From an uncultured Bacteroidota bacterium (GTDB taxonomy: Bacteria > Bacteroidota > Bacteroidia > JABEUT01): a stretch of DNA of 43,315 nt. The translations under genes were made by a program, and so were the position numbers. Positions 1-43,315 of this stretch are shown here, in pieces. The stretch covers positions 1 through 43,315 of the forward strand of contig CAIWVW010000033.1 of assembly GCA_903916255.1 (NCBI GenBank), given 5' to 3'. A model generated the notes under the pieces. It saw only the letters and a list, made by a program, of their open reading frames with translations. It had not been told where the DNA came from and did no database searches. Each line of letters opens with the position of its first letter. Within the stretch, counting starts at the first letter, position 1.

Positions 1-1937
1 GAATCTTCGCAGCCCAATGAATTAAATGCATAGACCTTTATGGTTGAATCCGCATTAATATCGCCTGTATAGTAGGATGTTTTAGTGCTTCCATTCTGCC
101 ATACATAGGTTGTTCCGCCGCTTACCTTAAGGGTGTCTTTCCCGCCTTTACATTTCCAGTTGGTACCGGTAATTATCGGTTTTGGCAGCGGAATGATAAC
201 TACTTTTTGGCTTAATGAATCCACGGCGCAGGTAACAGTTGAATGCACCGTATAAATTGTGGTACTGTCGGGGCTTACAGTTATAGAACTGGTGGTTGCG
301 CCATTGCTCCAAATGTAACTGCTGCCGCCGCTGGCAGTAATTGTAATTGGGCTGTTCGGGCAAAGGGTATCGGTAGTATGTGTGAGTGTTGTGGAGCCGA
401 CACTTCTCACATAAACCGACTTAACCGTAGAATCACCGCAGATGCCATTTGATGCATACAGGGTATATGTTTGTGTTATAATTGGGTTAACCCAAATGCT
501 TGTTGTGGTTTTTCCGGTGCTCCACCTATAGGTGCCACCACCACTGGCAATCAACAGTACACTGTCTTTCGGGCAAATGGTATCGGGAACGGCGGTAATA
601 ACTGGTTTAGGCGCAGGCAGCACATACACCGTTATCATGGTATCCTTGGTACATCCGCCATTTGAAACACCCAGCGTATATGTTTGTGTTACTGTTGGAG
701 AAACGGTTATGGAAGAATTGGTAGAGCCTGTGCTCCAAATATAATATTTGCCCCCGCCGCCAATTAAATTGGAGGTATCGCCTGCGCAGATAGTATCTCT
801 GTGGGCTGCAATCTTAGCATGTGGCGCAGTATCCACTTCAATCACAAAAGAGGTGAAAGTAGTATCGGATGGTACATTATTATCGTACCCGAAAACATTA
901 ATGGTGTGGTACCCGATATTTAATGAATTGCCTACAACCAGAATAGTTAAACTGTCATAAGGCCCGGGCCTGTTGGAATAAATGCTGACTCCGGGTGGAA
1001 TTGGCGGAGATAATTTAGAGAAAACCGAATCCCCCTGAATAGGCGTAAAGAAATAAAGCGGAATCAATACCGAATCGCCCAAACATATTTTAAACGTATC
1101 GCAAGGTGTGATGCCTGAAGTAAGCGGAGGAATGGTATTTGAACACACATTAAATGCCAGCGTTTTATTTACCAGCCACCCTACTCCGTCATAATTTGGG
1201 CCGGGAGGAAACTGCCCGTAATAGGTGTTGCCGGGCGAATCGAATAATCCGAATTGAACAAAGTTTACGCCGTCTCCTTTATTGGCGCCAACCGTTGCAG
1301 GAAAGCCTCCGAATCCGGCCGAATCGCCACCGGAAGCCTCACCCGAGGCCCATTGCATTTCTTTGTAACAAAACTCTACGTTATTCCCGTTAGGTACAAT
1401 CGGGTCGGAACCGTTTGTTATAATAAGCTGGAAACTGTTTAATTGATTTGTGTCGTTTTTACCGTTTGCAATAGGCGTGTTTTTATATACCCCTACGCTA
1501 TCCCATTGCACAACCATATAGGTAGATGTGATTTTATAGTACACCATATCCCAATTCATGGATAATGCAGCAGGCCTTGTATCCACATCGCCCCAAAATG
1601 GGGCTATCATCGAAAAACTGGAATTCGGAAAACTATCCGACGTGAACGTAGAATATGGCGCCCCAAAAGAAATATTACCGTTATTATTAATATATAATGA
1701 ATCTATTTGTTTCCCCCAGAAACATAAATGAAAAGGAAGTGTTACAACATTTGTATATCCGTCATCATTCCTGTATTGTGGCGGGGTAGTTGTAAGATAA
1801 TCATGCACAAACGGAACTGCGTGAAAACTGGAATCGCGCACTTGCCAGCAATTACAGGTATTTTGAGCATTTACGTGTACCGTTAAAGCCATAAAAAAAA
1901 GGAGGGGAGCAACTAAGAGCGTAAAGATTCTATTCAT
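1..1937 (-). CDS. Secreted nidogen-like / Ig-repeat protein, 3' end outside window
   Basis: This is the first 645 codons of a gene that runs off the left edge with no internal stop. The ATG at 1937 opens a signal peptide ending in VNAQ. Residues about 45-200 resemble a nidogen-like (NIDO) domain: YINNNGNISFG is followed by MIAPFWGDVDTRP, the usual signature of that fold. After a linker come repeated Ig/PKD-like modules of about 80 residues, each with a DTIC or DTLC-type Cys near its start, a Y-x-W-S/Q-x-G core (YIWSTGST, YRWSTGKT, YIWSNGAT, YVWQNGST) and a TYTL/IYTV strand. This is the architecture of large T9SS cargo and adhesins in Bacteroidota. The expected C-terminal sorting domain lies beyond position 1, so the secretion route is inferred. 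A -7 type box lies at 1960-1967. Confidence 0.85.
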   Translation of the reverse strand, partial: MNRIFTLLVAPLLFFMALTVHVNAQNTCNCWQVRDSSFHAVPFVHDYLTTTPPQYRNDDGYTNVVTLPFHLCFWGKQIDSLYINNNGNISFGAPYSTFTSDSFPNSSFSMIAPFWGDVDTRPAALSMNWDMVYYKITSTYMVVQWDSVGVYKNTPIANGKNDTNQLNSFQLIITNGSDPIVPNGNNVEFCYKEMQWASGEASGGDSAGFGGFPATVGANKGDGVNFVQFGLFDSPGNTYYGQFPPGPNYDGVGWLVNKTLAFNVCSNTIPPLTSGITPCDTFKICLGDSVLIPLYFFTPIQGDSVFSKLSPPIPPGVSIYSNRPGPYDSLTILVVGNSLNIGYHTINVFGYDNNVPSDTTFTSFVIEVDTAPHAKIAAHRDTICAGDTSNLIGGGGKYYIWSTGSTNSSITVSPTVTQTYTLGVSNGGCTKDTMITVYVLPAPKPVITAVPDTICPKDSVLLIASGGGTYRWSTGKTTTSIWVNPIITQTYTLYASNGICGDSTVKSVYVRSVGSTTLTHTTDTLCPNSPITITASGGSSYIWSNGATTSSITVSPDSTTIYTVHSTVTCAVDSLSQKVVIIPLPKPIITGTNWKCKGGKDTLKVSGGTTYVWQNGSTKTSYYTGDINADSTIKVYAFNSLGCED

Positions 1938-1959
1938 TTTAAGTGCATTTAATAAGGTT

Positions 1960-1967
1960 CAAAGTTA
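1960..1967 (-). promoter_or_regulatory. -7 promoter box of the nidogen-like gene
   Basis: TAACTTTG on the minus strand fits the Bacteroidota TAnnTTTG consensus. It sits 22 nt upstream of the ATG at 1937, leaving a short leader. No clear -33 TTG was seen. Confidence 0.55.
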
Positions 1968-2197
1968 CAGTTTTATTTAAAATTGATTTTTTGGGTAATT
2001 TATAATTTACTAACACCATACGTGTGTAATTATTGCCTGTTCTGCAGAATTATTGCCCATAAAAACAACGGATAGTTTTTTCTCCAATTACTGATACGGA
2101 TGAATTTATGCAAAGGTTGGGTAGGTTAAAATAATCGGTATTCGACCTATGCTTTCTTCAATCCATTTTAATGTTCTGATGCATTTCCATTTGTTGT

Positions 2198-2205
2198 TAT
2201 CTTTG
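2198..2205 (+). promoter_or_regulatory. -7 promoter box of ugd
   Basis: TATCTTTG is an exact TAnnTTTG match 55 nt before the ugd start. The leader contains the TTAGCAAT word repeat. Confidence 0.6.
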
Positions 2206-2260
2206 CCACCCAAATTTAAGTTAGTAGCAATCGGCTATTAGCAATTAGAAAAATAGAACT

Positions 2261-3571
2261 ATGAATATTAGCATTGTAGGGACTGGATATGTGGGACTTG
2301 TAACGGGAACATGCTTTGCAGAAACCGGAAATCAGGTTATTTGTGTAGATATTGATAAGGCAAAGGTGGATGCCATGAAAAATGGCAAAATGCCCATTTA
2401 TGAGCCCGACTTAGATACCCTTTTTGAAAGGAACCTCAGGGCTAAAAGATTAAGCTTTACTACCAACCTTAAAGAAGCGGTGGACAAAACCGATATTATT
2501 TTCCTCGCCCTCCCTACTCCACCCAACGAAGATGGCTCTGCTGATTTATCTTATATTTTAAAAGTAGCTGATGAACTCGGGAAAATATTGACTTCGTATA
2601 AAGTAATAGTAGATAAAAGCACCGTACCGGTGGGCACCTCTGAAAAGGTAAGGGCTGCTATTGCCGCCAATTGCAAAGTAGATTTTGATGTAGTTTCCAA
2701 TCCCGAATTTTTACGGGAAGGATTTGCCGTAGATGATTTTATGAAACCGGACAGAGTTGTCATTGGAACTTCATCTGCCCGTGCAAAAAAAGTTATGGAA
2801 GACCTCTATAAGCCATTTGTTCGCCAGGGAAACCCTGTATATGTGATGGATGAACGCTCTGCCGAGCTTACCAAATATGCAGCCAATTCATTTTTAGCTA
2901 CAAAAATTTCATTCATGAATGAAATAGCCAACATCTGCGAAAAAATGGGGGCTGATGTAGATATGGTTCGCATTGGCATTGGCGCTGACCAGCGCATTGG
3001 TAAACGTTTTTTATTCCCCGGAATCGGATATGGAGGAAGTTGCTTCCCAAAAGATGTGAAAGCATTGGTGCAATCATCGAATGAATACGATTACAATTTC
3101 CAGATTTTGAAATCGGTAATGAAGGTAAATGAAACCCAAAAGCATATACTGATTCAGAAACTGGAAAGCCATTTCAAAAACCTCAAAGGGCTTAAAATTG
3201 CTATTTGGGGCTTAGCTTTTAAGCCCGACACCGATGATATTCGCGAAGCGCCTGCCCTTGTAATTATCGATGCCCTGTTAAAACATGGAGCCGAAGTAAG
3301 CGTATATGACCCTGCCGCTATGGAAAATGTGAACCGTATTTATGGCAGCAAAATTTACTTTGCAACCGATGAATACCAGGCTCTGCAAGATGCCGATGCA
3401 TTGGTAATAGCAACCGAATGGAGCGAATTCCGCACACCTGATTTCACTGAAATTAAGAAAAGGATGGGCAAGCCGACTATATTTGACGGACGCAACTTAT
3501 ATTCCATTGAACAGATGCAACAGGAGGGATTCAGTTATTTAAGCATTGGAAGAAAAGATTTAATTCAATAG
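2261..3571 (+). CDS. ugd: UDP-glucose 6-dehydrogenase
   Basis: This cytoplasmic enzyme oxidises UDP-glucose to UDP-glucuronate with two NAD+. The 436-residue length is normal for the family. The N-terminal Rossmann motif GTGYVG is at residues 7-12, and VDKSTVPVGT and SNPEFLREG follow in the expected order. The catalytic cysteine is C261 in GGSCFPKD, and the UDP-binding C-terminal domain contains LAFKPDTDDIREAP. The next gene is a UDP-glucuronate decarboxylase, so the pair makes UDP-xylose through UDP-glucuronate for surface polysaccharide. A hairpin repeat at 3590-3666 separates the two, so the second gene may be only partly co-transcribed. Confidence 0.96.
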   Translation: MNISIVGTGYVGLVTGTCFAETGNQVICVDIDKAKVDAMKNGKMPIYEPDLDTLFERNLRAKRLSFTTNLKEAVDKTDIIFLALPTPPNEDGSADLSYILKVADELGKILTSYKVIVDKSTVPVGTSEKVRAAIAANCKVDFDVVSNPEFLREGFAVDDFMKPDRVVIGTSSARAKKVMEDLYKPFVRQGNPVYVMDERSAELTKYAANSFLATKISFMNEIANICEKMGADVDMVRIGIGADQRIGKRFLFPGIGYGGSCFPKDVKALVQSSNEYDYNFQILKSVMKVNETQKHILIQKLESHFKNLKGLKIAIWGLAFKPDTDDIREAPALVIIDALLKHGAEVSVYDPAAMENVNRIYGSKIYFATDEYQALQDADALVIATEWSEFRTPDFTEIKKRMGKPTIFDGRNLYSIEQMQQEGFSYLSIGRKDLIQ

Positions 3572-3589
3572 AACGCTATGAATCCTTAT

Positions 3590-3666
3590 CGTCATTGCGA
3601 GGAACGAAGCAATCTCTGCAATAACATTAATTAAAAGAGATTGCTTCGCAAAGCCTCGCAATGACG
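3590..3666. repeat. Dispersed hairpin repeat, copy 1 (arms facing outward)
   Basis: A near-palindrome: the left arm starts CGTCATTGCGAGG and continues to GAAGCAATCTC, and the right arm is its reverse complement, ending CCTCGCAATGACG. It lies between ugd and the decarboxylase gene. Related copies occur at 25402-25461, 28582-28666, 37357-37452 and 39401-39515. Confidence 0.85.
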
Positions 3667-3695
3667 GAAACATTACAAACTTTATAAACTGAAAC

Positions 3696-4664
3696 ATGAA
3701 AAGAGTATTAATTACAGGTGCAGCAGGTTTTTTAGGTTCGCACCTTTGCGACAGGTTTATTAAAGAGGGCTATCATGTTATTGGCATGGATAACCTCATT
3801 ACAGGAGATTTGCGCAATATCCAGCACCTCTTTTCACTGGAGCATTTCGAGTTTTATCATCACGATGTTTCAAAGTTTGTGCATGTACCCGGCGAACTGG
3901 ATTATATTCTCCATTTTGCATCACCTGCCAGCCCTATAGATTATTTGAAAATACCTATACAAACGCTCAAAGTAGGCTCTCTCGGGACCCACAATTTATT
4001 GGGATTGGCAAAAGCTAAAAATGCCCGTATGCTTATAGCTTCAACATCGGAAGTATATGGCGACCCTTTAGTTCATCCCCAAACCGAGGAATATTGGGGA
4101 AATGTAAATCCTGTCGGCCCGCGTGGTGTATATGATGAAGCGAAACGCTTTCAGGAAGCCATAACCATGGCGTATCACACCTTCCACAAAGTGGAAACCC
4201 GTATTGTCCGCATATTTAACACCTATGGCCCCCGTATGCGCCTTAACGACGGCAGGGTGTTGCCTACCTTTATTGGGCAAGCACTGCGCGGCGAACCCTT
4301 AACTGCCTTTGGCGATGGTAGCCAGACACGTTCTTTCTGCTATGTTTCCGATTTGGTAGAAGGTATTTATAGACTGCTATTAAGTGACTACTCAAGTCCG
4401 GTGAATATTGGCAATCCGGCGGAAATTACTATTAATGAGTTTGCAGAGGAGATACTTAAACTTACAGGCAGCAACCAGAAAATAATACATACAGCTTTAC
4501 CAAAGGACGACCCAAAACAACGCCAGCCTGATATTACTCTTGCCCGGAAATTATTGGGATGGGAACCGAAAGTATCAAGGGCAGAAGGATTGAAAATTAC
4601 TTTTGAATACTTCAAATCCCTTTCCCCTGAAGAGTTGTTAAGGTCGGCGCCGAGGTTTGCGTAA
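3696..4664 (+). CDS. uxs: UDP-glucuronate decarboxylase (UDP-xylose synthase)
   Basis: An extended short-chain dehydrogenase of 322 residues that converts UDP-glucuronate to UDP-xylose. The NAD-binding motif TGAAGFLG is at residues 7-14, the catalytic serine region is STSEVYGDP near 116-124, and the YxxxK pair is Y146/K150 in GVYDEAKR, which is characteristic of UXS rather than dTDP-glucose dehydratases. [10 protein letters not shown] and [11 protein letters not shown] also match the family. Its substrate is made by the gene just upstream. The last residues, APRFA then stop, are echoed 3 kb downstream at 7719-7746, flanking the toxin-antitoxin/IS island. Substrate assignment is by motif; a related nucleotide-sugar epimerase is the alternative. 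Confidence 0.93.
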
Positions 4665-4674
4665 ATAAATACTA
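4647..4674 (+). repeat. Left flanking direct repeat of the accessory island
   Basis: The 3' end of the decarboxylase gene, including its stop. It aligns with 7719-7746 over about 28 bp, with an identical TTTGCGTAAAT core and roughly 80% identity overall. Together the two copies bracket the toxin-antitoxin module and its inserted IS. Confidence 0.6.
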
Positions 4675-4680
4675 TCTTTG
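4673..4680 (+). promoter_or_regulatory. -7 promoter box of the antitoxin gene
   Basis: TATCTTTG lies 19 nt before the ATG at 4700, so the toxin-antitoxin pair has its own promoter just after the decarboxylase stop codon. Confidence 0.65.
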
Positions 4681-4699
4681 TGAGGTAGAAAATAAAACT

Positions 4700-4939
4700 A
4701 TGGTACACACAACCGTCACACCTAGTAATACTAAGGTTTCACTTACAATACCCGAAGAATATATCGGTAAAAAAGTGGAAGTGCTACTCTATACTTTGGA
4801 GGAGTCAGAACTAAAAAGACCGGCTAAAAACACCAAAAAAAAACCATCCGGTTATGCAGGGTCTTTATCGCCAAAAGCAGCTGAAATATTCTTGAAACAT
4901 ATAGAAATAAGCCGTAACGAATGGGAAAGGGATATTTAA
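4700..4939 (+). CDS. Antitoxin of a PIN-domain toxin pair (VapB-like)
   Basis: A 79-residue protein with an N-terminal beta-rich segment (VSLTIPEEYIGKKVEVLLY) followed by a charged, Lys-rich linker and a C-terminal helix (SPKAAEIFLKHIEISRNEW). That layout, a small DNA-binding-like head plus a toxin-wrapping tail, suits VapB-type antitoxins of Bacteroidota. The assignment rests mainly on context: it has its own promoter box and its end overlaps the PIN gene start by 19 nt, the usual coupling in such pairs. The gene is intact although its toxin gene is interrupted. The antitoxin subfamily cannot be named. Confidence 0.75.
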   Translation: MVHTTVTPSNTKVSLTIPEEYIGKKVEVLLYTLEESELKRPAKNTKKKPSGYAGSLSPKAAEIFLKHIEISRNEWERDI

Positions 4940-5169
4940 TTGATACAAATACGATTATAGAGTTTCAAGCAAATAAACTTCCTGCAAAAGGCCATTCATT
5001 TGTGGCAAAAACAATAGACGAATCATTCGATATTTCAGTTATCAATAAAATTGAAATATTAGGCTATGCTTCTGTAACTAAGAAAACAAAAGATTTTATA
5101 GCTCTTGCCAGTGTTTATGAATTGGATAGCAAAGTGGTTGACAGGACTATTGAGTTACGAAAGCACTAT

Positions 5170-5177
5170 AAAATAAA
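5170..5177 (+). repeat. Target-site duplication, left copy
   Basis: AAAATAAA is directly repeated at 7584-7591 on the other side of the element. An 8-bp duplication is the usual size for IS1595-family elements. Confidence 0.92.
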
Positions 5178-5201
5178 GGCAATGATATACTAATTTACAC
5201 T
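5178..5201 (+). repeat. Left terminal inverted repeat of the IS
   Basis: 24 bp starting GGCAATGATATA and ending ATTTACACT. It matches the reverse complement of 7560-7583 except at two positions in the middle. Confidence 0.92.
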
Positions 5202-5240
5202 AAAGTTATTAACAAGTGTAATTTACGTCTCATTAATACT

Positions 5241-5248
5241 TATCTTTG
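5241..5248 (+). promoter_or_regulatory. -7 promoter box of the transposase gene
   Basis: TATCTTTG overlaps an in-frame GTG at 5248. Because the box should lie upstream of the transcript, it argues for the ATG at 5269 as the true start. The element therefore carries its own promoter. Confidence 0.65.
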
Positions 5249-5268
5249 TGCCATCAAATATATTAATT

Positions 5269-6201
5269 ATGGATTTACAAGTAACAAATTTTTCGTCAAT
5301 CTTTGAACTTCTAAAGGCTTTTCCAGACGAAAAAGCATGTATTAATCACTTAGAAAATTTACGTTGGAATGGAGTTGTAGTATCTCCTTTTGATGAATCC
5401 TCTAAGGTTTATGTATGTGCTGGAGGGAAATATAAATGTAAAAATACAGGCAAGTATTTTAATGTTCGGACTGGAACTATTTTTGAAGATACCAAAGTTC
5501 CATTACAAAAATGGTTCATGGCTTTGTATGTATTCAGTTCACACAAAAAGGGGATTTCATCCCATCAGTTAGCAAGGGATATTAGTATCACTCAAAAAAG
5601 CGCATGGTTTTTATTGCATAGGTTGCGTTATGCCTTTAACCACCCTGCATTTAAAGAAGCGTTGGGAAATATTGTAGAAGTAGATGAGACCTACATAGGA
5701 GGTAAAGAGGGTAATAAGCATAAAAACAAAAGAACCGAAGGAGTGCAGGGTAGAAGCGTTAAGACTAAAAAACCTGTTTTGGGTATGTTAGAGCGTGAAG
5801 GAAATATTATTGCTCGTGTTGTACCTGATACCAATAAAGAGACAATAGAGCCTATCGTAATGCAAAATGTCATATTGGGAACTAATGTAATGACCGATGA
5901 ATGGTATGCTTACAATGGATTATCTAAAATTTTTGACCATAACGTAGTAAAGCATGGAGCAAAGGAATATGTTAATGGATTAGCCTATACCAATGGAGTA
6001 GAAAATTTTTGGTCACACATGAAAAGAGGTATTGATGGAATTTACCATTGGGTTAGTTTTAATCACTTGCAATCTTATGTAGATGAATTTGCATTAAGAT
6101 TTAATACAAGAAAGTTTGCCACTGCATCCAGATTTGATTTAATTTTGTCAAACGTAGCAGGGAAAAGATTAACATATAAAGACCTTATTCGCAATGACTA
6201 A
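5269..6201 (+). CDS. IS1595-family (ISXO2-like) transposase
   Basis: A 310-residue DDE-type transposase. The N-terminal part, about residues 35-75, has the zinc-ribbon-derived segment seen in the family (YVCAGGKYKCKNTGKYF, then RTGTIFEDTKVPLQKW). A helix-turn-helix-like stretch (ISSHQLARDISITQKSAWFLLHRLR) follows. The catalytic core shows VEVDETYIGGKE for the first Asp, MTDEWYAY for the second Asp and NGVENFWSHMKRGIDGIYH for the third acidic position. This order and spacing is the ISXO2-like domain. The ATG at 5269 is preferred over an in-frame GTG at 5248 that overlaps the promoter box. The frame is intact, so it is probably active. The KilA-N gene starts 8 nt before its stop. Confidence 0.95.
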   Translation: MDLQVTNFSSIFELLKAFPDEKACINHLENLRWNGVVVSPFDESSKVYVCAGGKYKCKNTGKYFNVRTGTIFEDTKVPLQKWFMALYVFSSHKKGISSHQLARDISITQKSAWFLLHRLRYAFNHPAFKEALGNIVEVDETYIGGKEGNKHKNKRTEGVQGRSVKTKKPVLGMLEREGNIIARVVPDTNKETIEPIVMQNVILGTNVMTDEWYAYNGLSKIFDHNVVKHGAKEYVNGLAYTNGVENFWSHMKRGIDGIYHWVSFNHLQSYVDEFALRFNTRKFATASRFDLILSNVAGKRLTYKDLIRND

Positions 6202-7099
6202 ACAAATTCAAGTAAAAGATACCGTAATAACTGTTATAAAACATCACGGAGAAGATTATATCGGGCTTACCGATATGCTGAAAGCTAAAGATGGAAATTT
6301 CTTTATAACAGATTGGCTGAGAAATAGAAATACATTGGAATTTTTGAGTATATGGGAGACTATAAATAACCCAAAGTTTAATTATGGCGAATTCGCCCTA
6401 ATTAGAAATCAATCAGGTCTAAACTCATTTAAAATCAGTGTTAAAGAATGGGTTGAAAAAACCAATGCAATAGGATTGACTGCACAATCAGGGCGATATG
6501 GAGGCACATACGCACATAAAGATATTGCCTTTGAATTTGGTACATGGATTAGTCCCGAATTTAAACTATATTTAATAAGGGAATTTCAACGCTTAAAAGA
6601 GCAGGAACAAAAACTTATAAATCCGGAGTGGGATTATAGGCGATTTCTTAGTAAGGTAAATTATAGACTACACACAGATGCGATAAAAGTAAATATAATA
6701 CCTCAATATACTCATGTCTCTAAAGAACAGGAAAGTTACATATATGCTAATGAGGCTGAATTATTGAATATGGCGGTATTTGGGACAACTGCAAAACATT
6801 GGAGGGAAGAACACCCTAAAGATACTTTAGAAGGTCATAACATACGAGATTTGGCAAATATTCCTCAATTAACCGTTTTATCTAATCTTGAAACGCTAAA
6901 CGCACACCTAATAAATGAGGGAATACCCCCAAAGGAAAGATTAGAAAAATTGAAGACAGCGGCAGTTTTTCAATTAAAATCATTGATGAGTATTACATAT
7001 CCTCATTCAATAGCAAGTCCATTTAGTGAGCCAACATCTACATTTGACAAGGAATTAGGTGCAATACTAAAAGTTCCACCACCAGACAAAAAGAAGTAG
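6194..7099 (+). CDS. KilA-N domain protein, IS passenger
   Basis: A 301-residue protein whose first 135 residues match the KilA-N DNA-binding module common in phages and mobile DNA: YIGLTDMLKAKDG, ITDWLRNRNTLEFLSIWE, then SVKEWVEKTNAIGLTAQSGRYGGTYAHKDIAFEFG split over the middle, and ISPEFKLYLIREFQRLK. The C-terminal half (NYRLHTDAIKVN, YANEAELLNMAVFGTTAKHWR) is the companion region often found with this type. It overlaps the transposase stop by 8 nt, so translation is probably coupled. The role in the element is unknown; it could regulate transposition or act on host or phage DNA. Product class is sure, function is not. Confidence 0.88.
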   Translation: MTKQIQVKDTVITVIKHHGEDYIGLTDMLKAKDGNFFITDWLRNRNTLEFLSIWETINNPKFNYGEFALIRNQSGLNSFKISVKEWVEKTNAIGLTAQSGRYGGTYAHKDIAFEFGTWISPEFKLYLIREFQRLKEQEQKLINPEWDYRRFLSKVNYRLHTDAIKVNIIPQYTHVSKEQESYIYANEAELLNMAVFGTTAKHWREEHPKDTLEGHNIRDLANIPQLTVLSNLETLNAHLINEGIPPKERLEKLKTAAVFQLKSLMSITYPHSIASPFSEPTSTFDKELGAILKVPPPDKKK

Positions 7100-7102
7100 A
7101 TA

Positions 7103-7552
7103 GTGAAAATTGGATATGTAATACAGGAAATTAAGGATTTTGTTATTGCAACTTATTTATTTATTGGCGTTGTCCTAATTGCTTATTTTTCATATCAACA
7201 AATCCAAATAAAAAGTGTGGCAGAATGGACTAAGCCTGATGTAGGAGTAACAATACTTATTAAATCTTGTTTTTGGATATTTAATACATCGGATGTAGAT
7301 AAGGGATTTTGGATATATGTAATCGCCATTGTAATAGGAATGATTATTATCGCTACAATAGTAGATAAATATTCAAAAAAAATGTATGAAAAAGTTTTAA
7401 TTTATATGTTATTTTCACCCCTAATAATAGTTGCAGGAATCACTTTATTAGAAATAGCCTTATTTATTGTCATGTGGATATTTATAATAATATCAGGAAT
7501 ATCGGGAAGTATTGTTCATTTATTTCCAGATGAATGGCAGCGTAAATATTAA
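7103..7552 (+). CDS. Small membrane protein, IS passenger
   Basis: A 149-residue protein of no family I recognise. It starts with GTG 3 nt after the KilA-N stop and ends 8 nt before the right inverted repeat. Hydrophobic segments at about residues 13-30, 73-91 and 103-136 (the last long enough for two passes) suggest three or four membrane helices. A soluble loop at 33-70 contains KPDVGVTILIKSCFWIF. It is AT-rich like the rest of the element. A small helical membrane protein next to a DNA-binding protein could be an effector pair, but nothing in the sequence proves that. Confidence 0.7.
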   Translation: MKIGYVIQEIKDFVIATYLFIGVVLIAYFSYQQIQIKSVAEWTKPDVGVTILIKSCFWIFNTSDVDKGFWIYVIAIVIGMIIIATIVDKYSKKMYEKVLIYMLFSPLIIVAGITLLEIALFIVMWIFIIISGISGSIVHLFPDEWQRKY

Positions 7553-7559
7553 ATTAATC

Positions 7560-7583
7560 AGTGTAAATAAATATATCATTGCC
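7560..7583 (-). repeat. Right terminal inverted repeat of the IS
   Basis: Reverse complement reads GGCAATGATATA then ATTTACACT at its ends, matching the left repeat at 22 of 24 positions. Confidence 0.92.
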
Positions 7584-7591
7584 AAAATAAA
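7584..7591 (+). repeat. Target-site duplication, right copy
   Basis: AAAATAAA, identical to 5170-5177. The PIN reading frame resumes directly after it. Confidence 0.92.
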
Positions 7592-7718
7592 AATACCGGA
7601 TGCCATTATTGCTGCAACCGCTTTAGTAAACGGGCTTCACTTAATTTCCCGCAATTTCGCAGACTTCAAAAACATTAAAGGTCTAAAGGTAATTGACCCT
7701 TGGAATTTATAACATGAA

Positions 7719-7746
7719 GCACCAAGATTTGCGTAAATTAAGTACT
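7719..7746 (+). repeat. Right flanking direct repeat of the accessory island
   Basis: A non-coding, diverged copy of the decarboxylase 3' end. In frame it would read EAPRFA then stop, against SAPRFA then stop at 4647-4664. It begins 7 bp after the PIN stop codon. Confidence 0.6.
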
Positions 7747-7758
7747 TAATCTAATATT

Positions 7759-8367
7759 ATGTTAACACTAAAGGAAATACATGACAAAATATATAATGAC
7801 CCTTCGCATCAAAACTATAGGGTATTTATTTCCCTATATGAGGAAAATAAACTACTCATAGAAAGCACAGAAATAACTATAGATAAAGAAGCAGCCCATA
7901 TAGTGATTCAACTAATGTCAGACTATGCTTTAGCATTAAGCAATAGTGGAAGTTATAAAAATGCCATTGAATATTTTAACAAGGTAATCCCATTATTTGA
8001 AGTTGATTCAAAATTTTACAATCAAGACCCGTTTAAAATACCCTTGTATGAATCTTTAATTTGGGGCAGAGCGAGAACCTTCCACTATCTAAAAGAGTAC
8101 AACAATGCTGCAATGGATTTAAAAAAATTAATAGCCAACTTCCCAGACAATGATATGTACCGTTATTGGTTAAGAAGCACCACAGCACATAAAATTAATA
8201 AAATTGGAATAATCTGCTGGATTCTTACAATGTTGGGAATAATGTGTAGCTATATACCTTCCAAGGGTAGCTCTACTATCATAGTTATATTATGCTTTAC
8301 AATTACATTCTTCGGAACAGCGATTACAATTGAAATCATAAAATACATCTTACAAAGCAAAAAATAA
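7759..8367 (+). CDS. Tetratricopeptide-like protein with C-terminal membrane hairpin
   Basis: A 202-residue protein. Residues about 45-135 contain two TPR-like helix pairs (DYALALSNSGSYKNAIEYF and the region ending RTFHYLKEYNNAAMDL, with spacing and Ala/Tyr positions as in TPRs). Residues 147-165 and 171-194 are hydrophobic and should form two membrane helices with a short SKGSS turn between them. It would present a soluble TPR domain on the inner membrane to bind an unknown partner. Base composition is AT-rich like the adjacent island and unlike trmH downstream, so it may belong to the transferred segment. No specific family is recognised. Confidence 0.75.
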   Translation: MLTLKEIHDKIYNDPSHQNYRVFISLYEENKLLIESTEITIDKEAAHIVIQLMSDYALALSNSGSYKNAIEYFNKVIPLFEVDSKFYNQDPFKIPLYESLIWGRARTFHYLKEYNNAAMDLKKLIANFPDNDMYRYWLRSTTAHKINKIGIICWILTMLGIMCSYIPSKGSSTIIVILCFTITFFGTAITIEIIKYILQSKK

Positions 8368-8379
8368 TCATTTGCTCTG

Positions 8380-9054
8380 ATGCACCAAAAACCCGAACTC
8401 ATCACCTACCTCTCCGCCTTCGTTACCGAAGCCCGCCTAAAGCGCTTTGAGGAAGTTCTCGTAAACCGTACCCGCCACATAGCCATCGGGTTGGAAAACA
8501 TTTATCAGGCGCATAATGCAAGTGCGGTACTTCGTTCCTCCGATTGTTTCGGAATACAGGATGTACACATTATAGAAAACCAAAACAAGTATTCCTTCAA
8601 CCCCGATGTATCGCTGGGTTCCGAAAAATGGCTCACATTGAGTCGTTATAATAATGGCGAGCAAAGCCTCGGCACATGCATTAATACCTTAAAAGCAAAA
8701 GGATATAAAATTGCTGTTACCTCGCTCCATAAAGATAGTTATACAATAGAAAATGTACCTATAACAACTAAAACCGCCCTGTTTTTCGGCACTGAAATGC
8801 GCGGTGCTACTCCTGAACTGGAAAGCAAAGCCGACATGTTCGTCAAAATTCCGATGCTGGGTTTTACGGAGAGTTTTAATATTTCCGTAGCGGCTGCATT
8901 AAGTATGTATGAGCTTTCATCGCGGCTGCGGAAGGAAAATATTAATTGGCAACTTAGTGATGCAGACAAAGATGAACTGCGTTTGCAATGGCTTCGGAAC
9001 ACGATTCCTAAAGTGGAGTTAATTGAAAAGGATTTTATAGGGAAATCCGTGTAA
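8380..9054 (+). CDS. trmH: tRNA (guanosine-18-2'-O)-methyltransferase TrmH (SpoU family)
   Basis: A 224-residue SPOUT-fold enzyme that methylates the 2'-OH of G18 in the tRNA D-loop using SAM. All three family motifs are present: motif 1 ENIYQAHNASAVLRSSDCFG with the RNA-binding Asn and catalytic Arg, motif 2 FGTEMRGATPE, and motif 3 IPMLGFTESFNISVAAALSMYEL, which forms the knotted SAM site. The N-terminal RLKRFEEVLVNRT and the C-terminal helical tail match TrmH rather than the larger TrmB/RlmB subgroups. It lies 12 nt after the TPR gene, but the sharp shift in base composition there argues for a different history. Confidence 0.9.
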   Translation: MHQKPELITYLSAFVTEARLKRFEEVLVNRTRHIAIGLENIYQAHNASAVLRSSDCFGIQDVHIIENQNKYSFNPDVSLGSEKWLTLSRYNNGEQSLGTCINTLKAKGYKIAVTSLHKDSYTIENVPITTKTALFFGTEMRGATPELESKADMFVKIPMLGFTESFNISVAAALSMYELSSRLRKENINWQLSDADKDELRLQWLRNTIPKVELIEKDFIGKSV

Positions 9055-9111
9055 TTGCGTTTATCTGCTCACAGGATTTATAATTCGTAACTCCTGATTC
9101 ATAATTCTTAT

Positions 9112-9119
9112 TACCTTTG
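9112..9119 (+). promoter_or_regulatory. -7 promoter box of the THX gene
   Basis: TACCTTTG lies 23 nt before the ATG at 9143 and fits TAnnTTTG. It is preceded by a word repeat built on TAATTC/GATTCATAATTC at about 9078-9107. Confidence 0.6.
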
Positions 9120-9142
9120 GCATTCTTAAAAATTAAAAAAAC

Positions 9143-9460
9143 ATGGGAAAAGGAGATAAAAGATCACGCAAAGGAAAAGTATGGAGAGGGTCATATGGCA
9201 AAAGCCGCCCTCAAAAAGATACCACTAAGCCAAAATATGTAGCCAAGCCAAAACCTAAAAAGGTTGTAGCCGCACCTGTTGAGGAAACCTTATTTGAAAT
9301 GCCTGCAGTGGAAGGAGCAGGAAAAGCTGCAAAACCTAAAAAGGCTGCTGCACCAAAGAAACCAAAGGCGGAAGGTGAAAAGAAAGCCCCTGCCAAAGCA
9401 AAGAAGAAAGCGGACGAAGCGCCTGCCGGGCCTGCAACAGAAGAAAAAGCAGAAGAATAA
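9143..9460 (+). CDS. 30S ribosomal protein THX family, with a long basic tail
   Basis: The first 25 residues (MGKGDKRSRKGKVWRGSYGKSRP) match the THX peptide, which in Thermus is a very short protein bound in the head of the 30S subunit. Here the protein continues to 105 residues with a tail of Lys, Ala, Pro and Glu (AAKPKKAAAPKKPKAEG and similar), like the tails of histone H1-type bacterial proteins. The tail is low-complexity and probably disordered. The gene has its own promoter box and is followed by a strong terminator. The ribosomal role follows from the N-terminal match; the tail's role is unknown. Confidence 0.85.
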   Translation: MGKGDKRSRKGKVWRGSYGKSRPQKDTTKPKYVAKPKPKKVVAAPVEETLFEMPAVEGAGKAAKPKKAAAPKKPKAEGEKKAPAKAKKKADEAPAGPATEEKAEE

Positions 9461-9480
9461 TATTTCTTTTTAGTAAATCT

Positions 9481-9517
9481 AAAAATCCCGCTCTGATTAC
9501 TCAGAGCGGGATTTTTT
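9481..9517. terminator. Rho-independent terminator, bidirectional
   Basis: A perfect GC-rich stem (AATCCCGCTCTGA, loop TTAC, then its complement) with a T-run on one side and an A-run on the other. It sits between two convergent genes and can serve both. Confidence 0.93.
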
Positions 9518-9540
9518 ATTTACGTTATTTATAATTTGTG

Positions 9541-11421
9541 TTAGTTCAGAACGGTTTTAACAACGCGCTGGAAGCCCATTCTGCCAATCCTTACAAAGTA
9601 TACGCCCTTAGGCAGGGTGCTTACATTTATTTTAGTTTCGAATGAATTGGAAGCAGGCGCCACGCTTTGTGTTGTGAGTTGTCTTCCTGAAATATCGAAT
9701 AAATCTACAACCACCTTATCATTGCTTGGCAGGTTTGCAGCATTCACCTCAAGGAAGTTTCCGGTTTGATAAACTTTTATGGTTGCATCATTTTGAATAC
9801 CCTGAATACCTAAACTGGTAGCCAGTTTAAAAGAGAATATACGGTTTTGCTGTGTATAGTTATTGTTGGACGCATTGTATTGGTTAGTGCACCAGAAAGT
9901 CAATCCGTCAGCAGGGTCAATATCCAGTTCGGAATAATCGCCCCAACGGCCACCTGTACCAGACAAAGATGTCGTTCCGGCAATAGCCGTTTGTTCAGCA
10001 AAGGTCATCTGCCCTAATGGGTCGCTTTGAAGCCTTCCGGTATAACGTATTCCGGGGTATACGCTAACACTGTCAGCTACAGAATATGCCAATGCTATAT
10101 CCCCGTTATAATCTTCGCAAATAGCGCCATTCCAGCGGCTAACGCCATCACTGGGTCCATATGTGCCTTGCTGGTGTAAACTCCATGCTTTAGTAATTGC
10201 ATCTTGCCTTAATTCATACCACCTGATACCTGCAACCATTCCACCCAAATTAACTGTATTGCTTAATGCAACAGAATTGTATCCGGTGAACATCATATAA
10301 GGAACCCTGAAATTAAATGTTCCGTCCAAAGCATCCACACCATGCAGTGCGCCGGGTTGTGAAATATCGGATAAAGAACCTCCGGTGAAATAATCATTGA
10401 ACGTATTTACTGCAAATGAGTCCGCTTCTGCAATGCGGAATGTTTTTGCTGTAGTATCTACTACCAGAGAATCCATAATAATGCTATTGGAAGCCCCGCC
10501 GGCTGCAATACACTGGAAGAAAACCAAAAAGTCGGGTTCGCCGTATGGAGGAAGCGCGCTCGCATCACAATCCAATATTTTTGGGGCGGCGAAAAGACTG
10601 TTATTATCTCCGGCAAATGAAGGCTGGGCAGGCATATTTGCAATAACCATTCCAGCGCTTGGCGAGCCTTTGAGCATCCGGCCCCTGTCTAACCATGCCA
10701 CCTGTTGTGGCGAAAGGGCATTAGTAATCCCAAAAGCCTGATAAGTTATATAATAACCGTTGTTCCAGATAGAATACTTTGGATAGTCAGGGTCTGTATT
10801 TCCCATGCTGAATTGCCATACATAAAATGCGCCGGTAGGGTCGTTTGTTTTTGAAACAGCCACACAGAATTGATATGGTGTATTGGTAACCTGAAATTCG
10901 GTAATAACCCATCTGTCGGCAAACTTGTCATATAATACAACCGGGTCGCCATCTTGCGGGTCGCCGCTCCATAAACTTCCCAAATCTTTAGCAGGTAATA
11001 TAACATTGCCATGCTTGTCGAATACAGAATAAGTTACATTCAGGGTTTGAACATAATACGTAGAATCCACAGCGCCGTTCGGGTCACCCGGGTCCCAAAT
11101 GGAATCTGTGCTTCCGGCGAAATTCTCGATGGGCGCAATAGAACCTATTCTGGTTCCATAAGCCGTTTGCCTTACAGGGTCACTGTAATCATTTGCCTCT
11201 TTGGGAACGGCTCGTTTTGTACGCAACAAATTGCGTTTTCTGTCGGCAGCTTCTTTTCTTGTTGCACCTGCCTCGGGTTTATAATCGGGCAGGTCGCGCA
11301 TGGGCTTCGACTCAAAAAATTTGGTACAATGAATGTAGGTAGATGTAGGTGTAGTGCTTTGTGCGCTTAAAAAAAGCGGCGAGCATAACCCAATGAGTGA
11401 AAGAATGGTAATTGGTTTCAT
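9541..11421 (-). CDS. Secreted protein with T9SS type A sorting domain
   Basis: A 626-residue protein starting at the ATG at 11421; an in-frame TTG at 11445 is less likely because the ATG opens directly on the signal peptide (PITILSLIGLCSPLFLSAQ). Residues about 100-500 form a conserved extracellular region with DPGDPNGAVDSTYYVQTLN, DPVVLYDKFADRWVITEF and GDYSELDIDPADGLTFW, resembling beta-propeller-like proteins of Bacteroidota that lack an assigned function. The last 80 residues are a Por-type C-terminal domain (VDLFDISGRQL, then STLPKGVYFVRIG), which directs export by the type IX system and removal or anchoring at the surface. It shares the terminator at 9481-9517 with the THX gene. Confidence 0.88.
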   Translation of the reverse strand: MKPITILSLIGLCSPLFLSAQSTTPTSTYIHCTKFFESKPMRDLPDYKPEAGATRKEAADRKRNLLRTKRAVPKEANDYSDPVRQTAYGTRIGSIAPIENFAGSTDSIWDPGDPNGAVDSTYYVQTLNVTYSVFDKHGNVILPAKDLGSLWSGDPQDGDPVVLYDKFADRWVITEFQVTNTPYQFCVAVSKTNDPTGAFYVWQFSMGNTDPDYPKYSIWNNGYYITYQAFGITNALSPQQVAWLDRGRMLKGSPSAGMVIANMPAQPSFAGDNNSLFAAPKILDCDASALPPYGEPDFLVFFQCIAAGGASNSIIMDSLVVDTTAKTFRIAEADSFAVNTFNDYFTGGSLSDISQPGALHGVDALDGTFNFRVPYMMFTGYNSVALSNTVNLGGMVAGIRWYELRQDAITKAWSLHQQGTYGPSDGVSRWNGAICEDYNGDIALAYSVADSVSVYPGIRYTGRLQSDPLGQMTFAEQTAIAGTTSLSGTGGRWGDYSELDIDPADGLTFWCTNQYNASNNNYTQQNRIFSFKLATSLGIQGIQNDATIKVYQTGNFLEVNAANLPSNDKVVVDLFDISGRQLTTQSVAPASNSFETKINVSTLPKGVYFVRIGRMGFQRVVKTVLN

Positions 11422-11481
11422 GGTAATTTTTGGTATGAGTTGCAATGTAAGAAAAAAATCCGGTAGCAGGAGTGCTCGATA

Positions 11482-12363
11482 TCAATACGGAGAAAAATCT
11501 ACATCATGCTTAACCACCGGAACAATACTCATTACCGGTATTTCAGAATGATTGATGATTCCCTGTGCAGTCGACCCGATGAAAACAGGCTTAATTTCCA
11601 TTTCCTGCTGGGTCATTATCATAATTAAATCCGCATCTACCTTGTTGGCATAATCTACCACGGCATGTTCCAATGTTTCGTGCCCTTTAATGGCTTTAAT
11701 CATTTCAGCGGTACATTTAACACCCGATTTTTTAATGAAGTTTTTAACCTGTTCCATTTGTCTTGTAAGCCTGTTTACAACAAATTCATCGAGCGTAAAA
11801 AGAACTGATACAACACGGATGGTAGCACCATAAAGGTTTCCCAATTCAATAGCACTGTTCACTTTTTCGCGCGACTCTTTGGTTAAATCGATAGGCAGAA
11901 CAATATTTTTGCATCCTTCGCGCGGGTGCTTTCCTTTAATAGTTACTACAGGGCATTTGGCTTCTTTAACAACCCGCAGAGCATTCGAGCCGATAAACCT
12001 TTTCTTCAGGCCCACGGTACCATTGGTTCCCATAATAATCATTTTGGCACTTATCATATCAGCCACTTCCAGAATCTTATCGTAAATATGCCCTTTGGCA
12101 ATTACCGTATTCACTTTTATTCCATGTTTCTTGGTTACATCAGCCCCAAGTTCTTTCAATTTTTCATCTATTTCTTTTTTAACACCATCTTCGTCTATCG
12201 GCTTATGAAAAAGCCTGTTCATTGAATTTCCTTCATCAATTACATAAAGAAGGGTTAGTTCGGCATGATAGAATTTGGCCAGGTTATAGGATTGGTCAAG
12301 TGCAATAATAGCCTGGTCGGAAAAATCGATTGGAATTAAAATTTGATTAACAGATGAATTCAT
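11482..12363 (-). CDS. Tandem-domain universal stress protein
   Basis: A 293-residue cytoplasmic protein made of two UspA folds. The first (residues 1-145) starts QILIPIDFSDQAIIALDQS and carries the ATP-binding G-2x-G-9x-G-S motif in GTNGTVGLKKRFIGS. The second (about 150-290) starts NIVLPIDLTKESREKV and ends QEMEIKPVFIGSTAQGII, where the two leading glycines are lost, so it probably does not bind ATP. Such Usp pairs are induced by stress or growth arrest. It is transcribed alone from a -7 box at 12407-12414, just behind the terminator of the upstream secreted-protein operon. Confidence 0.9.
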   Translation of the reverse strand: MNSSVNQILIPIDFSDQAIIALDQSYNLAKFYHAELTLLYVIDEGNSMNRLFHKPIDEDGVKKEIDEKLKELGADVTKKHGIKVNTVIAKGHIYDKILEVADMISAKMIIMGTNGTVGLKKRFIGSNALRVVKEAKCPVVTIKGKHPREGCKNIVLPIDLTKESREKVNSAIELGNLYGATIRVVSVLFTLDEFVVNRLTRQMEQVKNFIKKSGVKCTAEMIKAIKGHETLEHAVVDYANKVDADLIMIMTQQEMEIKPVFIGSTAQGIINHSEIPVMSIVPVVKHDVDFSPY

Positions 12364-12406
12364 AAAATAAGATACTATTTGGGGGTTATATGGTTAAAAT
12401 TTGATG

Positions 12407-12414
12407 CAAAAGTA
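12407..12414 (-). promoter_or_regulatory. -7 promoter box of the universal stress protein
   Basis: TACTTTTG on the minus strand lies 43 nt upstream of the ATG at 12363. It directly abuts the T-run of the upstream terminator. Confidence 0.6.
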
Positions 12415-12457
12415 ATAAAAAACAGGCTGATAGCTGCTATCAGGCAGCTATCGGCCT
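12415..12457 (-). terminator. Rho-independent terminator of the secreted-protein operon
   Basis: On the minus strand, AGGCCGATAGCTGC and GCAGCTATCAGCCT form a 14-bp stem with one mismatch and a six-base loop, followed by GTTTTTTATT. It begins 9 nt after the stop codon at 12466. Confidence 0.88.
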
Positions 12458-12465
12458 TGTTTCCA

Positions 12466-15400
12466 TTATCTTATCAATGACACATTACCCTTCTGGCTCA
12501 GGGTTTTCCCGTCTGTAGTGGTTCCGGTTACATAATAGACAAATGTGGCAGCATTCATTGGTTCACCACGGTAGGTTCCATCCCACCCTTCAGTAATATC
12601 CTTTGATTCGAAAACTTTATTGCCCCACCTGTCGAATATTATGAAATCCATGTTTTGCAGGCATTCGCTATGAACTTTCAGTACACTGTTTTGTGTGTTC
12701 TTGCCCCCCGGCGCAAATGCATCGGGCACGTATATGTTGCAGGAAGCAATTACTTCGACAGTAACGGTATCGGAAACCCGGCAGCCGTTGGCGTCTTTAA
12801 TTTGAACAGTGTAAGTGGTAGTTACCGAAGGTGATGCATAGGTATTCGGGCAGGTATCGCAAGATAAGCCCGACGGTGGTGTCCATAAATAGTTGCTGCC
12901 ACCTCCGGCTGAAAGCTCGACACTTGTAATACTTGAGCCTTCATGTATGGCCTCCGCAGTACTTACTGTACCCGATGAACTTAGCAGTCCAACACTAACA
13001 GTGGCGGTATCTTTACATCCGCCTGTTCCGGTTCCGGTAACAGTATAAGTAACACTGCCGGTAACCAGTGCTTTCACAACAGAATCCGTGTTGTTTATCA
13101 GGTCTGTATTAGGCTCCCATACATAGCTGGAAGCTCCTGTAGCTTTTAGTGTTGCCGTATCTCCCGGACAAACTAATGCAGGATTTGGGAGCGCCCCAAC
13201 CTTCGGCGAAGGAATAACGGTAAGATTGATAGTATCGTAAATTGTACAACCCTGATTAGAACCGCCTACCCAATACAAGGTATCTTTGGTAGGTAAAACA
13301 GTCAAGGTATCTCGCGTTTTTCCGGTACTCCATTTATAGGAAGTTGCCCCGCTGGCAGTTAACTTAACCTGTGTTCCCTCGCAGAAGGGGCTTGGCGGGT
13401 TAGCCGAAATAACCGGAACAGGGTCGGCAATAACATGTACGGGGAATGTTACCGAATTGGAGTAACACGCATTAAATGCATATACACTTATACTGAAGCT
13501 TCCTACCGAATCGAACTTGATTTTCAATACATTGTTAGATGTATCGGCATGTGTCTTTGCAGGAATGGTCCAAATGTAATCCGTATTGTTTGCAAACGGA
13601 ATTGAATAAGTACCTGTATCGCTCAGACATATAAATATCGGCCCTGTTTTGGTAATTACCGGTTTGCCCAGTATTATTATCGTATCGGGCAAGGTTGCAA
13701 CAGGCCCTAAACAGCCATAGTTATTTTCCTGGCATGATATTACCATCGTATCGGCATAGGGGTCATAAAATTGAAGGTAAGGATACGTCGCATTCAGGAA
13801 TTGCTGATGCCCGTTTGTCTTATCGGTATACCACCAGGTATAGGTCGAATTATAATTTGGCGGGTTGGCATACACATCAATGGTGGCTCCGGCACAGAAT
13901 GGGCCGGGTGTTCCCAGGGTAAGATACATACTGTCGGCAGGTTCGCCAATAGATAGGTGCATTAAAGTACCCAAGGAGCTATCCGTGAAACTGGAACTAT
14001 CGGCTATTATGCGGATATAATAAACACCCGGCTGAATACCATATTTGGCAAGGGTATCGGGACAAGGCACATGGATATATATTTTCCCGCTTGTAGTGTC
14101 TACCACAGCACCTAAAAGGCCTGTATTTATAGCGGCAAAAGAAACTGGGTAAACAAGATTGAATTGGATTAATTGAATTTCAAATTTATTTCCCGGATAA
14201 TAGTGCGCCAATGAATCAAACTTATGAATATCATATACTACTGTATCGGTCCATCCATTGGGCTGTTTGTTGCAAGGCTCCAGGCAGGCCTGCAATGTTT
14301 GGGCTACATTCGAATCGGAATATATATCGCAATGCTGTATACAGAAAGGCCCCCACACCGTAGCCTGAGAAAATGGCGTAGAGGAAACAATTCGGATATA
14401 ATAATGGCATCCTGCCGGAGTTTTTAACGGAATGGTGCCGACTATATCTCCCGGAGGATATGTGAAGGCCACATTATTAACCAATGTTCCAATGGTATCG
14501 ATTACCGCTGTATTTCCAATCGAGTCGATTAACTGGGCATAGTACACATTATAAACCCCGAAAACCCCATACGAGAAAAACGGCATATCGATTACGCTGC
14601 CCGCGCAAACAGGATTTGTATCGAGCGTTGGTGGTGGTTGCAGCGCATTAATTACCACCGGACATTTCTTTGATAACGGGAAACAAACCGAATCCGTAAA
14701 TGTGAGATAAGGATAAGTTAACCGCGTAAATTTCAACTTAAAACATTCACCCGAGGTGGTGTATGAATTAGGAATGGATGCATAAATAAACCCATCATTT
14801 ATATCGTTGCCAAGCGTAGGTCCAACGTAATAGGTGTACGCGAAAATTGTGGGGCCGTTGCCATTGGATACATCCAAATCCCAGGCAGAATAACAGCTAC
14901 TGTCGCTAAACACAGCCGATATCCACATATAGGCATTCTCTCCTTCGCAGGTATCAAAACCAACTGTACTGAACGTACATTTAATCGGATGGTTGATACT
15001 GTCATAGGTTCCATATATTGATGCGTCATCAATTCCAAACGAGGTAGTATCGGTTCCGGTGGTATCCTTGTTTCTCCATAAAAACCCAAACCTTAAATCT
15101 TCTACATTGCTGAAGGCAGGGTTAGTTATGGTTTGATACCTCCATTTGTATGTGCTGTCATAACGCAGCCTTGCACTGTCAAGCCTCCATGGGCCTCCAT
15201 CAATGCTATATAGTACAACGCCGTATGCAGATGGCGAACCCTTGCACAGGTAATAAAAATTAAAATTAATATTGGTGAGTGATTTGGTACAAATTCCCGT
15301 CGTCATGTGCGCAAAACGGAATGTTGAATCTTTCGGGTTATAGTTATCGTTGGCAAAGCCTGACGCGCTGTCGTAAATGTGCAGGTAGTGCCCATATGGA

Positions 15401-15645
15401 GCGTAGGATATACTTCCCCCAAAGGTACTGTCTTCATTAATAGTACTTGGGTGGCCGATGGCTCCGGTATATACATTGTTCACTATCCATTGGTTATTGC
15501 CGTAACTTTTACCGCCGATAGTATCATTCAGGGTAAAACTGTTGGGTGTGTTTTCAAAATTTTCAAAGTATAGCTGGCTCTGGCCATAGCCTATAACAGC
15601 CAAAAACATGGAAACAATGACGAGCGTTAGATATTTTATTTTCAT
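12466..15645 (-). CDS. Large secreted protein with gliding-motility-type (T9SS type B) C-terminal domain
   Basis: A 1059-residue protein. The signal peptide (KIKYLTLVIVSMFLAVIGYGQ) is followed by a jelly-roll-like N-terminal region (FENFENTPNSF to about residue 220) and then Ig/PKD-type repeats with Cys-rich starts (NPVCAGSVIDM, PGPFCAGATIDV, NPPSPFCEGTQVKL, NPALVCPGDTATL). The last module before the tail (LWTPPSGLSCDTCPNTYASP) recurs almost unchanged in the neighbouring upstream protein. The C-terminal 90 residues (YVPDAFAPGG, FIIFDRWGNKVFES, GWDGTYRGEPMNAATFVYYV) are the CHU_C/type B sorting domain. Its ATG is 13 nt after the stop of the preceding gene, so the two form an operon. Likely a surface adhesin or matrix protein; substrate unknown. 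Confidence 0.92.
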   Translation of the reverse strand: MKIKYLTLVIVSMFLAVIGYGQSQLYFENFENTPNSFTLNDTIGGKSYGNNQWIVNNVYTGAIGHPSTINEDSTFGGSISYAPYGHYLHIYDSASGFANDNYNPKDSTFRFAHMTTGICTKSLTNINFNFYYLCKGSPSAYGVVLYSIDGGPWRLDSARLRYDSTYKWRYQTITNPAFSNVEDLRFGFLWRNKDTTGTDTTSFGIDDASIYGTYDSINHPIKCTFSTVGFDTCEGENAYMWISAVFSDSSCYSAWDLDVSNGNGPTIFAYTYYVGPTLGNDINDGFIYASIPNSYTTSGECFKLKFTRLTYPYLTFTDSVCFPLSKKCPVVINALQPPPTLDTNPVCAGSVIDMPFFSYGVFGVYNVYYAQLIDSIGNTAVIDTIGTLVNNVAFTYPPGDIVGTIPLKTPAGCHYYIRIVSSTPFSQATVWGPFCIQHCDIYSDSNVAQTLQACLEPCNKQPNGWTDTVVYDIHKFDSLAHYYPGNKFEIQLIQFNLVYPVSFAAINTGLLGAVVDTTSGKIYIHVPCPDTLAKYGIQPGVYYIRIIADSSSFTDSSLGTLMHLSIGEPADSMYLTLGTPGPFCAGATIDVYANPPNYNSTYTWWYTDKTNGHQQFLNATYPYLQFYDPYADTMVISCQENNYGCLGPVATLPDTIIILGKPVITKTGPIFICLSDTGTYSIPFANNTDYIWTIPAKTHADTSNNVLKIKFDSVGSFSISVYAFNACYSNSVTFPVHVIADPVPVISANPPSPFCEGTQVKLTASGATSYKWSTGKTRDTLTVLPTKDTLYWVGGSNQGCTIYDTINLTVIPSPKVGALPNPALVCPGDTATLKATGASSYVWEPNTDLINNTDSVVKALVTGSVTYTVTGTGTGGCKDTATVSVGLLSSSGTVSTAEAIHEGSSITSVELSAGGGSNYLWTPPSGLSCDTCPNTYASPSVTTTYTVQIKDANGCRVSDTVTVEVIASCNIYVPDAFAPGGKNTQNSVLKVHSECLQNMDFIIFDRWGNKVFESKDITEGWDGTYRGEPMNAATFVYYVTGTTTDGKTLSQKGNVSLIR

Positions 15646-15658
15646 GGTGCTTGGTTTT

Positions 15659-18028
15659 CTATTTTATTAATTGATAAAAGCCCTGGTATTTTTTACCGTT
15701 TGGCAAGGTTAATGTATAATAATATACCCCGTCGCTCTGGCCGCCTCCGTTCCAATTGTTCTGATAATTATTGCTGGTATAAATCTGTTTTCCCCAACGG
15801 TCGTAAATGGTAAGTTTGGAGTTGGGATAATAGTTCAGGTTAGTGATGTAAAACAGGTTATCGATTCCTAAAGCACCGCCATTATTTGGCGTGATAACAT
15901 TGGGAATAATAATGTTTTCATCTACCACAAAAACAGTGAAAATGATTTCAGCTTCACATCCGCCGGTATCGATGCCTGTAACCGTGTAGGTGGTAGTAAC
16001 CGTTGGCGATGCTATCGGATTCGGACAGTTTGTACAGCTTAGCCCTGTAGATGGCGCCCAGGAATAGGATATACCACCGGAAGCCTTCAACTGAACAGAA
16101 GTCCCCAATTTAAGCGTATCGAAACCGGGACTGATTGCTATAAAAGGCACCGGATTAATTATGCCTTTTGCCGTAATTGTATCGGAATTGCAACCATTGG
16201 CAGAACCAGTTATTTTATAGGTAACGGCCATAGGGCTGCTTGTAGAGTCTATAGTATGGTCGGCAACAGAATCGCCAGTGCCTGATGCATGGTCGCTGCC
16301 TATCCAATTATAAGTAGTTCCCGGCACACACGAGCTGATTCGCAATGTTACAGGATATCCGCTGCAAACAATGGAATCTACAGGTGTTGCGGTAATAACC
16401 GGAATAGGTTTTAAGGTTACTTTTTGAGACGGAATATTCCTTACCGTATCGTTACAGGCATCTACAACTACCGGGGGAGGAATAGTAATTGTCGTATCAG
16501 GGCTAAGACATGTAAAAGGGCAATGGGCTCCGGGAATTGTTAAATTTAAACTTGCAATTCCAATTGACTGACAGGAGCCATACGCCCCGACAATAGTATC
16601 TCTTGTAGCCCAAGGATGGGTAACCTTGTAAGGTGGTACACCATATTGAACAACCGCCCGCATAGAAAGCTTACAGGAATTGGAACATTGGGAGGCAGGA
16701 GTATATGCAAGGCTCGTAACCGAATCGGTATATCCTTCCAGTGAATCGGAGAAAAAGTATTGGTATCCCGCATACCTTCCGGCAGAATACCAAACCGTAG
16801 AGGTATCACAACCTACGCCTCCATAGTATCTCGATAAATGTACGGCAAAGTAAAATGTTTGCGGCGAACAAGAAGGATTATAGCAACATGTTAAAGGATT
16901 GTGAATATTTTCGCCAGGAATCAGGTAGCATATTCCTCCGGTATCCACAATACATCCTCCTGTGTCGGTTCTTGCGCAGGGAGTGCTCATATAGAAAATA
17001 CCGTCGCTCAATGGTATTGGTTGGCCTGTAATATTAGTAACATACGCAAAGTGCGGTATGAAAGCTGTAATAGTAATTTTGGGTGGAATAGTTACGAGCA
17101 AACTATCTGAATTAAAATTCGGATACTGGCATGAAGCAAATCTTCCGCCTGTCCAGTGGCTGGTGCTTACCACCAATGGGTCAAGGGTAACAGGATATAC
17201 GGCTGTTGCGAGCCATGCCGCAGGAATGGATGTGGTAAGAATGTTTTTTCCGTCTTTTTGTTCAACGTTGTAATTGGCAAAACACCAGTGTTTCTTCGAA
17301 TCGTAACACTCGGCAGCTAAAAAGCGCGCCAGTACTTGTTTTCCATCCGGAGCCATTAAAAGATAATCGCCGGCCCAGCCACCCGCTTGGGTAATGCCAT
17401 ACTGTTCGTCCTTTTGCAATGTGCAGCCCGCCGGAATTTCCACCTCTTCAGCAACGTTGGCTCCGCCATCTAAGGCTCTGTCAAATATATAATCTGTTTT
17501 TACCCCTCCGGTTACAAATGTAAGTTGCTTATGCACGCCTTCCGACATATCAATCTTCACCTCTGCCCCATTCATCGACACAATTTGCTGGTCGAGTGGC
17601 ATACCGTTAACCGTGCAGTTTTTATTGAATGTAATTATGTTGCCGCTTCCAATATCGATGGCGGTGCTTCTGTCCGAATGAAAATAGCAGGGATTGGGTT
17701 GTTTGTCGGCCACCCATCCTTGGGGGTCGCTGTGTAGTGTTAAATCGATGTGCTGTAATTGTCCGTTAGCATCGGGGTAGTTAATCATTACCGAGCTGCT
17801 TACCGCAACTACTTTACCGCTTTTAGACTTCCAAAGGGAACTGTAAAGTGTTCGTGCAGATGGGTCTTCCACCGCATCTTTTGGCAACCCGATTATCTTA
17901 TGGTGGGCAGCGTTTGAAAACTGCATGGCATGTATCAGCGGATTAGCGCTTTGCGAATAAAGGATACCGCCATCTGAAATCAGCAGGCACAGGATGGAAA
18001 AAATAACCAGCGAATATTTTTGTTTCAT
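15659..18028 (-). CDS. Secreted protein with gliding-motility-type (T9SS type B) C-terminal domain
   Basis: A 789-residue protein with signal peptide ending YSQ. Residues about 60-300 form an unassigned globular region (VVAVSSSVMINYPDANGQL, then YPVTLDPLV), a layout often seen in front of repeat regions in secreted Bacteroidota proteins. The middle contains PKD/Ig-like modules, one of them (SWAPSTGLSCTNCPNPIASP) shared with the next gene. The tail (NIIIPNVITPNNGG, LTIYDRWGKQIYTS, GGQSDGVYYYTLTLPNGK) is the type B sorting domain for the type IX secretion system. It heads a two-gene operon with a -7 box at 18046-18053. Function beyond surface display is not evident. Confidence 0.91.
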   Translation of the reverse strand: MKQKYSLVIFSILCLLISDGGILYSQSANPLIHAMQFSNAAHHKIIGLPKDAVEDPSARTLYSSLWKSKSGKVVAVSSSVMINYPDANGQLQHIDLTLHSDPQGWVADKQPNPCYFHSDRSTAIDIGSGNIITFNKNCTVNGMPLDQQIVSMNGAEVKIDMSEGVHKQLTFVTGGVKTDYIFDRALDGGANVAEEVEIPAGCTLQKDEQYGITQAGGWAGDYLLMAPDGKQVLARFLAAECYDSKKHWCFANYNVEQKDGKNILTTSIPAAWLATAVYPVTLDPLVVSTSHWTGGRFASCQYPNFNSDSLLVTIPPKITITAFIPHFAYVTNITGQPIPLSDGIFYMSTPCARTDTGGCIVDTGGICYLIPGENIHNPLTCCYNPSCSPQTFYFAVHLSRYYGGVGCDTSTVWYSAGRYAGYQYFFSDSLEGYTDSVTSLAYTPASQCSNSCKLSMRAVVQYGVPPYKVTHPWATRDTIVGAYGSCQSIGIASLNLTIPGAHCPFTCLSPDTTITIPPPVVVDACNDTVRNIPSQKVTLKPIPVITATPVDSIVCSGYPVTLRISSCVPGTTYNWIGSDHASGTGDSVADHTIDSTSSPMAVTYKITGSANGCNSDTITAKGIINPVPFIAISPGFDTLKLGTSVQLKASGGISYSWAPSTGLSCTNCPNPIASPTVTTTYTVTGIDTGGCEAEIIFTVFVVDENIIIPNVITPNNGGALGIDNLFYITNLNYYPNSKLTIYDRWGKQIYTSNNYQNNWNGGGQSDGVYYYTLTLPNGKKYQGFYQLIK

Positions 18029-18045
18029 AGAATATATTGAACAGA

Positions 18046-18053
18046 CAAATATA
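18046..18053 (-). promoter_or_regulatory. -7 promoter box of the two-gene secreted-protein operon
   Basis: TATATTTG on the minus strand, 17 nt upstream of the ATG at 18028, fits TAnnTTTG. Confidence 0.6.
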
Positions 18054-18114
18054 TAATTTTTAACACCATAATCTACATGATTGGTGAAAAATGTATATTA
18101 ACAAATACAGGGTG

Positions 18115-18867
18115 TTACCTCTTAAAGAATTGCCCTATTTTGCCAAGTGGCTTAATAAACAGGGTTAAAAAGCCGGGGCGGAGGTTATTTATCTTCCAGG
18201 CCCTGCGGTCTTCTATATTGTTTTTTATCCTGCCTGTCAGCGTTTTATTGCTTATCCCTCCTGTTTTCATTTTCACAATTACTTCCGGCAGATAATGCAC
18301 CTTCAGATTGTTTTTGTGCAACATGCGCAGCATAAACTCATAATCGGATGCCTGACGCAGGGTGGTATTATAATCACCATATTTTTGAATACATTCCTTT
18401 TTAATAAAAAAAGTAGGGTGCGGCGGCATCCAGCCTTTTAAAAACAGGCCTGTTCTATATTGCCCTGCAACCCAGCTGCGGGTTATTTTATCGGGATTGT
18501 TCCTCTCTACATATTGTAAGTCGCCATACACGCAATCGGCACCCGATTTGTCAAAGGCCGCAGCCACTTTAGCTATAATGGAATTGTCAGAATAAAAATC
18601 ATCGCCGTGTAACAGGCCAATAACATCGCCTGTAGCCATTTTCAGTCCTTTATTGATGGCGAAATAAATACCCGCATCTTTTTCGGAAACAAACTTTGCA
18701 ATACTGTTTTTGTATTTATCTATAATTCCTGATGTACCATCGGTGGAAGCACCATCCACTATAATATATTCGATGTTTGGATAGGTTTGCGATTGAACAG
18801 ATTTTATAGTATCCTCCAACGTATCCACATTGTTATAACAAACGGTTATGATGCTTATCTTTAACAC
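18115..18867 (-). CDS. Glycosyltransferase family 2
   Basis: A GT-A fold transferase of about 250 residues. It opens LKISIITVCYNNVDTLEDT, then has QTYPNIEYIIVDGASTDGT, the standard nucleotide-sugar binding pocket, and HGDDF, which is the metal-binding DxD equivalent. FIKKECIQKYGDYNTTLRQASDYEFMLR would be the acceptor-side region. I prefer the GTG at 18867. An ATG at 18903 adds 12 residues encoded by an intergenic word repeat of ATTGTGTATTGAG type and not expected in the family. It follows the GT4 gene by about 40-75 nt in an asnB-GT4-GT2 operon. Donor and acceptor cannot be told. Confidence 0.88.
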   Translation of the reverse strand: MLKISIITVCYNNVDTLEDTIKSVQSQTYPNIEYIIVDGASTDGTSGIIDKYKNSIAKFVSEKDAGIYFAINKGLKMATGDVIGLLHGDDFYSDNSIIAKVAAAFDKSGADCVYGDLQYVERNNPDKITRSWVAGQYRTGLFLKGWMPPHPTFFIKKECIQKYGDYNTTLRQASDYEFMLRMLHKNNLKVHYLPEVIVKMKTGGISNKTLTGRIKNNIEDRRAWKINNLRPGFLTLFIKPLGKIGQFFKR

Positions 18868-18940
18868 TGGAATAGTGTGAATTGTGTATTGAGTATTGTG
18901 CATTTACTGACTACTGACCACATATTACTAACCACTTTAT

Positions 18941-20080
18941 TTATATAAAAATAGTAACACTTTGCTCCAACAGTTTCGGATTGTTTATAAAGTTTGCTGC
19001 AAAAGCCCTTGTTCCTTCCGACCATTTAGCAAACTCATCCGAATCCATATTAACTACCCTGTTTAAAACCTCTTCAAATTGCTGTTGTTCATCAAGCGGC
19101 AAGTCAAATCCGGCTTTCAGCGGCTCCAATCCTATCCAGGGTGTTCTGTCGCTAATTATGGGCGGGCAGCCGCAAACCATCGCTTCTAAAATGGTATGCC
19201 CGAAGTTTTCACCCTGGGTGGGCATCAATAAAAAATGAATATCCTTCATAGCATTGGGGATGGCATCTTTGCTTATCGGGCCAAAATATTCAGCTTCGAT
19301 ATTGGCAGGCAACTTTAACAATAATTCCTTGCATTTTTCCCAATACGGGTAATCATATACCGGCCCGTAAATATCGAATTTCACTCTCCCTTTCACCTGC
19401 TGCAAGGCTTCTATGGCATAATGCAGGTTCTTTTCCGGTGAAACGCGCGCCACATTTATCAGGTTTACGGAACCCGGTTCTTTTCTCTTTTCAACTGAAA
19501 CAGGCAACTCCATTTTACCCGGCAAATTAGGTGCAAGGCGTATTTCCACCTTTTTCCCAAATGCCTGCCTTATATGCTCCGCCTCATGCTCCGATGCTGC
19601 ATGAAACTTCATGTTTTTAATCATTTTACTGTTACGTATCCACAATAAAAAGGGTTTCTTTTTCCAGCTTTTAATAGCAATAGCGGTTGGCGCAAGCATT
19701 CCGCGCGGAGCCAATATTACTTGTTTACCTAATTTGTGCAATATGAATAAAGGCATAATGGTAAACCTTGGCGAATACATACTGTTCAGATAAGCTATAT
19801 CGAATTCTTCACCTTGGATAAGCTTTGCCATGTTTGGGTAACTCAGGTTTTTCTCTGAGAAATAATACACCCTCATTCCATTCGGAAGAATAGTCCAGCA
19901 ATCGCTTTTAATATCACGGTAAGGCACGCTGTCGGTATAATCCGTATCGCGTGTTATAACCGAAAAATCGTAATAATCCTTTAAATGATTAATCAGGTTG
20001 AAAGACGATTGAATAGGCCCGCCCGCCATAAATCCGGGGTAAAACCAATCGCTGAATAAAAGTATTTTTTTCTTAGGCAT
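18941..20080 (-). CDS. Glycosyltransferase family 4 (GT-B fold)
   Basis: A 379-residue retaining transferase. The N-terminal acceptor domain starts KKILLFSDWFYPGFMAGGPIQ, with the Gly-rich loop of the family. The C-terminal donor domain has VNLINVARVSPEKNLHYAIEAL, FDIYGPVYD and GENFGHTILEAMVCGCPPIIS, where the E-x7-E pair binds the nucleotide sugar. Its ATG overlaps the asnB stop by 8 nt, so the two are translationally coupled. It is probably peripheral to the inner membrane and builds a surface glycan or O-antigen-like unit with the downstream GT2. The sugar is unknown. Confidence 0.9.
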   Translation of the reverse strand: MPKKKILLFSDWFYPGFMAGGPIQSSFNLINHLKDYYDFSVITRDTDYTDSVPYRDIKSDCWTILPNGMRVYYFSEKNLSYPNMAKLIQGEEFDIAYLNSMYSPRFTIMPLFILHKLGKQVILAPRGMLAPTAIAIKSWKKKPFLLWIRNSKMIKNMKFHAASEHEAEHIRQAFGKKVEIRLAPNLPGKMELPVSVEKRKEPGSVNLINVARVSPEKNLHYAIEALQQVKGRVKFDIYGPVYDYPYWEKCKELLLKLPANIEAEYFGPISKDAIPNAMKDIHFLLMPTQGENFGHTILEAMVCGCPPIISDRTPWIGLEPLKAGFDLPLDEQQQFEEVLNRVVNMDSDEFAKWSEGTRAFAANFINNPKLLEQSVTIFI

Positions 20081-21947
20081 CTATCTTATTTTCTTTTATC
20101 CAGTTTTCAAGCACCACTAAATGCCATACTTTATACCAGGGCGCATCAGGCCTTCCATCCATAAAATCGTTCCATAAAGATTGTACATTTTTTTTATTGA
20201 AATATTCCCTGTCCGAAAGGCTGTTAATATTTCCTTCGCAAAAAACTTTTAATTCCGTCCGCATCCATACATTCCAGGGAAAGGTAAAACCCATCTTCTT
20301 GCGGTTGGTAATGTTTTCGGGCAATAAGCCTTTCATGGCATCGGTAAGCAGTTTTTTAGGCGTTACCGGATATTTTACATTATCGGGCAAGCCGAGCACA
20401 TACTCTACCAATGTATAATCTAAAAACGGAACCCTTACCTCGAGCGCATGAGCCATACTCATCTGGTCGGTATCGCGCAATAATACATCGGGTAAATAAT
20501 TACTCAATTCGGCAACCGATATTCGCGACAAAATATCATATTCTCTGTTTAATTCAAGCTTCCTGTCTAAAAACATGGGTATTTTAAGCAACCTTTCCAG
20601 TTCCTTATGGGTGAAAGTTTCCCGCGTTACAGAATACGTATGTTCAAGCCCCCAGTTTGGCAGTTCAGCCATTTCCAACAGCTTATTCGAAGCAGGCGAT
20701 GGCTTCACCATATTCAATATTTTAAATGGCATTGAAACCAACGGAAAGCCCGAAACCCATTTCAATTTTTCAAGTTTATTCAATCGTTTAAATAAGGGAT
20801 ACCCGGCAAATAATTCATCGCTGCCCAAACCCGAAAGCGCCATGGTAATTCCCGCTTTTTTAGTAGCTTCCGAAACAATATAGGTATTGACTCCATCGCC
20901 GCTTGGGTGGTCCATTGCAGCTAACGCTTCCGGCAATTTAAAAAAACAATCGTGCGGACTTAGTTGTATTTCCCGGTGTTCGGTATTATATTGTTTGGCT
21001 ACCTGCTCCGAATAAGGCGCCTCGCTATATTCTGATTCGGCGAAGGTAACTGAGAATGTACGCACTTTTTCACGCATTAATTTCGACATGACAGCCACAA
21101 CCAAACCGGAATCGATACCGCCCGATAAAAATGCGCCGAACGGTACATCGGCAACCAGCCTTCTCTCCACCGATGCAAAAAACAGCTCCTTCACATCTTT
21201 GCAAATCTGGTCATATGGTTTCACAGGATTTTGAACTTTACTATCCTGCAAACTCCAATATTTTTGCTGCTTTACCGGAATATTTATTCCGCTTTTTTTT
21301 ATAAGCAGGTAATGCCCCGGCAATAGCATCTTCACATCTTCAATTATGGTAGCGGGCCCATGCACCGTTTGAAAAGCCACATAATCGCTCAATCCCTTCT
21401 TATCAAGCTTTTTAGGCACAAGGTTGCTTTTTAATAAAGCCCTGATTTCCGAAGCAAAAATGATTCCTTTATTTTGCCAGTAATAGAGCGGCTTTATACC
21501 TAACCTGTCGCGGGCTATAAATAGTTCTTCTTTTTGCTTATCCCAAATGGCAAAAGCAAACATGCCGTTAAAATACTTTACACAATCGACACCCCAGCGC
21601 TGGTATGCGGCAATAATAACCTCCGAGTCGCTTTGGGTACGAAAAGAATAGGCCGCATTGGTATCGCCAACCTTAGAACGCTGTAATTCAAGCCGCAGGT
21701 TTTTAAAGTTGTAAAGTTCCCCGTTATATACCAAGGCAAACCTTCCATCGGCAGAAAACATTGGCTGGTGGCCATTCTTAGATAAATCTATTATCGACAA
21801 GCGGCGATGCCCTAATGCAATTCCGGCCTCTATAAAAGCGCCCTCATCATCGGGCCCGCGATGGGCTATGGCAGCATTCATCTTAGCGATAACACGCTCG
21901 GCTGCCTCTTTATCCGTTAAACCAACTATACCGCAAATTCCACACAT
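20073..21947 (-). CDS. asnB: Asparagine synthase (glutamine-hydrolysing)
   Basis: A 624-residue two-domain enzyme. Cys2 in MCGICGIVG is the class II glutaminase nucleophile. AHRGPDDEG, GHRRLSIIDLS and VYNGELYN complete that domain. The synthetase domain has the PPi loop SGGIDS at residues 275-280 and LRDTDQMSMAHALEVRVPFLD. Members of this family beside glycosyltransferases often amidate sugars or peptides in exopolysaccharide clusters instead of making free asparagine. The coupling to two glycosyltransferases makes that plausible here. The start codon lies only 4 nt after a perfect -7 box, implying a leaderless transcript, and Cys2 fixes this ATG as the start. Confidence 0.95.
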   Translation of the reverse strand: MCGICGIVGLTDKEAAERVIAKMNAAIAHRGPDDEGAFIEAGIALGHRRLSIIDLSKNGHQPMFSADGRFALVYNGELYNFKNLRLELQRSKVGDTNAAYSFRTQSDSEVIIAAYQRWGVDCVKYFNGMFAFAIWDKQKEELFIARDRLGIKPLYYWQNKGIIFASEIRALLKSNLVPKKLDKKGLSDYVAFQTVHGPATIIEDVKMLLPGHYLLIKKSGINIPVKQQKYWSLQDSKVQNPVKPYDQICKDVKELFFASVERRLVADVPFGAFLSGGIDSGLVVAVMSKLMREKVRTFSVTFAESEYSEAPYSEQVAKQYNTEHREIQLSPHDCFFKLPEALAAMDHPSGDGVNTYIVSEATKKAGITMALSGLGSDELFAGYPLFKRLNKLEKLKWVSGFPLVSMPFKILNMVKPSPASNKLLEMAELPNWGLEHTYSVTRETFTHKELERLLKIPMFLDRKLELNREYDILSRISVAELSNYLPDVLLRDTDQMSMAHALEVRVPFLDYTLVEYVLGLPDNVKYPVTPKKLLTDAMKGLLPENITNRKKMGFTFPWNVWMRTELKVFCEGNINSLSDREYFNKKNVQSLWNDFMDGRPDAPWYKVWHLVVLENWIKENKIDA

Positions 21948-21951
21948 GCGG

Positions 21952-21959
21952 CAAAGATA
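21952..21959 (-). promoter_or_regulatory. -7 promoter box of asnB, 4 nt from the start codon
   Basis: TATCTTTG then CCGC then ATG on the minus strand. With the usual start-site distance, transcription would begin at or next to the ATG. Confidence 0.65.
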
Positions 21960-21972
21960 CTTAATAATGAAA

Positions 21973-21993
21973 TTGCCAGCCGGGCTCCGACTA
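21973..21993 (-). repeat. Stop-codon repeat, copy 1
   Basis: On the minus strand it begins TAGTCGGAGC and ends CTGGCAA. It contains the paaG stop and a short hairpin core, and it matches 27545-27565 at 19 of 21 positions. Confidence 0.75.
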
Positions 21994-22764
21994 TTCCCCT
22001 TTAAAAACAGGCTTTCTTTTTTCTAAAAATGCTTTTACGCCTTCTTTATGGTCGTAGGTTTTGGCGGCAGAATCCTGCATATTTTCTTCCATTTGCAGTT
22101 GCTCTTTCAGGTTATTATTCAGGGAAGCATTCAACAATCTTTTCGTGTAACCTAATCCTTTTGTAGGCATGGAAGCCAGTAATGCAGCCATTTTTTCGGC
22201 TTCAGCCATCAGGCTATCATCGGGAAATACTTTATATATCAATCCGTATTCCATAGCTTGCTGGGCAGAAATTTTATCCCCCAGCATCATCAATGCCGTA
22301 GCGCGTTGTAAGCCTATTAACCTTGGCAGAAAAAAGGTTCCGGCGCTATCTGGTATTAATCCGATTTTACTAAAAGCTTGTATAAATGAAGCGGACGAAG
22401 CAGCCAACACAATATCGCACGCAAAAGCAATATTGGCACCTGCCCCGGCGGCAACGCCATTTACGGCGCATACCACAGGTTTTTCAATTTCCCGTAGCTT
22501 CATTATAATCGGGTTATATTGTTCCTTCACAATTTCCCGTATTTCAACACCCGGTTCAATAGCGGCAGAAAGGTCCTGCCCCGCTGAAAAGGCTCTCCCC
22601 TCCCCTGTTATCAACACACTTCGCACATGTGCGGTTGAGGCGCAATCATCTAATGCTGCCTGCAGTTCTTTGGCCATTGCCATGTTAAAACTGTTTAGTA
22701 AATCGGGCCGGTTAAGGGTAATTTTACCTATACCGTTTTCTATTGAAAATAATATGCTGCTCAT
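21991..22764 (-). CDS. paaG: Enoyl-CoA hydratase/isomerase, probably PaaG
   Basis: A 257-residue crotonase-fold enzyme from the ATG at 22764. ITLNRPDLLNSFN, then GRAFSAGQDLS and AVNGVAAGAGANIAFACDIVLA, form the oxyanion hole and CoA site; KIGLIPDSAGTFFLPRLIG follows. The GQDL variant with SAG is characteristic of PaaG, which isomerises the ring-epoxide of phenylacetyl-CoA to oxepin-CoA. paaD and paaC lie within 4 kb, which supports this. An open extension back to 22854 has no family support and the promoter box at 22771-22778 rules it out. A general enoyl-CoA hydratase remains the alternative. Confidence 0.85.
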   Translation of the reverse strand: MSSILFSIENGIGKITLNRPDLLNSFNMAMAKELQAALDDCASTAHVRSVLITGEGRAFSAGQDLSAAIEPGVEIREIVKEQYNPIIMKLREIEKPVVCAVNGVAAGAGANIAFACDIVLAASSASFIQAFSKIGLIPDSAGTFFLPRLIGLQRATALMMLGDKISAQQAMEYGLIYKVFPDDSLMAEAEKMAALLASMPTKGLGYTKRLLNASLNNNLKEQLQMEENMQDSAAKTYDHKEGVKAFLEKRKPVFKGE

Positions 22765-22770
22765 AATGCC

Positions 22771-22778
22771 CAAAGATA
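22771..22778 (-). promoter_or_regulatory. -7 promoter box of paaG, 6 nt from the start codon
   Basis: TATCTTTG on the minus strand, then GGCATT, then ATG. The spacing implies an almost leaderless message. Confidence 0.6.
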
Positions 22779-22949
22779 AAGCTTTATAGGCAACCTCGTA
22801 AAAACAATGTGGCAATAGGATGCCGACATGATATGAATCAGTGATAAAGGTCATACTGCAATATGAGGCAAGTCAGAGACCAAGGACCCGTTAAATAGTT
22901 CCTTTGTAATCGGGAAAGGAAGCAAACTCCCCTTTAAAATCTATCTATC

Positions 22950-24863
22950 ATGAAGGAACTAATTATATTAGCGGAGTCGCCGGATGTGCTTACGGAAGAA
23001 ACACTTTTGAAAGAAACCGAAAAACTGGCGCACATTGGAAGCTGGCAATACAATTTCCAGACGGGAATGGGCAAATGGTCGGATGAAGCCTACTGTCTTT
23101 TAGGGTATGAACCCGGGGAAGTTGCACCTACCTTTAAAAGCTTCCTGAATTGCGTTCATCCCGATGATTTGGAATACGTTAAAAAAACACATGCTGAAAT
23201 AGAACTTAAAAATCTGTCGGCACAGAAATTCGAGCACCGCCTCATAGTTCATAATACGAAGGAAGTGCGATACATGCATACGCAGTTGATTTTCGAACGC
23301 GATAAACACGGAAAGGCTTTTCAGGCAATGGGTTTTATTCAGGATATAACAACCCAAAAACTATCGGAAAAAAAACTATTGCAAAGTCAGGCGCATTTAC
23401 TGGCATCGCAGCGAATTGCCAATGTGGGCAGTTGGGAAGTTGACTTATCTGAAGGTTCAGAGGCAAAAGAACAAAGCATTCATTGGTCAGACCAGGCCTA
23501 CCGGATATATGGGCTTTATCCGAAGGAATTTAAAATTACCATCGACACGATTTTAAATTTGGTTCATCCGGATGATAGGGAAATGCTGTTAAAAAAATTC
23601 ACTGACGCCAAAGAGCGAGGCAGGATGTATAACGTGGAACACCGGATAATCCGCCCTGACAAAAGCGAAAGAATTGTACACACCCGCGGCGAAATAATTA
23701 CAGATATTTTGACAGGGAAGCCCCTGAAAATGATTGGAACCATACAAGATATAACGGAGCGCGTGGAGGAAGAGGAAATACTGCAAAAATCGGAAGCTAA
23801 TTTGCGAACTATTTTCGACAACACCGAAACGATATATCTTTTAATAAACACAGATTTCAAAATAGTTTCATTCAATAAAGCCGCATTGGACGGATTTAAA
23901 GCAGATACCGGAAAAACATTAAAAGCGGGCGAAAATATTCTGGATTATATACTTGAAGACAGGAAAGAGCGGGCGCAGGAAATGTATAAGAGAGTATTCA
24001 CCGGGGAACAGTTTAAACTGGAAAGCAATTTCGTGAAAAATGATGGAAAAATAAATTGGTATTATATGCAACTATTGCCGGTATACGGCAAAGGAAACAA
24101 AGTGCTGAACATGCTTGTTTATTTGCGCGATATTACGGGAAGGAAAGAAGCCGAAATTGAACGTGAAAAAATTACGACCAATTTAATACAACGCAATAAA
24201 GACCTGGAGCAGTTTTCCTATATAATATCACACAACCTGCGCCTGCCGGTAGCCAATATTTTAGGGCTGGTAAACAATTTCACCATTCATAGATTGCAAC
24301 CACAGGAGCAAAAGGAAATTATATCGGCCATCTATATTTCTACCCGGCGGCTGGACGATGTTGTTATGGATTTGAATAAAATACTGGAAATTAAAAACGG
24401 CGAAAATGAAAGCAAACAGCCTGTGAATTTATCCGATATTTTAAAAGATACACAGGTAGGCCTTGGCTATCTCATAAAAAAGGAAAATGCAATTATCGAA
24501 TCCAATTTTACTGCAATCGACGAGGTTTTGACCGTGAAAAGCTATATGGCAAGCATCTTTTACAACCTTATTCTTAACAGCATTAAATTCCGGCAGCCTT
24601 CGTTAACACCCCGCATTAAAATCAGTTGTGTAAAACAGGGAAATAAAATCTTGCTTACCTTCTGTGATAACGGGCTTGGAATCGACTTAGCTAAAAACAG
24701 CGACGGAATCTTTGGCCTTTACAAACGCTTCCACAGCCATGAAAATGGGAAAGGAATGGGGCTGTTTATGGTAAAAGCCCAGGTGGAATCGATGGGCGGA
24801 ACAGTAAGCGTGGAAAGCGAAGTAAATAAGGGAACGTGCTTTAATATTGAACTGGAACAGTAA
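22950..24863 (+). CDS. PAS-domain sensor histidine kinase, soluble
   Basis: A 637-residue protein with no membrane segment, so it senses a cytoplasmic cue. Three PAS domains lie in a row: about residues 25-135 (LAHIGSWQYNFQTG, CVHPDD), 150-275 (IANVGSWEVDLSEG, LVHPDDREM, with a PAC tail ending MIGTIQDITERV) and 285-405 (FDNTETIYLLINTDFKIVSFNKAA, PAC tail ending LRDITGRKEA). The kinase core has the phospho-acceptor H428 in SYIISHNLRLPV, the N box LILNSIKFRQ, the G1 box DNGLGID and the G2 box GKGMGLFMVKAQ. It sits on the opposite strand between paaG and paaD. No response regulator is adjacent, so the partner is unknown. Confidence 0.92.
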   Translation: MKELIILAESPDVLTEETLLKETEKLAHIGSWQYNFQTGMGKWSDEAYCLLGYEPGEVAPTFKSFLNCVHPDDLEYVKKTHAEIELKNLSAQKFEHRLIVHNTKEVRYMHTQLIFERDKHGKAFQAMGFIQDITTQKLSEKKLLQSQAHLLASQRIANVGSWEVDLSEGSEAKEQSIHWSDQAYRIYGLYPKEFKITIDTILNLVHPDDREMLLKKFTDAKERGRMYNVEHRIIRPDKSERIVHTRGEIITDILTGKPLKMIGTIQDITERVEEEEILQKSEANLRTIFDNTETIYLLINTDFKIVSFNKAALDGFKADTGKTLKAGENILDYILEDRKERAQEMYKRVFTGEQFKLESNFVKNDGKINWYYMQLLPVYGKGNKVLNMLVYLRDITGRKEAEIEREKITTNLIQRNKDLEQFSYIISHNLRLPVANILGLVNNFTIHRLQPQEQKEIISAIYISTRRLDDVVMDLNKILEIKNGENESKQPVNLSDILKDTQVGLGYLIKKENAIIESNFTAIDEVLTVKSYMASIFYNLILNSIKFRQPSLTPRIKISCVKQGNKILLTFCDNGLGIDLAKNSDGIFGLYKRFHSHENGKGMGLFMVKAQVESMGGTVSVESEVNKGTCFNIELEQ

Positions 24864-24874
24864 ACATCCACTGC

Positions 24875-25360
24875 TTAAAGGCACTTAAAATAATCGAACG
24901 GCTCTTTGCAATCTCTACAGGTATATAGGGCTTTGCAGGGTGTCGAGCCAAAAAAACTTACCATATCCGTATTGGCAGAATGGCAACGCGGGCAATGCAC
25001 AACCTTTGGTTTATTGCTCACCAGGCTTTTATCGGGAGTAGATTCTTCAGGTGGTGCTATACCATAAATTTTCAATTTTTTACGGCCTTCTTCACTTATC
25101 CAATCGGTTGTCCATGCAGGAGAAATATTGGTTTTTATCGTGAAATTGGCTACTCCTTTTTCTTTCAGTTTGCTGCGAATATCTTCTTCAATAATATGGG
25201 TGGCAGGGCAGCCTGTGTAGGTAGGCGTAATGGTAACGGTAGTGCCTGCTGCATCCGTTTCAACATTTCTAATAATACCAAGGTCTCTGACACTTAACAC
25301 AGGAATTTCCGGGTCCATTACCTCATCGAGAAAACTCCAAATTTGTTCTTTTGTGTTCAT
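24875..25360 (-). CDS. paaD: Phenylacetyl-CoA epoxidase accessory protein PaaD (PaaJ)
   Basis: A 161-residue protein. The N-terminal MIP18/DUF59 domain (DEVMDPEIPVLSVRDLGIIR, then TPTYTGCPATHIIEEDI) is the iron-sulfur assembly fold. The C-terminal zinc-ribbon has four cysteines as CPRC and CRDC, spaced 24 residues apart, with FFGSTPCKALY between. This two-part build defines PaaD, which is needed for maturation of the phenylacetyl-CoA epoxidase. It is 160 nt downstream of paaC on the same strand. That gap contains a hairpin-repeat relic and a word repeat. The gene order C-D is conserved, but A, B and E are not in the window. Confidence 0.93.
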   Translation of the reverse strand: MNTKEQIWSFLDEVMDPEIPVLSVRDLGIIRNVETDAAGTTVTITPTYTGCPATHIIEEDIRSKLKEKGVANFTIKTNISPAWTTDWISEEGRKKLKIYGIAPPEESTPDKSLVSNKPKVVHCPRCHSANTDMVSFFGSTPCKALYTCRDCKEPFDYFKCL

Positions 25361-25401
25361 ACTTTTTTTTCACCACTTTCCTGTTCCTAATTACCAAGTT
25401 T

Positions 25402-25461
25402 TACGAAGCAATCGCTGCAAGTACAGCAATTAGGTAAGATTGCTTCGCAATGCTTTGCAAT
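25402..25461. repeat. Dispersed hairpin repeat, decayed copy
   Basis: ACGAAGCAATCG on the left and TAAGATTGCTTCG on the right are opposing arm fragments of the CGTCATTGCGAGG family. It lies between paaC and paaD. Confidence 0.65.
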
Positions 25462-25520
25462 AAAGATTGAACTCTATTATAAGGACGAATAACTAACTAA
25501 AATAACTTATAACTACTTGC

Positions 25521-26285
25521 TTACCATTTAGCCCCAGGATATGCCCGCTGCAAAAATTGCATATCGGCTAAAATATATCCAAGGTGTTCGGTGTGTTTCG
25601 CCTCCCTTCCGCCATTCATCATATAGGTTTCGGTTGGCAATTTCAATGCAGCGCCTTCTATCACACCTTTAATGGTATCATTCCATTTCCGGCGGATAAT
25701 TTTAAAATCGGGAATGATTTTTTCGTCCATTAATAATTTATCGCCGGGAAGCATTGCGAACAAATCATCTGTAAACATCCAGGCTTCATTTAAAGCATCC
25801 TGCACTTTTTGGTGGCTTTCTTCGGTGCCGTCGCCCAGGCGGGTTACCCAATCTGACGAATGGCGCAAGTGGTAGGTTACCTCCTTTATAGCCTTTTCGG
25901 CTATGGAGCGAATCCGTTCATCGGAACTGGATAACAATGCATCCTGCAAATGATAACTGAAAGCGGTAAACAAAAATTGCCTTACAATGGTAAACGCAAA
26001 ATCGCCGTTAGGCTGTTCCACCAAAAGGGAATTCTTGTAATCCATCACATCGCGCAAATAGGCCAAATCATCTTCTGTGCGGCCTTTTCCTTCCACTTCG
26101 CCGGCATAGGTTAAATACATGCGGGCTTGCCCGAGCAAATCAAGTGCAATATTGGTTAGCGCAATATCTTCTTCCAGAATTGGCCCATGCCCGCACCACT
26201 CCGATATGCGGTGGCCCAGCACAAGCGTAGTATCTCCCATCCAAAGAAGGTAATCGAACAGGGCTTTTTTAAAATTTTCATTCAT
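25521..26285 (-). CDS. paaC: 1,2-phenylacetyl-CoA epoxidase structural subunit PaaC
   Basis: A 254-residue ferritin-like subunit of the ring-epoxidising complex that acts on phenylacetyl-CoA. DTTLVLGHRISEWCGHGPILEEDIALTN-type opening (split here over two segments), then ALDLLGQARMYLTYAGE, are near the N-terminus. YHLRHSSDWVTRLGDGTEESH gives the second helix-pair motif and PGAKW the typical end. PaaC is catalytically silent and scaffolds PaaA. It has its own -7 box at 26290-26297, only 4 nt before the ATG. paaA and paaB are absent from both flanks, so the catabolic genes are dispersed in this genome. Confidence 0.95.
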   Translation of the reverse strand: MNENFKKALFDYLLWMGDTTLVLGHRISEWCGHGPILEEDIALTNIALDLLGQARMYLTYAGEVEGKGRTEDDLAYLRDVMDYKNSLLVEQPNGDFAFTIVRQFLFTAFSYHLQDALLSSSDERIRSIAEKAIKEVTYHLRHSSDWVTRLGDGTEESHQKVQDALNEAWMFTDDLFAMLPGDKLLMDEKIIPDFKIIRRKWNDTIKGVIEGAALKLPTETYMMNGGREAKHTEHLGYILADMQFLQRAYPGAKW

Positions 26286-26289
26286 GCCG

Positions 26290-26297
26290 CAAAGTTA
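26290..26297 (-). promoter_or_regulatory. -7 promoter box of paaC, 4 nt from the start codon
   Basis: TAACTTTG, then CGGC, then ATG on the minus strand: the same 4-nt spacing as asnB. Confidence 0.6.
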
Positions 26298-26312
26298 TTA
26301 TATATAGTTTAT

Positions 26313-27437
26313 TTATGGATGACTTAACTCACAAAACCAAAATCCCTCGGTTTTCGCACCCGAATTTGCTTTAATTTCCAATGGGCGGTATATTTTTTCT
26401 TTCACTACTACATTAATGGGCTTATTAAATATAGGCCCATTGAAACAAAAAGTATGGAATTCACCGTTTTCCCCGCATGGGTCAATAGTTGAAGGCAGGT
26501 TACTTATGAAATCCGAATCAAATAATGCGCCTACTTCGTTCTTCCCTAAATAGGCATCATTGGTGCAACAAAGTATGGTTTGAAAACCTTGGGCAATAAA
26601 GTCGTTTGCCAGTTGTTTTGTATCCATTTTCCACAACGGATAAACTCCTGTCATTCCCGCTTTTGCAAGGTTATTGTCGCGGTAAGCCCGTAAATCTTCC
26701 AGAAATATATCACCAAAAATAACATACGCTACCCCTGTTGATTTTTGTCCCAGTAAAAAGTCTTCCATTTTCTGCTCATATTCCTCATTGCTTCCTTCTT
26801 TAACATACATTTTAAAAAGCGGCAACCCAATGCTTGCAGCTTGCTCTTCTACCAGTTCTTCCCGCACCCCATGCATAGATACCCGCTTAAAGTTTTCATT
26901 CACGGTAGTAAATAAAGCAGTTACCTCATATTCCTTTTCAAGCAATACTTTATTCAGGGCAAAAGACGAATCTTTACCTCCACTCCAGCAGAAGATGGCC
27001 TTTTTTCGTTCCACCCTCTCCTCGCAGGAGGGGGCAGGGGGAGGCCTCTCAATGTAGCTACCGACTTTTTCAAGCGCTGTATCCAAATCCGATAAAACTT
27101 CCTCATTGGTAAATCTTAAAACGGTTAGCCCTTGTTCCTTTAGTACGCTCTCTCGTATTTTATCGCGTTTTCTTACCTCGTCCACCTCAAGCACATCCCC
27201 ATCCAGTTCAATGACAAGTTTTGCCTCATTACAATAAAATTCTGCAATAAAATTCGCAATCGGGTATTGTCTTCTGAATTTAAAACCACCTGCTTTACCA
27301 TTACTAATTACTTCCCAAAACAAAGTTTCTGCATGGGTGCTTTTCCTTCTTAGCTTTCGGGTTATATTAAAGGTTTCCCATTTAGAACCGTAATAAAAAG
27401 CGGCTTTACTTTTTTTGTTGTCAGATTTTCCTAGCAT
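26313..27437 (-). CDS. DUF559 nuclease-like domain fused to Dph6/DUF71 ATP-pyrophosphatase
   Basis: A 374-residue fusion. Residues about 25-128 are a DUF559 (Vsr/PD-(D/E)XK-like) domain: THAETLFWEVI, GFKFRRQYPIANFIAEFYC, LVIELDGDVL, VLRFTNEEVL. Residues 145-374 are a Dph6-type enzyme: the PP-loop SGGKDS at 152-157, MHGVREELVEEQA, GDIFLEDLRAYRD and DPCGENGEFHTF at 319-330. Diphthamide does not occur in bacteria, so the ligase part has some other amide-forming substrate. The linker RPPPAPSCEERV is the translation of a short palindromic repeat, and a related palindrome lies just upstream of the ATG. A GTG at 27014 could start a free-standing Dph6 protein. The fusion is clear in sequence; its benefit is unknown. 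Confidence 0.88.
   Translation of the reverse strand: MLGKSDNKKSKAAFYYGSKWETFNITRKLRRKSTHAETLFWEVISNGKAGGFKFRRQYPIANFIAEFYCNEAKLVIELDGDVLEVDEVRKRDKIRESVLKEQGLTVLRFTNEEVLSDLDTALEKVGSYIERPPPAPSCEERVERKKAIFCWSGGKDSSFALNKVLLEKEYEVTALFTTVNENFKRVSMHGVREELVEEQAASIGLPLFKMYVKEGSNEEYEQKMEDFLLGQKSTGVAYVIFGDIFLEDLRAYRDNNLAKAGMTGVYPLWKMDTKQLANDFIAQGFQTILCCTNDAYLGKNEVGALFDSDFISNLPSTIDPCGENGEFHTFCFNGPIFNKPINVVVKEKIYRPLEIKANSGAKTEGFWFCELSHP
27011..27050. repeat. Palindromic repeat forming the DUF559-Dph6 linker
   Basis: CACCCTCTCCTCGCAGGAG followed by a G-rich run, inside the coding region. It resembles 27469-27505 (CACC[CT]TCTCCTnnnAGGAG in both). Confidence 0.7.
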
Positions 27438-27468
27438 AGTGAGCGTGCTAATATACTATATAAACAGA

Positions 27469-27505
27469 CCTCACCCCACCTTCTCCTATGAGGAGAAGAG
27501 AAAAG
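27469..27505. repeat. Palindromic repeat upstream of the DUF559 start
   Basis: CTTCTCCTATGAGGAGAAG (27480-27498) is a palindromic stem preceded by CCTCACCCCAC. It lies about 40 bp before the fusion gene's ATG, so the DUF559 part sits between two related palindromes. Confidence 0.7.
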
Positions 27506-27544
27506 TCATGACCTTGTTACGCTTTCCTACTAAGAGAGAAATTT

Positions 27545-27565
27545 TTGCCAGTCGCGCTCCGACTA
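27545..27565 (-). repeat. Stop-codon repeat, copy 2
   Basis: On the minus strand TAGTCGGAGC to CTGGCAA, containing the stop codon of the outer-membrane protein gene. It differs from 21973-21993 at two positions. Confidence 0.75.
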
Positions 27566-28471
27566 CTCGTACTTATCCCTGCTTGATTTGCGGCCATAGC
27601 CGAGGCGCACTCCGAGGGTTAGCTTAATAACATTTATGTGCAACACATTGCTGAAAGCGGTTGTACTGGATGGTGTTGTAACGGTGCCGTTGCTAAGTGT
27701 CTGCGTTTCGGTTTCCTGCACCTGCCCGAAGTATTGGGTATGCAGCCAGCTGTCTTCCACGCCTATGATGATAGCTTTGTAGTAAATATTTATTCCGGCT
27801 GAAAAATTGACATTAAAATGTACATTATTGGAATCTTTAATATCATAAATGGCAACTGTATTAGTGCCTGAAGCATCTGTATTATTGTAGGTGGCATTTT
27901 CTCCGCCCGGCGCAGATAGGAATCCGTCAACCAAGCCATAAATGCCAATACCCATATCTTTGGTTGGGTTAAAATAAATAGCAGGGCCAAGTTTAAATCC
28001 GGTAAAAATAAAAGGGTTGGTGCCAACAACCATATTGTAATTTGCCCATTGCACATTGTCCCAGTTTAAGGGTATATATCCAAAATCGAAGCCATATTGC
28101 AAACCTATGCGGGCAATGGGTTTATTATCCGATTTTATCCTCCACAAAAAGGAGAACCCTTCATATTGTATGTCGAATCCGGTCTTGGCTCCAATGCCAT
28201 CCTGTCCTTTAAATGGTTTAGCAAGGTTGGTAAAATCATAATTTGTGCCGCCGGGGTTGGTAATGGCTTGCGCAAACTGCCCCTGTGGAAGAATAACACC
28301 CAATTTCACTGCATTGAAAATATCGTCGCCTGTGCGGTTCGTATCGTGCTCCGATTTAGTGTATGTATCCGGCTGCCCGTCTATTTTGCTGTTGATTTGG
28401 GCCGACAAAAGAAAAGGGGCCAACAAAAGAATTGGCAACGCAACTAAAAAACGGCTTTCTGACTTCCTCAC
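27563..28471 (-). CDS. Outer-membrane beta-barrel protein
   Basis: A 302-residue protein starting at GTG 28471. The signal peptide (RFLVALPILLLAPFLLSAQ) is followed by a barrel-like pattern of alternating hydrophobic strands ending in Gly/aromatic pairs (KTGFDIQYEGFSFLWRI, RIGLQYGFDFGYIPL, VNFSAGINIYYKAIIIGVED, VIKLTLGVRLGYG). The protein ends in RKSSRDKYE and not an aromatic strand end, which is unusual for a simple barrel. No substrate or named family is apparent. The stop codon falls in a repeat shared with paaG. Confidence 0.78.
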   Translation of the reverse strand: MRKSESRFLVALPILLLAPFLLSAQINSKIDGQPDTYTKSEHDTNRTGDDIFNAVKLGVILPQGQFAQAITNPGGTNYDFTNLAKPFKGQDGIGAKTGFDIQYEGFSFLWRIKSDNKPIARIGLQYGFDFGYIPLNWDNVQWANYNMVVGTNPFIFTGFKLGPAIYFNPTKDMGIGIYGLVDGFLSAPGGENATYNNTDASGTNTVAIYDIKDSNNVHFNVNFSAGINIYYKAIIIGVEDSWLHTQYFGQVQETETQTLSNGTVTTPSSTTAFSNVLHINVIKLTLGVRLGYGRKSSRDKYE

Positions 28472-28581
28472 AATGGTTTTATAATAATGTATGCTGAGTA
28501 ATACGTAATAAAGATAAAAAAGGTTTCCAAGCTATCGGGGATGTTTAAGACTTCTTACCATTTGACGCAAAATGTTCCAAT

Positions 28582-28666
28582 CGTCATGACGAGGCTCCGC
28601 AAAGCCATTTTACCACAAAAAGGACACCAATTGGGTGAGACTGCTTCGCGGAGCCTCGCAGTGACG
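28582..28666. repeat. Dispersed hairpin repeat, copy 3 (arms facing outward)
   Basis: The left arm starts CGTCATGACGAGGCTCCGC. The right arm, ending GAGCCTCGCAGTGACG, is its approximate reverse complement. It lies between divergently transcribed genes. Confidence 0.82.
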
Positions 28667-28757
28667 TTTGCAAGTTTAGGGGGTTAAAGTTTAAATACTC
28701 CAACCAATACACTCTAAAATATTTATGCTCCATTTTATCCGCACAAAGTTTATTTAG

Positions 28758-28765
28758 TATCTTTG
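28758..28765 (+). promoter_or_regulatory. -7 promoter box of the BatA-type gene, 7 nt from the start codon
   Basis: TATCTTTG, then TGCTTTG, then ATG. It favours the ATG at 28773 over an in-frame TTG at 28770. Confidence 0.62.
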
Positions 28766-28772
28766 TGCTTTG

Positions 28773-30830
28773 ATGAATTTCCTCTTTCCATCCTTCCTGT
28801 ATGCCTTGTCGGCCATCAGCATTCCAATTATAATTCATCTATTCAATTTCCGCAGGTACAAAAAAGTCTATTTTTCCAATGTCCGTTTCCTGAAGGAAGT
28901 GGTGCAGGAGTCGCATTCAAAAAGCAAGTTAAGGCAACTGCTGGTGCTTATTTGCCGTTGCCTTATAATAGCATTTTTAGTACTTGCTTTTGCGCAACCA
29001 TTCATTCCGGTAAAACAGGGTGTAACAACATCGGGCGCCAAAGCGGTAAGCATTTTTATAGATAATTCTTTCAGTATGATGAGCGTGAACCAAAACGGAA
29101 GCCTGTTGGATGATGCTAAAAACAAAGCCGAACAAATTGCCAAATCACTTAACCCGGCAGATAAGGTGCAGATGGTGGCGCAGGATTTCAGCGCGGTACA
29201 GGAACGCTGGCTGAACAAAGACGAATTTATCGACCAGTTGAAAGGATTGAAAGTATCGCCTGCATCGCGCACGCTGGGCGAAATTATGAACCGGCAGGAA
29301 GATAACCTGAACCATTCCGGTTGTCCGGTTAAAGAGGCTTTTGTAATCTCCGACTTTCAGAAATCGGTGGACGGTATGGCGAACTATAAGCCCGAAACAG
29401 GCATTTCAGAAGCGTTTGTGCCGGTAACTGCCGAAACAAAAAACAATATTTCGGTGGATAGTTGCTGGTTTAATACGCCTGAACATTTGCCGGGCAAAGC
29501 CGAACAACTTTTCGTAAAAATCACAAATTATTCTTCGGCGGAGGTGAAAGATAAACCCATTAAATTATTTGTGAATGGTCTGGAGAAAGCAACATCTTCA
29601 TTCAGTATGGCTGCAAATGCCACAACCACCATAACACTTTCGTATGTTCCCGATAAAACCATTTTGCAGCAAGGCGAACTGAAAATTGCTGACTACCCCA
29701 TTACATTCGACGACGATATTTATTTTTCTTACAAACTATCTATCGGCATACCTGTGCTTTGTATCCATCCGGATAGCATGAAGATGAATACATCGCTTAG
29801 CTACTTGTATGGCAAAGACTCGCTGTTTACTTTAACAGATGCTTCCTCCAATCATCTCGACTATTCCACCTTTCCGCTCTATCGTTTAATTATACTGGAT
29901 GAAGTGCCAGGCATTACCTCGGGCATGAGCAATGAACTGGTGCATTATTTAACCAAGGGTGGAGATTTGTTTATCATCCCTCCCACTTCGGGGATGGATA
30001 AAGATTCGTACAATAATTTTCTTGCTTCCATTAATTTTTCACAAATTGGCAGCATCGATACTACCCGCCTGAAAGTGGATAAGCTCAATTATGAAAGCCC
30101 TATTTATGCGGGAGTTTTCGAAAAGAAAGAACATGCCAATATGGATTTGCCGGTTGTCTTCAGGCACTACCGCATTTTGCATACTAATAAAGTATCGTAT
30201 GAAAACCTGATGAAACTCGACAATGGCGATGATATGCTGGATATGTTTCAATATAACGGCAGCCATGTTTATATGCTTACCGTTTCGCTGAACGATGCAT
30301 ACGGCAACTTCCGCAAACATGCCATATTCGTGCCTACCCTGTTTAATATAGGGCTGTATAGCATCCCCCAACAAACACTTTACTACACGCTTGGCAAGGA
30401 GCAACCCATTGAAGCACCCGATTTAAGTATGCCGGAAGGAAAAATGTTTAAGATTAAATCGCTGAGCGATACGTTCTATTTCCTGCCGGAGAAAAGGGTG
30501 GTAAATGACAAAACATTACTGTTCCTTCACAACCAGGTAAGCGCATCGGGCAACTTTAAACTAACCGCCGGAGACAGCCTTATTTCGGGCTACTCATTCA
30601 ACTACAACCGCAAAGAATCACAGATGAGTTTCCTTGCGCCAAGCGCACTCGATTCACTTTGCAAAAACGCCGGAGTGCAAAACTTTTCAGTTCTTCCTGC
30701 AAGCGGCGATACCCTACCTGCGCTATTGACAGAAGTAAACCGTGGAAAATTCTACTGGAAATATTGTATACTTTTAGCCTTATTGTTTTTAGCTACCGAG
30801 GAATGTTTACTAAGACTATGGAAGGAATAA
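28773..30830 (+). CDS. BatA/aerotolerance-type membrane protein with VWA-like region
   Basis: A 685-residue inner-membrane protein. The N-terminal 75 residues are the BatA domain: FLFPSFLYALSAISIPIIIHLFNFRR (across the first helix), then VRFLKEVVQESHSKSKLRQ and a second helix ending FAQPFIPV. Residues 85-230 resemble a von Willebrand A-like fold with the metal-site serines in SIFIDNSFSMMSVNQ. Residues 230-640 form a large extracytoplasmic region. A third hydrophobic helix close to the end (YCILLALLFLATEECLLRLW) anchors the tail. Relatives occur widely in Bacteroidota next to Bat or MoxR genes, though none is here. The dihydroorotase-like gene follows 37 nt later. Confidence 0.88.
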   Translation: MNFLFPSFLYALSAISIPIIIHLFNFRRYKKVYFSNVRFLKEVVQESHSKSKLRQLLVLICRCLIIAFLVLAFAQPFIPVKQGVTTSGAKAVSIFIDNSFSMMSVNQNGSLLDDAKNKAEQIAKSLNPADKVQMVAQDFSAVQERWLNKDEFIDQLKGLKVSPASRTLGEIMNRQEDNLNHSGCPVKEAFVISDFQKSVDGMANYKPETGISEAFVPVTAETKNNISVDSCWFNTPEHLPGKAEQLFVKITNYSSAEVKDKPIKLFVNGLEKATSSFSMAANATTTITLSYVPDKTILQQGELKIADYPITFDDDIYFSYKLSIGIPVLCIHPDSMKMNTSLSYLYGKDSLFTLTDASSNHLDYSTFPLYRLIILDEVPGITSGMSNELVHYLTKGGDLFIIPPTSGMDKDSYNNFLASINFSQIGSIDTTRLKVDKLNYESPIYAGVFEKKEHANMDLPVVFRHYRILHTNKVSYENLMKLDNGDDMLDMFQYNGSHVYMLTVSLNDAYGNFRKHAIFVPTLFNIGLYSIPQQTLYYTLGKEQPIEAPDLSMPEGKMFKIKSLSDTFYFLPEKRVVNDKTLLFLHNQVSASGNFKLTAGDSLISGYSFNYNRKESQMSFLAPSALDSLCKNAGVQNFSVLPASGDTLPALLTEVNRGKFYWKYCILLALLFLATEECLLRLWKE

Positions 30831-30867
30831 ACTTTATGAACTTTACGAACTTTATAAACTAACTACT

Positions 30868-32136
30868 ATGCAGCTGCTTATTAAATCTGCCAAAATTATT
30901 GACCCCAACTCCCCGTACAACGGAAAAGTTATGGATGTTTTAATAGAAAACGGAACCATAACGGATATAAAGGCAAAGATACCGGCGGCGGGAATTAAAA
31001 AGGTTATTGAAGCTGATGATTTGCATCTTTCGCCCGGCTGGTTTGATATGCAAGCCAACTTTTGCGACCCCGGTTTCGAATACAAAGAAGATATTGCTTC
31101 GGGAAGTAAAGCGGCTGCAGCAGGAGGTTTTACAGGAGTAGCCATCGTTCCATCTACAAACCCACCGCTTCATTCCAAAACACAAATAGAATACATAGTT
31201 AATAAAACAGCGGGCCAAATTGTGGACCTGCACCAGATAGGCTCTATATCCCACAAATTAGAAGGCAAGGACCTTTCGGAAATGTATGACATGAAACTCT
31301 CCGGTGCCATAGCTTTTACAGACGATACACACCCTGTTATGAGCGCCGGATTATTGCACAGGGCTTTACTTTATACCAAAAGTTTCGGAGGATTAATAAT
31401 GAGCCGCTGCAATGATACATCACTCGCCACAGGCCTCTGTGTGAATGAAGGAAAAGTAAGCGTAATGCTTGGCCTGAAAGGTGAGCCAAGCATAGCCGAG
31501 GAAATAATGGTAACCCGCGAACTCTTTATAGCTGAATATGCGGAAGCAAAATTGCACATTACCTCCATCTCTACCGAAGGAAGCGTGAACTTAATTCGGA
31601 ACGCGAAAAAGAAAGGCATACCGATTACAACATCTGTAAATGCTTATAACCTTGCCTTTGAAGATACCGAATTGCTTGGGTGGAATACCGACTTCAAGGT
31701 ATCGCCGCCATTGCGGGGCAAGAGTGATATAAAAGCGCTGCAAAAAGGGCTTTCCGACGGCACCATTGATATAATTTGCTCCGACCACAGGCCCGAGGAC
31801 GAAGAAAATAAAAAACTGGAATTTGACCTGGCAACCCCCGGAATGCTGGGTTTGCAAACCATGTATTCGCTGGTAAATATGCACAGCGGGCTTACACAGG
31901 CAGAAATAATAGCGAAAATAGCCATTAATCCGCGCAAGGTACTGGGGCTTGAAATTCCAACTATAGATAAGGGTTCCATGGCTAATATAACACTGTTTTC
32001 TCCATCTACGGAATGGGTGCTGGAAAAAAAGGATATTGCTTCACAATCCTATAACACACCCCTGCTGAATAAAAAACTAAAAGGAAGGGCTTTGGGTATA
32101 ATAAACCACGATTTATACTCTTCTGGCAGTATCTAA
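30868..32136 (+). CDS. Dihydroorotase homologue lacking key metal ligands
   Basis: A 422-residue amidohydrolase-fold protein closest to type I dihydroorotases, which close the pyrimidine ring. The usual HxH metal motif after the first strand is QAN at residues 62-64 (FDMQANFCDPG). The HCED histidine is R180 in SRCNDTSL. H230 (KLHITSIST) and D306 (CSDHRP) remain, so about three of five metal ligands are lost. It could be a non-catalytic partner of aspartate transcarbamoylase, as known for some pseudo-dihydroorotases, and a genuine PyrC would then be elsewhere. The leader holds a word repeat of GAACTTTA type. The fold is certain; dihydroorotase activity is doubtful. Confidence 0.88.
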   Translation: MQLLIKSAKIIDPNSPYNGKVMDVLIENGTITDIKAKIPAAGIKKVIEADDLHLSPGWFDMQANFCDPGFEYKEDIASGSKAAAAGGFTGVAIVPSTNPPLHSKTQIEYIVNKTAGQIVDLHQIGSISHKLEGKDLSEMYDMKLSGAIAFTDDTHPVMSAGLLHRALLYTKSFGGLIMSRCNDTSLATGLCVNEGKVSVMLGLKGEPSIAEEIMVTRELFIAEYAEAKLHITSISTEGSVNLIRNAKKKGIPITTSVNAYNLAFEDTELLGWNTDFKVSPPLRGKSDIKALQKGLSDGTIDIICSDHRPEDEENKKLEFDLATPGMLGLQTMYSLVNMHSGLTQAEIIAKIAINPRKVLGLEIPTIDKGSMANITLFSPSTEWVLEKKDIASQSYNTPLLNKKLKGRALGIINHDLYSSGSI

Positions 32137-32253
32137 ACTATTGAAAAATAGGCGAAAGGGCATTTTGTGTAACTTCCTGATGAAAGTCTCCGTAGAAATA
32201 AGAGACTAAACTCTCCAAATTACCATTATTGAAGCAAAACAACCCCGAAGCCT

Positions 32254-32397
32254 ATGAAAACTAACCTCGTTAAATTCCTCGTTCTTGCAACGCTCGCTAT
32301 TTTATTACTCGGTTCCTGCGCATCCGGCCACCGGAGTTGCGAAGCTTATGCCGATTCCCATTACAAGGGCGGTATATTTGCCTCTGCCAGATGGTAA
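32254..32397 (+). CDS. Very small lipoprotein A (47 residues)
   Basis: A short open frame with a good lipoprotein signal: MKTNLVKFLVLATLAI, then LLLGSC, a lipobox whose Cys21 would be lipidated. The mature part is only 27 residues: CASGHRSCEAYADSHYKGG followed by IFASARW. It shares the pattern C-x-AY-x-D with the next small protein, also about 10 residues after the lipid cysteine, so the two are probably paralogues. Coordinates and lipobox are seen directly. No function is known. It lies 117 nt after the dihydroorotase-like gene in the same direction. Confidence 0.7.
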   Translation: MKTNLVKFLVLATLAILLLGSCASGHRSCEAYADSHYKGGIFASARW

Positions 32398-32526
32398 CAG
32401 CCCTAAGTTATTAACGGCAACAGGGAAACTCATATTGCTGATTTTCAGTAAGTATTTATAATTACTACTATTGAGTGTTATTGGCATAGCTCATAACTAT
32501 TTTCACCTGATATATTTAAAATAGTG

Positions 32527-32534
32527 TAGATTTG
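32527..32534 (+). promoter_or_regulatory. -7 promoter box of the second small lipoprotein
   Basis: TAGATTTG fits TAnnTTTG and lies 40 nt before the ATG at 32575. Confidence 0.5.
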
Positions 32535-32574
32535 CCATGTACAAGATTATAATATCAATTTCATACTCCGCTTA

Positions 32575-32721
32575 ATGAGCAAAAAAATTGTTTCCCTCTC
32601 AGCTTTAGCCATACTTGCCATCTCTTTTTTATCGAGTTGCAAAACGCACCAAAAATGTGCTGCCTACAGCGATACCCGCAGTATCCAGGCGGCTCATGCG
32701 CAATCTCCAAGCAGGGGCTAG
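32575..32721 (+). CDS. Very small lipoprotein B (48 residues)
   Basis: MSKKIVSLSALAILAI followed by SFLSSC gives a signal peptide with lipobox Cys22. The 27-residue mature part reads CKTHQKCAAYSDTRSIQ and so on, with C-A-AY-S-D matching C-E-AY-A-D of lipoprotein A. It has its own promoter box, and the MFS gene follows after a 40-nt palindromic word repeat. Two tandem paralogues with signal peptides make a chance open frame unlikely. Confidence 0.72.
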   Translation: MSKKIVSLSALAILAISFLSSCKTHQKCAAYSDTRSIQAAHAQSPSRG

Positions 32722-32761
32722 CCTATCAGCCATTAGCTGATAGCTATTAGCTAATAGCCAA
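32722..32761. repeat. Word repeat directly before the MFS gene
   Basis: AGCCATTAGCTGATAGC and AGCTATTAGCTAATAGCC-type units fill the space up to the ATG at 32762. The run is partly palindromic. A related word appears before ugd and in the terminator at 12415-12457. Confidence 0.6.
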
Positions 32762-34051
32762 ATGAAATACCCTCTTTCGCTAAAGCTATTAATACTTAGT
32801 AATATTATTTCGGGGCTTGCGCAAGGCATCAGCATGGTTGCCATCCCTTGGTACGTTGCTTCCGTTCTTAAATCGCCGTCCTCACTTGGCTATATGTACA
32901 CTTTTACACTATGCGGAAGCGCTGTGTGGGGTGTATATGCCGGAACCCTGATTGACAAATACCCCCGGAAAAAAATATTCATCTGGTTTTCCTTAATTGG
33001 AGGAAGCCTGCTCATGATGGGCTCCATTTCGGGCTATATACTTGGTACGGTACCTCTATTTATGGTTTTAGTTGTATTTGCCGCTACCTGGTATTACAAC
33101 AATATTTATTTTCCGGCATTATATGCCTTTGCGCAGGAAGTGTGCGAGGCGAAAGATTATGGCAAAGTAAATTCTTTTTTAGAAATACAATCGCAGGCTA
33201 CCACAATTGCTTCCGGCGGTCTTGCCGCTATACTGTTGCAGGGTGTAGAATTAGATTCCTTCCATTTATTCGGAACAAATATTCCCTTTCACCTGCATAT
33301 TCACCCCTGGAGTTTAAGCAGTATTTTCCTCACAGATGGATTAACTTATTTTATTGCCGTAGTGCTTATTATGAAAATAAAATACACACCGCATACCGAA
33401 AAGCATCACGAAGCAGGTACCTTTATAGAGCGATTGAAAACGGGGGCAAATTTCTTAAACAAACATCCGGCTCTTTGGATATTTGGAGTTTGCTCCCTGT
33501 CTGTTTTCGTGGTAGTGCTTACCCATGTTATATTGCTTAGTCCGCTTTATATAAAAAGCCACTTAAATCAAAGTGCAGGCACGTATGCCTTGTTGGATGT
33601 ATATTACGCCATAGGTGCGCTAATGGCAGGTGTATGGATTCGGCAATTATTCAGGGGAATGAGCACCGTAAAAGCCATCATAATATTGCTATTTGCCACC
33701 GTTGCTATTCTGTTACTGGTTACATTTACCAGAAGTACATTAATCTTTTTCATTTTCTCTTTTATATTCGGAATTACCAATGCCGGAACGCGTGTATTGC
33801 GGATTACCTACCTCTTTCATCATGTGCCAAATCCTTTAATTGGCAGGGTAAACAGCACATTGAACGTAATAAGTGTGTTGTGCAGGATATTGCTCTCCGC
33901 CATATTTTCGTTTGCCTTTTTCCTGCGGGGCGATAATATCATCTGGACGTATTTTTTCTGCGCAGTCTTTTTGCTAATAAATGCAATTTTAATGGCTACT
34001 AAGTATAAGGAGTTGGTGAAGGATTATAGTGTTGCGGAGTCTGCCAATTAG
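32762..34051 (+). CDS. Major facilitator superfamily transporter
   Basis: A 429-residue inner-membrane protein with about 10-12 hydrophobic helices. The family's loop between helices 2 and 3 reads GVYAGTLIDKYPRKKIF, a form of the G-x3-D-R/K-x-G-R-R/K signature. A longer, less hydrophobic stretch (TPHTEKHHEAGTFIERLKTGANFLNK) is the usual central cytoplasmic loop. The C-terminal half contains GRVNSTLNVISVLCRILLSA. Proteins of this subgroup are often annotated as macrolide-type efflux pumps; the substrate cannot be told here. The ATG follows directly after a word repeat, and no Shine-Dalgarno is visible. Confidence 0.86.
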   Translation: MKYPLSLKLLILSNIISGLAQGISMVAIPWYVASVLKSPSSLGYMYTFTLCGSAVWGVYAGTLIDKYPRKKIFIWFSLIGGSLLMMGSISGYILGTVPLFMVLVVFAATWYYNNIYFPALYAFAQEVCEAKDYGKVNSFLEIQSQATTIASGGLAAILLQGVELDSFHLFGTNIPFHLHIHPWSLSSIFLTDGLTYFIAVVLIMKIKYTPHTEKHHEAGTFIERLKTGANFLNKHPALWIFGVCSLSVFVVVLTHVILLSPLYIKSHLNQSAGTYALLDVYYAIGALMAGVWIRQLFRGMSTVKAIIILLFATVAILLLVTFTRSTLIFFIFSFIFGITNAGTRVLRITYLFHHVPNPLIGRVNSTLNVISVLCRILLSAIFSFAFFLRGDNIIWTYFFCAVFLLINAILMATKYKELVKDYSVAESAN

Positions 34052-34085
34052 GTTTTTTGCAAAATTTCAGGCTGGTTTTATTTTG

Positions 34086-34093
34086 TATCTTTG
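34086..34093 (+). promoter_or_regulatory. -7 promoter box of the GLUG-repeat gene
   Basis: TATCTTTG preceded by TTG, 24 nt before the ATG at 34118. Confidence 0.62.
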
Positions 34094-34117
34094 TTTTAAA
34101 TCTAAATACTTCCCCGT

Positions 34118-35965
34118 ATGAAAACAAAATACTTTTTAGCAATTGCCGTACTTGCATTTTCAATTCAAATTTCAAATGCACAAATGTTGGGGAATGGCAC
34201 TCCAAGCAGCCCATACCAGGTAACTACCTGTGCCGAGTTGCAGCAAGTGCAAAGCAACTTAAGCGCATATTATGTTTTAATGAATGATATAGATTGCTCG
34301 CAAACCCAAACAGGCGGCGGCCCTTGGGGTGCAACCGGATTCGTACCCATTGGAAGTGATTCCACTACTCCGTTTACCGGCAATTTTAACGGTCATTGTT
34401 TTGCCATTAAAAATCTTTACATAAATAATCCAACCCTTAATAACGTGGGTATATTCGGCTTTATGGACTCTCCTGGAAAAGTGGCCAATGTGAATGTAAT
34501 TAACGCAACTGTTATTGGTGGAGACTTTACGGGCATCCTGATAGGGTACAAACACTCCAGCACCTTAGATACCAGCTACACAACAGGAACGGTGAGTGGC
34601 GGAAATTATACCGGCGGGATTGTCGGAAGATGTGGAAACTATCAGGGACCTACTTGTCAAATAACAAACTCCTTTTCAAAGGCTGTAGTATCAGGGAAAA
34701 ATTTTGTGGGTGGTCTTGTAGGCCAAATCCGTTGCTTCCAGGGTGGCCTTGCTTTATTGCAGAATTGCTTTGCTACAGGTAATGTATCGGGAGATACCAA
34801 TGTAGGCGGACTTTCGGGAGGTTCCGGAACATATCAGGGCGGTGGACCGGAAATAATAAATAGTTATGCTACGGGAAATGTAACAGGCCTTTACAATGTT
34901 GGCGGCCTTTCCGGATGGGTTGGCCCTTATCAGGGCGGTGGCTCTACCGTTCAGCGGTCGTATGCTACCGGGAATGTTGCAGGCACAACCAATGTTGGCG
35001 GGTTAATCGGAAACAACGGCCCGACTATGGGTGGAGTTTCTGTTATTCTGAGTAGCTATGCTCAAGGCAATGTAAATGGAACAAGCAATGTTGGCGGATT
35101 AGTTGGTATTCAAACATCAGGAGGCATTGGCTGGGGAATAGATACCAGTTATGCTTCAGGCAAAGTAACAGGGACAACAGATGTAGGTGGCTTAGTAGGA
35201 AACCAAACGAATGCTTCCGTTTTTGATACTTGCTTTTGGAATATTACGATAAACCCATCCCTGCAATCTATAGGAAACGCAGGAAGCTATTCCAGCATTT
35301 ATCCTTCCACAACTGCTCAAATGCAAACACAAGCTACTTATGTGGGATGGGATTTTACAAATACCTGGGACATTACCGCTAATAACTACCCCACCTTTAT
35401 TCCATTGAACACTTCCGGCAATTGCCACTTCCCATCAACGTTAGAGGCAGCTTTTAACTACAACCCCTACCCTGTTTGCGTTACGGATTCTGTACATTTT
35501 ACAGATGCCAGTTTGGGCTCACCAACCTCATGGAGCTGGAATTTCGATGATGTAGCTTCGGGGCATAATACAAGTACATTGCAAAACCCTTCGCATTTAT
35601 TCTCAGGCTTTGGCATATATAACGTTACGCTAATTGCAACTTCAGGTGCGAATACAGATACCATTACAACGCCTGTGCTTGTTACAAGTTGCATTACCGG
35701 GTCACAACCACTTAGCCAAAGCAATTGCAATGTTTCTGTTTATCCAAATCCGGGCAATGGAATATTTACCTTCAGTACACAAAATGTTTCCGCAAACTCT
35801 TTATTGGAGGTATATAATGTTTTAGGGGAAAAGGTTTATTCTAAAATTACAAGTTCCAATTCATCATTCACCATTGACCTGCGCAATCAAGCCAAGGGTG
35901 TATATTTCTACAAACTGATTTCAAATTCAGTTGTGGAAAAGAACGGGAAATTGGTGGTGGAGTAG
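34118..35965 (+). CDS. Secreted GLUG-repeat protein with T9SS type A sorting domain
   Basis: A 615-residue protein. Signal peptide ends SNAQ. Residues about 90-380 consist of GLUG-type units with GGLVG/GGLSG turns alternating with SYATGNV, as in bacterial filamentous-haemagglutinin GLUG motifs; these form a right-handed beta-helix. A PKD domain follows (VHFTDASLGSPTSWSWNF, then PSHLFSGFGIYNVTLIA) at about 450-525, and a Por-type sorting tail ends the protein (VYPNPGNGIFTF, LEVYNVLGEKVYS, GVYFYKLISN). It is expected on the cell surface or released as an adhesin; ligand unknown. It has its own promoter and terminator, so it is a single-gene unit. Confidence 0.92.
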   Translation: MKTKYFLAIAVLAFSIQISNAQMLGNGTPSSPYQVTTCAELQQVQSNLSAYYVLMNDIDCSQTQTGGGPWGATGFVPIGSDSTTPFTGNFNGHCFAIKNLYINNPTLNNVGIFGFMDSPGKVANVNVINATVIGGDFTGILIGYKHSSTLDTSYTTGTVSGGNYTGGIVGRCGNYQGPTCQITNSFSKAVVSGKNFVGGLVGQIRCFQGGLALLQNCFATGNVSGDTNVGGLSGGSGTYQGGGPEIINSYATGNVTGLYNVGGLSGWVGPYQGGGSTVQRSYATGNVAGTTNVGGLIGNNGPTMGGVSVILSSYAQGNVNGTSNVGGLVGIQTSGGIGWGIDTSYASGKVTGTTDVGGLVGNQTNASVFDTCFWNITINPSLQSIGNAGSYSSIYPSTTAQMQTQATYVGWDFTNTWDITANNYPTFIPLNTSGNCHFPSTLEAAFNYNPYPVCVTDSVHFTDASLGSPTSWSWNFDDVASGHNTSTLQNPSHLFSGFGIYNVTLIATSGANTDTITTPVLVTSCITGSQPLSQSNCNVSVYPNPGNGIFTFSTQNVSANSLLEVYNVLGEKVYSKITSSNSSFTIDLRNQAKGVYFYKLISNSVVEKNGKLVVE

Positions 35966-36023
35966 CTTATAATTGGTTAGCTTAGGGGGTAATAAGGTCA
36001 AATCCTATTTACAGAGTTAATTT

Positions 36024-36062
36024 CTACTAAGGTTTTAAATCACTAATTTTTAACCTTAGTAG
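36024..36062. terminator. Terminator hairpin between convergent genes
   Basis: CTACTAAGGTT and AACCTTAGTAG form an 11-bp stem followed by GAAAAATA; a weak T-run lies on the other side. An outer stem (TAATAAGGT at 35990 with ACCTTATTA at 36088) encloses it and covers the stop of the leftward gene. Confidence 0.7.
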
Positions 36063-36093
36063 GAAAAATAGCAGCTTTATAATTTTAACCTTA

Positions 36094-36603
36094 TTATAAA
36101 CTTCCTATTATTTTCTTTAGCATTTTTATGTTATGCCTATCTTTTACTATTGTGATTGGCTGCTTTGCATCATCATCTGGTCTACTATTAACAAGAATAG
36201 AATTACCATCCATAACCAGCATAATTTTTTCACCCCAGGAAAATCCCGACCAATTAGTATGTGCTATAATAACACCAAAATCTTTATCAACATTCATTTT
36301 TCTTACATCAAAATTCTTCCTGATTTTTTCCTTTAAATCTTTTAATTCAACTTTTGAACTTAGTGATATGGTTTCAAAAGTTAGGTTTTCCTTAAGTCTT
36401 ATATGAATAAAAACATACAAAAAAAGCGCCAAAAAAATTGAAAAGAGGGCTAGTAGAATTTGTACATCTTTTATAAGTACAATCATTCCTATAAAAAAGA
36501 ATGAAGTAGGAAACATGTAAAAAAAATAATCCCAATAATCCCAAAAGGTTCTTGGATACCTTTTATTCTCTTTAATATATGCTATGGTTTCAGCTTTATT
36601 CAA
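36094..36603 (-). CDS. Membrane protein of unknown function, coupled to an ABC ATPase
   Basis: A 169-residue protein. Two hydrophobic helices at about residues 27-47 and 50-70 ([36 protein letters not shown]) are followed by a soluble domain of about 95 residues with [18 protein letters not shown] and [20 protein letters not shown]. It starts with TTG whose last bases overlap the TGA of the ATPase gene, so translation is coupled. It is not an ABC permease of the FtsX/MacB type, being too short with only two helices. I recognise no family. Confidence 0.68.
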
Positions 36604-37307
36604 TTGAAATTCATCACCGGATTGGCATTCACTTCATCTGATTCGATATTACCATCTTTCAGTCGGATGATGCGGTGCGCGTAACGGGCAATGTCTTCTT
36701 CATGCGTAACCAGCACAATGGTGTTACCTTTTACATGAATATCATTTAACAGGGACATGATTTCAATAGAAGTCTTTGTATCAAGGTTACCTGTTGGTTC
36801 ATCGGCCAATATAATGGCAGGGTGATTTACCAATGCACGGGCAACAGCCACACGTTGCCTTTGTCCGCCGGAAAGCTCACTGGGTTTGTGGCCCATGCGG
36901 CCTTTCAGTCCGACCTGTTCAAGCACTTCTTCGGCTCTTGCTTTACGTGTTTTTTTATCTGCTCCGGCATAAATCAGCGGCAGCATAACATTATCAAGCG
37001 AAGTGGAACGGGGCAACAAATTGAATGTTTGAAATACAAAACCAATTTGCTTGTTCCGCACATCTGCCAGTTCGTTATCGGTCATTTTATCGACACCAAT
37101 GTTGTTCAGAAAATATTGCCCGGAAGTGGGCGTATCAAGGCATCCGAGCACATTCATAAGAGTTGATTTACCCGAACCGGAAGGCCCCATCAATGCCACA
37201 TATTCATTTTTGCCAATAGAAAGCGAAATAGAACGCAGCGCATGAATAGTTTCAACGCCCATCTTGTAAACTTTACTTATTTCTTTCAGCTCGATTATCT
37301 TTTCCAT
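36600..37307 (-). CDS. ABC transporter ATP-binding protein (LolD/MacB type)
   Basis: A 235-residue ATPase of the FtsE-LolD-MacB branch. Walker A is GPSGSGKST at 41-49, the Q-loop is VFQTFNLLP, the signature is [15 protein letters not shown] and Walker B is [30 protein letters not shown] holds the switch histidine. Members drive MacB-like or LolCE permeases that move lipoproteins, lipids or small molecules out of the inner membrane. No permease is adjacent, so the partner must lie elsewhere. The ATG at 37307 has only a weak TATATTCG box 15 nt upstream. Confidence 0.9.
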
Positions 37308-37356
37308 AGCAATTATAGAATGCGAATATAGTGATAATGTGTTTGCATCTGTTTAG

Positions 37357-37452
37357 TAAGATTGCCTTGTTCCTCCCAACGGCGTATTTCCGCTCTGTAT
37401 GCTACTTTATTAATCTACAACGTCATTGCGAGGCTCCGCGAAGCAATCTTAC
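37357..37452. repeat. Dispersed hairpin repeat, copy 4 (arms facing inward)
   Basis: A diverged arm (GTAAGATTGCCTTGTTCCTC) precedes a clean one (CGTCATTGCGAGGCTCCGC to GCAATCTTA). The arm order is the reverse of copies 1 and 3. Confidence 0.7.
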
Positions 37453-37476
37453 CCTATACATTGCTACCATGAAAAC

Positions 37477-38262
37477 TTACTCCCAATTTTTCAAGACAAA
37501 ATGTTGTTTCACTTGGGTAGGGTTAAAGAAAACCAATCCGAATGAGAATAAATCGACGGTGACAGTAGCACGTGGTTCTTTTATAATTTCTTTCCATGCT
37601 TCATGCATTCCTGTGGACCAGCGTATATCATCGAAAACAAAAACGCAATGGCCGGATGCCAAAGGCAGGAACTTTTGGAAATAGTCCAAGGTAGCCTCTT
37701 TGCGGTGGTTACCATCAAAAAAAACATAGTCAACAGAAGTAAGGTTTTTAATTACTTCCGGCAAGGTTTGTGCAAAATCACCCACTACCCTTTTTATATT
37801 TTCTTCATTGAATATTTTAAAATTCATTCCTGCGTATGTGGATGTTCCCGGGCTGCCTTCCATGGTAATCATGCGCGCTTCGGGGCGGGCTTTGTGTTGG
37901 TAAAGGGTGCTTATACCTAAGGAAGTCCCCATTTCAACCATCGTTTTGGGTTGGACAAAATTTACCAGGCGAAACAACAAGCGTCCTTCTTTTGCAGGTA
38001 TGGCTGATTTGCGTACAATATCTTTTACCTTTTTGTTGTACTTTCCTTTTTTGACGGCACCAAAATCAACTACTTCAATCACTTCTTTTGAAGTAAGCAG
38101 GCGTTTACGTAAATGCTCGATAGGCAGGAAATCGTAATAATCGGGAGATTCGCAAACCACTTTATGGAACAACTCATACACAAAAGGAGAATGGATGCCA
38201 TGCGCTCCTTTGGCTTTCAAACGATAGGCAAGATATTGCAGAGGAATAAAAATGTTTTTCAC
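37477..38262 (-). CDS. Class I SAM-dependent methyltransferase
   Basis: A 261-residue protein counted from the GTG at 38262, which opens MKNIFIPLQYLAYRLKAKGAH-type sequence; an upstream TTG at 38277 overlaps the promoter box. Motif I is MVEMGTSLGIST at mid-protein, MITMEGSP is the acidic end of strand 2, and DYVFFDGNHRKEATLDYF is motif II with a possible metal-binding Asp/His. This pattern belongs to the methyltransferase-24 group related to catechol O-methyltransferases. The substrate is unknown. It is divergent from the isoaspartyl peptidase gene, and both may start from the 150-bp region between them. Confidence 0.84.
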   Translation of the reverse strand: MKNIFIPLQYLAYRLKAKGAHGIHSPFVYELFHKVVCESPDYYDFLPIEHLRKRLLTSKEVIEVVDFGAVKKGKYNKKVKDIVRKSAIPAKEGRLLFRLVNFVQPKTMVEMGTSLGISTLYQHKARPEARMITMEGSPGTSTYAGMNFKIFNEENIKRVVGDFAQTLPEVIKNLTSVDYVFFDGNHRKEATLDYFQKFLPLASGHCVFVFDDIRWSTGMHEAWKEIIKEPRATVTVDLFSFGLVFFNPTQVKQHFVLKNWE

Positions 38263-38266
38263 CCCA

Positions 38267-38274
38267 CGAAAGTA
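38267..38274 (-). promoter_or_regulatory. Possible -7 box of the methyltransferase gene, 4 nt from the start codon
   Basis: TACTTTCG differs from TAnnTTTG at one position. TGGG separates it from the GTG. Confidence 0.4.
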
Positions 38275-38297
38275 CAAAAGAGAAGTAATTAATTTTC

Positions 38298-38305
38298 TAC
38301 TTTTG
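38298..38305 (+). promoter_or_regulatory. -7 promoter box of the isoaspartyl peptidase gene
   Basis: TACTTTTG fits the consensus. The leader of about 100 nt contains the palindrome at 38322-38396. Confidence 0.5.
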
Positions 38306-38321
38306 TGCGCATCAGAAAAAT

Positions 38322-38396
38322 AGTGGTTAGTGATTAGTGGTTAGTGGTCTGTCAAAGCCCTAACAACTTGCCACTAATTACTATCCACTAACCACT
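38322..38396. repeat. Imperfect palindrome of TTAGTGG words
   Basis: Left arm 38322-38347 (AGTGGTTAGTG repeated with variants) and right arm 38371-38396 are inverted copies differing at about four of 26 positions, with 23 nt between. It lies just before the ATG at 38408. Confidence 0.75.
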
Positions 38397-38407
38397 GAAA
38401 ACAACAC

Positions 38408-39352
38408 ATGGGAAATTACGCAATAGCCATTCATGGCGGCGCCGGAAGGCTAATGGCAGGGGTTTTTACACCGGAACAGGAAAAAGCCTACCACGAAAAA
38501 TTATCCGAAGCCTTGCAGGCGGGTTATATTATTCTCACTAATTCAGGAACTGCGGTGGATGCTGTTGAGGCCGCTGTCCGCATATTGGAGGACAGCCCAC
38601 TATTCAACGCCGGCAAAGGCTCGGTGTTTAATTGCGAAGGGCAGAATGAAATGGATGCTTCCATAATGAATGGCAAGAATTTAAAAGCTGGAGCGATTGC
38701 TGCTGTACATACGATACGTAACCCTGTGGCTTGTGCAAGGGCAGTTATGGAAAAATCGCCGCACGTTTTACTGGCAGGTCATGGGGCGGAAAAATTCGCT
38801 GCTGAATGCGGTATTGAAATTGTGGACCCTTCGTATTTTTATGATGAAGAACGCTACCAGCAATGGTTTGCCACTAAAGATATGGAAGGTGCATCGTGGG
38901 CGGGAGACACCTATATTACCAATCAAGTTAATACAGAAAAAAAGTTAGGTACGGTAGGCTGCGTTGCATTAGATTCCACAGGAAACCTTGCTGCCGCAAC
39001 TTCTACCGGAGGTGTAAACAATAAAAAATTCGGACGGGTAGGTGATTCACCAATTATAGGTGCCGGTTGCTATGCCGATAATAAAACCTGCGCTGTTTCA
39101 TGCACAGGCGAAGGGGAGTATTTCATCCGCCAATCTACCGCGTATGATATTGCCGCTTTAATGGAATACAAAGGATTCACCGTTGCGCAAGCCGCGACTG
39201 AAGCCATAAAGAAAATAGCCCAATTAGGCGGAGAAGGCGGATTGATAGCAATAGATAACCAGGGAAATATTTCGGTGCCTTTTAATACGTCTTCTATGTT
39301 CAGGGGTTGGATAAACACACAGGGGGAAAAGTTTACAGGCATTTTCAGGTAA
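38408..39352 (+). CDS. iaaA: Isoaspartyl peptidase / L-asparaginase (Ntn hydrolase)
   Basis: A 314-residue plant-type asparaginase precursor that cuts itself before a threonine. AIAIHGGAGRL opens the alpha chain and FNAGKGSVFNCEGQNEMDASIM is the conserved binding region. GTVGCVALD places the catalytic Thr at residue 182, so cleavage leaves a beta chain of about 133 residues. STGGVNNKKFGRVGDSPIIGAGCYADN follows in the beta chain (two motifs), and GEGEYFIR is also conserved. It removes isoaspartyl dipeptides left by damaged proteins, and asparagine to a lesser degree. No signal peptide is present, so it is cytoplasmic. Confidence 0.94.
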   Translation: MGNYAIAIHGGAGRLMAGVFTPEQEKAYHEKLSEALQAGYIILTNSGTAVDAVEAAVRILEDSPLFNAGKGSVFNCEGQNEMDASIMNGKNLKAGAIAAVHTIRNPVACARAVMEKSPHVLLAGHGAEKFAAECGIEIVDPSYFYDEERYQQWFATKDMEGASWAGDTYITNQVNTEKKLGTVGCVALDSTGNLAAATSTGGVNNKKFGRVGDSPIIGAGCYADNKTCAVSCTGEGEYFIRQSTAYDIAALMEYKGFTVAQAATEAIKKIAQLGGEGGLIAIDNQGNISVPFNTSSMFRGWINTQGEKFTGIFR

Positions 39353-39400
39353 GAATTACCAACCTTACTTAGAGTGAATATAGGGTTTCAGATAATTATT

Positions 39401-39515
39401 GAGATTGCTTCGTTCTTCGCAATCACGGTCGTACACTTAATTGTAAGGGTTCAAAATTTTGAACCCCTACACGGAACGATAACACGTCATTGCGAGGCTC
39501 GGCGAAGCAATCTCT
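39401..39515. repeat. Dispersed hairpin repeat, copy 5 (arms facing inward) enclosing a second palindrome
   Basis: Arm 39401-39431 (GAGATTGCTTCGTTCTTCGC) and arm 39485-39515 (CGTCATTGCGAGGCTCGGC) are inverted with respect to each other, in the same order as copy 4. Between them is the perfect palindrome at 39447-39466. Confidence 0.8.
39447..39466. repeat. Perfect 20-bp palindrome
   Basis: GGGTTCAAAA followed directly by its complement TTTTGAACCC, with flanks GTAA and CTAC. It may act as a weak hairpin terminator after the isoaspartyl peptidase gene. Confidence 0.75.
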
Positions 39516-39551
39516 GCCAACTACTTATTACTTAAAAAGCATTACACACGC

Positions 39552-40853
39552 ATGAATTATTCCGAAACCATAGAATACCTCTATAGCCTTCTTCCAATCT
39601 ATCAGCGGGTGGGCGCACCTGCCTATAAACCGGGACTCAAAAACATTGAATTACTCTGTGCCGAAATAGGCAATCCGCAAAACAACTTTCCAACCATCCA
39701 CATTGCCGGAACCAACGGAAAAGGCTCTACGTCGCATTACATAGCATCTATTTTGCAAAGCGCAGGATATAAAAATGTAGGGTTACATACTTCACCGCAT
39801 TTAAAAGATTTCCGCGAGCGGATAAAAATCAGCGGAGCTATGATTTCAGAACAGGATGTAGTGGATTTTGTTGCCCGCTATAAAGGAGTTATTGAACACA
39901 TTGACTGTTCCTTTTTTGAATTAAGCGTGGCGATGGCCTTTTATTTTTTTGCAAAAGCCAAATGCGATGTGGCAGTAATAGAAGTCGGCATGGGAGGCAG
40001 ATTAGACTCCACTAATATTATTACCCCGGTGCTCTCGGTAATTACCAATATCAGCTTCGACCACATGGCCCTGCTGGGCGATACACTCGAAAAAATAGCT
40101 TTTGAAAAAGCGGGTATTATTAAGCCCAACATACCAGTTGTTATTGGCGAAACCCAAGCGGAAACAAAACCTGTTTTTTTGAAAAAAGCAGAGGAATGCA
40201 ATGCCCCCATCTATTTTGCGGATGATATTTACAAAACAACCAATCCAGGAAACAGCACAGAAAACAAAAAACCTTATTTGGTAGTAGATATTCTGAAAAA
40301 TGGTAAAACTTATATTTCAGGTTTATATTCCGAATTGGTGGGTTCTTATCAGTTGAAAAATATTCAGACGGTATTTTGTGCGGTGGATAAGCTAAATGAA
40401 ACAGGTTATGCTATTTCAAAGGAACAAGCTATTCACGGCATAAAAAATGTAATTACGCAAACGCAATTATTGGGCCGTTGGCAGACATTAAGCACGAATC
40501 CGCTTATTATTGCCGACACAGGGCACAACGAAGCCGGGATAAAGGAAGTATTGAATCAATTGAAAACAATTCCATATAAGAAACTGCACTTTGTTTTTGG
40601 TATTGTGAAAGATAAGGACCCCGCTACAGTATTAAAGCTACTGCCCAAAGATGCTACTTATTATTTCAGCAAAGCAAATATTCCGCGCTCCCTTGATGAA
40701 AATGAATTGATGGAGATTGCAGCAGGTTTTGGATTAAAAGGCAAGGCCTACCCAAATGTAAAAGAGGCATTGGAATCTGCACGTTCCAATGCCTCTGAAA
40801 ATGATATTGTATTTGTAGGCGGCAGCACTTTTATCGTGGCTGAAGCCCTTTAA
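39552..40853 (+). CDS. folC: Folylpolyglutamate synthase / dihydrofolate synthase
   Basis: A 433-residue Mur-ligase-fold enzyme that adds glutamate to dihydropteroate and to folates using ATP. The P-loop is GTNGKGST at residues 53-60. KNVGLHTSPHLKDFRERI follows in the expected place, and VAVIEVGMGGRLDSTNII and VITNISFDHMALLGDT are the magnesium-binding segments. The C-terminal ligase domain has LLGRWQTL and IADTGHNEAGIKEVL, the acyl-phosphate region. It is cytoplasmic and ends 2 nt before the convergent outer-membrane protein gene. Its start has no strong promoter or Shine-Dalgarno. Confidence 0.95.
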   Translation: MNYSETIEYLYSLLPIYQRVGAPAYKPGLKNIELLCAEIGNPQNNFPTIHIAGTNGKGSTSHYIASILQSAGYKNVGLHTSPHLKDFRERIKISGAMISEQDVVDFVARYKGVIEHIDCSFFELSVAMAFYFFAKAKCDVAVIEVGMGGRLDSTNIITPVLSVITNISFDHMALLGDTLEKIAFEKAGIIKPNIPVVIGETQAETKPVFLKKAEECNAPIYFADDIYKTTNPGNSTENKKPYLVVDILKNGKTYISGLYSELVGSYQLKNIQTVFCAVDKLNETGYAISKEQAIHGIKNVITQTQLLGRWQTLSTNPLIIADTGHNEAGIKEVLNQLKTIPYKKLHFVFGIVKDKDPATVLKLLPKDATYYFSKANIPRSLDENELMEIAAGFGLKGKAYPNVKEALESARSNASENDIVFVGGSTFIVAEAL

Positions 40854-40855
40854 TA

Positions 40856-41683
40856 TTACATAAATCCTTTTGCCGCAGAAAGGAAGTTGAGCCTGTAGAA
40901 CAAGCCAACGGAAAAGCTTCCTTCCAGCATGTGGGTTTGTGTGTAGCTTCCATATCCACGGAAACTATGGTCAGCATAAACAGGATTGGTGGAGGTGTTG
41001 TTTAAATCTTCTCCAAGGCCATCGGTTCCTTTAATATCTGACAAGCCATATTCGAAACGCAAATCTGTTAACAGGTATAATTTACCCGAAGAAACAAGTT
41101 TAACATTCCAGCCGAAACCCAATACTGCATTTAATGAACTGGAACCGAAAGAACTTGTAGTGCTATAGGATACACTGGATGGTTGGCCAATGGGTTGTCC
41201 TGAACAGCTTGCAGAATATGTGGCACTGGATAAGGAACAATATTCCGGGCCTACTTCAATGCTAAAACCGCCTTTTGCTTCATAGTGGAATAAAAGCGGC
41301 AGTTTAATTAAATCTAATTTAGTGGTAGCCGTATATGATTCGTTCTTTTGATAATAAACATTAGGTAAACTTGTAAGGGAAAGATTAGACTCATCCTCAT
41401 ATAACCCACCTACGTCCTGAAAAGTACCTTTATATTTTTGGGAATAAGGCGAATAGAGTACTTCAAATTCAATTCCTGTTCCGCCGAGGAAATTAAATTC
41501 GGAATGGAACCCGAATGAAGGTGACCACGACATTGCTACATCCTGGTCGCTTCCGGCATTGAAAACGTTGCTGTTCATAAGCCAGGTGCTTGCCATACCA
41601 CCTCTCAATCCCAAGTCTAAACTTTGGGCGGAGGCAAATAAACTGCAACCTGAAACAAGGGCTATTAAAATGGTCTTTTTCAT
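40856..41683 (-). CDS. Outer-membrane beta-barrel protein, paralogue 1
   Basis: A 275-residue protein from the ATG at 41683, which opens the signal peptide KKTILIALVSGCSLFASAQ; an upstream in-frame start at 41767 would place the promoter box inside the gene. It is a porin-like barrel of the PorT / outer-membrane-protein beta-barrel type, with SLDLGLRGGMASTWLMN, GIEFEVLYSPYSQKYKG, IKLPLLFHYEAKGGFSIEVG and VLGFGWNVKL strands. Its neighbour at 41833 shares the same block order (SLEFGLRGGISSSW, then GIELEI), so the two arose by tandem duplication. Function unknown. Confidence 0.85.
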   Translation of the reverse strand: MKKTILIALVSGCSLFASAQSLDLGLRGGMASTWLMNSNVFNAGSDQDVAMSWSPSFGFHSEFNFLGGTGIEFEVLYSPYSQKYKGTFQDVGGLYEDESNLSLTSLPNVYYQKNESYTATTKLDLIKLPLLFHYEAKGGFSIEVGPEYCSLSSATYSASCSGQPIGQPSSVSYSTTSSFGSSSLNAVLGFGWNVKLVSSGKLYLLTDLRFEYGLSDIKGTDGLGEDLNNTSTNPVYADHSFRGYGSYTQTHMLEGSFSVGLFYRLNFLSAAKGFM

Positions 41684-41716
41684 GTGAATTAGTATTATAG
41701 TTTTGGTTAATGGGTG

Positions 41717-41724
41717 CAAACATA
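41717..41724 (-). promoter_or_regulatory. -7 promoter box of outer-membrane paralogue 1
   Basis: TATGTTTG on the minus strand, 33 nt upstream of the ATG at 41683. Confidence 0.6.
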
Positions 41725-41832
41725 ACAATTTTGGGTTATTCTGCAACTCAAATTGGTCATTTTGCAATTAATACCCCCGGCCTTTAAAACCCGAAGTAGT
41801 TTAACAGTATTTAAAAGGACAAATAAATGATT

Positions 41833-42645
41833 TTAGAAATCTATTTTTCGCTTATGCACCATAACATGGGGATAAAAACGATAAAACACCCCGATATTTG
41901 CACTCAGGTCTAATGCATGGGTTGGATGGTAAGAGGCGTAATAAGGATTTGGCAGTTCATATAATATTACTGATTTTGGCCCGGTAAGGTTTTGCCCGTG
42001 TGCATCTACCCCGCCGAGGTCAAATACTCCATAAGTAATACGGAAATCCGCATTGAAATAAAATTTGCTGTCGTGGTTAAACCGTTTGTTCCAACCCATG
42101 CCTACAATAGCAACAAAGTCGTTACCGGGCAACTGATTGGTAATATTGTTAGTTATTGAAAAAGATGGATTATCATAAGTGGCTGAATATTGCGCACTGG
42201 TTATTAATTCGTAGCCGAGGCCGGCTTCAAAATATTTTCCGGTTATGTCATGTTCATAACGGAACAAAATAGGGATTTGAATAACATTAACGTTTGTATT
42301 GGCCGAATAGGTCTGCCCGGCATAATAATTCACCCCATTTCCGGGAAACTCGCCGGCATTTTTAAATGTGCCGCTGTAGCCTTCATTCAAACTGGCAGAA
42401 ATTATTTCCAGTTCTATGCCTACATTATGCGTTAAGTTGATTGCAGTATGAACACCGAAATCGTGGGATAGGGCAAAACCATAACTTTGGTCGGAACCTG
42501 CTTTTAAAAGATTCTCATTTAAGAACCATGAACTGGAAATGCCTCCCCTTAAACCAAATTCAAGGCTTTGTGCATGGGCAAAATAAACGGTATTGGTGAG
42601 TAGAAATAATGCAAGGATTTTGTTTGAAAAAGTATGCTTTACCAT
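41833..42645 (-). CDS. Outer-membrane beta-barrel protein, paralogue 2
   Basis: A 270-residue protein with signal peptide ending YFAHAQ. It has the same strand pattern as its neighbour: LEFGLRGGISSSWFLNENLLKAGSDQ-type opening (in two parts), GIELEIISASLNEGYSG, IQIPILFRYEHDITGKYFEAGLGYE and IVGMGWNKRFN. Sequence identity to paralogue 1 looks moderate, so the duplication is not recent. It precedes paralogue 1 on the same strand by 150 nt, and that gene has its own promoter, so the two may be regulated separately. No clear -7 box was seen in front of this copy. Confidence 0.85.
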   Translation of the reverse strand: MVKHTFSNKILALFLLTNTVYFAHAQSLEFGLRGGISSSWFLNENLLKAGSDQSYGFALSHDFGVHTAINLTHNVGIELEIISASLNEGYSGTFKNAGEFPGNGVNYYAGQTYSANTNVNVIQIPILFRYEHDITGKYFEAGLGYELITSAQYSATYDNPSFSITNNITNQLPGNDFVAIVGMGWNKRFNHDSKFYFNADFRITYGVFDLGGVDAHGQNLTGPKSVILYELPNPYYASYHPTHALDLSANIGVFYRFYPHVMVHKRKIDF

Positions 42646-42809
42646 AACGAGGTAGTTTTGGATGTTGTCACTTTATTTTAACGATTGCGGCTTTTATGTT
42701 AATTTTGGTTTCCGGTTAAATCGGGCGTAACAGATATTTGTATACTTTCACGCAACATAATTATCATCTATAACCACATCCACGTATACGTAAGAAAAAC
42801 CATTTTGTT

Positions 42810-43315
42810 ATGAAAATTTTAGAAAACACAACCGCCATAGTTACAGGAGCTTCCCGCGGAATAGGAACAGGCATTGCACTTTTGCTTGCAGAACACGGTG
42901 CCAATGTGGCATTCACCTATCTTTCATCGGAAGCGAAAGCAAAAGAACTGGAAACCCAATTACAGGCCAAGGGAGTAAAAGCCAAAGCCTACCATTCCGA
43001 TGCATCGGACTATAAGGCATCTGAACAATTAGTAAACGATGTGTTGGCTGAATTCGGCAAGGTGGACATACTTGTAAATAATGCCGGCATAACCAAAGAC
43101 GGTTTATTAATGCGCATGAGCGAAGAGCAATTCGACATGGTGATAAAAGCCAATTTGAAATCGGTTTTCAATATGACCAAAGCCATACAACGCCCTATGC
43201 TGAAGGAGCGCAAGGGTTCTATTATAAATATTACTTCGGTGGTGGGTATTCGCGGAAATGGTGGACAATCCAACTATGCCGCCTCCAAGGCTGGAATTAT
43301 TGGTTTTACCAAATC
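42810..43315 (+). CDS. fabG: 3-oxoacyl-[ACP] reductase FabG, 3' end outside window
   Basis: The first 168 codons of a short-chain dehydrogenase that reduces 3-oxoacyl-ACP with NADPH in fatty acid elongation. TGASRGIG at residues 12-19 binds the cofactor, then DILVNNAGITKDGLLMRM, which with its LLMRM sequence is typical of FabG. The catalytic triad is in ITSVVG (Ser) and SNYAASKAG (Tyr and Lys). The frame is open up to the window edge. The upstream 160 bp have a weak TATACTTTC element only. Other SDR reductases are the alternative, but the match to FabG is close. Confidence 0.92.
   Translation, partial: MKILENTTAIVTGASRGIGTGIALLLAEHGANVAFTYLSSEAKAKELETQLQAKGVKAKAYHSDASDYKASEQLVNDVLAEFGKVDILVNNAGITKDGLLMRMSEEQFDMVIKANLKSVFNMTKAIQRPMLKERKGSIINITSVVGIRGNGGQSNYAASKAGIIGFTK

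Follow-up and report, generated by a model that had tools for sequence, protein, structure and literature searches.

DUF559 nucleases and the short palindromes that bracket their genes probably make up an autonomous mobile unit, in which the nuclease works with its own palindromes and would itself catalyse the movement. One lineage of these units lies inside the reading frames of conserved genes, apparently a previously undescribed kind of mobile element able to live inside proteins. The wider proposition that such elements are widespread and autonomous, with DUF559 mobilising its own tagged palindromes, one lineage residing unspliced and in frame in essential proteins, and solo palindromes being non-autonomous copies, seems to us evenly poised between right and wrong. 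The case examined here comes from the window, a 43,315-nucleotide stretch of DNA from an uncultured Bacteroidota bacterium, in which a DUF559 unit is joined to a gene for a Dph6-type enzyme. The features concerned are listed below, with the source of each assignment in brackets.

26313..27437, minus strand: whole fused open reading frame, 374 aa (list of open reading frames)
27366..27437, minus strand: ATG start (27435-27437) and N-terminal leader of the DUF559 part (list of open reading frames, structure models)
27060..27365, minus strand: DUF559 (PF04480) nuclease-fold domain (Pfam match, genome search, fold match, residue comparison)
26391..27002, minus strand: Dph6-type diphthamide synthase domain (PF01902), the host gene (Pfam match, congeneric orthologues without DUF559)
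27012..27014, minus strand: possible in-frame GTG start of the Dph6 part (sequence)
27014..27034, no strand: inner palindrome CCCTCTCCT-cgc-AGGAGGGGG, downstream end of the unit (sequence, translation)
27037..27044, minus strand: tag of the inner palindrome, CCTCCCCC as read on the minus strand, toward the DUF559 gene (sequence)
27480..27498, no strand: outer palindrome CTTCTCCT-atg-AGGAGAAG, upstream end of the unit in gene orientation (sequence, pattern search)
27469..27477, plus strand: tag of the outer palindrome, CCTCACCCC, toward the DUF559 gene (sequence; same tag at the palindromes of other DUF559 loci)

DUF559 (PF04480) matches residues 25-126 of the 374-residue frame (E 1e-28), and its profile score of 99.7 bits against a cut-off of 20.6 places the domain in the family. 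Diphthami_syn_2 (PF01902) matches residues 146-349 (E 3e-37) and, with the SGGKDS loop in the same frame, identifies the host part as Dph6. DUF559 and Dph6 in the window form a true in-frame fusion. Model confidence is high for the DUF559 domain (pLDDT 86) and low for its N-terminal leader, and the model of the whole fusion comprises two folded domains and a disordered linker at residues 133-139 (pLDDT <50) that falls within the palindrome-encoded linker.

Two related palindromes bracket the DUF559 part, as the first-pass annotation had claimed, one at 27014-27034 (CCCTCTCCTcgcAGGAGGGGG, one mismatch; its tag at 27037-27044 is given as GGGGGAGG) and one at 27480-27498 (CTTCTCCTatgAGGAGAAG). 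The two have opposite orientations, each tag pointing inward to the DUF559 gene, and the unit spans ~485 bp. The same annotation correctly read the inner palindrome as linker, since it is translated as part of RPPPAPSCEERV between DUF559 and Dph6, and an in-frame GTG at 27012-27014 offers the Dph6 part the possible start of its own that had been pointed out. Palindrome counts across this genome (G000) come from search tools: CTCCTNNNAGGAG is found at only five places in 3.74 Mb, two of which flank the window DUF559, and a third (L007) holds the same extended palindrome, solo, after another gene. Allowing for as many as 3 mismatches, the window has 12 matches to CTCTCCTNNNAGGAGA, where 3.6 would be expected. 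Chance does not account for these palindromes.

Beyond the window, hairpins beside DUF559 genes were surveyed at 148 loci without using the palindrome sequence, a hairpin being a perfect stem of at least 8 with a loop of 3-8 no more than 250 bp from the gene, and control windows were taken further out in the same loci. Such hairpins occur in 119/288 DUF559 flanks and 16/826 control windows (odds ratio 36; the surveyed loci are related to each other, and the counts are therefore not independent). Both fused genes (75/194 flanks against 9/563 controls) and free genes (44/94 against 7/263) contribute, and 11 loci from outside Bacteroidota, namely Alpha-, Beta- and Gammaproteobacteria, Cyanobacteria and Deinococcus and including the region of a Neisseria DUF559 gene, give 12/22 flanks against 4/44 controls. 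At about half of the loci that could be measured, a strict hairpin is missing from both sides, although some of these loci have shorter or imperfect ones. The control windows rule out chance palindromes, and matching palindromes at unrelated DUF559 loci, which the first-pass annotation had proposed as a check, stand far above them. Family searches of 60 related genomes found DUF559 in 36 of them, with 84 matches in all, of which ~25 lie in long open frames, and a further scan gave 80 named DUF559 loci, nearly all in Bacteroidota, among which the fused share is inflated by the use of embedded copies as the query. At the Neisseria locus (L222, 2000-2700), the DUF559 gene has next to it a tandem array of palindromes that repeats every 281 bp. 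A free-type DUF559 protein (L065, C-terminal 192 aa) runs on into in-frame repeats in tandem, IPLTPFFKGEEQEVTL..., which look like an array of its own palindrome in translation.

Palindrome type goes with nuclease lineage. Palindromes with CTCTCT stems accompany 8/8 clade A nucleases and 1/77 others (p 2e-10), and the palindromes of a third DUF559 clade differ in stem and tag. In the DUF559 tree, most embedded copies group in a lineage separate from a mostly free clade (SH-aLRT 97), and host genes are intermixed in that tree: RecB inserts nest among LeuRS inserts, and a LeuRS insert (L110) pairs with one in IcmF (L130). Palindrome number also tracks DUF559 number across the 60 genomes (rho 0.60), and DUF559 is present in 17/18 genomes with at least five palindromes, where the counts are lower bounds that miss other palindrome classes, the covariance model R1 having only 5 base pairs and being in effect mostly sequence scoring. 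Solo palindromes likewise occur in frame (L192, L198, L200, L202), in one case (L200) at a phosphatase site where congeners carry the nuclease, and they look like non-autonomous derivatives of the DUF559 element. One genome (G016) has 17 CCTCACC-tagged palindromes and no detected DUF559 match; the nuclease may have been lost there or another enzyme used, and more generally, in this genome and at solo palindromes, the nuclease could be missing or could work in trans.

Unoccupied sites mark out the unit. The Dph6 orthologues of eight congeners, 63-74% identical, all lack DUF559 and, that of G002 excepted, start close to M..KAIFCWSGGKDS, and the window fusion is therefore recent. An ancestral DUF559-Dph6 fusion is ruled out by the same comparison (0/8), which had been put forward as a check. 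The proposal of the first-pass annotation that a palindrome-bounded nuclease unit inserted at the dph6 5' end is thus supported by empty sites, congeneric Dph6 and matching palindromes. At the corresponding Dph6 junction, the nearest relative (G002) carries a short palindrome-like linker, TPTQSLGERV, and a leader, MQKMEVERKDKKSSGESYYKSTEFTPTQSLGERV, that weakly resembles that of the window; these are perhaps a nuclease remnant before Dph6, a reading that is only suggestive. The sole other DUF559 gene of the window's genome (L001) is palindrome-bracketed as well, with palindromes of a different family (ACTCACCCC tag, CTCTCT stem). Here the GNAT and LysC genes are split by TACTCACCCC...DUF559...GGGGTGAGTA, and these genes lie 0-5 nt apart or overlap in four congeners (G003, G007, G008, G009), with a solo palindrome between them in G001. 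At the spot of this DUF559 gene, the GNAT-lysC gap of G002 (L170) holds another inverted repeat (GGAACGCGGATAACGCGGAT ... GCGTTATCCGCGTTCC), so that within the genus a single intergenic position has acquired three different repeats. An exact empty site is seen in a pair of RecG genes (L106 and L228), which are 86% identical without gaps over 651 and 639 bp on the two sides; between the matched sides lie 440 nt in one and 8 nt in the other, and the extra DNA runs from GCCTCCCC to GGGGCT, that is, from palindrome to palindrome. No target-site duplication was defined at the units.

Roughly 100 DUF559 units are embedded in frame in conserved genes, again from palindrome to palindrome. By NCBIfam assignment, the hosts include the tRNA synthetases LeuRS (at two sites), IleRS, MetRS and ValRS, along with RecG, MetH (at several sites), RecJ, UvrA, HisD, MazG, acetyl-CoA ligase, IcmF, a DEXH helicase, RdgB, a RecB-like helicase and an aminotransferase; SpoIIE-type phosphatases, HsdR and a CaiB-like enzyme were recognised by eye. 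The inserts, ~140-180 codons long, are fully made up of DUF559 and palindrome-derived linkers, which form their ends in translation (e.g., SPSPLERVGE, LPFGEDLGG). Insertion sites fall between neighbouring residues of solved structures, at 236/243 in LeuRS (1h3n), 533/541 in IleRS (8c8w) and 516/519 in RecG (1gm5), positions that we read as surface loops. Fused frames are also found in the single-contig genomes G085, G289, G157 and G252, which rules out an assembly artefact. An IleRS (L137) and a DegT-type aminotransferase (L153) combine a DUF559 insert with further nuclease-free palindrome-like linkers in the same frame.

The embedded nucleases retain their catalytic residues and are under constraint. 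The catalytic core is intact in 47/47 free copies and in 96/98 fused copies other than that of the window, and dN/dS of embedded DUF559 is 0.06-0.18 in most close pairs, somewhat above that of the host, which indicates strong purifying selection. At least one recent move is shown by two divergent phosphatase (PP2C) paralogues of a single genome (L041 and L042 in G017), where silent identity is 0.91 in the insert against 0.44 in the host and the insert identity stops just past the terminal palindrome. Most same-site pairs otherwise reflect vertical descent rather than exchange. The window domain matches 3hrl, a gonococcal protein of DUF559 kind and the closest solved structure (Z 15.2), the homing endonuclease I-Bth0305I (3r3p; Z 11.5 over 91 residues) and Vsr (Z 9.9).

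The window copy departs from this pattern. Its DUF559 lacks the full catalytic core (E, D, E-x-D, H), which is needed for activity rather than for family membership: residue comparison finds D changed to E, H to L and RRQH to RRQY, and no other copy lacks the VDF aspartate together with the DGxxH histidine. By these changes, the nuclease has decayed and is probably catalytically dead. With its stop lost and its nuclease decayed, the window copy is an end point and not an active element. The earlier suggestion that the nuclease promotes its own spread is plausible for the class, given the cognate palindromes, homing-endonuclease fold, purifying selection and recent moves, but probably does not extend to the window's own copy.

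The comparisons above establish a bounded unit, empty sites, the agreement of palindrome with nuclease, constraint on the nuclease and at least one recent move. In the mechanism that we propose, each unit consists of a DUF559 nuclease gene between two short tagged palindromes of a family specific to the nuclease lineage, and inserts as a whole, from palindrome to palindrome. Units of the free type bring their own start and stop, and the one lineage with neither sits in frame in surface loops of conserved housekeeping proteins, where selection on the host gene would keep the frame open, express the nuclease and so preserve the embedded copy. We infer that the nuclease, of the Vsr / I-Bth0305I fold, starts the move by acting on the palindrome, recognising the cognate sequence and making a break or nick there; host repair would then copy the unit, or the palindrome alone, into a new site. 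Loss of the nuclease would leave palindromes behind. In the window itself, events would have begun when a free-type unit landed at the dph6 5' end; its stop codon would then have been lost, and the nuclease would have decayed while the frame stayed open.

Other explanations distribute the roles of nuclease and palindrome differently. DUF559 could be a homing endonuclease that cuts sites in the host genes (the LeuRS loop, the RecG loop, the PP2C site), with repair copying the unit in and the palindromes being merely tolerated ends, in-frame linkers or expression signals. The same sites are indeed occupied across families (29 loci at LeuRS site s1, 10 in IleRS, 8 in RecG), the PP2C paralogues share their site, the silent codons of a RecJ pair are more alike in the insert than in the host (0.80 against 0.58) and the fold matches I-Bth0305I; but related nucleases sit in many unrelated genes, as the RecB inserts within the LeuRS group and the L110-L130 pair illustrate, the sites have no obvious common sequence, and palindrome family goes with nuclease clade, which makes this account unlikely, if a serious contender. 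That DUF559 is mere cargo, an ordinary small nuclease gene for Vsr-like repair or defence lying between palindromes that another enzyme mobilises, we regard as decidedly unlikely. It would suit the abundance of solo palindromes, in frame ones included, the genomes that have palindromes but no DUF559 match, and the role of a DUF559 protein, Caulobacter VsrA, which is linked to DNA damage in the absence of a cytosine methyltransferase (PMC12907096). Against it stand the agreement of nuclease clade with palindrome type, the lack of a second conserved gene within the units and the near-constant presence of DUF559 in palindrome-rich genomes.

A functional domain fusion, in which DUF559 joined Dph6, LeuRS, RecG and others because the nuclease aids the host protein, would explain the purifying selection on embedded copies, yet it is highly improbable in view of patchy occurrence within genera (RecG is occupied in 3 of ~59 genes within one genus, Dph6 in 0/8 congeners), a host range of some 20 unrelated proteins, the presence of palindromes at the insert edges and a window nuclease that is probably dead. 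A self-splicing intein or intron carrying a homing endonuclease, to which the intein-like position in conserved genes might point, is more improbable again: there was no intein or Hint family among the NCBIfam matches listed for 19 fused proteins and no Rfam match to a group I or II intron at the inserts of 7 loci, and the inserts are fully accounted for.

An autonomous unit of nuclease and palindromes shares features with several known systems. REP/RAYT systems also have short palindromes with a fixed unpaired tag, often in inverted pairs, and an enzyme gene flanked by cognate palindromes with solo copies elsewhere (PMC3733652), and here too palindrome type tracks the clade of the flanked enzyme. 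The enzyme there, however, is an HUH tyrosine transposase rather than a DUF559 protein of Vsr / homing-endonuclease fold; the tags are GTAG or CGTC rather than CCTCACC, ACTCACC or GGGGTGTG (those of the window are CCTCACC or CCTCCCC, that of L001 is ACTCACC); and the units described here sit in frame inside genes. Rickettsia palindromic elements, repeats of 105-146 bp reviewed as non-autonomous, are likewise translated in frame in conserved protein genes (PMC2229807), as are the fused loci and the solo in-frame palindromes. Unlike those elements, which have no enzyme gene, DUF559 units encode a nuclease and span much of Bacteroidota as well as other phyla. EDxHD homing endonucleases provide the closest characterised nuclease fold (I-Bth0305I), and free-standing homing endonuclease genes resemble the units in spreading into conserved genes with some same-site exchange (RecJ, PP2C); in contrast, DUF559 units have no intron or intein, have palindrome ends and occupy many unrelated sites. 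DUF559 belongs to the same family as the Vsr / YcjD-type PD-(D/E)XK nucleases, and the YcjD profile finds Vsr (PMC1189080), but the roles known for that group are mismatch repair (Vsr) or putative nuclease. Titles and abstracts of open-access papers naming DUF559 give no sign of palindromes or mobility, and the open-access papers searched on DUF559, YcjD and in-frame insertions, most of them assessed by title and abstract, describe no such element.

If correct, this reading would supply a candidate function and partner DNA for a large family of unknown function that spans several bacterial phyla and includes E. coli YcjD, and would connect orphan palindromic repeats of one class with a candidate enzyme. 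A dedicated transposase is said to be lacking for some REP families, the CGTC family among them (PMC3733652), and the same logic of matching palindromes to a neighbouring nuclease could be applied to these families. The loops of LeuRS, IleRS and RecG moreover offer natural insertions of a folded nuclease domain that are kept under selection.

CGTC-type REPs were considered as partners of DUF559 and rejected, none lying within 500 bp of DUF559 loci except at L119, where a partial CGTC-type match lies 305 bp upstream. The window itself contains CGTCATTGCGAG repeats, at 3590-3666, 28582-28666, 37421-37432 and 39485-39496, which fit the CGTC REP family. Allowing up to 2 mismatches, CGTCATTGCGAG has nine matches in the window against 1.9 expected, and two of the sites are inverted pairs ~75 bp across.
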